Origin: Myxococcales bacterium
GTDB lineage: Bacteria > UBA10199 > 2-02-FULL-44-16 > JAAZCA01
Assembly: GCA_012513515.1 (NCBI GenBank)
Contig: JAAZCA010000030.1
Location: 1 to 38,202 of the forward strand
Direction: 5' to 3'
DNA length: 38,202 nucleotides
Both the position numbers and the translations under genes were made by a program. Positions 1 to 38,202 of this stretch are shown here, in pieces (position 1 is the stretch's first letter; the number at the start of each line of letters is the position of its first letter). The notes under the pieces were generated by a model. It was not told the DNA's origin. It saw nothing but the letters and a program-made list of their open reading frames with translations, and made no database searches.

Positions 1-762
1 AAGAGCGCTCATCTCGGAATGTATGGCTCCATTTGACGCAAGGATTTCCGTTCCATAAAGATCATACGGGGATCCGTCGAAGGATGAAACATTCCCACCG
101 GATTCTCTTATGATCACAACGCCGGCCGCCATGTCCCATGGCTTGAGAAAAATTTCCCAGAAGCCGTCGAGCCTTCCACACGCAACCCACGCGAGATCTA
201 TCGCGGCAGAGCCGGGGCGGCGAACGGCCCGCGCCCTTTTGATGAATTTTGAAAAGTTGCCTAGGTTGTCTAACTTTTCATCCTCCCTGACGCTGTAGGC
301 GAAGCCCGTCGCTACCATCGATTTTTCAAGGGGATTATTTTTCGAAACACGAATGGGCCGACCGTTCATCATGGCGCCCTTGCCTGTGAATGCCTCGAAG
401 AGCTCGTCCCTATTGGGATCGTAGATCACACCGGCATGCAGATTTCCTTCAACCTCTATCGCAAGCGAGACGCAAAAAAATGGGAAGCCGTGGGCGTAGT
501 TTACCGTCCCATCCAGCGGATCGATATGCCATCTGACATTGGACGAAGTCCTGTCGCCGCCGCCTTCCTCAGCGAGGATGTCGTCCCCAGGAAAATGTTT
601 CTGAACTTCGCCGACTATCATCTCCTCGCACTTCTTATCGACTTCCGTAACGAGGTTGATGGCACCTTTGTACTGGATATCATGGCTATCGCCAAGCCGG
701 TCGAGCTGTATCCTCCCAGCCCTCCTTGCCAGTTCCTTCATAAGCTCCAAGCGGTTTTTCAT
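1..762 (-). CDS. suhB: Inositol-1-monophosphatase family protein (SuhB-like), C-terminus beyond window
   Basis: This gene enters from the left edge and gives 254 codons from an ATG at 762, so only the last few residues of a typical ~260-residue family member are missing. The Mg-dependent phosphatase signature is present: a Glu pair near residues 65-66, DPLDGTVNY at 81-89 (metal-binding Asp81 and Asp84), and WDMAAG near 209-214 with the third metal Asp210. Family members dephosphorylate inositol phosphate or related sugar phosphates in the cytoplasm; E. coli SuhB also acts in rRNA transcription. The exact substrate cannot be told from sequence. It lies last in the minus-strand run that begins at 7935. 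Its start codon overlaps the stop of a doubtful 63-codon ORF in an ATGA arrangement, and no strong ribosome-binding site is seen. Confidence 0.93.
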   Translation of the reverse strand, partial: MKNRLELMKELARRAGRIQLDRLGDSHDIQYKGAINLVTEVDKKCEEMIVGEVQKHFPGDDILAEEGGGDRTSSNVRWHIDPLDGTVNYAHGFPFFCVSLAIEVEGNLHAGVIYDPNRDELFEAFTGKGAMMNGRPIRVSKNNPLEKSMVATGFAYSVREDEKLDNLGNFSKFIKRARAVRRPGSAAIDLAWVACGRLDGFWEIFLKPWDMAAGVVIIRESGGNVSSFDGSPYDLYGTEILASNGAIHSEMSAL

Positions 763-950
763 AGACCCGCGGGATAACCCGACAGACCGATATAGTCAAG
801 GCCACCGGCAATAGTGCTGCGCATCGTCAGAAATTTCAAGAACACCGATTTCGCCCACTCGCTGAAGCCGCTGCTTCCAAAAGATGAACGTGATCGCCTT
901 TCCGGCAACAGGTTTATACTGCTTCTCGAGGGGGACCTCGAAGAGGCCAT
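759..950 (-). CDS. Doubtful small ORF between comF and suhB
   Basis: The 190-bp gap between comF and suhB can encode 63 codons from an ATG 6 bp after the comF stop to a TGA that overlaps the suhB ATG. This spacing is what a translated linker gene would show. Against it, the N-terminal half is Ser/Arg-rich like a wrong-frame translation, and no homologue is recognised. A second frame through the same DNA, ending at 796, reads more like a real protein but has no start codon outside comF. The gap could hold a small gene, a frameshifted remnant or nothing. Confidence 0.22.
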   Translation of the reverse strand: MASSRSPSRSSINLLPERRSRSSFGSSGFSEWAKSVFLKFLTMRSTIAGGLDYIGLSGYPAGL

Positions 951-956
951 CAGAGA

Positions 957-1628
957 TTAGATTGTAGCCCTGGCGAAGGTAATTCCCACGACGACGGCCG
1001 CTCCGGCCTTCTTCAAAATTTTTGCGCATTCGTTTAACGTGGCGCCGGTTGTCATAACGTCATCGACGAGGAGGATCCTCTTGCCTCGCACCACGCCCTC
1101 TGCGCGTTTGGAAATGGCAAAAGAGGACTTTACGTTCCTGATTCTCTCGACTCTGTGGAGAGTCGCCTGAGGGGAATCGTTGCGAATCCTTTTGAGAAGG
1201 TTTTTCTCGGCTCTTTTCCCCGATCGCTTCGACACGATCTCCGCGATAAGCGCCGCCTGGTTATAGCCGCGCAATTTGAGTTTCCTGCTGTGAAGAGGAA
1301 CTGGGATTATCATGTCGAACTCCTCTGTTTGTCTCAACTTGCTGTGGATCTCCCTTCCTATAAACCCTGCAAGATTTATCGCCTCGCCGTATTTGAATGA
1401 ATGAACGCAGCCGCGCACGCCCCCCTCGAATGCAAAACAGGAAATACACGAATCAAGATACACGGCGCCAAGCTGCGAGATGTCGGGACCGGCATCGACG
1501 CGAATCGCTCGCGCTGAACATTCATCGCAAATGGTGAGCTCCTCAGTCTGAAAGTTCCCACAGAGCGGGCATCTGGGAGGATAGACGATACGCAGCAGAG
1601 ATGCCGCAACATCGAAAAGAAAAGACAT
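957..1628 (-). CDS. comF: ComF family phosphoribosyltransferase-like protein
   Basis: A 223-residue protein with the ComF layout. An N-terminal zinc ribbon carries cysteines at 20, 23, 34 and 37, and a C-terminal phosphoribosyltransferase fold carries the PRPP-binding loop ILLVDDVMTTGATL at about 185-198. The central HSRKLKLRGYNQA segment near 113-125 is also typical. ComF proteins are tied to DNA uptake in naturally competent bacteria, with an incompletely defined biochemical role, and act in the cytoplasm near the inner membrane. The gene starts at an ATG 6 bp after the rsfS stop, so it is probably translated from the same message. No other competence gene is present here, so the gene alone does not show competence. 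Confidence 0.93.
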   Translation of the reverse strand: MSFLFDVAASLLRIVYPPRCPLCGNFQTEELTICDECSARAIRVDAGPDISQLGAVYLDSCISCFAFEGGVRGCVHSFKYGEAINLAGFIGREIHSKLRQTEEFDMIIPVPLHSRKLKLRGYNQAALIAEIVSKRSGKRAEKNLLKRIRNDSPQATLHRVERIRNVKSSFAISKRAEGVVRGKRILLVDDVMTTGATLNECAKILKKAGAAVVVGITFARATI

Positions 1629-1634
1629 CAGTAT

Positions 1635-3121
<1,487 letters not shown>

Positions 3122-3129
3122 TCACCAAC

Positions 3130-3154
3130 AAAAAAGCCCTCTTTTTCAGAGGGC
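3130..3154 (-). terminator. Intrinsic terminator or attenuator between rpmA and obgE
   Basis: Reading the minus strand, a perfect 7-bp GC-rich stem (GCCCTCT with AGAGGGC, loop GAAAA) is followed at once by six T residues. This is a textbook intrinsic terminator, placed only 12 bp before the obgE start codon and after the rpmA stop. On the plus strand the hairpin is followed a few bases later by a T run, so it could act both ways. Its position suggests partial termination that sets ribosomal-protein output above ObgE output. Confidence 0.7.
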
Positions 3155-3184
3155 CGATTTTTTAATTGTGCACGGCGGGAGCGC

Positions 3185-3442
3185 TCACTCCGCAGCCTTT
3201 ACCACCGCGTACTTCCTGTTGTCGCGCTTAACTACGAACTCGAGAATGCCATCGGCCTTTGCAAAAAGGGTGCAATCCCTTCCCATCCCGACATTAGAGC
3301 CCGGATGAATCTTCGTACCACACTGACGAATGATTATGTTGCCAGCCTTTATCGACTGTCCGGCATAGAGCTTCACACCGCGGCGCTGGCCGTGGCTGTC
3401 CCTTCCGTTCTTTGCTGAACCCGCTGATTTCTTGTGTGCCAT
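3185..3442 (-). CDS. rpmA: Large ribosomal subunit protein bL27
   Basis: An 85-residue bL27 with the standard N-terminal [19 protein letters not shown] segment that reaches the peptidyl-transferase centre, then the conserved beta-barrel core (residues about 21-80). There is no N-terminal pre-sequence before the MAHKK of the kind cleaved in Firmicutes. A good ribosome-binding site (AGGGG) lies 6 bp before the ATG. It follows rplU by 60 bp in the common rplU-rpmA-obgE order. Confidence 0.98.
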
Positions 3443-3502
3443 ATCAAACCCCTGTTCCGGCCCCGGCGAAATAAGCCGTACACCGGCCTGTCAACGAACC
3501 GC

Positions 3503-3814
3503 CTAGGCGATTATCTTGTTTATCTTTATCTCGGTAAATTCCTGCCTGTGGCCGCAGAGCTTCTCGTAGCCTTTGCGCCTCTTCTTCTTGTAGACAAGAA
3601 CTTTCCTGGCCTTGCCGTTTTTCAAGACCTGGGCCTCGATTTTGGCCTGATCGATAACGGGCGAACCGAACTTCGGCGCACCGGAGCCCCCGACCATCAA
3701 TACCTCGTTGATCTCTATCTTGGCTCCCGCTTCAGCGCCCAATTTTTCCACCTTGATGACCGAACCTTCGCTCACAAGGTACTGCTTGCTTCCTGTTTGA
3801 ATGACCGCGTACAC
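3503..3814 (-). CDS. rplU: Large ribosomal subunit protein bL21, GTG start
   Basis: The protein begins MYAVIQTGSKQYLV, the normal N-terminus of bL21, if translation starts at the GTG whose first base is 3814. That gives 103 residues, the family's usual size. The reading frame is open further up to an ATG at 3853, but the GTG has a clear GGAG ribosome-binding site 6 bp upstream, and the extra 13 residues do not resemble bL21. The protein binds 23S rRNA domain I in the 50S subunit. It is the first gene of the rplU-rpmA pair and has a candidate promoter at 3866-3894. Confidence 0.97.
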   Translation of the reverse strand: MYAVIQTGSKQYLVSEGSVIKVEKLGAEAGAKIEINEVLMVGGSGAPKFGSPVIDQAKIEAQVLKNGKARKVLVYKKKRRKGYEKLCGHRQEFTEIKINKIIA

Positions 3815-3865
3815 TTGAAACTCCTTTATTTCCGAATAGATCGATAAGTCCAAAAAGGCGGAGTC

Positions 3866-3894
3866 CTCTATCCCATTTAACCCGCCAAAGTCAA
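3866..3894 (-). promoter_or_regulatory. Candidate sigma-70 promoter of rplU
   Basis: On the minus strand TTGACT (3889-3894) and ATAGAG (3866-3871) are separated by 17 bp, about 50 bp upstream of the rplU GTG. The -35 box is close to consensus and the -10 box is weak. It lies in the 143-bp gap after rng, the largest gap inside this run of genes, where a separate ribosomal-protein promoter would be expected. Confidence 0.4.
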
Positions 3895-3957
3895 TATCTT
3901 TCAGATGCTATCGCGGCCTCCCCGCGGATACAGGTATAACACTTTGATATTAAAGGG

Positions 3958-5466
3958 TTATTTTTCAGTCACGTCGAACTGTTCAAGGTGATATTCCGCT
4001 ACGCTCTTTATGTGAATCCTTTTGCCGAAGCGTTTTTCCAGCTCCTCGAGCTGCCGCCGCTCCTCATCGAAGAGTATCGATGCCACGGAGGGATGACAAT
4101 AGACCATGACCTGCCCCCCCTTGATATCGGGTATCTCGCGGCACACCTCGCGAAAGATTTCGTAGCATATCGTAGTCGGGCTTTTCAAATACCCCTTCCC
4201 TTCGCAGTACGGACAGGTATTGGTGAGCTGGCGGCGAAGGTCCTCGCGAGTGCGTTTTCTAGTCATCTCGACGAGGCCTATCTCCGAAATTTTCGTGACG
4301 GTCGTACGCGCCTTGTCATCCTTGAGAGATTCCTTGAGGGTGTTGTAAACCTTGTTCCTGTGATCGGCGCGCTCCATGTCTATGAAATCCAGAATTATTA
4401 TTCCGCCGATGCCGCGCATTCGAATCTGGTAGACAATTTCTTTTACGGCTTCGAGATTGGTTTTTAATATCGTATCTGCGACATTCCTGCGCCCGACAAA
4501 TCTCCCGGTGTTTACGTCGATCGCGGTAAGCGCCTCTGTCTGTTCTATTATGATGTAGCCGCCGCTTTTGAGCCAAACCTTCTCGCCGAGCGCGCGCGTT
4601 ATCTCTATCTCGATGCCGAACGCATCGAAGATGGGCTCTGTCCCCTCGTAAAGCTCCACCTGCCCCTTCCCCTTCGCAAGATACTTGGAAACGAATTTTT
4701 TTATTTCCTCATACGCATCTTTGGAATCAACCACGACCCTGTTGATATCGGGAGTGAATAGATCGCGCATCACGCGAGATATGACGTCGAGTTCAGAAAG
4801 CACGAGCGAAGGGGCCTTTGCGGACTTGGCGCGGGGCTCGATCTCCTTCCAAAGCCTTGTGAGATATTCCACGTCAGCCTGGATCTCAGCCTCGCCTATT
4901 CCGGAAGAAACGGTGCGGACTATGAAACCGCCCGGCCCCTTGTAAAATTTATGGATCATCTTCTTGAGGCGGATGCGCTCTTCCTTGTCCCCTATCCTGT
5001 GCGATATGCCGATATGATTCACGGTCGGCATATAGACCAGAAACCTTCCGGGAAGCGATATGTGAGAGGTAACCCTCGCACCCTTTGTCCCTATCTGGTC
5101 CTTCTCGACCTGCACCAGAATTTCATCCCCATCGCGGAGAATATTTTCTATGTGTTCATCGCGGTTGCGCTTGACCGGCTTTTGCCCCTCCTCCTCGGAA
5201 ACATCGTCCTCATCGCCCATCTCCTCGAGCATAGCCATGTCGGCGACTACATCTGCAGCATGTAAAAAAGCCGTCCTGTCAAGGCCAATCTCCACGAAGG
5301 CCGCCTGCATGCCGGGCATGACCCTAGCGACCTTTCCTTTGTAGATGTTTCCCACAACCCCCTGCTCGCGGTTGCGCTGGATGCTGAGTTCAGTAACGAC
5401 TCCGTTTTCAAGGCGTGCCACTCTGGTTTCGCCGAGGGTCACGTTTATTATAAGTTCATTGCTCAT
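3958..5466 (-). CDS. rng: Ribonuclease G (Rng/CafA-type RNase E/G)
   Basis: A 502-residue endoribonuclease of the RNase E/G family, close in size to E. coli RNase G and lacking the long RNase E scaffold. An N-terminal S1 domain (about 38-130) carries an acidic insertion at about 80-97. The catalytic core holds the two metal-binding aspartates, Asp317 in TAIDVNTGRFVG and Asp360 in IIILDFIDM. The zinc-link motif CPYC lies at 418-421. It cleaves 5'-monophosphorylated single-stranded RNA, including rRNA precursors, in the cytoplasm. A GGAAGG ribosome-binding site precedes the ATG. It starts 12 bp after the radical SAM/DUF2344 gene, a neighbour it often has. Confidence 0.96.
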   Translation of the reverse strand: MSNELIINVTLGETRVARLENGVVTELSIQRNREQGVVGNIYKGKVARVMPGMQAAFVEIGLDRTAFLHAADVVADMAMLEEMGDEDDVSEEEGQKPVKRNRDEHIENILRDGDEILVQVEKDQIGTKGARVTSHISLPGRFLVYMPTVNHIGISHRIGDKEERIRLKKMIHKFYKGPGGFIVRTVSSGIGEAEIQADVEYLTRLWKEIEPRAKSAKAPSLVLSELDVISRVMRDLFTPDINRVVVDSKDAYEEIKKFVSKYLAKGKGQVELYEGTEPIFDAFGIEIEITRALGEKVWLKSGGYIIIEQTEALTAIDVNTGRFVGRRNVADTILKTNLEAVKEIVYQIRMRGIGGIIILDFIDMERADHRNKVYNTLKESLKDDKARTTVTKISEIGLVEMTRKRTREDLRRQLTNTCPYCEGKGYLKSPTTICYEIFREVCREIPDIKGGQVMVYCHPSVASILFDEERRQLEELEKRFGKRIHIKSVAEYHLEQFDVTEK

Positions 5467-5478
5467 TCGACCTTCCTA

Positions 5479-7935
5479 TTATTTAGAAATCAATTCCAAC
5501 TTGCGAACCAGCGCCCTGCTGAGCAGCTCATCCCCTGCACCATAGAGGGCAGAGATCACATGAGAGGGCCTCAGCACGGCTTCCGAGGACCTGATGGTAA
5601 CCGATATAGCACCATCTCCCAAAACATCAAGCTCGGCAATCTGTTCTTTCAGATCGATCGCTCTTTCCCGGTCCCCTTTCTTTTTTACGTAGAAAACCGG
5701 TTCATTCGAACGCAGCCTGGAGGCGCCCGCCTCCAGTTCTCCGCGCGAAAGCCATGGAAGTAAAACCTCGTAGCGGACAGCCTCGACGCTCTTCTCTATC
5801 GACGCGGCGCCGGGAGGAAGGAGGCTCACCTCCTCGACACGGAATCCTTGCGGCAGCCTCTCATTGAGGAGATTTAAAATATCCTCTTCGAATTCATTCG
5901 ACAAAAGTTCTATGTCAACGAACTCGCACTCGCTCTCCATACCCACCGGCAAGGCGGAACCGACGCTCACCTTTATCCTTGGATGATATCCGGACGAATA
6001 GGCAGCGCGAAGCCCCGAAGCCCGCAGCGCAATCCTCCAGATGTCCGCAGTCTCGATCCCCCCCAAGAAGGCCGCGCCACCGGTTTTGGAATACTTCAAT
6101 CTGAATTTTATGGATTCCGCTTTCTCCACATCCTTCGGGGCATCCTGCAAAAGAGGGTTCTGGTGAAGATCCGCCAGAGGAAGATTCCGAAGTGACGGAT
6201 CGCACAAGCCGCATGCGGAGCAAATGCCGGCCGTGCAATCCTCGGTCTGAAGAAGTTCTCTGGATTTTCTCCTCTCGTCGATCAAAAATTTCCTGCTCGG
6301 ACCGCAGCGCAGAGGATCCCACGGAAAGAGATAGTCCTCGGGGCGTTCGAAAAGATACACGGAGGGATCTATGCCACATTTTTCAAATGCGCTTCGCCAG
6401 ATGTCGAAGCGAAACATCTCATCCCACCCGTCGAACCTCGCCCCCGCCGCCTGCGCGGCCTCGATAACATCGGCCAGCTCCGCTCCACCGCGCGCAAATA
6501 TCCCCTCGAGCCAGCTCATGTTCGCATCATGCCACCTGTAAAAGAGCCCTCTGCCGCGAAGAACCCTCTTCAGATAATCCTGTTTTTCGATCGTCTCCTC
6601 AGCGGATATCTGTTTCTCCCACTGGAACGGGGTGTGCGGTTTCGGTATGAACGTAGATGTCGACACAGTAACCTCAGCGCGGCGATGACGCCTCCTGCCA
6701 ATCTCCAAACAGCGCTTAGCTATCCCGGCTATTCCATCGAGGTCCTCCTGCGTCTCGCCCGGAAGCCCTATCATAAAATAGAGCTTCACCGCATGCCATC
6801 CGTACGAAAATATTTTTTCAACCGAGGCGTATAGGTCCCCATCCGTATTCCCCTTGTTGATTGCGCGGCGCATCCGTTCCGTGCCCGCCTCAGGCGCAAG
6901 GGTGAAACTCCCCGAACGCGCGCTCCCCATGTTTTTCATCATTCCGTCGGTGAGCGCCTCGACGCGCAGGCTCGGTAGCGATGCGTCTATCGGCAGCTCG
7001 CTCTTTTTATGAACAATCGCAAGCGCCTCTTGAAGCGGAGGCCAGTCGCTCACCGAAAGGGAGAGAAAAGAAAAATCCTCGTGTCCGGTATTTTTCACTA
7101 TATCGCTAACGATACCGACGGCCGTTTCGCAACTCCTCTGCCTGACTGGCCTGTATATGTATCCAGCCTGGCAAAACCTACACCCCCTCGCGCAGCCGCG
7201 GGACACCTCGACCGCAGCGCGCATCTGAGTCGCAAAATATGGGACTACAGGATGGCGCGGAAATTTTGCCCGGTTCAAATCGTGAATGAGCGCCCTCCCT
7301 ACGCCGCATTCGGGAATTCCCCTGACAGGGACAAAAACTCCTTCGAGATTCGAAAGTTCCTCCAGAATTTTTTCCCTGCCGCATCTGGATCTCTTTCCGT
7401 TCGCGACTATCCGACAAATTTTTTCCGAAATTTCCTCGCCATCGCCGATGACGATAGCGTCAAAAAACGGCGCCACCGGCATGGGGTTGTAGGTGCAGGG
7501 ACCACCCGCAATAACTATTGGATCGCCATCACTCCTGTGCTTTGCCCTGATAGGAATACCGGAAAGATCGAGGACGGTGAGCGCATTGGAGTAGGTAAGC
7601 TCGTACCCAAGGCTTATTCCTACGATGTCGAACTCCGAAAGCGGCCTTCCGGACTCCAGCGAAAATAGCGACCTGCCGGCAGAGGTGAGGGCCTCTTCCA
7701 TGTCGATCCATGGGGAGAAGGAGCGCTCCGCCAGCCAGTCATCGCTGGAATTTATGATGGAATAGAGTATAGAAAGCCCTATGTGGCTCATCCCAAGTTC
7801 GTAAGTATCGGGAAAAACTAAACAAATTCGCACCGAGGCCGAATCCCAATCCTTGCGGATGGAACCGGGCTCGCCGCCGATATAGCGGTAAGGATTCCTT
7901 ACCGAGGCTATCATCTCCCTTGTCGATTTCTCCAT
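5479..7935 (-). CDS. TIGR03960-type radical SAM protein fused to a TIGR03936/DUF2344 domain
   Basis: An 818-residue fusion. The N-terminal part contains a B12-binding-like region followed by a radical SAM core with the Cys248-x3-Cys252-x2-Cys255 cluster motif (SRGCARGCRFC). A further cysteine-rich block lies near 567-580 (CTAGICSACGLC), which may hold a second iron-sulfur cluster. From about residue 610 the sequence matches the DUF2344 family (FRLKYSKTGGAAFLGGIE). In many bacteria these two halves are separate adjacent genes, often next to RNase E/G and rplU, as here. The reaction is not established; the conserved link to RNase G and ribosomal genes suggests an RNA or ribosome role (inference). 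It opens the minus-strand run and has its own upstream region at 7936-8123, shared with the divergent giant gene. Confidence 0.93.
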   Translation of the reverse strand: MEKSTREMIASVRNPYRYIGGEPGSIRKDWDSASVRICLVFPDTYELGMSHIGLSILYSIINSSDDWLAERSFSPWIDMEEALTSAGRSLFSLESGRPLSEFDIVGISLGYELTYSNALTVLDLSGIPIRAKHRSDGDPIVIAGGPCTYNPMPVAPFFDAIVIGDGEEISEKICRIVANGKRSRCGREKILEELSNLEGVFVPVRGIPECGVGRALIHDLNRAKFPRHPVVPYFATQMRAAVEVSRGCARGCRFCQAGYIYRPVRQRSCETAVGIVSDIVKNTGHEDFSFLSLSVSDWPPLQEALAIVHKKSELPIDASLPSLRVEALTDGMMKNMGSARSGSFTLAPEAGTERMRRAINKGNTDGDLYASVEKIFSYGWHAVKLYFMIGLPGETQEDLDGIAGIAKRCLEIGRRRHRRAEVTVSTSTFIPKPHTPFQWEKQISAEETIEKQDYLKRVLRGRGLFYRWHDANMSWLEGIFARGGAELADVIEAAQAAGARFDGWDEMFRFDIWRSAFEKCGIDPSVYLFERPEDYLFPWDPLRCGPSRKFLIDERRKSRELLQTEDCTAGICSACGLCDPSLRNLPLADLHQNPLLQDAPKDVEKAESIKFRLKYSKTGGAAFLGGIETADIWRIALRASGLRAAYSSGYHPRIKVSVGSALPVGMESECEFVDIELLSNEFEEDILNLLNERLPQGFRVEEVSLLPPGAASIEKSVEAVRYEVLLPWLSRGELEAGASRLRSNEPVFYVKKKGDRERAIDLKEQIAELDVLGDGAISVTIRSSEAVLRPSHVISALYGAGDELLSRALVRKLELISK

Positions 7936-8123
7936 CAGAGGGCGCTTCTAGCAGCATATCCATTGAAAAAGCAAACTATCTCCTCTATACCTCCCCCGCC
8001 AGAGTGGAACCGCCGATACTCAGAAGGCCGGATCTTTTGTAAAACAGTAAAAGACTGAGCAACATAATGATGCCGTATCCGATAAGGCTGGGGACTTAGA
8101 CAAACCGAGAGGAAATAAAGAAA

Positions 8124-11100
8124 ATGACCACTATAAAAGACACCCAGGGGGACCCTCACATTCACACGCAATCACAGCCCTCTCCAACCGATGGAATCGA
8201 TCTGGCGGATGGGCAATCGGTCGCAAATGGCGATCAAAGAGACGAATTTACGACTGAACAAAACCCGTCGAAAGAGCTCGCTGGCATAGGCAGCGGAGGA
8301 GGTCCCAATATCGACGCACACGCGACGGGTCCGTGGGAACTCTGGGAAATAAGGAGGGAGCTCTCCGAGCTCATCAAATCCGCATCTTCGTCAAATTTCC
8401 GCAACCTGGATATGCAGAAAATATTGGTCGAAGCCATAGGACGTTTGCAAAATAATTTCGATCCCCAGGAAAAATCCGCAGGCTCGATTCCGTCCGAAAG
8501 GGATATTGCAACTGCGCTGAGCAGGGCTTTCAACTATCTCTACAGACACATGCCCGAAGCGAGCAGGAGTATTGAAAAAAGCGATATCCAGAGAGCTCAG
8601 GCCGGAAGCTCCAGAGATGGATTTCTCTTCAAGCTCCTCAAAGATTTCGTCAGCTCGAACGCAGCGCAGTTGTCGCTCTTGGGAGCCAAGACACAATCCG
8701 GCGCTTGGTCAAAGAGATCAGGGCCTGTCATGAGTTTCGACGCCACAGTGAAAAGGGTGGTGACAGCCCAAGCAATCCCCCTAGAGATTCAGGCGATGGC
8801 CCGCGATCTGCCTGATTCCGAACCCATGACAGAACTTTTGACAAAAGCAGAAGCCGCCGGAAAAGGGCTCTCCCTCTTCGGCACTGATGAATCTGAAATC
8901 GCCGCGGCTCTCTCGAAAAATCGGGAAAGACTAAGGGCGCTAAAGATCATAGATGAGCTTGAACTCGCACGGAGAAACGCGATTGCAGTTCACACGCGTG
9001 AAACCGTGAACTTCGACGATCCGAGAATAGAGGAGCTCTATAAAAAAGTCGCAGATGATCTTGAAGAGTGGTTCAATAACAACAAGATTACGATGGAGGA
9101 AAGACCCTTTCTTGAAACAGCCCTTCGCGAATATATAGCGATCCGTTTCTCAGAACAGAGTGACGGAAAGACGATGCACCACTTCGATCTCAGCGAGTCG
9201 GCCTTTGAAAAAACGATGGCTCTTATCGAGCACTCGAAAGGGATCGAAAACATCAACGCGATGTATGGCCTCATGGCCAGAGCGCTCAGTAGCCTGGCAA
9301 GGTCGGACTCTTCGAGAGAAATAGAAGTGGAAATGGAGATGACATCTGCGCAAAGGATGGGAGTCACAAGCACAAAATCTGCGGCACCGCGACAGAGACT
9401 CGTATCACCCATTTTTTCATTTCAGAAAATTCTCGGTGATGATCTTTACGCAAAACTCGACAAGTTCTACAGCGACGTGCTTAGCGGATCGGTCCCGTTC
9501 GTCATCGATGAAGATCCCGCTGTTGAGGCATCGCACTTTTACAAATTCATGTTCCACTATGTGAGCAGATGCGCCAACGAGTACGGAGCTGAGAATACTG
9601 CTAAAAAATTAAAGGAGAGAGGTCTAGAGCCAAGAATCACAAAGGCGATTTTTCTGGAGGTCAAAGATTCATACGAACTCTTTACAAACTCGACCCTAGA
9701 ATTGGTCAGACTCTTTTTCAAAGAAGCGATTCCTGAAAAAACTGCGGCAGCCACGATGTCTCTGAAGCCTACTGCACGCGAATACGAAACCTCGGTCAGA
9801 AAGATGAGCTCCTCATCTAGGGGGGGTGACGGCTTTATCAACTGGAAGTACGATTTTAAAATGCGCAAGGCAATGCCCCTGAAAACCTTTCTCGGACAGA
9901 TATCCGGCGTGGGCGAACCGGGCTTCGAAGAGGAATTCAACTCCTACAACCTAGGCATCACCTGGAAGTCGATGATGAACTGGGGAGAGGTACGCGCCAA
10001 CGCCGACGGTAAAACAGAGGAGATAGGCGAGAAGCACTGGGAACGCATGATAGAGAACTGGAAACACATAGCCGAACATTTCGTCAGACAAGAATCGAAT
10101 CCGGAAGGGATGCCGGGTAGCCTTTTGGAGTTCATGAAGGAATATACTCCGAAGGATCGCTCGCAGGAAAGTTGGCTTGAAGACCTGGACAAAAAACGCA
10201 ATTTCGCAGAACTCAAGGCGCTTGCTATTGCCAACAAACCAAAAGGGATAAGCGAGCTTCACTGGATGATGTATGCAGGATGGATGGCATCCATCAACAG
10301 GATAGAAGACCTCACCGTCCAGCCAGAAAACTACGACGCGATGATAGCCGCATACTACTACCTGAACGCTCTGGCAGCAAAGTACGGAGAGAAGATGGAC
10401 TTCATGGAATATCTGGGGTGCATATTCCCGGTCATAGCCAGAATTCTCTTAAGGGCCGATGAAGAACTCATCAAAATGCACGATTCGGGACTGTTTCACA
10501 ATATCCCCTACGGCGCTTGGAGCTACAGACTTTTGGCACAGCAGATCAGGAATGCTGGACTCGAGTCACACACTAAAGTGAGGGGAAGTACATTCGAAGC
10601 GCACTTATCGAAAGAGTACAGGCCGGAGCTTTGGAACATTAGAAACTACGCAACAGGGGAGATGGCGGAGCAGCTCAGTATGAATAGGGAGGAACTAATA
10701 GAGTTCTTCTCCGGTTTTCTGATGTTCGCGCCCGAAATAAACGCCAGAGTGGCGGTCTTCGACGCCGAGGGTGCGCAGATATCTCACAGGGCTCAGGGGG
10801 TGGAGAGCAAATACAAGTTTCATCTTGTAGAATCGGATTGGAAACATGTGACGCAAGGCACCTCCCCCTCGAGCTCCGCCGAAAGATACGTGGACGACAA
10901 AATAAAGTCCGGTCACTACACAGCACGGACGAGCGAAATGCGGACATTCCTCTCAACCGCTGCGCTCCTCATGCCGCAAGGCAAGCTCCTGAGGGCTGAC
11001 GGCAGCGAGCTGGCACTTGACGATGCAAAAAAAGAGTTCGAAAAATTTGCAAAGGAAGAACTACTAAGGTCCCTGATCTTTGCTGAAATCAGCTCCTCGG

Positions 11101-14100
11101 CATCCAAGTATGCTCCGGACGACATAAGGGATGCCAGAAAATTCTACGCCGAAAGCTTTGAAAATTACTCCAGCGCGTTCACCGATGGCACCTCCATACT
11201 CGGAGATATAGTGGTAGAAAATTTTTCGGTGCCCTTTGAGATAACCTACGGAAATGTCGGGCGCACGGACGCAGGGAGGGTGCAACTTTCCATCGGCGCA
11301 CTGGCCGAGCTTGCCTCCAAAGAAAAATGGAGCAGCCAGCATACCCGCAATGTGGCTGAAATCGCAAAGACCGTGGAATATTTGGTCGCAATAGGCGAGA
11401 TGACCCGCGAAGAGGCGTCCGACTGGGATTCCCTCGAAAAAGCGGTTATGGAGAAAATCTCGATTGCGACTGGGGAACAGACCGGCGCGCTTTCGGATTA
11501 CATGAGGCTAGCCAAATCGGAAGAGCCTACAGACGCTGCTGCTTCAAAGCCGAAAAACACCATCCGGGAGACTAAAAAAATGCCCTATGCGGTCGGCGTT
11601 TTAAAATGGCAAAAGCTCTTTGCGGAGCACGTAGCATCGCTCGCGGACATCTCCCGCGATGAAGCCGCCCTAGTTTCGGATGCGCTCATAAAATATCTTT
11701 ATGTCGCAGGAAGTGCAAAAAAACGCTTCTGGCCCAAGACACTCGAAAAAATTGTGGCCGCCTCCGGCATTGCGGACGAGGTCGTCGCTTTAGAAGATAT
11801 TAAATCCTTTCTGAAAAGTATGGGCTTTGAAACGGAGCATTCAATACATTCAGCGGCAGCTTCATCAGGAGATTTGCCGGAGGTGATCGCAGATAGGATA
11901 GCGGATGAGATATTTGAAGATTATAAAGCCCTTTTTCCTCTCAGAAAAAATAGCGCTGGGCGCGAGAGGATTCCGCTAAATCTCGACTTGATAGCCGAAA
12001 TTTCGGGCCTTCACCTGGGAGAACGCGGCCTGCCGAACGCAAACTCCGACGTGAAAAAATTCGAAGCACTCATCATCCCTCGCATCAACAAATACAATGA
12101 GAGCGCTAGCGGATCGCTGCGACATGAAGAGCATCTTCCAAGTGAAGGCATGCTCAATCAAAAATTCACCTCCGCGGCAAAAGACAGGGGCATGGATGGC
12201 AGCGAAAATATAGCCGCCGTTCGCCGTTCCCTTTTTTCGATGGCCGGATCCATACGGCGCGCCAAGCTCCCTGCCGACATGGAAATTGAGGAGGCGCTCC
12301 AAAAAACCGGGCTGATAGCATCGTCAGTTTCGGAGAACACGTCGCTTCTGAAATCGACGATGCAAGGACAGATCGCGTCGCTCAACCTTATCAACGAGGC
12401 GATCGACCATCCCAAATACGGGGTGGCTAAATTCCTCACGGACAACTACGAAGCCACTGGGATAAATCCTTCGGATCTCAAGAAGCTGATAGGACGATAT
12501 GCCAAGTTGAGGCTGTCTGGAAACCTGCCGGCGCAAATCAGACTGCTCGCCTTCGAATCGCTCGACCCGTCCAGTCCGGCGCTCGCGTCGCTCCTGGCAG
12601 ACTTATACGAGAGAATCGCCGCAGAATGGTTTTACTCCGCGCGCTTAGGCTTCTCAGATATAATGGAGATGGCCGACCTCTCGCTGGAGGATATATCAAA
12701 TGGCACGGCACCCCCTCCGGCAGACATCGAAGATATGAAAATCAGGGTGGTGACATTGGCGAAAATCGCCGAGTCATTCGAAGAAATATTGGAGGCGGAA
12801 AAGATTCTGCTCGCAATGGAAGATTTCCTCGGCATCGATACCACGAGGATGCCGATAATCCGGAAAGTTGAAAGCTCATTCTCCGGCGATATATCCGCTG
12901 TACACGCGAGCCTCGATGCAGAACTAAACGACGCCGTCTTGCGCATCAGCGGTTTCTATTCGGAGTCCTTAAGGCTCTACACCGAGGCAGCAGAGCTTGC
13001 CTCCGAACCCGCAGTTATGGAGGAAGAGGCCGCGAAAAATCAGCTGGAGAGAGCGATCTCATCCTCGGCAATACTCACGAAGCAGATCACCGAATTAGAT
13101 GCACTCACCCCTCTGGCGAGTAGAATCTACGAGATAATATCCTTGCGAAATTTCGACGCCGCCATAGCTAGCGCTTTGAAAAAGATCCCCGCCGAAATTC
13201 AGATCGACGAAGATTCGATGCCCGCCAACTCTCATGAGCTGGCGAGGCTCTACATCGGCAGAGCCGCCGATCTTCTGAGATCGGCTGAAACGAAGACACT
13301 CGAAAAGTGGGTAGCTGCGGAACATACACTAGCCGAGATCAGGGCTGAGGCGCGCAGAGTCGAAGTTGCAAAAACAGCCTCGAGGCTCGATTCGTTCAGC
13401 GCCGCGCTTGAAAACAAAACCGGAGAGCTGATCCCTATCCTTACGGAAGGCGTCAGGGCAAAGTTGGAAAAACTCGACGGCATAAAATCGGGATTGATTT
13501 CGGATGAGGCGCCCTCCGAGGAATTTCTCAGGGATGCGCTCCTGAGTTCAGACGCCCTATACGAAGGTGCCACCCACGGCATCGATAAAAGCGGCGCCTT
13601 GGCGGCGGAGATTTCCGACATATTGGAGCAAAGAAACCTCCTCGGACATACCGCAGGACTCTCCGAATCGATCGCAGCTGCTGAAGGCACCCTGCTAACC
13701 CACGGCCCAAGCGATCTACTCGAAGAGGCCCTCAGGCGCTGCAAAGAGGCGTTCGAAAAAGCGGAGGCGGCGCTCTCGCTTTTTGTAGAGGTTAAGAAGG
13801 ATATAACGACGGGGATAGACTCTATAAAGGCCGCCCTGGAAAACTACGAAGACAGGCTTCCGATCGCCCCCCCGTTTAAGCCAAAAACCGCGGAGGATAT
13901 GGAAATATTCGACGCCACCGAAATAGCCGACTTCAGCAGCAAACCCATATCCTCCAGGGCTCACAGGAGTGCAAAGGCAACGCTCGCTGCAATAACGAAT
14001 GCAAAAATCATAAGTTTCAAAGAGGGGAGCATGATCATCACCTCCCAGGAGGCGGAAAAATTCACGAGCTGGAAGAAACACGGGAGACGAACCCCGCTCA

Positions 14101-16946
14101 CGCTGCGCTTGGTGACAGGTGAAGTTAAGGAGATAGAACAAGGGCGATTCGGGATAAGGCTGGCAGATATCAGGGATATCGATCCTGAAAATCCGCACGT
14201 AAAAACGATACGAGCAGCCAAGCTCTTGGCCAACATAAGATCCTCTGAGACAGCATTTGCTGCAGACATAATATCGTCGGGGCAGAACATGCCGATCTCA
14301 TCCCTTTTGAGCGATCTTGCGCAATACGACCCGTCGACGGGAAAGGAAGGGGCGCTCGCCACAATCTCATCGTGGGCGATGAGAAATCTTCACATAATAC
14401 CGAGGGAGATTTACATAAATTACATATCCATCAACAAGAAAAATGCGCCGGAGCCGCTGAGCTACACCGAGGAAATACACGCGGCATGGCGAAAGCTGAA
14501 CGAGCTGGCACACGAAAATCCGGACATGGGGCCCCTCATTTTCTATCAAATCGGCCCGAATGGTGAAGAAATTGAGATATGGAAAAGGCCCGTCAAGATC
14601 GCGGAGGTAACGGAAAGCCTGAAGGAAAACAGCGGCCGAATAAGATCCTACGATATTCAGACGGCCAGGTGGGTTGAACAAAGCCTGTCCGACATTTTAG
14701 GCAACGCAAAGATTCTCAGATTTTCAATAGGGGGATCTTACAGGTCGTCGCCGATAAAAGCCCTCAACCTCAAAACCAACTACAGCATCACGGCCGACCC
14801 CGAGCTGATGAAGCTCGCGCGTCTCATGCTCCTGACCGAAGAGGATGAAGTTCTAAGGAGAGCGAGCAAGATGACCAGCGTCGATTTCCCCAGTTTTATG
14901 AACTGGCTGCTTTTTCCGATATCGATGGCGGCTCACGACGTGACGCCCCCTCTGACTACGAGAGAGGCGCAGGCGATAGCGCTTGAGGCGTACAATATCA
15001 TTCGAGGTTCGGCAAAAAAGATAGACCCGTCGGAGGTAAGGCCGGAGTCGCTGGCAGGATGGCTACAAACAACCCCCTTTTATGACGGAACGGAACAAAG
15101 TCTCACATCCCTGAAGAAAAAGGATGCGCTCGCCACGAGAATTTCAAACCTGATGTACATGCTGTCTATATACTCCGGCAACCCGCCAAAAGCCATCGAG
15201 TTCGACAGCATGATATCGGATGCGGAGTTCGGAAATTTCCTCGAACGAAAGTTTGCCGAGGAGGCGCAGTCCATATACCTCAACATGCATCTGCCAGTCC
15301 TCGTAAGTCCAGATAAAGACCTGTTCAAAAGCAACCCCGAAACCTTGGGGGTCGGCTCAGCGCAGCTATGGAGCATGCTCAGCATATTCGAACCGGCGAT
15401 GAAGGTAAGCCTCCCCGAATCGAATTCGCTTTCAGCGGTGCGCAAAATACTTAGCGGAGCGCCGGCGTGGATAAGAATCCTGATACAGAGGTTCCCTTCG
15501 CTTTCCAGACCGCTCTGCCTCATCGCACTCGTCTATGACCAGATGCCGGAATCATTCAGAGATGGGCTGTCCAAAGTCATGAGGGAGGTCATGACCGTTC
15601 CCAATAGTCCAAACGACGAAGAACGCGCCAAGCAGAGGATCATATCTTTTTATCGCGAACACGCCGCGCCGGGCGCTCACGGCCACCAGGGGATAATCCA
15701 GGCGCTCAATAGAAAAATCCCGGGAGGACACACGCTCGCAAGCTGGTGTTCGGGCAGCCATGATTTGGCGGAAGGATTTAAGGATAGATGGGAGGATTTC
15801 GAACCCGAAAACGTGATCAGGATAGCCTTTTTTGAGCTGACGAAGTTGCGGCCGGCGCTCGCAGCAAGGCTGATTGAAAAGATGGACGCAGAGAAAGACA
15901 AAGACCAATTGTACGCCCCGATCCTATCTTTCATAGAAAAGTATCCAGAAATGCGGAACCCGGTTCTTTCGCTGAGCGTCCTTTACCATAACATGGAAAC
16001 CGAATCGAAGAATGAGACACGCGATTTCCTCATGAACCTGGAATCCTCCAATCCGGAGGAACTCGTGAAGTTTTTACAAAAATTTTCCATTCAGAAGGCA
16101 ATAATAGACGCCTTGAAGGCGGATTCCGGCGTAGAGCGAAACATGAGCACAGCCGTATATCTCACCGGCGAGGAAAAACCATACATCCCGACTGAAATCC
16201 TCCCCCCTGCCATCAGGCTTCGTGCCATAATACCTGGCCTCGCGAAAATGAATCCAGATCAAGGCCATTTTATCAAAATCTTCCCCAAAGATAAAAACAG
16301 CAAAGTCCTCTTAAACCTTATAAAAACAGCTGAGAAATACCCTGAGATGGGATCTGCGGTTGTCTTGATGATTTTAGCGCAGTTCCGCATGGATGACGAG
16401 GCGCGCATAAATTTCCATAGATACTTCGAAAATATGCACAATCCCGGGCCAAAGGAGCTGGTCGATGCCATATTGGATCTACGCCTCGTTACACATCTCG
16501 AAGAAATAGTGAGCTCCTTCGACACAACAGATGATAGGGGGATGCCTCACGCCAATGCGAAGCCGGCAAAGCCAAGGCCCTCGAAAAAGGAAAAGGATGA
16601 CCCGCGCGGGGGAGGCGGATCGTCGGGCGGGACGCCAGCCGGAGGATCCGGGAGAACTTCTCCGCCTCAGACTCCACATCCGACCGCGTCCGCATACGGC
16701 AAATGGGCCGCTCAACGAGCGACGCCGCCGCTTTCACAATCATCGGAGATCGACGCCGGAGCCGCCGCGCTCCTCACATATCGGAGCCAGCAGAGCCAGA
16801 ACCCCGCCCGGATGCTTTCATCGGGTATGCCGAACGCAGGTGTATTTGGGATCCAGCAGATAACAACGCCTTTCATCCACACGCCGGCGACCTCCATCGT
16901 ATCGATGCAGGCCTTTACCGGAATTCGGCCGATGATCTTCAGATGA
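8124..16946 (+). CDS. Giant protein of unknown function (2,940 residues)
   Basis: A single uninterrupted 8.8-kb frame, the largest gene here, with base composition like its neighbours. I recognise no family. There is no signal peptide and no convincing membrane segment, so it is probably cytoplasmic or exported by an unusual route. The first ~60 residues are polar and disordered-looking. Most of the rest (about 60-2800) reads as dense amphipathic helix rich in Ala, Glu, Lys, Leu and Ser. A long heptad-like stretch runs at about 1590-1930, and a possible small beta module (PLTLRLVTGEVKEIEQG) sits near 1990. The C-terminus (2812-2860) is a basic Gly/Ser/Pro-rich linker followed by a Gln/Ser/Thr-rich tail. 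Only about five cysteines are visible in the whole chain. No P-loop, protease, nuclease or glycosyltransferase motif was found. A weak AGAGG lies 11 bp before the ATG. It stands alone: divergent from the radical SAM gene and ending 6 bp from convergent rimO. Confidence 0.9.
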   Translation: MTTIKDTQGDPHIHTQSQPSPTDGIDLADGQSVANGDQRDEFTTEQNPSKELAGIGSGGGPNIDAHATGPWELWEIRRELSELIKSASSSNFRNLDMQKILVEAIGRLQNNFDPQEKSAGSIPSERDIATALSRAFNYLYRHMPEASRSIEKSDIQRAQAGSSRDGFLFKLLKDFVSSNAAQLSLLGAKTQSGAWSKRSGPVMSFDATVKRVVTAQAIPLEIQAMARDLPDSEPMTELLTKAEAAGKGLSLFGTDESEIAAALSKNRERLRALKIIDELELARRNAIAVHTRETVNFDDPRIEELYKKVADDLEEWFNNNKITMEERPFLETALREYIAIRFSEQSDGKTMHHFDLSESAFEKTMALIEHSKGIENINAMYGLMARALSSLARSDSSREIEVEMEMTSAQRMGVTSTKSAAPRQRLVSPIFSFQKILGDDLYAKLDKFYSDVLSGSVPFVIDEDPAVEASHFYKFMFHYVSRCANEYGAENTAKKLKERGLEPRITKAIFLEVKDSYELFTNSTLELVRLFFKEAIPEKTAAATMSLKPTAREYETSVRKMSSSSRGGDGFINWKYDFKMRKAMPLKTFLGQISGVGEPGFEEEFNSYNLGITWKSMMNWGEVRANADGKTEEIGEKHWERMIENWKHIAEHFVRQESNPEGMPGSLLEFMKEYTPKDRSQESWLEDLDKKRNFAELKALAIANKPKGISELHWMMYAGWMASINRIEDLTVQPENYDAMIAAYYYLNALAAKYGEKMDFMEYLGCIFPVIARILLRADEELIKMHDSGLFHNIPYGAWSYRLLAQQIRNAGLESHTKVRGSTFEAHLSKEYRPELWNIRNYATGEMAEQLSMNREELIEFFSGFLMFAPEINARVAVFDAEGAQISHRAQGVESKYKFHLVESDWKHVTQGTSPSSSAERYVDDKIKSGHYTARTSEMRTFLSTAALLMPQGKLLRADGSELALDDAKKEFEKFAKEELLRSLIFAEISSSASKYAPDDIRDARKFYAESFENYSSAFTDGTSILGDIVVENFSVPFEITYGNVGRTDAGRVQLSIGALAELASKEKWSSQHTRNVAEIAKTVEYLVAIGEMTREEASDWDSLEKAVMEKISIATGEQTGALSDYMRLAKSEEPTDAAASKPKNTIRETKKMPYAVGVLKWQKLFAEHVASLADISRDEAALVSDALIKYLYVAGSAKKRFWPKTLEKIVAASGIADEVVALEDIKSFLKSMGFETEHSIHSAAASSGDLPEVIADRIADEIFEDYKALFPLRKNSAGRERIPLNLDLIAEISGLHLGERGLPNANSDVKKFEALIIPRINKYNESASGSLRHEEHLPSEGMLNQKFTSAAKDRGMDGSENIAAVRRSLFSMAGSIRRAKLPADMEIEEALQKTGLIASSVSENTSLLKSTMQGQIASLNLINEAIDHPKYGVAKFLTDNYEATGINPSDLKKLIGRYAKLRLSGNLPAQIRLLAFESLDPSSPALASLLADLYERIAAEWFYSARLGFSDIMEMADLSLEDISNGTAPPPADIEDMKIRVVTLAKIAESFEEILEAEKILLAMEDFLGIDTTRMPIIRKVESSFSGDISAVHASLDAELNDAVLRISGFYSESLRLYTEAAELASEPAVMEEEAAKNQLERAISSSAILTKQITELDALTPLASRIYEIISLRNFDAAIASALKKIPAEIQIDEDSMPANSHELARLYIGRAADLLRSAETKTLEKWVAAEHTLAEIRAEARRVEVAKTASRLDSFSAALENKTGELIPILTEGVRAKLEKLDGIKSGLISDEAPSEEFLRDALLSSDALYEGATHGIDKSGALAAEISDILEQRNLLGHTAGLSESIAAAEGTLLTHGPSDLLEEALRRCKEAFEKAEAALSLFVEVKKDITTGIDSIKAALENYEDRLPIAPPFKPKTAEDMEIFDATEIADFSSKPISSRAHRSAKATLAAITNAKIISFKEGSMIITSQEAEKFTSWKKHGRRTPLTLRLVTGEVKEIEQGRFGIRLADIRDIDPENPHVKTIRAAKLLANIRSSETAFAADIISSGQNMPISSLLSDLAQYDPSTGKEGALATISSWAMRNLHIIPREIYINYISINKKNAPEPLSYTEEIHAAWRKLNELAHENPDMGPLIFYQIGPNGEEIEIWKRPVKIAEVTESLKENSGRIRSYDIQTARWVEQSLSDILGNAKILRFSIGGSYRSSPIKALNLKTNYSITADPELMKLARLMLLTEEDEVLRRASKMTSVDFPSFMNWLLFPISMAAHDVTPPLTTREAQAIALEAYNIIRGSAKKIDPSEVRPESLAGWLQTTPFYDGTEQSLTSLKKKDALATRISNLMYMLSIYSGNPPKAIEFDSMISDAEFGNFLERKFAEEAQSIYLNMHLPVLVSPDKDLFKSNPETLGVGSAQLWSMLSIFEPAMKVSLPESNSLSAVRKILSGAPAWIRILIQRFPSLSRPLCLIALVYDQMPESFRDGLSKVMREVMTVPNSPNDEERAKQRIISFYREHAAPGAHGHQGIIQALNRKIPGGHTLASWCSGSHDLAEGFKDRWEDFEPENVIRIAFFELTKLRPALAARLIEKMDAEKDKDQLYAPILSFIEKYPEMRNPVLSLSVLYHNMETESKNETRDFLMNLESSNPEELVKFLQKFSIQKAIIDALKADSGVERNMSTAVYLTGEEKPYIPTEILPPAIRLRAIIPGLAKMNPDQGHFIKIFPKDKNSKVLLNLIKTAEKYPEMGSAVVLMILAQFRMDDEARINFHRYFENMHNPGPKELVDAILDLRLVTHLEEIVSSFDTTDDRGMPHANAKPAKPRPSKKEKDDPRGGGGSSGGTPAGGSGRTSPPQTPHPTASAYGKWAAQRATPPLSQSSEIDAGAAALLTYRSQQSQNPARMLSSGMPNAGVFGIQQITTPFIHTPATSIVSMQAFTGIRPMIFR

Positions 16947-16952
16947 CCACTG

Positions 16953-18272
16953 TCAGTCAACCACGCTGCCGACTAGGTCGTAATGATGCGCTTCGGTGAT
17001 GTTGACGGTGACAAAACTTCCGGATCTTGCGAAACCTTCGTTGATATAGACGACGCCGTCGAACTCCGGCGCCTGCCCTTCGTGACGCGCCTGAACCAGC
17101 ATCTCGGTCTCCTCTGAAGGACCTTCCACCAAAACATCTACTCGCCTCCCGAGGTAGCGCTGGTTGTTGCTCAGAGAAATTTCTCTCTGCAGTTCCATCG
17201 CCTCCTTCATGCGCTCCTCGACAATCTTGGGATGAACCTTCTCCTTCAATTTCGCGGCAGGCGTACCATCCTCTGGCGAAAAGGTGAAAACTCCGAGATG
17301 CTCGAACCTGATATCGCCCATAAAATCGAGGAGCTCGTCGAACTCCTTCTGAGTTTCTCCCGGAAAGCCGACAATCAGAGATGTCCTTATCGAAACGCCG
17401 GGGACGCGCTCCCTCAGCTTCCTGAGAAGGCCGCGTATTTCGCTCCCATCGCCTTTGCGTTTCATCATCTTGAGTATCCTGTCGTTTATATGCTGAACCG
17501 GAAGGTCGATATAGGAACAGATGTCATTTCTGTCGCGCATCAGCTCTATGACCTCGTCGGAAAATTTGTGCGGATAGGCGTAGAGAATTCTCAGCCATTT
17601 GTCTCCGCCCTTCAGGTCCGATAGGCTGCGCAGAAGCTTCGCAAAATCGGTCCCGATATCCACGCCGTAAGCTGTAGTGTCCTGCGCGATGATGTTTATC
17701 TCTTTTACTCCATCCGAAAGCATCCTCTGCGCCTCGCTCAAAATGGATTCGATCGGGCGAGAGCGAAATTTTCCGCGAAGCTTCGGAATGATACAAAAAG
17801 AACACGGGTGAAGACACCCCTCTGAAATCTTGAGATATGCAACATGCCTGGCGGTCGTACGCAGGCGTTCCGTACGATGATCGTAGATATACCCGGGTCT
17901 CCCCACCTCGACATGCTGTGTTCCGTCCCAGGACTTTATGAGTTCGACTATCTTGTGAAAGTCCCCCGTGCCTATGAAAATATCCACCTCGGGAAGGAGT
18001 TCGGCGAGCTCGCCCCTGTAGCGCTGCGGCAGACATCCAGCGACCACTAGCAATTTACAGGAGCCCTTTTTCTTGAACTCCGCCATCTCGAGTATGGTGT
18101 CTATAGCCTCCCTCTTCGCATCCTCCACAAATGCGCAGGTGTTGACGACTATGGCCTCGGCCTCTTTCGGCTCATCGATCAGGTCATGCCCCCCCTTCAC
18201 AAGGGCCGCGAGCATGATTTCCGAATCGACCAGATTTTTGGGGCATCCAAGAGAGATAAAATGAAGTTTCAT
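16953..18272 (-). CDS. rimO: Ribosomal protein uS12 methylthiotransferase RimO
   Basis: A 439-residue member of the MiaB/RimO methylthiotransferases. The UPF0004 domain carries cluster ligands Cys10 (ISLGCPKN), Cys46 and Cys80. The radical SAM motif Cys153-x3-Cys157-x2-Cys160 (EGCLHPCSFC) and a C-terminal TRAM domain complete it. The ISLGCPKNLVDSE start and EGCLHPC motif are characteristic of RimO rather than MiaB. It adds a methylthio group to an aspartate of uS12 in the ribosome. An AGGA site lies 6 bp before the ATG. It sits 7 bp after the propeller lipoprotein gene and probably shares its transcript. Its 3' end is 6 bp from the end of the convergent giant gene. Confidence 0.97.
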   Translation of the reverse strand: MKLHFISLGCPKNLVDSEIMLAALVKGGHDLIDEPKEAEAIVVNTCAFVEDAKREAIDTILEMAEFKKKGSCKLLVVAGCLPQRYRGELAELLPEVDIFIGTGDFHKIVELIKSWDGTQHVEVGRPGYIYDHRTERLRTTARHVAYLKISEGCLHPCSFCIIPKLRGKFRSRPIESILSEAQRMLSDGVKEINIIAQDTTAYGVDIGTDFAKLLRSLSDLKGGDKWLRILYAYPHKFSDEVIELMRDRNDICSYIDLPVQHINDRILKMMKRKGDGSEIRGLLRKLRERVPGVSIRTSLIVGFPGETQKEFDELLDFMGDIRFEHLGVFTFSPEDGTPAAKLKEKVHPKIVEERMKEAMELQREISLSNNQRYLGRRVDVLVEGPSEETEMLVQARHEGQAPEFDGVVYINEGFARSGSFVTVNITEAHHYDLVGSVVD

Positions 18273-18279
18273 GGCATTC

Positions 18280-19590
18280 CTATGGTATGAATATCAGCCC
18301 GCTCGGCGTAAAACCACCAACCCCTATCCCAGACTGGACAGAGGTCATCTTCCCTTCACTGTCGTAGGTCATTACGGATACGGTGTTCGACCCTTCGTTG
18401 GCTACGAATAAAACTCTGTTCGCAGTCGATATCGCCAACGCCCTAGCCCTCTCCCCACCGCTGTTCATCGAAAAGCCTGTATCCGAAACATTTCCCCCTT
18501 CATCATAAGTGAATGATCTTATCGTTCCGCCAGCGACGTTCTGATTCGCAACGAATATTATCTTTCTGGAGGTGTCCAGAATTATATCGCGCGGCCTGGT
18601 TCCATGGCTGTTTATTACTCTCTCCCTCCTTAAGGCGCCATCATCGCCGTATGAAAAAACGGTGAGGTCGTTGGAATCGAAATTCACGCAAAAAAGCAGG
18701 TCATATTCCCTGTCGACGGCCAGAGCCACGGGCTGCGATACACCATCCCCAAAAGGAGAGCTGGCGACTTTCTCCAGCTCGCCGCCCGAACTGTAGGTAA
18801 AGGCGGCGATGTCGTTCGTTGTGTTGTTGGCAAGAAAAAGAAATTTTCCGCCATCGTCTATAGCCACGTCGTACGGATTAAACCCATCCACTCCATCGAC
18901 CTCAACGAATGAAAGGCCGCCGGTTTCATCGTCGGAAATAAATGATGATACGGTGGAAGACCCAAAGTTGGATGTGAAAAGGATCCTGTTTGTCGCGTCG
19001 AACGCGAGCTCGTTCACACCTGTCGCCTCCGCGCTCACCGGATCGCGCAGCGCAACCAGAGATCCGTCCTCAAATGAATAGGTAAACTCCGATATCGTCG
19101 CGCTGTGAGCCGCATAGAGCGTCTGCGTCCTTGAATCGTGCGCAAGCCCTATCGGGAATCCACCCCCCGCAGAGGTTAGGGAAAGCTCCGATATCTTCGA
19201 TGTCGAGCTGTCGAAGTCAAAAGCTACTATCTCGTTTGAACCCTTGTTCGCAACATACAGCATGCTTCGATATGTGTAACCGCTGCTTTTCGTGGTCTCG
19301 ACGCCATCGGGATCGGCAAGGGTTATCTTCACAGAGCCCGTCTGATCGGCAGGCGGAGCTATAACCTTTATCCTCGTGGATTCGATGCTTACGACAACCG
19401 CATTTTCATCGCCGAAGGTAACGGTCGAATCTGCTAGAAATCCGCGTCCGACGAGCAGGACCTCGTTTCCTCCGCTCGTGCTTCCGGCTGACGGGGTGAC
19501 GGTGTTGATGTGAATGTCATCGGTGACAGTTCCGCATGAAGCGATCATCATGCAGATCGACGCCACAACAGAAACTGCAGCTTTTTTCAT
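18280..19590 (-). CDS. Lipoprotein with IPT/TIG domain and seven-bladed lactonase-type beta-propeller
   Basis: The ATG at 19590 is chosen although the frame is open to 19779. It gives a lipoprotein signal peptide (MKK, a hydrophobic run, lipobox IASC with Cys19) and a GGGGAT ribosome-binding site. The mature 418 residues contain a TIG/IPT immunoglobulin-like domain at about 30-108 (TPSAGSTSGGNEVLLVGRGF). Seven repeats follow of the form LFVANxGSNxVxxFxYxxxG, each one propeller blade, filling about 110-436. Such YncE/lactonase-like propellers usually serve as binding scaffolds in the periplasm or at the surface, and an enzymatic role is not evident. It sits just upstream of rimO and diverges from ychF, sharing a 130-bp intergenic region. 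Confidence 0.88.
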   Translation of the reverse strand: MKKAAVSVVASICMMIASCGTVTDDIHINTVTPSAGSTSGGNEVLLVGRGFLADSTVTFGDENAVVVSIESTRIKVIAPPADQTGSVKITLADPDGVETTKSSGYTYRSMLYVANKGSNEIVAFDFDSSTSKISELSLTSAGGGFPIGLAHDSRTQTLYAAHSATISEFTYSFEDGSLVALRDPVSAEATGVNELAFDATNRILFTSNFGSSTVSSFISDDETGGLSFVEVDGVDGFNPYDVAIDDGGKFLFLANNTTNDIAAFTYSSGGELEKVASSPFGDGVSQPVALAVDREYDLLFCVNFDSNDLTVFSYGDDGALRRERVINSHGTRPRDIILDTSRKIIFVANQNVAGGTIRSFTYDEGGNVSDTGFSMNSGGERARALAISTANRVLFVANEGSNTVSVMTYDSEGKMTSVQSGIGVGGFTPSGLIFIP

Positions 19591-19720
19591 GTCGATATCC
19601 CCGATCTGGACCTTCGGGTCCGGTATCCATCGATGCCTGCGGAGATTACCCCGAAAAACCGACAAAATAAAATAAATTTCGTCGTTGAAATGAAATTCCG
19701 GCTCTGGCAGCCTCGCACTC

Positions 19721-20821
19721 ATGGGACTCAACTGCGGAATAGTGGGGCTGCCTAACGTCGGGAAATCGACTATTTTCAACGCGATGACCGACGCGAGCGT
19801 CCCCGCCGAAAACTACCCTTTCTGCACGAAGGACCAAAATACCGGCATGGCATTCCTACCCGATTCAAGGCTTCAAAGGATCGCCGAAATATTCAAACCT
19901 GAAAGGGTCATCCCGACGCAGGTTGAATTCGTCGATATCGCCGGATTGGTAGAGGGGGCGCACAAGGGGGAAGGGTTAGGAAATAAATTCCTTGGCCACA
20001 TCAGGAACGTCGATGCGATCATCCACGTCGTAAGGTGCTTCGACGCCCCAAATGTCGTCCACAGCTATTCATCCGTCGATCCCCTGCGCGACATAGAGGT
20101 CGTGGAGACGGAATTGAAGCTCGCCGATCTTGAAACGGTATCCAGGCGGCACGAGAAAATCGCGCACGCGGCAAAAACAGGAAGCGCGGAGGCAAAAAAA
20201 GAGCTTCCCGCACTGGAGGCCGTAAAGGCGACACTCGAAGAGGGAGAGGCTGCCTCGTCCGCAAATCTCTCAAACGAAGATCGTCAGATGATATCCGGCC
20301 TGAACCTTATCACCACAAAGCCGGTGATATATCTTCTCAACGTGAATGAATCAGACGTCAAGAACCCCTCTCAAATCGTGCAGAGAGTTCTCGACCACTG
20401 CGCTTCACGCAGGATTCCCGCGGTTGAGGTGTGCGGATCGATCGAGGGGGAACTATCCGATCTTGATGAAGATGCCAGAAAGGAATTTCTCGCCGATCTC
20501 GGCCTTGCCGAGGGAGGGCTGGGAAGGCTCGTACACGCAGCATACGCGCTGCTGGACCTCATCACATTCTTCACCAAGGATGGTCCGGAGGTGCGCGCGT
20601 GGACGGTCGTGCGCGGCACGAAGGCCCCACAGGCCGCGGGCAAAATCCATTCGGATTTCGAAAAGGGATTTATCAGGGCCGAGGTTTATGGTTTTGACGA
20701 ACTCAACGCCGCAGGATCTGAACAGAAGTTAAAGGAGTCAGGGCTTGTCAGAATAGAAGGACGGGACTATGTTGTAAAAGACGGAGATGTGATACATTTT
20801 CGGTTCAACATCTCCAGCTAG
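19721..20821 (+). CDS. ychF: Redox-regulated ATPase/GTPase YchF (Obg-related)
   Basis: A 366-residue YchF with P-loop GLPNVGKS at 9-16 and the DIAGLVEGAHKGEGLGNKFL switch region. The G4 position reads NVNE instead of NKxD, the change that makes YchF prefer ATP. A C-terminal TGS domain ends in GDVIHFRFN. The family associates with ribosomes and modulates stress responses. The standard MGxxCGIVGLPNVGKS N-terminus fixes the start at 19721, though no strong ribosome-binding site is visible. The stop codon runs directly into a palindromic element at 20821-20845. Confidence 0.97.
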   Translation: MGLNCGIVGLPNVGKSTIFNAMTDASVPAENYPFCTKDQNTGMAFLPDSRLQRIAEIFKPERVIPTQVEFVDIAGLVEGAHKGEGLGNKFLGHIRNVDAIIHVVRCFDAPNVVHSYSSVDPLRDIEVVETELKLADLETVSRRHEKIAHAAKTGSAEAKKELPALEAVKATLEEGEAASSANLSNEDRQMISGLNLITTKPVIYLLNVNESDVKNPSQIVQRVLDHCASRRIPAVEVCGSIEGELSDLDEDARKEFLADLGLAEGGLGRLVHAAYALLDLITFFTKDGPEVRAWTVVRGTKAPQAAGKIHSDFEKGFIRAEVYGFDELNAAGSEQKLKESGLVRIEGRDYVVKDGDVIHFRFNISS

Positions 20822-20845
20822 GGAGACAAACGGTTTGTGTCCCCC
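20821..20845 (+). repeat. REP-like palindrome, copy A
   Basis: Immediately at the ychF stop codon lies an imperfect palindrome whose left arm GGGAGACAAAC pairs with the right arm GTTTGTGTCCC, with one mismatch. The right half closely matches two more palindromes at 24734-24760 and 24790-24813, all in the same orientation and all ending TGTCCCC. The hairpin could stop transcription or protect the 3' end of the ychF message, but no T run follows it. Confidence 0.6.
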
Positions 20846-20864
20846 AGATTAAGGAGCTCCAGCG

Positions 20865-21482
20865 ATGAAAAAAATTATAGGGATAGCGTTTTTCGGTTCA
20901 GCATGGGGGTTCATCGAGGCGACTGCAGGAGGGGCCATGCACTTCGCCAACGTGCCGTTCACCGGAACGATTATGGCATCGTTGGGATTCGCTATACTCT
21001 TCGCTGCATCGAAAAGTTCTCTCAAGTCAGGCGACCTGTTCGCGGTAAGCCTTCTCGCAGCATCATTCAAATTTTTGGACGCATGGCTATTCTCGCTCCC
21101 GATAATGGACAGGCAGATTTTAAATCCCGCAACTGCAATCGCCTGCCAGGGGCTGGCGGCAGCCGCACTCATGAAATTTTCGGAGGGAGGAAAAAATCCG
21201 GCGAGGTTTTTCGCCTCTCTGGCATCGATGGCTGCCTTGTCGATGATAGGCTTTAACCTCATTTCATATGTCGGATATGGATGGGAGACCAATCACACGA
21301 TGAATCCGCTCAACTCTATCCTCATTCAATTTCCAGCCACCTCGATACTGTCCGCTGCAATTTGCACAGCTTATGCCGCCGCGGCGCTTCGCGTAAAAAA
21401 CGGATTAGGGCTCGCCTGGCAGGCAGCCTCAGCCATAGCACTTGCCACATCCGCGGTAACGATCAACCTGCTGATGCACTGA
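20865..21482 (+). CDS. Polytopic inner-membrane protein of unknown function
   Basis: A 205-residue, strongly hydrophobic protein with six or seven likely membrane segments, at roughly 4-25, 33-50, 57-76, 86-103, 111-136, 147-170 and 180-203. It has small-residue-rich helices and a conserved-looking FGSAWGFIEATAGGAMHF start. The size and helix count resemble the substrate-binding components of ECF-type transporters, but I see no family signature, so that is only a shape comparison. AAGGAG lies 8 bp before the ATG. The next gene, a small P-loop NTPase, starts 16 bp after its stop, so the two probably form a unit. Confidence 0.8.
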   Translation: MKKIIGIAFFGSAWGFIEATAGGAMHFANVPFTGTIMASLGFAILFAASKSSLKSGDLFAVSLLAASFKFLDAWLFSLPIMDRQILNPATAIACQGLAAAALMKFSEGGKNPARFFASLASMAALSMIGFNLISYVGYGWETNHTMNPLNSILIQFPATSILSAAICTAYAAAALRVKNGLGLAWQAASAIALATSAVTINLLMH

Positions 21483-21498
21483 AAAATTCCGCCGAAAT

Positions 21499-22017
21499 AT
21501 GAGCATAATCCTTTCAGATGATATCGACAGCGGCAAGAGCTCTGCGATCCTCGCATTTGTATCCGAGGCCATTTCAAAGGGAATAGATATTTCAGGATGG
21601 GCGACCCCCGCGCGGATGGAAAATGAGCAAAAGGCCGGTCACGACTTCGTCCCCATATCGAATGGAAAGCTGGGCGAGAAAATTCCCTTCACAACTGAAA
21701 AGGAGACTCCCGAATACATAAAATGGCGAAGGTTCTTCTTTAATCCGACGCCCTTCGAACTCGCTACCTCTATCGAAAGCCGATGCAAAATATTTTTAAT
21801 GGATGAGATAGGTCCGCTAGAACTCGAGGATCGTATGGGGTTTTACGAGCCATTTCGAAAGGCGCTTTACAGGGCCAATTTTACAATCACGGTGACGAGA
21901 AATTCCTCTTTGGAGCTGCTTCTGCCGCTGATCGAAAGTGAAAGACTCATCGTCCTGACCCTCCCCGAGTTCATGATGAAGAAGGATGAACTCCTTGAAC
22001 AACTGGCCGATAACTAA
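21499..22017 (+). CDS. THEP1/DUF2478-like P-loop NTPase with altered Walker A
   Basis: A 172-residue protein. The N-terminus ILSDDIDSGKSS sits where a P-loop belongs and keeps GKS at 12-14, but Asp7 replaces the usual first glycine. The Walker B segment IFLMDEIGPLEL near 95-106 is the hallmark of the THEP1-like nucleoside-triphosphatase group (NTPase_1/DUF2478). Members hydrolyse nucleotides or act as small regulatory ATPases; the natural substrate is usually unknown. The Asp change may weaken nucleotide binding. It follows the membrane-protein gene by 16 bp and precedes the B12/radical SAM gene. No clear ribosome-binding site is seen, so translation may depend on its neighbour. Confidence 0.75.
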   Translation: MSIILSDDIDSGKSSAILAFVSEAISKGIDISGWATPARMENEQKAGHDFVPISNGKLGEKIPFTTEKETPEYIKWRRFFFNPTPFELATSIESRCKIFLMDEIGPLELEDRMGFYEPFRKALYRANFTITVTRNSSLELLLPLIESERLIVLTLPEFMMKKDELLEQLADN

Positions 22018-22076
22018 CGCGCTGCGACGATGAAAACGCCTTGCTTTTCCCCGCCGATGCGGTACCGATCCATCCC

Positions 22077-23645
22077 ATGAATGAAGATCAAATTAAAAAA
22101 ATCGTATTCATAGAACCTAAATCTCCCGGCGCTCACGTATATAAAAAATGGGGTTTCCCAAGACTGGGCACGATCATACTCGGGACGATACTCAGAAACG
22201 CCGGGTACGACGTCCAGATATTCATCGAGGGGGTTAAGGGGATCGACTGGGACGCCGTCTTCGACGCCGACGCGGTCGGAATATCAACTATCACCTCCAC
22301 GGCGCCGCGCGCCTACGAGATGGCGCACCACATCCGCAAAGCGGGGATTCCGGTCTTCATGGGAGGACCGCACGTATCATTTCTTCCTGAAGAGGCGCTG
22401 CTTCACTGCGATTTTGTGCTGTGCGGAGAAACGGAGGAGACGATCCTCGACTTCATCTGCGCGCTCAACGGCAGAAAACCCTTCGAACAGATACCGGGGC
22501 TAGTCTGGCACTACGGCAACCGCATATGCAAGAACCCTCTCCCCGAGGCGTGCCCAGACTTGGACAAATTTCCGATCCCGGATTTTTCGCTGATCAAGGG
22601 GAACAAAAAAACAGGGGTGGATCTTTCCATCACCCCCATAATGATGTCGCGGGGCTGTCCATTCGGATGCAATTTCTGTTCGGTCACGAGGATGTTCGGC
22701 AGAAAATACCGCTTCCGCTCGGTTGACAACGTCATACGGGAATTGCGCGAAAGGCGCCCCGAATGGGTCTTCTTCTATGACGACAATTTCGCCGCAAATC
22801 GCGCACACACGAAGGAACTTCTTCGCAGGATGATCCGCGAAAAGGCCGGCACAAAATGGATGGCACAGGTGCGAATCGACGTCGCCGACGATCCCGAGCT
22901 CATGGATCTCATGGTTCAGTCGCAGTGCAAGTATGTTTACATAGGGCTCGAATCGATAAATCCAGAAACGCTCAAAAACCTGAACAAAGGTCAGACCCGT
23001 GAAGAAATAGAACGAAGCATCGGAATAATACAGTCTCGCGGAATACGCGTTCACGGGATGTTCATCTTCGGCGCAGACACCGACAGCCCGAAGACTATCC
23101 GCGAGACCGTCCGCTTCGCGAAAAAGAACGGGCTCTCCTCCGTGCAGTTCATGATCCTCACTCCCCTACCGGGGACGCCGGTCTTTGAACAGCTGGAGCG
23201 AGAGGGAAGGCTGCTGTCGAGAGACTGGGAATATTACGACGCACATCATGTAGTTTTCCAGCCGAAGGGGATGAGCTACATCCAGCTTCAGAAAAAAACT
23301 CTCTCAGCCACGCTCAAATTTTATTCGCTCTCAAGGCTGATAGGGAAGATCAACAGGTTAGATATATGGTCCGTCATCATCAGCGCGTACGGGTGGCGCC
23401 TCTCGAGGCAGATGAGGAGGAGCACCAAAGGCTTCGTAAAGAGCCTAAAAAAGCGCTACGCTGAGATGGGGGCAGACTTGGGCAGCGCGCGAGTCAGCAT
23501 GGGTATCAAGGCCCGAAAGACATCGGAGGATCTGAGGGATTTCTTCCAGTCGTTAAACTGGGAGAAGATCAAACGGCGAAAAGATATTGCTATCAAGGAT
23601 GAACTTGATGCATGTCATATGAATAACGGAAAAGAGGCAAGTTAG
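22077..23645 (+). CDS. B12-binding domain radical SAM enzyme
   Basis: About 522 residues from the ATG at 22077; an in-frame TTG at 22041 is an alternative start, and neither has a visible ribosome-binding site. An N-terminal cobalamin-binding Rossmann-like domain (about 5-135, with GISTITSTAPRAYEMA and VFMGGPHVSFLPEEAL) is followed by a radical SAM barrel. The cluster motif is Cys194-x3-Cys198-x2-Cys201 (SRGCPFGCNFC), and a PLPGTPVFEQL segment lies later. The C-terminal ~100 residues are basic and helical. The architecture is that of class B radical SAM methylases and of BchE- and HpnP-like enzymes; sequence alone does not fix the substrate. It is the last gene of the run that starts with the membrane protein. 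Confidence 0.88.
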   Translation: MNEDQIKKIVFIEPKSPGAHVYKKWGFPRLGTIILGTILRNAGYDVQIFIEGVKGIDWDAVFDADAVGISTITSTAPRAYEMAHHIRKAGIPVFMGGPHVSFLPEEALLHCDFVLCGETEETILDFICALNGRKPFEQIPGLVWHYGNRICKNPLPEACPDLDKFPIPDFSLIKGNKKTGVDLSITPIMMSRGCPFGCNFCSVTRMFGRKYRFRSVDNVIRELRERRPEWVFFYDDNFAANRAHTKELLRRMIREKAGTKWMAQVRIDVADDPELMDLMVQSQCKYVYIGLESINPETLKNLNKGQTREEIERSIGIIQSRGIRVHGMFIFGADTDSPKTIRETVRFAKKNGLSSVQFMILTPLPGTPVFEQLEREGRLLSRDWEYYDAHHVVFQPKGMSYIQLQKKTLSATLKFYSLSRLIGKINRLDIWSVIISAYGWRLSRQMRRSTKGFVKSLKKRYAEMGADLGSARVSMGIKARKTSEDLRDFFQSLNWEKIKRRKDIAIKDELDACHMNNGKEAS

Positions 23646-23682
23646 GCGTCATTAAGATCAAGATGACGATAAAGCTGAAGAT

Positions 23683-24033
23683 TCAAGATACCGGATTAAA
23701 CTTCTTCAGATTTATGATCATCGCATAAGCCCTGCGAAGTAGCGTTTTCAGCTCCTCCTGATAGCTGGCAGATATATATCCATAAGCCGACAAGATATCG
23801 ATAATCGAGGCAACCTCGGCTATAGACCCTAGCGAAATATCGAAAAACCGATTCCTGTCTCTCTGTGACCTCCTGCCGTTTCCCTCCGCTAAGTTAAGTA
23901 GCGTGCTAGAAAGCGCCCTTTTAAGCTGATCCTCCAGATAGTAATTCCCCCTTGGAAGTGATCCGATTAGCTCTGGCATCCTTTTTGCGACCGAAAGCAA
24001 AAGTCCGTAGCAGTTAAGCCGCTGATGATTCAT
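23683..24033 (-). CDS. Four-helix-bundle protein (S23/IVS-encoded family), copy 1
   Basis: A 116-residue protein of the small four-helix-bundle family first known from 23S rRNA intervening sequences and related to Avd of diversity-generating retroelements. Diagnostic pieces are RMPELIGSLP, DQLKRALSS, LNLAEGNGRRS and RFFDISLGSIAEV. The ATG at 24033 is chosen because GGAGG precedes it and because the next copy starts at the matching residue; the frame itself is open to 24105. It faces away from its paralogue at 24119-24454, which is about 65 percent identical by eye. The family probably binds nucleic acid or acts as an oligomer; its function outside DGRs is unknown. No reverse transcriptase or rRNA lies nearby. 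Confidence 0.88.
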   Translation of the reverse strand: MNHQRLNCYGLLLSVAKRMPELIGSLPRGNYYLEDQLKRALSSTLLNLAEGNGRRSQRDRNRFFDISLGSIAEVASIIDILSAYGYISASYQEELKTLLRRAYAMIINLKKFNPVS

Positions 24034-24047
24034 TTCAAACCCCCTCC

Positions 24048-24107
24048 TTGTGATTTTAATTTCAAAACCTCTCAACCGGTCGGGAGGTTTTGAAATTAAA
24101 ATCACAA
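24048..24107. repeat. Perfect 24-bp inverted repeat between the two four-helix-bundle genes
   Basis: Bases 24048-24071 and 24084-24107 are exact reverse complements, separated by 12 bp. Each arm ends next to the ribosome-binding site of one gene, so the two genes have mirror-image 5' regions. The arms are AT-rich in the middle (core ATTTTAATTTCAAAACC) and could hold promoters for both directions or form a cruciform or RNA hairpin. The symmetry fits an inverted duplication that copied a gene together with its leader. Confidence 0.9.
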
Positions 24108-24118
24108 AGGGAGGTATT

Positions 24119-24454
24119 ATGTTCGGACATCAGCGGCTTTACTGCTACAATCTTTGCCTTGGGGTGGCAAAAAGAATGCCAGAGCTAATCGGATCGTGGC
24201 CCTCAGGGTCAGGATATCTCGTGGATCAGCTTAAACGAGCCCTTTCGAGCGTTATACTAAATATCGCGGAGGGAAACGGCAGGAGGTCGATAAAGGAGAG
24301 AAGACGGTTTTTTGATATCGCGATAGGATCTGCTACCGAAGTATCCTCTATTTTCGATGTCGCCATCGCTTATGGATATATCAGCAAGCCCATCTACGAG
24401 GAGCTTCAATCGTCTCTGCTTCAGGCGGTGAGAATGCTCTACAAACTGAAGTGA
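24119..24454 (+). CDS. Four-helix-bundle protein (S23/IVS-encoded family), copy 2
   Basis: A 111-residue paralogue of the divergent gene at 23683-24033. The ATG at 24119 has a strong GGGAGG site upstream and begins MFGHQRL, matching MNHQRL of copy 1. The family blocks RMPELIGS, DQLKRALSS and AEGNGRRS are unchanged. Several DNA stretches of about 20 bp are identical between the copies, including the ones encoding PELIGS and EGNGRR, while residues between them differ. This suggests recent duplication or gene conversion with selection on the family core. Its stop codon lies at the very start of the first of two ~110-bp direct repeats. Confidence 0.88.
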   Translation: MFGHQRLYCYNLCLGVAKRMPELIGSWPSGSGYLVDQLKRALSSVILNIAEGNGRRSIKERRRFFDIAIGSATEVSSIFDVAIAYGYISKPIYEELQSSLLQAVRMLYKLK

Positions 24455-24560
24455 TCATCGGTCGTGATCATTAATCCCTGATCAGTAATCCGCCTTTGTA
24501 AAATTCGGTTACAGCCGCAAATATCATTTACAATGAAGGGTTACCATTCGAAAATTTATG
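24451..24560 (+). repeat. Direct repeat, copy 1 (about 110 bp)
   Basis: This segment, which begins at the stop codon of the plus-strand four-helix-bundle gene, recurs at 24622-24734 in the same orientation with scattered substitutions and one small indel. The best-conserved core is a 21-bp exact match at 24515-24535. The first 40 bp are built of GATC/TGATCA-like words. Nothing in it appears to be coding. Confidence 0.8.
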
Positions 24561-24621
24561 ATGCCGGATAGGGAGGCGAAGTGCGCCTTGTCGACGAAGG
24601 GGGAACCCCGTCAAAAGAAAA

Positions 24622-24734
24622 GTGATCGTCAGATCGTGGTCGCTAATCGCTGATCTTTAATCCGGTTTTGTAAGACTAGCTTATATCCGCAAATATCATT
24701 TACAATGCAGGGCTACCATTTGAAAATTGATATG
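24622..24734 (+). repeat. Direct repeat, copy 2 (about 113 bp)
   Basis: Second copy of the segment at 24451-24560, with the 21-bp exact core at 24687-24707. Unlike copy 1 it has no four-helix-bundle gene in front of it, only a 60-bp spacer (24561-24621) with short GC-rich inverted words. It runs directly into the palindrome at 24734. The 318-bp gap between 24454 and 24773 is therefore entirely repeat material. Confidence 0.8.
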
Positions 24735-24760
24735 GGGTAAGACGAACCGCTTGTGTCCCC
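24734..24760 (+). repeat. REP-like palindrome, copy B
   Basis: A 27-bp imperfect palindrome bounded by GGGG and CCCC, with the internal GACGAACCGCTTGTGTCCCC half shared with copies A (20821) and C (24790). It lies 12 bp beyond the stop of the minus-strand SGNH-like gene and could act as that gene's 3' hairpin. Confidence 0.6.
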
Positions 24761-24772
24761 AAAAGAAGGAAT

Positions 24773-25828
24773 TTAAAGCCCTCCGATTTGGGGCACGAAC
24801 CATTTCTGTCCCCGGATCAGCTCCGAGATAAATTTCGTGAACTTGATACGCCCGGATCTCGTGAGATGCGTGTGATCCACGAAATCCTCCCTTTCCAAAA
24901 AGTTCAGATCGGCATCCGAAAAATATGGAAACCCGTACTTCTCCGACAGTAGGATCATGAAGGAGTGATACGGCGCGAAGAGCTTCGAAAAATATCCCTC
25001 CTTCACCCCGGGGTAATACGGCGCATCTATAACCAGAAGCGGAATTCCCATCTCTGTTATCTTCTTCACGCAGCTTTCAAGCATCCACTCGTTCATAGAA
25101 ACTTCTTCGGGACGCACCCCCCTCCCCGGCCTTTCCTCGGCCAGGCGCTCATTTAAAATTTTCTCATCGAAGGTGTTCATCCTCTTCGAATAAGCGAACC
25201 TTAGGAAGGGCTTGCGCTTCGACATCCCGGCCAATATCGAAACCTCATCTTTCAGGATTCTCCCTATCGACTCGCGAAACCTGTAGAACGGAAATATCTC
25301 CCCAAGAAAGGAGTGCAAAAATTCAGTTCTCTCCCTCCACACCTCCCGATATCCGAGATGACTAACTATCGCGGGAATCGCATCGTGATTGAAATAGGGC
25401 CTCAACTTCGGATACATGTACCGCGAGGAGATCATGTTCAAATCCGATATCAGAACGATATGGGTCGGCCTCGCCTCGAGGACGCGGTCGATCGTCATGT
25501 ACAGATCCATAGCGTGCGCATTGGAAATGCCGAGGTTGTAGAAGCGAATCCCCTCGGAGCCGAACTCCCTTTCGAGCATCCTCGTATCGACGTTCTCCCT
25601 CGCCTGGCTCGCGCCGAGGAAGAAGAACCCGGTCCCCCGCCCGGAGTTTCTAGCCACCGCCTCGAATCGAAAGGCGTCGTCCGTCCTCGGGCTGCTGTTC
25701 CTGTAGAAATAGGCCCAAAAGGCCTTCGAGTTGAAGGCGAGATTCTGCCCAAGCACCATCAGCAAAAAGGCGATGATGACGGCCCACGGCAGGCGCTTAA
25801 AACTGGAAATATATGAACGCCTTGGCAT
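24773..25828 (-). CDS. SGNH-hydrolase-like membrane-anchored protein, partner of the MBOAT acyltransferase
   Basis: A 351-residue protein starting at the ATG at 25828, which has a GGAG site 6 bp upstream; a TTG at 25840 is less likely. A single N-terminal membrane anchor (about 13-30) precedes a periplasmic domain with SGNH-type blocks: FLGASQAR near 71-78 with the candidate nucleophile Ser74, a glycine in NLGISNA near 100, and DHTH at 318-321 giving the Asp-x2-His pair. Its gene overlaps the MBOAT gene by 32 bp. This matches the DltD/AlgJ/AlgX type of partner that passes an acyl group to a polymer outside the inner membrane. The target here is unknown. The last ~13 residues are encoded by palindrome copy C, so the natural C-terminus may have been altered by an insertion. 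Confidence 0.8.
   Translation of the reverse strand: MPRRSYISSFKRLPWAVIIAFLLMVLGQNLAFNSKAFWAYFYRNSSPRTDDAFRFEAVARNSGRGTGFFFLGASQARENVDTRMLEREFGSEGIRFYNLGISNAHAMDLYMTIDRVLEARPTHIVLISDLNMISSRYMYPKLRPYFNHDAIPAIVSHLGYREVWRERTEFLHSFLGEIFPFYRFRESIGRILKDEVSILAGMSKRKPFLRFAYSKRMNTFDEKILNERLAEERPGRGVRPEEVSMNEWMLESCVKKITEMGIPLLVIDAPYYPGVKEGYFSKLFAPYHSFMILLSEKYGFPYFSDADLNFLEREDFVDHTHLTRSGRIKFTKFISELIRGQKWFVPQIGGL
24790..24813 (+). repeat. REP-like palindrome, copy C, inside the 3' end of the SGNH-like gene
   Basis: A 24-bp element bounded by GGGG and CCCC, with ACGAACC and TGTCCCC in register with copies A and B. Read on the minus strand it is coding and gives the GQKWFVP segment near the end of the SGNH-like protein. 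It lies 29 bp from copy B. Confidence 0.55.
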
Positions 25829-27218
25829 CGCTGACTCCAAAGAGGAGGATCAAATAAAACAGCACCAGATAGACCGGAACCCTTATCCAGAAACGGGACT
25901 TCGCGTAGCAGATCACGCTTCCGCTGCGATACTGCCACAGCTCCATAAGCAAAAGCGGCAGCGCGAACATAAAAAAATTCACGACAAGCGGCGCATCCTC
26001 CGGCCGCAGCGAAAAATCCTGCAGCAATCTGGACAATATATGAAATCCGCCGCCGACCGACTGCGCCCTGAAAAATATGAACCCAAAAAGTAACATCTGA
26101 AAATACAGAAACGCGGTTGCGACTCCGAAGATCGCCCGCGCATACTTGGGCAGCGCCGATTTCAAACGCGCAAGCCATGGCCGGATCGCGTAATACCCGA
26201 CTATTCCAAGCCCCGAATAAAATCCAAACAACACGAAATGCCATGACGGCCCGTGCCATAGACCAATCAAGGACATCGCGAATACCGCGCACACGCCCTT
26301 TCGCCACTTCGATTTGGAATTACCGACCATGGGATCGTACAGGTAATCCCTTATCCAACTCGTGAGGCTGATGTGCCACCTCTTCCAAAACTCCCGAACG
26401 TTGCACGCGAAGAAGGGAAAGTTGAAGTTGGTCATGATATCGAAGCCCATCATCTTTCCGAGCCCCTTGGCGATGTTCGAATATCCCGCAAAATCGCAGT
26501 AGAGTTGGAGCATGAAGGCATACCCTGCGATCAGATAGGAAACCCCCGAAAGGCTGCGGGATTCAAAGACCGGATCGACGAGCGCGGCGAGGTTGTCGGC
26601 CACATAGACCTTCTGAAAAAGCCCCCAAAAGATGAAGGCCGCGCCGTCGTAGAATTTCTCCAATGTCACCGACCGCTCCCCCAGAATCTGCGGCAACAGG
26701 TGCTTGGCGCGCTCTATCGGCCCCGCGACGAGCTGGGGGAAAAATGAGACGAACAGCGCAAAATCCAGAAAATTTCGCGTGGGCTTAATCTCTCTCCTGT
26801 ATACATCTATCGAATAGCTCATCGTCTGAAAGGTGTAGAACGAGATCCCAACCGGTAAAATTATGTCGAGGTAAAGCGGTCTGATAGCGATGTTGAAAAG
26901 AGCGAGAAGCTCCACCAGATTTTCAGCGAAGAAGTTGAAATACTTGAAAAAACCCAGGATCAGCAGATTTCCGCAGAGGCTTATGAGGAGATATCGTTTT
27001 CGCTTCGCATCGGACCCCGCCCCCTCCATCCCGAGCCCGCAAAAATAATCCAGCGCGGTTGAAATGATCAGCAGCGAGAGGAATCGCCAGTCCCATGAGC
27101 CGTAGAATACGTAGCTCCCGACGAGAAGCAGATAGTTTTGCCAGCGATGCCTCAGGGATATATACAGCAGGAGGAGTATCGTAAAAAAAATGAGGAATTC
27201 AAAGGAGTTAAACAGCAT
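25797..27218 (-). CDS. MBOAT family O-acyltransferase (AlgI/DltB-like)
   Basis: A 473-residue polytopic inner-membrane protein with about ten hydrophobic segments. The MBOAT signature is clear: LPVGISFYTFQTMSY near 121-135, FPQLVAGPI near 160-168, REFWKRWHISLTSW at 275-288 with His282, and the invariant catalytic His322 in GLWHGPSWHF. Such proteins move acyl groups, usually acetyl, from cytoplasmic donors across the membrane onto polysaccharides or teichoic acids, together with an SGNH-type partner encoded beside them, as here. No alginate-synthesis gene is in the window, so the polymer is not known. The ATG at 27218 has only a weak ribosome-binding site. A 17-bp palindrome lies 33 bp upstream. 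Confidence 0.94.
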   Translation of the reverse strand: MLFNSFEFLIFFTILLLLYISLRHRWQNYLLLVGSYVFYGSWDWRFLSLLIISTALDYFCGLGMEGAGSDAKRKRYLLISLCGNLLILGFFKYFNFFAENLVELLALFNIAIRPLYLDIILPVGISFYTFQTMSYSIDVYRREIKPTRNFLDFALFVSFFPQLVAGPIERAKHLLPQILGERSVTLEKFYDGAAFIFWGLFQKVYVADNLAALVDPVFESRSLSGVSYLIAGYAFMLQLYCDFAGYSNIAKGLGKMMGFDIMTNFNFPFFACNVREFWKRWHISLTSWIRDYLYDPMVGNSKSKWRKGVCAVFAMSLIGLWHGPSWHFVLFGFYSGLGIVGYYAIRPWLARLKSALPKYARAIFGVATAFLYFQMLLFGFIFFRAQSVGGGFHILSRLLQDFSLRPEDAPLVVNFFMFALPLLLMELWQYRSGSVICYAKSRFWIRVPVYLVLFYLILLFGVSDAKAFIYFQF

Positions 27219-27250
27219 CGCCGCTTTTTACCAGATATCTGGATGGTTAC

Positions 27251-27267
27251 AAGGGAAATTTTCCCTT
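27251..27267. promoter_or_regulatory. Palindrome in the MBOAT/lipoprotein divergent region
   Basis: AAGGGAAATTTTCCCTT has exact 8-bp arms around a central T. It lies between the MBOAT start at 27218 and the lipoprotein promoter at 27318. The shape suits a dimeric regulator, but no cognate regulator can be named. Confidence 0.35.
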
Positions 27268-27317
27268 TCATAATCGGCATAAGCTGCTAGAATGAAAAAA
27301 ACGGGTTTTTAGCAATT

Positions 27318-27346
27318 TTGACATACCCAGCGTCCGATAATATATA
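27318..27346 (+). promoter_or_regulatory. Strong sigma-70 promoter for the large lipoprotein gene
   Basis: TTGACA (27318-27323) and TATATA (27341-27346) stand exactly 17 bp apart, with the AGGAG ribosome-binding site at 27364-27368 and the ATG at 27376. This is the best consensus promoter in the GC-richer part of the window and suggests high expression. Confidence 0.75.
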
Positions 27347-27375
27347 CGGGTCAAGAGAACCTTAGGAGAGCCGCT

Positions 27376-29658
27376 ATGAATAAAATTTCACACTTAATAG
27401 TCGTCATCCTCGCTATCGCACTCGCACTTGCCGCGTGCGGAGGCAATATAAAATCCAAATCCGACACCAATACAACAACCTCAACAGGCACAGAAACAGG
27501 CACAGACGATCCTTTGGTGGTATTCGATGAGGGGGACATGGAAAGCGAAGATGCCGCCGTACCCCCCGTATTCTGGCCCACTGCGATAGGAGACGTGACG
27601 GTGGAATGCGGCAGGGACTTCAGCAAAGCAATAAACACCAAGGGCGGCACCGGCGAAATTTCATGGAAGGTAAACGGGCTTCCCGCTTGGGCCAAGGCCG
27701 AGCCCTCCGATTCGTCGAAAAATATCCTTAGGGTCTCCGGGCTTCTCCCCTTCGAGGGGTGCGACATTCAGACGCACAAGGTATCCCTCAAGGTCTGCGG
27801 CAGCAAGGGCTCCGCGTGCAGCGAAAACTCCTTCAACATAAAAACGAAGATACACGGCATAAGGATAGAAACGGCGCTTAGCGATACGAGCGCGGTTATA
27901 GGTGCAAAACCACCCATACCGGAACTGAAGGCGGCCGGAGGAAGCGGCAATTACAGTTTTACGACTACCATACCGAAGGAACTCATCAGCGAAGATCACG
28001 ACAAAATTACCAATGAAACGAATATAAAATTCAAGCCGAAAAAGATCGGCTCATACACGATAACCGTCAAGGCGAAGGACCGTGTCTTCGACGGACGAGA
28101 AAATGAGATAGCAGACAAGATGGACATATCTCCAGATCAGGTGGGAACAGCCACGAAGGAATTTAAGGTAAATGTGAAGGAGGATGGATTCATAATACAA
28201 GCCTCCTTGATCGATGCTGCCGGCACAGAAAAAGATAAGGCGGACAGCGTGGCAAAACAGCTTGACGAGAAGTCCTTTGTAGTCCCCTACAATGGCAAGA
28301 TGAAGATCGACATCAACGGCGAGGGAGAAAAATATTATCTTACAATAAAGAGCAGTGAACTGCCCATTATCGACAAAAAGAGTGTCGAAATCACCCGAGG
28401 GACGCCCTATGAAATACTTTTCTTTGAACAACCTATTCTAGCAAAGGTTAAGGAACTTGAAGAAAACCCCATAAAGATAACGATTACGGCCAAAAACGAA
28501 GCAGGCGACGGCGAAACCCTGAAGATGGAAAGAATCAGCTTTGCCAAAGACCCGTGCGAGTCCTTGGATGTGGGACTGAGCACAGAGGATCATCCTGACG
28601 GCTTTTTCACGATAGAGCGAGGAAGCGGTTCTGAACCCGTAGTTTCACTCTCGGTAAAGGGTGGAAAGGGGCCATTTTTCTGGAATATACCGACTGAGAT
28701 GAAAGAGAGTTTGGTTGATGTAGAAACTGGCGTTACAGTTGCTCCCTTAACTTCTACAGACCTTACTGATGGACCTCCGTATGTAGACCTGAACGATTTT
28801 TGGGGAGAGTATGGCTCAGAAAATAGGCCTGCCAACAGAGAAACGATTAAAATCACTCGCGACACGGCGTATGCCAATATAAATGATAAGCTGAATTGGG
28901 ACGCTAAAAAAGATCTCGACAGCTTCGAACAGGGCACAGCCAGAGATCCGATACGCGTTTATGAAATCCTCAATGTCTCGGTCACGGACAACGGCTGCAT
29001 GAAAAAGGTCACGCACGACGTACCGATCACCGTGGAAATCCCCAAACCCAGTCAGGAGAAGATAGAAAATGTAAAATTCGCGCATTTTTTATTCGCGACA
29101 GACACATTCAACGGCTCCGATACTTCAACGGCACAGATAGCTCTTTATACTGAAGGCGATTCTATAATTGGAAACAAATCAAAAGAGAAGGACATCGCGG
29201 CCTGGTGCGGTGAGACAGAAGAGATTAAAAGATGGAACTGGCCGCCGCTGGATCTGATAACTAACACCTCCATATTTCTTACCGACATACACCATCTCGA
29301 GGTAAAAACAAAACAGCCCAGTGCCGCTGTATGGACAATGTATCACAAAATAGAAAGATTCTATGTAGTAGGTAAAAACTGGGTATATTTTGACGATAAT
29401 GAGGGAGAAGGTTACAAGTCCACCATAAAAGACGACGGCAAAGATGATATAAGATGCATACCTATTGGTGGAAAATGCCATGACAAACCAGCTTGGGATA
29501 GCACTAGGGATAGGTTCAATGGCGATACCGGTGGCAGGGAACCAACAGGGAAATGGTATCTAAGATCTGACCCGTCATCAGAAAATAGCACCTGGAAAAA
29601 TAACGAGAATATAAAATTCGATGCAGATGGCGACACGAATGTATGCAGAGGCTCCTAA
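27376..29658 (+). CDS. Large secreted lipoprotein with Ig-like region, function unknown
   Basis: A 760-residue protein with a lipoprotein signal peptide: NK start, hydrophobic core, lipobox LAAC with Cys21. A Thr/Ser/Gly-rich linker follows at about 30-46. The middle resembles putative-Ig/cadherin-like domains, seen in the GGTGEISWKVNGLPAWAKAEP and VSLKVCGSKGS segments and the AAGGSGNYSFTTTIP and GSYTITVKAKD repeats (about 75-245). The C-terminal ~200 residues, from FAHFLFATDTFNGSD on, form a distinct region with several cysteines and many Trp/Tyr/Asp residues. I recognise no enzyme. A consensus promoter and AGGAG site indicate strong expression; an adhesin or surface-layer role is a guess. 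Codons in the C-terminal half are more AT-rich than its neighbours. It stands alone, convergent with the aminotransferase 43 bp downstream. Confidence 0.87.
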   Translation: MNKISHLIVVILAIALALAACGGNIKSKSDTNTTTSTGTETGTDDPLVVFDEGDMESEDAAVPPVFWPTAIGDVTVECGRDFSKAINTKGGTGEISWKVNGLPAWAKAEPSDSSKNILRVSGLLPFEGCDIQTHKVSLKVCGSKGSACSENSFNIKTKIHGIRIETALSDTSAVIGAKPPIPELKAAGGSGNYSFTTTIPKELISEDHDKITNETNIKFKPKKIGSYTITVKAKDRVFDGRENEIADKMDISPDQVGTATKEFKVNVKEDGFIIQASLIDAAGTEKDKADSVAKQLDEKSFVVPYNGKMKIDINGEGEKYYLTIKSSELPIIDKKSVEITRGTPYEILFFEQPILAKVKELEENPIKITITAKNEAGDGETLKMERISFAKDPCESLDVGLSTEDHPDGFFTIERGSGSEPVVSLSVKGGKGPFFWNIPTEMKESLVDVETGVTVAPLTSTDLTDGPPYVDLNDFWGEYGSENRPANRETIKITRDTAYANINDKLNWDAKKDLDSFEQGTARDPIRVYEILNVSVTDNGCMKKVTHDVPITVEIPKPSQEKIENVKFAHFLFATDTFNGSDTSTAQIALYTEGDSIIGNKSKEKDIAAWCGETEEIKRWNWPPLDLITNTSIFLTDIHHLEVKTKQPSAAVWTMYHKIERFYVVGKNWVYFDDNEGEGYKSTIKDDGKDDIRCIPIGGKCHDKPAWDSTRDRFNGDTGGREPTGKWYLRSDPSSENSTWKNNENIKFDADGDTNVCRGS

Positions 29659-29701
29659 TCTCGTGGTTTCCCGGGTAACACGGACGATACGCGTCCGAGG
29701 A

Positions 29702-30886
29702 TTAGAGATTGGACTGGAGATTTTTTCGGATTCTCTCCGCCACCTCCAGGCACTCATCAAGCGAAGGAACCAGCGACAGCCTGACAAACCACTCGCCAGG
29801 GTTTTCGCCGTGCGCCTCGTCGCTCACCCACGACCCCGGAGTTACGACGATCGCGATTTTGGGATCGAGCAGACGCTCGGCAAATTCCACGGAAGAGAAA
29901 CCCTCCGGAACTTTCTGCCACATGTGAAGCGTCGCCGCGGGCCTGCAGTCGGGAAGCCCCGCTTCGACGAACGCCCCCGCTATCGCATCCCGTTTTTTTC
30001 TGTATAGATCCCTCAGGTCCTCGACATGCTTTTCGTCCGAAAGGGCGGCAATCGCGGCGTCCTGTATGAAGGTTGGCGTCCCCGAATCGACGTTGGTCTT
30101 TAGCTTCTTGAAGGCCCCTACGATCTCCGAATCCCCGGCGACCCAGCCGACGCGGTATCCCGTCATGCAGCTGCGCTTCGAAAGCGACTGAAAGACGATC
30201 ACGCCGTCGCGCGAAAATTCCAGCATCGACGGGGGCGGATCATCGTAATAGTTTTCCGAATACGCCTCGTCGGAGGCTATGATGATCCCGTGCCTCTGTC
30301 CGAAGGCGACCGCCTTTTCAAAGAACTTTCTTGGTGCAATGGCGCCGGTCGGATTATTTGGATAGTTGATCCACATTATCTTGGCGCGCCTGCAGACATC
30401 CTCCGGGATGGAATCGAGATCGGGCAGAAATCCGCGTTCGGGGAGGAGGTTCATGTAATAGACCTCCCCTTCGGAAAACAGCGTGCCGCGCGAATATGGC
30501 GGATATCCCGGATTGGGAACGAGGACGACATCCCCCGGATCGATGAATGCCTCGGGGAAGTTGAAGACCGCCTCCTTCGAGCCTATCGAGGCGCAGATCT
30601 CGGCCTCGACATCGAGCTTTATGCCGAAGCGCCGACAGGTCCAGTCGGCGATGGCCCGCCTGTATTCCAGCGAGCCGATGTAACTCGGGTACCCGCTCTC
30701 GGCGCGGAGATCGACCGCATCCTTTATCGCCCTGCGGACTATTTCTGGGGTTGGCTCGGTGGGGTCGCCGACGCCGAAATTTATCGGATTTATCCCCCTC
30801 TTTTTAAGCTCCTCGACCTTTTTACCTATTTCGGCAAAGGCGTAGCCGCCGATTGACGAAAGCCTTTTCGATGTTCTTCCGGGCAC
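29702..30886 (-). CDS. PLP-dependent class I/II aminotransferase, LL-diaminopimelate aminotransferase-like
   Basis: A 394-residue fold-type I aminotransferase starting at a GTG with an excellent AAGGAGG site. The opening SIGGYAFAEIGKKVEELKKRGINPINFGVGDPTEPTPE is the pattern of DapL and related enzymes. NNPTG at 177-181, Asp206 and the PLP lysine Lys237 in SLSKRSCMTGYRVGW are all present. DapL makes LL-diaminopimelate directly from tetrahydrodipicolinate in the lysine and peptidoglycan pathway, but related enzymes in the same clade transfer amino groups between alanine, aspartate and other acids, so the substrate is not certain. It is monocistronic, convergent with the lipoprotein gene and divergent from lexA. 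Confidence 0.85.
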   Translation of the reverse strand: MPGRTSKRLSSIGGYAFAEIGKKVEELKKRGINPINFGVGDPTEPTPEIVRRAIKDAVDLRAESGYPSYIGSLEYRRAIADWTCRRFGIKLDVEAEICASIGSKEAVFNFPEAFIDPGDVVLVPNPGYPPYSRGTLFSEGEVYYMNLLPERGFLPDLDSIPEDVCRRAKIMWINYPNNPTGAIAPRKFFEKAVAFGQRHGIIIASDEAYSENYYDDPPPSMLEFSRDGVIVFQSLSKRSCMTGYRVGWVAGDSEIVGAFKKLKTNVDSGTPTFIQDAAIAALSDEKHVEDLRDLYRKKRDAIAGAFVEAGLPDCRPAATLHMWQKVPEGFSSVEFAERLLDPKIAIVVTPGSWVSDEAHGENPGEWFVRLSLVPSLDECLEVAERIRKNLQSNL

Positions 30887-30985
30887 CTGCCCCTCCTTTT
30901 CCAGTGACGCATGGGATGCGCATCCCGCCTAAACCAGCTTTGAACATGAAAATAAATGCTTTTCAGCAAAAAAATACATCGCCGC

Positions 30986-31014
30986 TTGACAAGTGAACGA
31001 GCGTTCACTTAAGT
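30986..31014 (+). promoter_or_regulatory. lexA promoter overlapping a palindromic operator
   Basis: TTGACA (30986-30991) is followed 17 bp later by a weak -10 box TTAAGT (31009-31014). The spacer and flanks are filled by a perfect palindrome, AAGTGAACGAGCGTTCACTT (30991-31010), with 9-bp arms. Its core GAAC-N4-GTTC is the Gram-positive-type LexA (Cheo/SOS) box. The placement would let LexA repress its own gene. A TetR-family operator can look similar, but no TetR gene lies nearby. Confidence 0.6.
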
Positions 31015-31119
31015 TGTATATCGAAATAAGACCCGGCTCATCGGCCGATAAGGGCCCTCGAAAATTTGAAATATTGCGAAGGTCCTGTACGATCGATGAG
31101 GGGCGACGGATACCAAACC

Positions 31120-31154
31120 CCCCGCGCTATGCCAACCCTCCGCATAGCGCGGGG
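31120..31154 (+). promoter_or_regulatory. Long GC-rich hairpin in the lexA leader
   Basis: Bases 31120-31132 (CCCCGCGCTATGC) and 31142-31154 (GCATAGCGCGGGG) form a perfect 13-bp stem with a 9-base CAACCCTCC loop. It ends 24 bp before the lexA ATG. No T run follows, so it is not a standard terminator. The loop is complementary to GAGGGG at 31098-31103 upstream, allowing an alternative fold. A role in translation control is inference. Confidence 0.6.
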
Positions 31155-31178
31155 AATATCCCTGGAAACGGCTCAGAT

Positions 31179-31763
31179 ATGGCTTTGAAGTGCACAACGG
31201 ATGACAAACTCGGCGTTCTGCGCAGGTTCTACAGAACAAATCGCCGCCTTCCAACCTACTCCGAGATATGCAGGATGTTCGGATACAGCTCCAAAAACGC
31301 CGCCTTCCGCCTCGCATCGAAACTCATGGAGGAGGGGTACATAGAAAAGGACGATTCCGGCCGCCTCATCCCGAGAAACGAGAGGTTCGGCCTTCCGCTT
31401 GTCGGCTACGTCCAGGCCGGCTTCCCGACCCCCGCCGAAGAGGAGCTGATCGACACCCTCTCGCTCGACGAATATCTAATAGACAACCCCGATGCATCTT
31501 TCCTGCTCAAGGTCTCCGGCGACTCCATGATCGAGGCCGGGATATTCGACGGCGATCTGGTCATAATAGACAGGTCGATGCGCGCCAAGAGCGGGGACAT
31601 CGTCCTTGCCTGCGTGGACAACGAGTGGACGCTAAAATATCTCCGATCCGCCTCGGGAAGCTACGAGCTGGTGCCGGCAAACCCGAAATACCCCGTAATA
31701 AAACCGCAGGGCGAGCTCACCGTTGGCGGCATCGTCAAGGCGGTCATAAGAAGATACCAGTAA
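31179..31763 (+). CDS. lexA: LexA-type SOS repressor (S24 autoprotease)
   Basis: From the ATG at 31179 the protein has 194 residues. The frame is open upstream to 30993, but that stretch holds the operator and leader hairpin and does not look coding. Residues about 10-60 form a winged-helix domain (LPTYSEICRMFGYSSKNAAFRLASKLMEEG). The linker carries the Ala80-Gly81 self-cleavage site (VGYVQAGFP), and the C-terminal S24 domain has the Ser116 nucleophile (SGDSMIEAGIFDGDLVII) and the general base Lys153 (TLKYL). LexA represses DNA-damage genes and cleaves itself when RecA is activated. The S24 fold is shared with UmuD and phage repressors, but the full-length DNA-binding domain and the upstream GAAC-N4-GTTC box favour LexA. 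No error-prone polymerase gene adjoins it. Confidence 0.88.
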   Translation: MALKCTTDDKLGVLRRFYRTNRRLPTYSEICRMFGYSSKNAAFRLASKLMEEGYIEKDDSGRLIPRNERFGLPLVGYVQAGFPTPAEEELIDTLSLDEYLIDNPDASFLLKVSGDSMIEAGIFDGDLVIIDRSMRAKSGDIVLACVDNEWTLKYLRSASGSYELVPANPKYPVIKPQGELTVGGIVKAVIRRYQ

Positions 31764-31860
31764 TTTTGCCACTCCCAAACCCCTTCCGATACTGTGATAC
31801 CCGAAAAATTTCCCCTCCATGCCGCAAAATATGGACTATAGACCATTGACCAAAAAAACA

Positions 31861-31990
31861 GGTTAAGGCTGAGGCTGAGAAAAAATCCTTTCCGCATCTT
31901 AATCTTAATCTTAATCTTCATCTTAATCCTGATTCTTCTTCATCTTAATCTTGATCCTGATTCTGATCTTGATCTTAATAACGATTATTT
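31861..31990. repeat. Degenerate hexanucleotide tract (CTTAAT/CTTGAT type)
   Basis: After a short AAGGCTGAGGCTGAG stretch (31864-31880), bases 31895-31983 are built of drifting 6-bp units such as CTTAAT, CTTCAT, CTGATT and CTTGAT. A shorter stretch of the same words lies just downstream of the minus-strand four-helix-bundle gene at 23648-23682. Reading frames through it give only artificial alternating peptides. It sits in the 497-bp gap between lexA and the DUF4143 ATPase, next to TGATCA-like words at 32018-32040 that recall the 24451 repeat. Confidence 0.7.
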
Positions 31991-32089
31991 TCGAATATAA
32001 GCTAATCTTACAAAATGCTGATCAAAGATCAGGGATCAGGATTCGACCCCCTCCAGCAACAACCGTGACTGGTGAACGGTTGGAACAGG

Positions 32090-32157
32090 ATTCCCGTTTG
32101 CCCCGCGCGGTAGCGGTGGTTTGCCCCGCGTTAGCGGCGGCTTAGTGCCGCGGGAAT
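32090..32157. repeat. GC-rich palindromic element with an internal tandem repeat
   Basis: Bounded by ATTCCCG and CGGGAAT, this 68-bp element contains two tandem copies of a 21-23-bp unit starting TTTGCCCCGCG and ending in GCGG (32097-32119 and 32120-32140). It looks like a dispersed intergenic hairpin element. It lies just before the sharp drop in GC content at about 32,215, so it marks the edge of the surface-sugar region. Confidence 0.6.
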
Positions 32158-32221
32158 GACGGCGAGGGTTTACGTTAACCGATGAAGCGGCTCCATCGGG
32201 AGAGTCCAGAATCTTAAATAT

Positions 32222-32250
32222 TTGCATTTATAATAAAAATAATCTATAAA
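32222..32250 (+). promoter_or_regulatory. Promoter of the DUF4143 ATPase gene, possibly giving a leaderless message
   Basis: TTGCAT (32222-32227) and TATAAA (32245-32250) are 17 bp apart. The predicted transcription start, near 32257, is only about 4 bp before the ATG at 32261, and no ribosome-binding site is seen. Either the message is leaderless or the overlapping TATAAT at 32229-32234 is used instead. Confidence 0.5.
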
Positions 32251-32260
32251 TATAGTCATT

Positions 32261-33529
32261 ATGAACAACGATATTCTTAAAAAGGTCATTTTTGATCAGG
32301 AGGCTCTGGTTGAAGAAAAGTTAGAAAATGATAATATTATCAGCAGGTTAGGTTTTGATAAGTGTAAAAAGGCCCTGACAAGTCCAAATCTCCTGCTTTT
32401 GAGCGGTCTAAGGCGTGCTGGAAAATCAATTTTTGGACATCTTTTGCTCAAGGGAAGCAAATACGCCTCGATCAACTTCGATGATGAACGGTTGGTATCC
32501 TTTAAAACGGAGGATTTTAATTCTCTTCTCGAAACGTTTTATTCAATCTACGGCGACTTTGACTATTTACTGTTTGATGAAATACAAAACATCAAAGGTT
32601 GGGAACTTTTTGTCAACCGGCTAAGGGAAAAATATAAAGTCATCATCACCGGTTCAAACGCAAACCTTTTAAGTAGCGATTTGGCAACACATCTTACAGG
32701 GAGATATAGCGACTATGTTTTGTTTCCTATGAATTTTGCTGAATATCTCGATTATCAAAAGTTTGATTATAAAGATTCAAAGAAGACGACAAAATATTCT
32801 GGAGAATTATCGAAGCATCTTAACGAGTATTTGATTGATGGTGGAATTTTTGACCGTTATAAATTTGGGCAAGAGTTTGTTCGTAATTTGATCACATCTA
32901 TAATCACAAAAGATATTGTTGTCCGTTATAATTTGCAATTCGCAAAAGAGCTTGAAGAGTTGTCGGTCCTGCTTATTAACAATATTACATCGAAAGTTTC
33001 GGCAAATAAGATTGCAAAACATCTGGGGATAAAGAGTTCAAACACAATCAGGGAATATATAAATTATCTGGAAAAAAGCTTTCTTATTTTCACTTTAAAT
33101 AAGTTTTCATACAAGCTCACAGAACAGCAGTCTTCGTTTAAAAAAGTTTATTGCATCGATAATGGCATGGCCAGTTCAATACGCTTTGCTTTCAGTGAAG
33201 ATGCTGGCAGATATTTAGAGAACGCAGTTGCTGTGGAGCTGAAGCGGTTATCTTATCTTAAGAATTATGAAATGTTTTACTGGGATGATTATAAAAATGA
33301 GTGTGATTTTATAATTAAGCAGGGGGCAAAGATTGTGAAGGCATATCAGGTTTGTTCGAACTTGGACGAGAGCAATATGAAGCGCGAGACGCAAGGGCTT
33401 ATTTCCGCTATGAAATCCCTTTCAATCAAAGACGGCGCGATAATTACGCTGAGTCAAGATAAAACGATCGAGATGGAAGGTTTTAAAATTAAAGTTATGC
33501 CGGCAAGTGAATTGATGATTGAATGTTAA
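32261..33529 (+). CDS. AAA ATPase with C-terminal DUF4143 domain
   Basis: A 422-residue protein of the common AAA_14/DUF4143 group. Walker A GLRRAGKS is at 49-56 and Walker B YLLFDEIQ at 102-109. A sensor-like VIITGSNANLLS segment and the LTGRYSDYVLFPMNFAEYL block near 145-165 follow. The C-terminal DUF4143 domain has a restriction-endonuclease-like core (NECDFIIKQG, then AYQVC). The family is widespread and often multicopy in accessory DNA. Its function is unknown; a nuclease or toxin-like role has been suggested only from fold. AT-rich composition and position at the island edge fit recent transfer. It is not obviously linked to the sugar genes that follow. Confidence 0.9.
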   Translation: MNNDILKKVIFDQEALVEEKLENDNIISRLGFDKCKKALTSPNLLLLSGLRRAGKSIFGHLLLKGSKYASINFDDERLVSFKTEDFNSLLETFYSIYGDFDYLLFDEIQNIKGWELFVNRLREKYKVIITGSNANLLSSDLATHLTGRYSDYVLFPMNFAEYLDYQKFDYKDSKKTTKYSGELSKHLNEYLIDGGIFDRYKFGQEFVRNLITSIITKDIVVRYNLQFAKELEELSVLLINNITSKVSANKIAKHLGIKSSNTIREYINYLEKSFLIFTLNKFSYKLTEQQSSFKKVYCIDNGMASSIRFAFSEDAGRYLENAVAVELKRLSYLKNYEMFYWDDYKNECDFIIKQGAKIVKAYQVCSNLDESNMKRETQGLISAMKSLSIKDGAIITLSQDKTIEMEGFKIKVMPASELMIEC

Positions 33530-33683
33530 AGTCATCATAAGCCTTTCCTTACGCCCTGTTTTTCCAACGTCGATGATCTGATGCGGGATGTGGGGTTTAA
33601 ACCCTCGACGAGTATCAGGGATGGAATAGAAAGATTCATCGATTGGTATCTTGAGTATTATGTGTAGTGTCTAAAGTCATCAT
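33527..33683. repeat. 12-bp direct repeats flanking the epimerase remnant
   Basis: TAAAGTCATCAT occurs at 33527-33538, overlapping the ATPase stop codon, and again at 33672-33683. The two copies bracket the pseudogene remnant exactly. They could be the trace of a recombination or deletion event. Confidence 0.5.
33554..33667 (+). pseudogene. C-terminal remnant of a nucleotide-sugar epimerase (UDP-glucuronate 4-epimerase-like)
   Basis: One frame reads [20 protein letters not shown], then [14 protein letters not shown] and a TAG stop. This is the standard C-terminal end of extended-SDR epimerases of the UDP-glucuronate 4-epimerase type. It has no start codon and no upstream catalytic part, because the frame is closed by the ATPase stop at 33527-33529. 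An epimerase gene once stood here and was deleted except for its last ~38 codons, showing that the sugar locus has been remodelled. Confidence 0.75.
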
Positions 33684-33740
33684 TACGATGTGCGTATTTT
33701 TTTATACTGTTACTGAACGTAGATTTTGAAAGGAATTGTT

Positions 33741-34604
33741 ATGAAAGGAATAATTTTAGCCGGTGGTAGTGGAACGAGGCTCTATCCTGTAACAAGGGTA
33801 ATATCAAAACAGCTGTTACCCGTTTATGATAAGCCGATGATTTACTATCCACTGTCGGTTTTGATGTTGGCGGGAATTAGAGAAATTCTTGTCATATCAA
33901 CACCAAGCGATACCCCTCGTTTTCAAGAACTTCTTGGTGATGGCAAACAATGGGGAATGTCCATTGATTATGCTGTTCAGCAGAAGCCGAGCGGACTCGC
34001 AGAAGCATTTATTATTGGCGAAAAATTTATTGGCACAGATTCAGTTTCTCTTATTCTTGGTGACAACCTTTTTTTCGGGCAGGGTTTTAGACCATTACTT
34101 GAGAAAGCGGTTAAAAAAGATAACTGTGCCACAGTTTTCGCATATCAAGTTAAGGATCCCGAACGATTTGGTGTTGTAGAAGTGGATAGTGAACATAAGG
34201 CAATTTCAATTGAAGAAAAACCTCATAATCCGAAATCTTCTTATGCTGTAACAGGATTATATTTCTATGATAATTCAGTTGTGGATATTGCCAAAAATTT
34301 AAAACCATCAGCCCGTGGCGAACTTGAAATTACAGACGTTAATAAAATATATTTGGCAAAAGAAAAGCTATTTGTGGAGCTTTTGGGCAGGGGTTTTGCT
34401 TGGCTGGATACGGGAACAAACGAAAGTCTTATGGAGGCAAGCGAGTTTATTCATACAGTTCAAAAAAGACAGGGTTTTATGATAGCATGTCTTGAGGAAA
34501 TTGCGTTGCATAATAATTGGATAACAAGGGAGAATGTTCTTAGTATTGCGGAAAAACTTTCAAAAACAGACTATGGAACCTATCTTCGCGGGCTTATATC
34601 ATGA
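33741..34604 (+). CDS. rfbA: Glucose-1-phosphate thymidylyltransferase
   Basis: From the ATG at 33741, chosen over an in-frame TTG at 33726 because AAGGA lies 6-7 bp upstream, the protein has 287 residues, the normal RmlA/RfbA size. [11 protein letters not shown] at 8-18 is the nucleotide-binding signature, and [16 protein letters not shown] and the GDNLFFG metal-binding motif follow. It joins dTTP and glucose-1-phosphate to give dTDP-glucose, the first step of dTDP-deoxysugar synthesis. The gene overlaps rfbB by 4 bp (ATGA). A TATACT box at 33703-33708 may be the -10 element of the operon promoter, but no clear -35 box accompanies it. Confidence 0.97.
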
Positions 34605-35674
34605 AAAGAAAATTAACAAACATTCTAGTGACAGGTGGCGCAGGTTTTATCGGCAGTAATTTTATCAGATTAATCTTATCTCGACCCGGGTTTTCTGGTC
34701 GTATCATAAATATTGATAAATTGACCTATGCCGGTAATTTAGAAAACCTAGCAGACATTGCAGAAAAGTTCGGAGATAATAGATATTTTTTTGAAAAGGC
34801 CGATATTTGTGATTCTGAAAATATTCAAAAAATCTTCGAAAAATACAATATAGACACAGTAGTTCATTTCGCGGCCGAAAGTCATGTGGACAGATCAATT
34901 CACGGACCATCTGAATTTATAAAAACAAATATATTTGGGACATTTAATCTTCTGGATGTGGCAAAAAATTATTGGAATAATAGAGACGATGTCTTGTTTC
35001 ACCACATAAGCACTGATGAAGTTTACGGCAGCTTAGGAGAGTTGGGATATTTTAAAGAAAATACAGCTTACGATCCCAGAAGTCCATATTCAGCGTCAAA
35101 AGCTTCTTCGGACCATTTGGTTATGGCATATTTTCATACTTATGGTTTACCCGTGACTATTTCAAATTGTTCAAATAACTATGGCCCATATCAGTTTCCG
35201 GAAAAATTAATTCCGTTAATGATTTTAAATATGACAACGGGCAAAGAGTTGCCGGTTTACGGAGACGGAAAAAATATCAGGGATTGGATATACGTAGACG
35301 ATCATAATCTCGGCGTATTGGAAATAATTAAGAATGGTAAGATTGGTGAGACTTACAATATAGGTGGAGAAAATGAGTGGGAAAACATAAAACTCGTTAC
35401 TTTTCTCTGTGATGTGGTTGCTAAATGTAAGGAAAAGCCCTCTAGTTGTTACAAACAACTGATAACTTTTGTTAAGGATCGACTTGGTCATGACAGACGC
35501 TATGCAATTGACTGCTCAAAGATCAGGTCCGAACTTGGATGGAAGCAAAAGTTTAGTTTTGAAGGCGGACTTGAGAATACTGTTCGCTGGTATCTGTCAA
35601 ACGATCGCTGGGTTAAAAATGTGATTAGTGGTGAATATAAAACGTGGATGGAAAAGAATTATAATACGAGATAA
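34601..35674 (+). CDS. rfbB: dTDP-glucose 4,6-dehydratase
   Basis: A 357-residue extended SDR enzyme with the NAD-binding motif [12 protein letters not shown] at 10-21. The diagnostic YAGNLENL follows, then [12 protein letters not shown], the [10 protein letters not shown] motif with the catalytic Thr/Asp/Glu set, and the [12 protein letters not shown] Tyr-x3-Lys pair. It converts dTDP-glucose to dTDP-4-keto-6-deoxyglucose, the branch-point for the next genes. It is coupled to rfbA by an ATGA overlap and is followed directly by the dehydrogenase gene. Confidence 0.97.
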
Positions 35675-35692
35675 ATGGAGAAGAGGGGTTTG

Positions 35693-36556
35693 ATGAATAA
35701 GATAAATAACTTTGCAGTAATTGGTGGTGGACAAATGGGTAGCGGTATAGCGATTGTGCTTTTACGCTCAGGTTTTAAAGTTACGATATTGGAAGTTGAT
35801 GTAGAACGTTGTGAAATTGCATTTTCTTCGATTAAAAAAAATATTCATAAAATGCATGAGAAAGGAATCGTTGATTCAGTAGGTGTTAACGGTTTGTTGA
35901 GGAATGTCAAATGCACTACAGAGATTTCTGATATATCGAATTCAGAATTTGTTATCGAAGCGATCCCAGAAAACATTAATTTAAAGATGGAATTGTTCAA
36001 AAAATTGGATGCGAATCTTGATAAAGAAGTAATAATCGCTTCGAACACCTCATCTTTATCAATTACTGATTTGGCAAAGGCTACGTCAAGACCCGATAAG
36101 GTTATTGGAATGCACTTTATGAATCCCGCTCAAGTTATGAAAGGTGTGGAGGTTGTAAGGGGGATAAATACAAGCGAGAATACTGTTAATATTGTCGTTG
36201 AACTAATAAAAAAGATTGGTAAAGAAAAGATAATGGTTAACGATTCGCCAGGATTTGTGGTTAATAGAATTTTAATGCCAATGATTAACGAAGCTATTCA
36301 TGTATTAAATTCTGGAACAGCAAATGCAGAGGATATTGATTTAGGTATGAAATTATCATGTAACCTTCCGATGGGACCATTAACGTTGGCTGATTTTATA
36401 GGTCTTGATACAGTTGAGGCTATTTTAAATGTTCTGCATGCTGGATTGGGCGATGAAAGATATAAACCATCCCCACTTCTTTCTGAGCTTGTTAAAACAG
36501 GTAAGCTTGGCAAAAAGTCAGGAGAAGGATTTTACGTTTATAAAGGAAAAATATGA
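35693..36556 (+). CDS. 3-hydroxyacyl-CoA (3-hydroxybutyryl-CoA) dehydrogenase
   Basis: A 287-residue member of the 3-hydroxyacyl-CoA dehydrogenase family. The start at 35693 has AGAGGGG just upstream; an ATG at 35675 abutting the rfbB stop would add six residues. The NAD motif GGGQMGSG lies at 11-18, catalytic His141 in GMHFMNPAQVMKGVEVV pairs with Glu153, and GFVVNRIL and the C-terminal GPLTLADFIGLD dimer domain follow. The family interconverts 3-hydroxyacyl-CoA and 3-ketoacyl-CoA. It is unexpected in a dTDP-sugar operon. Since some aminodeoxy sugars in O-antigens carry 3-hydroxybutyryl groups, it may supply that acyl donor to the next gene's product (inference). AT-rich like its neighbours and coupled downstream by ATGA overlap, it is a genuine operon member. 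Confidence 0.92.
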   Translation: MNKINNFAVIGGGQMGSGIAIVLLRSGFKVTILEVDVERCEIAFSSIKKNIHKMHEKGIVDSVGVNGLLRNVKCTTEISDISNSEFVIEAIPENINLKMELFKKLDANLDKEVIIASNTSSLSITDLAKATSRPDKVIGMHFMNPAQVMKGVEVVRGINTSENTVNIVVELIKKIGKEKIMVNDSPGFVVNRILMPMINEAIHVLNSGTANAEDIDLGMKLSCNLPMGPLTLADFIGLDTVEAILNVLHAGLGDERYKPSPLLSELVKTGKLGKKSGEGFYVYKGKI

Positions 36557-37341
36557 AATTTAATAGAAAAAATATATTTATTAGCAAGAGTGCTATAATA
36601 GGTGAAAATGTTAAAATTGGGGATAATGTAACAATATATGATAATGTTACGATCGGTGATAATTCGATAATATGTAATGATTGTGTTTTAGGGGAACCCC
36701 TGAATAGTTATTATTTTGATGAGGACTATCGACAACCGCATCTTAAACTAGGTCGAGAATGCCTTATTAGAAGTCATTGCATCATATATGCGGGAAGCAC
36801 TTTTGGAGATAATTTACAGCTTGGTCACAGGGTCACGATAAGAGAAAAAACTACTATGGGTTCTCATTGTTCTGTTGGAACATTATCGGATATTCAAGGT
36901 TGTGTTAGCCTAGGCGATTATTGTCGTTTGCATAGCAATGTTCATATTGGGCAGAAATCAAAAATTGGGAATTTTGTATTCGTTTATCCATATGTTGTTT
37001 TTACAAATGACCCAACTCCTCCGTCCAATATTTGTATAGGTGCAACAGTTGATGACTATTCTCAGATTGCAACTGGTGCTATTTTGTTGCCGGATGTTTA
37101 TGTTGGCAAAAATTGCTTAGTTGGTGCAAATGCAGTTGTTAACAAAAATGTTAAGGAGTATTCTGTTGTGGTAGGCAATCCAGCCAAATTCTTATGTGAT
37201 ATAAGAGAAATTAAATCAAAGGGAAAAGAAGGGTTTCATTATCCATGGATGAATAATTTTTCACGAGGTATGCCATGGGATGAAATTGGATATGAAAAGT
37301 GGTTAGAACTTAATAAAAACTATGAATCAAAAAATGATTAA
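36553..37341 (+). CDS. Left-handed beta-helix acyltransferase, probable sugar-amine N-acyltransferase
   Basis: A 262-residue protein whose first ~210 residues are hexapeptide repeats (IGENVKIGDNVTIYDNVTIG and many later turns) ending in the usual GNPAKFL loop. A short helical tail (PWMNNFSRGMPWDEIGYEKWL) closes it. Proteins of this shape beside FdtA/QdtA and DegT-type genes acylate the 3-amino group of dTDP-3-amino-3,6-dideoxyhexoses using an acyl-CoA. The tail and overall length exceed those of the simplest ~190-residue enzymes. The adjacent 3-hydroxyacyl-CoA dehydrogenase suggests that the donor could be 3-hydroxybutyryl-CoA. It overlaps both neighbours. Confidence 0.88.
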   Translation: MKFNRKNIFISKSAIIGENVKIGDNVTIYDNVTIGDNSIICNDCVLGEPLNSYYFDEDYRQPHLKLGRECLIRSHCIIYAGSTFGDNLQLGHRVTIREKTTMGSHCSVGTLSDIQGCVSLGDYCRLHSNVHIGQKSKIGNFVFVYPYVVFTNDPTPPSNICIGATVDDYSQIATGAILLPDVYVGKNCLVGANAVVNKNVKEYSVVVGNPAKFLCDIREIKSKGKEGFHYPWMNNFSRGMPWDEIGYEKWLELNKNYESKND

Positions 37342-37723
37342 ATTGAAATGTCATGTTAATGACAAGGGTTCGTTGATTTCATTGGAATCAGGCAAAAATA
37401 TTCCATTTGATATCAAGAGAGTTTATTATATTTTTGGTGTCAAAGATGAGGTGAGGCGTGGCTTCCATGCCCATAAATCACTGGATCAGGTTTTAGTTTG
37501 CACATCTGGAAGTTGTAAAGTTTTAACCGATGATGGGAGAAATAAAGAAAATTATGAGTTGAATTCCCCTGTCTTGGGTCTTCATATTGGAGCTATGCTT
37601 TGGCACGAGATGTTCGATTTTTCTCAAGATTGTGTCTTGATGGTTCTTGCCAGCGATTTTTATGATGAATCAGATTATGTTAGAGATTATTCAGAGTTTA
37701 TCGCTAAAATTAAAAAAACATGA
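37322..37723 (+). CDS. dTDP-4-keto-6-deoxyglucose 3,4-ketoisomerase (FdtA/QdtA/WxcM-like)
   Basis: A 133-residue single-domain cupin of the WxcM-like C-terminal family. It opens with a MIKLKCHVNDKGSLISLE-type start and carries RVYYIFGVKDEVRRGFHAH with the His pair that holds the catalytic base, then KSLDQVLVCTSGS and the WHEMFDFS strand. It moves the keto group from C4 to C3 of dTDP-4-keto-6-deoxyglucose. FdtA (galacto product, towards Fuc3N) and QdtA or Tyl1a (gluco product, towards Qui3N) cannot be told apart here. The ATG at 37322 overlaps the acyltransferase gene by 20 bp, and an ATG at 37334 is equally possible. Its stop overlaps the aminotransferase start (ATGA). Confidence 0.88.
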   Translation: MNQKMIKLKCHVNDKGSLISLESGKNIPFDIKRVYYIFGVKDEVRRGFHAHKSLDQVLVCTSGSCKVLTDDGRNKENYELNSPVLGLHIGAMLWHEMFDFSQDCVLMVLASDFYDESDYVRDYSEFIAKIKKT

Positions 37724-38202
37724 TATCATTTCTTGATCTTAAAAAAATAAATTCACAATATCAAAGTGAATTGAAGGAAGCGTTTCAGAGGGTACTTGAG
37801 TCCGGATGGTATATTTTGGGCGAAGAAGTTGCTTTGTTTGAAAATGAATTCGCTAAATACTGTGGCGTGAAACACTGTGTTGGTGTGGCAAATGGCTTAG
37901 ACGCCCTTACACTAATTTTTAGGGCTTATAAAGAAATGGGAAAAATTAGAGATGGGGATGAGGTGATAGTCCCTGCAAATACTTATATAGCAAGCATTTT
38001 ATCAATTACTGAAAATAATTTAACTCCAATATTTGTTGAACCGGATATTAATACTTATAACATTGATGTAAAAAGGATTGAAGAAAATATAACATTTAAA
38101 ACAAAAGCGATTCTGCCAGTTCATCTTTATGGGCAGGCGGTTGAGATGGACTTTATTAATACCTTAGCTAAAAAGTATGGCTTGATAGTAATAGAAGATT
38201 CT
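37720..38202 (+). CDS. DegT/DnrJ/EryC1 family sugar aminotransferase (FdtB/QdtB-like), partial
   Basis: The first 161 codons of a PLP-dependent sugar aminotransferase run off the right edge. MISFLDLKKINSQYQSEL, the SGWYILGEEVALFENEFA segment, CVGVANGLDALTLIFRA (phosphate-binding turn) and VIVPANTYIASILSI are all typical, and IEDS at the edge contains the PLP-ring-binding Asp. The PLP lysine lies outside the window. In this operon it would aminate dTDP-3-keto-6-deoxyhexose at C3, using the ketoisomerase product, before N-acylation. The ATG overlaps the preceding stop (ATGA). Confidence 0.93.
   Translation, partial: MISFLDLKKINSQYQSELKEAFQRVLESGWYILGEEVALFENEFAKYCGVKHCVGVANGLDALTLIFRAYKEMGKIRDGDEVIVPANTYIASILSITENNLTPIFVEPDINTYNIDVKRIEENITFKTKAILPVHLYGQAVEMDFINTLAKKYGLIVIEDS

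What the first reader, a model, noticed from the sequence alone, without database searches (positions are those of the whole stretch)
8124..16946. A 2,940-residue, cysteine-poor, mostly helical cytoplasmic-looking protein of no recognised family
A single intact 8.8-kb gene with native composition and no signal peptide, membrane span or known motif is rare. It has a disordered N-tail, a very long helical body, a heptad-rich stretch at about 1590-1930, a small possible beta module near 1990 and a Gly/Ser/Pro-rich C-tail. It is transcribed alone beside housekeeping genes, so it looks like a resident, lineage-specific protein. It could be a scaffold, a contractile or injected effector, or a cell-shape protein; the sequence does not decide.
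Basis: partly seen in the sequence, partly recalled or inferred. Interest (0 to 1): 0.8.

Follow-up and report, generated by a model that had tools for sequence, protein, structure and literature searches.

The report
Giant modular coiled-coil protein, unknown function
The 2,940-residue protein is real and belongs to a previously unnamed family of giant proteins found only in one group of uncultured bacteria, in which a fast-changing rod of nearly fixed length joins a head of apparently new fold to a module that also occurs with other heads.

Summary
The ORF at 8124-16946 (+) is real: 2,940 aa, intact, native codon usage, the largest ORF of its 1.79-Mb genome, with no paralogue there and no Pfam, NCBIfam, PHROGs, PADLOC or PDB match.

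It is not an orphan. Homologues of about 2,000-3,800 aa occur in 10 of 46 genomes of its class and nowhere else in a motif scan of 84,980 species. Three relatives in its family keep parts of the same locus, and one has three tandem copies.

Family comparison gives an architecture: disordered N-tail; N-block; a conserved core (690-1140), modelled in a relative at pLDDT 79, with no structural match in PDB or viral libraries; a coiled-coil spacer (about 1545-1935) that is almost free in sequence but nearly fixed in length; a conserved module (1945-2115); variable helical repeats; and a G/P/S-rich tail with an uncharged tip. The spacer and module also occur in two 1.3-kb-aa proteins with a different head, which in other proteins carries a nuclease-like motif.

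Best reading: a chassis that holds a head and a C-terminal binding platform at a set distance. The client is unknown. A contractile- or T4SS-injected effector is disfavoured, because the genome lacks those machines; other export is open.

The parts
8107..8112 (+). ribosome-binding-like GAGAGG 11 nt before the ATG
   Evidence: read from the sequence printed; consensus only
8124..16946 (+). giant gene, 2,940 aa, including the stop codon
8124..8333 (+). disordered-looking N-tail (residues 1-70), start MTTIKD; an Ile at position 4 recurs in the family
   Evidence: 8 of 12 members vs 10% background; some start sites were chosen by me
8601..9743 (+). N-block, residues 160-540, colinear in seven members
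   Evidence: leave-one-out HMMs
10191..11543 (+). conserved core, residues 690-1140, 9 aligned members; motif [hydrophobic]Dxx[DE][YF][LM]xx[IV][FY]P at 10396-10444
   Evidence: A1; relative's model pLDDT 78.8, pTM 0.79, no PDB/viral fold match
11991..12623 (+). M1 and anchor blocks, residues 1290-1500
12756..13928 (+). coiled-coil spacer, residues about 1545-1935: least conserved in sequence, nearly constant in length, heptad periodicity
13956..14468 (+). conserved module, residues 1945-2115 (invariant W, R, G, E), also found in two otherwise different proteins
   Evidence: A4
15441..16493 (+). about three diverged 130-150-aa repeats (residues 2448-2590, 2598-2725, 2729-2790); more copies in relatives
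   Evidence: window HMM self-scan
16551..16943 (+). G/S/P-rich C-tail, residues 2810-2940, with an uncharged hydrophobic tip
5479..7935 (-). neighbour: TIGR03960/TIGR03936 radical SAM protein, divergent; adjacent in G002 and G003 too
16953..18272 (-). neighbour: RimO, convergent, 6 bases after the giant gene; linked also in G001 and G002

Best explanation
A giant modular spacer protein. A head (N-block plus a core of apparently new fold) and a C-terminal platform (conserved module, variable helical repeats, low-complexity tail) are held apart by a coiled-coil rod of about 390 residues, at most about 58 nm if it were one continuous parallel coil and less if segmented or folded back. The rod is selected for length, not sequence. 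It works as a tether or scaffold that positions what the head binds relative to what the module, repeats and tail bind. Shown: the gene, the family, the colinear blocks, the heptad rod of near-constant length, the module shared with other heads. Inferred: that it oligomerises, that head and platform bind clients, and that the job is spacing. Client and cell compartment are unknown.
For: Leave-one-out HMMs place the blocks in the same order in the members; anchor-to-module distance is 511-540 residues in 8 of 10 members (G003 counted with a weak anchor, E 2e-3; exceptions G007 469, G010 388), although this stretch has the lowest conservation of the protein. Family-averaged hydrophobic periodicity there peaks at 102-104 degrees, 2.7 times shuffled, against 1.6 times in the core; it is A/E/L/R-rich and poor in aromatics. 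[quoted passage not shown] Rod plus module recur with another head in two proteins (full-profile E 1e-14 and 3e-16). Open frames are kept in 10 genomes, at 29% identity in the giant (G000-G002) where RNase G keeps 78% and RimO 68%. No signal peptide or membrane span seen.
Against: Two members break the length rule. The rod contains prolines (3.2%), so it is probably segmented, not one continuous coil. No partner gene is conserved outside the family of the window. The core model is of a relative (G010); the window's own segment modelled poorly (pLDDT 60.8). No experiment, localisation or oligomer data. Fast evolution, patchy presence and head exchange also fit an antagonistic or exported protein.
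Confidence: 0.5

Rival explanations
1. An exported or delivered polymorphic effector: rod, module and tails are the constant chassis, the heads are exchanged payloads, used against other cells.
For: The same rod+module carries a different head in G001 and G042; that head occurs in two further long proteins (G002, G045) with a GDRL[IV]E[IV]K nuclease-like motif. Fast evolution, tandem copies in G001, patchy presence (10 of 46). All 9 complete C-termini lack D/E in the last 12 residues (background 24%, about 2e-6), and the G002 giant and G002 nuclease-like tails resemble each other (p 0.012). MxxI start in 8 of 12.
Against: No T6SS, phage/eCIS sheath or VirB4 in this genome; only one FHIPEP, and G003 has the giant without any FHIPEP match. 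No signal peptide seen. No immunity-like partner. The nuclease motif is not kept in the two proteins that share the rod and module. Pfam and PDB negative for that head. Type I secretion was not tested.
Confidence: 0.25
2. A cytoskeletal or cell-shape protein that assembles into filaments or a cortical scaffold.
For: Long helical rod, repeats, no signal peptide, one copy per genome in most members; the sister protein's rod weakly resembles EzrA (E 1e-4, below Pfam's cut-off), a rod-type resemblance.
Against: Patchy presence: absent from nearly complete genomes of the same order or class (G005, G006, G017), unlike a core cell-shape protein; no link to cell-division or wall genes.
Confidence: 0.15
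3. A giant DNA-binding protein with Cro/C1-like helix-turn-helix units in the core.
For: The 795-870 segment reads like an XRE helix-turn-helix (LAxxI..STxxxH..RPxxETL..A); hhalign score 19.4 vs at most 10.4 in 20 column shuffles; Pfam HTH_26 E 0.094 in one of nine members.
Against: hhalign probability only 19%; an HMM of 30 XRE domains of the class finds nothing; consensus segments give no Pfam hit; the pLDDT-79 model has no HTH protein among the listed hits.
Confidence: 0.04
4. A domesticated phage tail tape-measure protein.
For: Long, helical, length-constrained.
Against: No PHROGs hit, no tblastn match in 50,697 phage records, no phage genes identified at the locus, no membrane segments, no viral structural match.
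Confidence: 0.02

Closest known systems
Coiled-coil molecular spacers (golgins such as Giantin, Ndc80; reviewed in PMC5082667)
   Different: No sequence relation; bacterial, with a core of no known fold, a conserved module and variable repeats; clients unknown.
Polymorphic toxin / modular effector systems
   Same: Exchange of heads on a shared chassis, fast evolution, patchy presence, a nuclease-like motif in related proteins.
   Different: Payload-like head is N-terminal or central; no immunity partner, no known trafficking domain, no matching secretion machine found here.
EzrA (PF06160) and other spectrin-like bacterial rods
   Same: Weak rod-level resemblance of a sister protein (E 1e-4).
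   Different: No membrane anchor, no division-gene link; hit below Pfam's cut-off and limited to the coiled coil.
Giant extracellular proteins of bacteria (e.g. Giant1-5 of Apilactobacillus kunkeei, PMC12863079)
   Same: Several-thousand-residue, lineage-restricted, tandem copies possible.
   Different: Those are described as extracellular surface proteins; no signal peptide was seen here.

Membership tests
Coiled-coil molecular spacer | Heptad (3.5-residue) hydrophobic periodicity in the rod | tested here: met
   Peak at 102-104 degrees, 2.7 times shuffled, over ten members
Coiled-coil molecular spacer | Length conserved while sequence diverges | tested here: met
   511-540 residues in 8 of 10 members, lowest conservation of the protein; G007 and G010 are exceptions
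Coiled-coil molecular spacer | Oligomeric rod that separates two binding ends | not testable with these tools
   Needs biochemistry or imaging
Any Pfam/NCBIfam/PHROGs/PADLOC family | Match over the curated cut-off or a significant E-value | tested here: not met
   best for the window protein LON_substr_bdg E 0.032, 14.6 vs 28.7 bits
Known fold of the core | Significant Foldseek match of a confident model | tested here: not met
   Model pLDDT 78.8, pTM 0.79; best PDB E 0.41, best viral E 0.91; cellular AlphaFold DB not available
Cro/C1 (XRE) HTH protein | Profile match to HTH_3-type domains | tested here: not met
   hhalign suggestive only
T6SS, eCIS or T4SS effector | Genome encodes the delivery machine | tested here: not met
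   VipB 0 of 46, Phage_sheath_1 and VirB4 absent from G000
Type I secreted protein | Linked ABC exporter and functional C-terminal signal | not tested
   No exporter among the identified immediate neighbours; uncharged tip noted but export not testable here
Polymorphic toxin | Exchangeable payload on a constant part, with toxic payload and immunity gene | tested here: inconclusive
   Head exchange shown; payload activity and immunity gene not shown
PD-(D/E)XK nuclease (alternative head of sister proteins only) | D...ExK motif in the expected fold | tested here: inconclusive
   Motif by eye in G002 and G045, not kept in G001 and G042; Pfam and PDB profile negative
Phage tape-measure protein | Phage tail context or PHROGs match | tested here: not met

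The most novel reading that the evidence does not exclude
A modular giant-protein system confined to one uncultured lineage: a constant chassis (disordered tags, coiled-coil ruler, conserved module, repeats, uncharged tip) on which unrelated heads, one of a fold not seen before and one nuclease-like, are exchanged to act at a set distance, inside the cell or on a neighbour.
Probability: 0.25. Interest if true: 0.8.

Novelty: new variant of a known kind. Interest (0 to 1): 0.55.

Why it matters
Many giant bacterial proteins are surface proteins or synthases (own knowledge); this one has no visible signal peptide, no recognised enzyme domain and no known relative, yet its frame is kept across a deep lineage while its sequence races. 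It offers a testable case of a protein selected for length rather than sequence, a core domain with no PDB match, and a head-exchange system known so far only from metagenome-assembled genomes.

Tried and rejected
Cro/C1 HTH in the core: attractive by eye, rejected as unproven after HMM, profile-profile and structure tests. Lon substrate-binding hit (E 0.032), single-chain PDB hits and dynein/14-3-3-type hits: chance level. Conserved sequence motif in the C-tail: not significant between members; only composition and the acid-free tip recur. Partner gene by neighbourhood: none outside the window's family. Link to flagella: FHIPEP is in 44 of 46 genomes, so uninformative. DNA-level repeats inside the gene: none of note. 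First protein-pattern scan of genome contigs found nothing because members are too diverged; a hand-made motif worked. Window segment 590-1165 as structure query gave a poor model. Plasmid and phage searches negative. Core tree: f5 is one clade, the window's family is not resolved as one.

Full report
Observation. The frame 8124-16946 (+) is a single intact ATG ORF of 2,940 aa. Its genome (G000, 1,786,840 bases, 42 contigs, 99.3% complete) was read as stretches; the giant is the largest of 1,578 ORFs and has no paralogue. Codon usage is ordinary (rank 291 of 770) and the chance of so long an open frame is about 1e-60. No library recognises it: Pfam, NCBIfam, PHROGs, PADLOC, PDB sequences; relatives and family consensus pieces do no better.

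Relatives. Whole-genome searches found homologues in 10 of the 46 genomes held for the class, which for the held set equals the phylum: all four members of the window's family (G000-G003), one genome each of f2, f3 and f4, and three of six in f5. Complete lengths are 1,977 (G004), 2,289 and 2,850 (G001), 2,681 (G003), 2,940 (G000), 3,092 (G002) and 3,784 aa (G010); the rest run off contig ends. No internal stop was seen in any. A degenerate DNA motif built from the core matched 5 contigs among 84,980 species, all already members, deposited as 'Deltaproteobacteria bacterium' or 'Bdellovibrio sp.' MAGs. In the window's family the gene stays at one locus: rSAM-giant-RimO in G002, the rSAM side in G003, the RimO side in G001, where three tandem members stand (2,289, 2,850 and 1,104 aa). 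The 1,104-aa copy lacks the core. Elsewhere the neighbourhood differs. Giant identity is 29% for G000-G002 where RNase G keeps 78%, YchF 70%, RimO 68%, so the gene evolves fast but is maintained.

Architecture. Leave-one-out HMMs recover colinear blocks in the members. The core (690-1140) is best conserved. A 271-aa piece of it from relative G010, aligned with five others including the window, models at pLDDT 78.8 and pTM 0.79, yet Foldseek finds nothing in PDB (best E 0.41) or among viral models (best E 0.91). That makes a new fold likely, with the limits that the alignment has six rows and cellular AlphaFold models were not searchable. The window's own longer segment modelled poorly (pLDDT 60.8; no match).

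Spacer. Between anchor (about 1466) and module (about 1987) lie 511-540 residues in 8 of 10 members, with G007 (469) and G010 (388) apart; G003 is included with a weak anchor. This is the least conserved part. Its hydrophobic periodicity peaks at 102-104 degrees, the 3.5-residue heptad, at 2.7 times shuffled, against 1.6 times in the core. Sequence-free, length-bound coiled coils are described as molecular spacers (PMC5082667).

Module and head exchange. The module (1945-2115) has invariant W, R, G and E. A class-wide profile search found it in seven genomes that carry the core (weakly in G026; not in G009, G010 or the truncated G036), plus two other proteins: 1,256 aa in G042 and 1,349 aa in G001. 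These share rod and module (E 1e-14 and 3e-16) but carry another N-terminal head, which recurs in two further long proteins, G002 (1,575 aa) and G045 (1,319 aa). In those two it contains GDRL[IV]E[IV]K, the look of a PD-(D/E)XK nuclease; in the two rod+module proteins the motif positions are not kept. Pfam and PDB profiles do not confirm a nuclease, so this is a lead by eye.

Ends. C-terminal repeats of 130-150 aa vary in number (three in the window protein, more in G010 and G001b) and help explain length differences. All nine complete C-termini examined of giants and sisters lack D/E in the last 12 residues (background 24%), and most have a G/P/S/T/A-rich linker before. G010, G042 and G045 were not in that set: their ends lack the linker. 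Ile at position 4 in 8 of 12 (background 10%) suggests a short N-terminal tag, with the caveat that three start sites were chosen by me. These may be sorting or assembly tags; both counts are post hoc.

Mechanism. I commit to a modular spacer: head and C-terminal platform held at a set distance by a coiled-coil rod (0.5). The main rival is a delivered polymorphic effector (0.25). For this genome the usual injection machines are absent: no T6SS sheath, phage/eCIS sheath or VirB4, and one FHIPEP that is presumably flagellar; type I secretion was not tested. Absence from nearly complete genomes of the same order or class (G005, G006, G017) argues against an essential cell-shape role.

Novelty. 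The family and probably the core fold are new; the working principle, a coiled-coil spacer, is known. Hence 'new variant of a known kind'.

Noticed in passing
L213:8099-11869 (-), L214:7517-11566 (+): Two 1.3-kb-aa sister proteins (G042, G001) share the giant's rod and module but have another head.
   Followed up: yes
L225:2983-7710 (-), L226:1562-5521 (-): Long proteins in G002 and G045 with a GDRL[IV]E[IV]K nuclease-like head unknown to Pfam; the G002 one has a G/P-rich tail like that of the G002 giant.
   Followed up: partly
L214:5128-7632 (-): 834-aa protein beside the G001 sister protein, PF17914 (HopA1 family) at 22.5 bits vs cut-off 22.7.
   Followed up: no
L036:14916-16133 (-): A DUF4116 protein (PF13475, E 1.5e-6) stands beyond the tandem giants of G001.
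   Followed up: no
window 18280-19779 (-): TIG plus lactonase-type beta-propeller protein, linked to RimO in G000, G001 and G002.
   Followed up: no
window 20865-21482 (+): 205-aa protein after YchF without any Pfam or NCBIfam match, conserved in G002 (52%).
   Followed up: no
L199, L200 and G005:C4, G030:C11: Phage- or eCIS-type sheath genes occur in f3 and f19 genomes, but not in the window's family.
   Followed up: no
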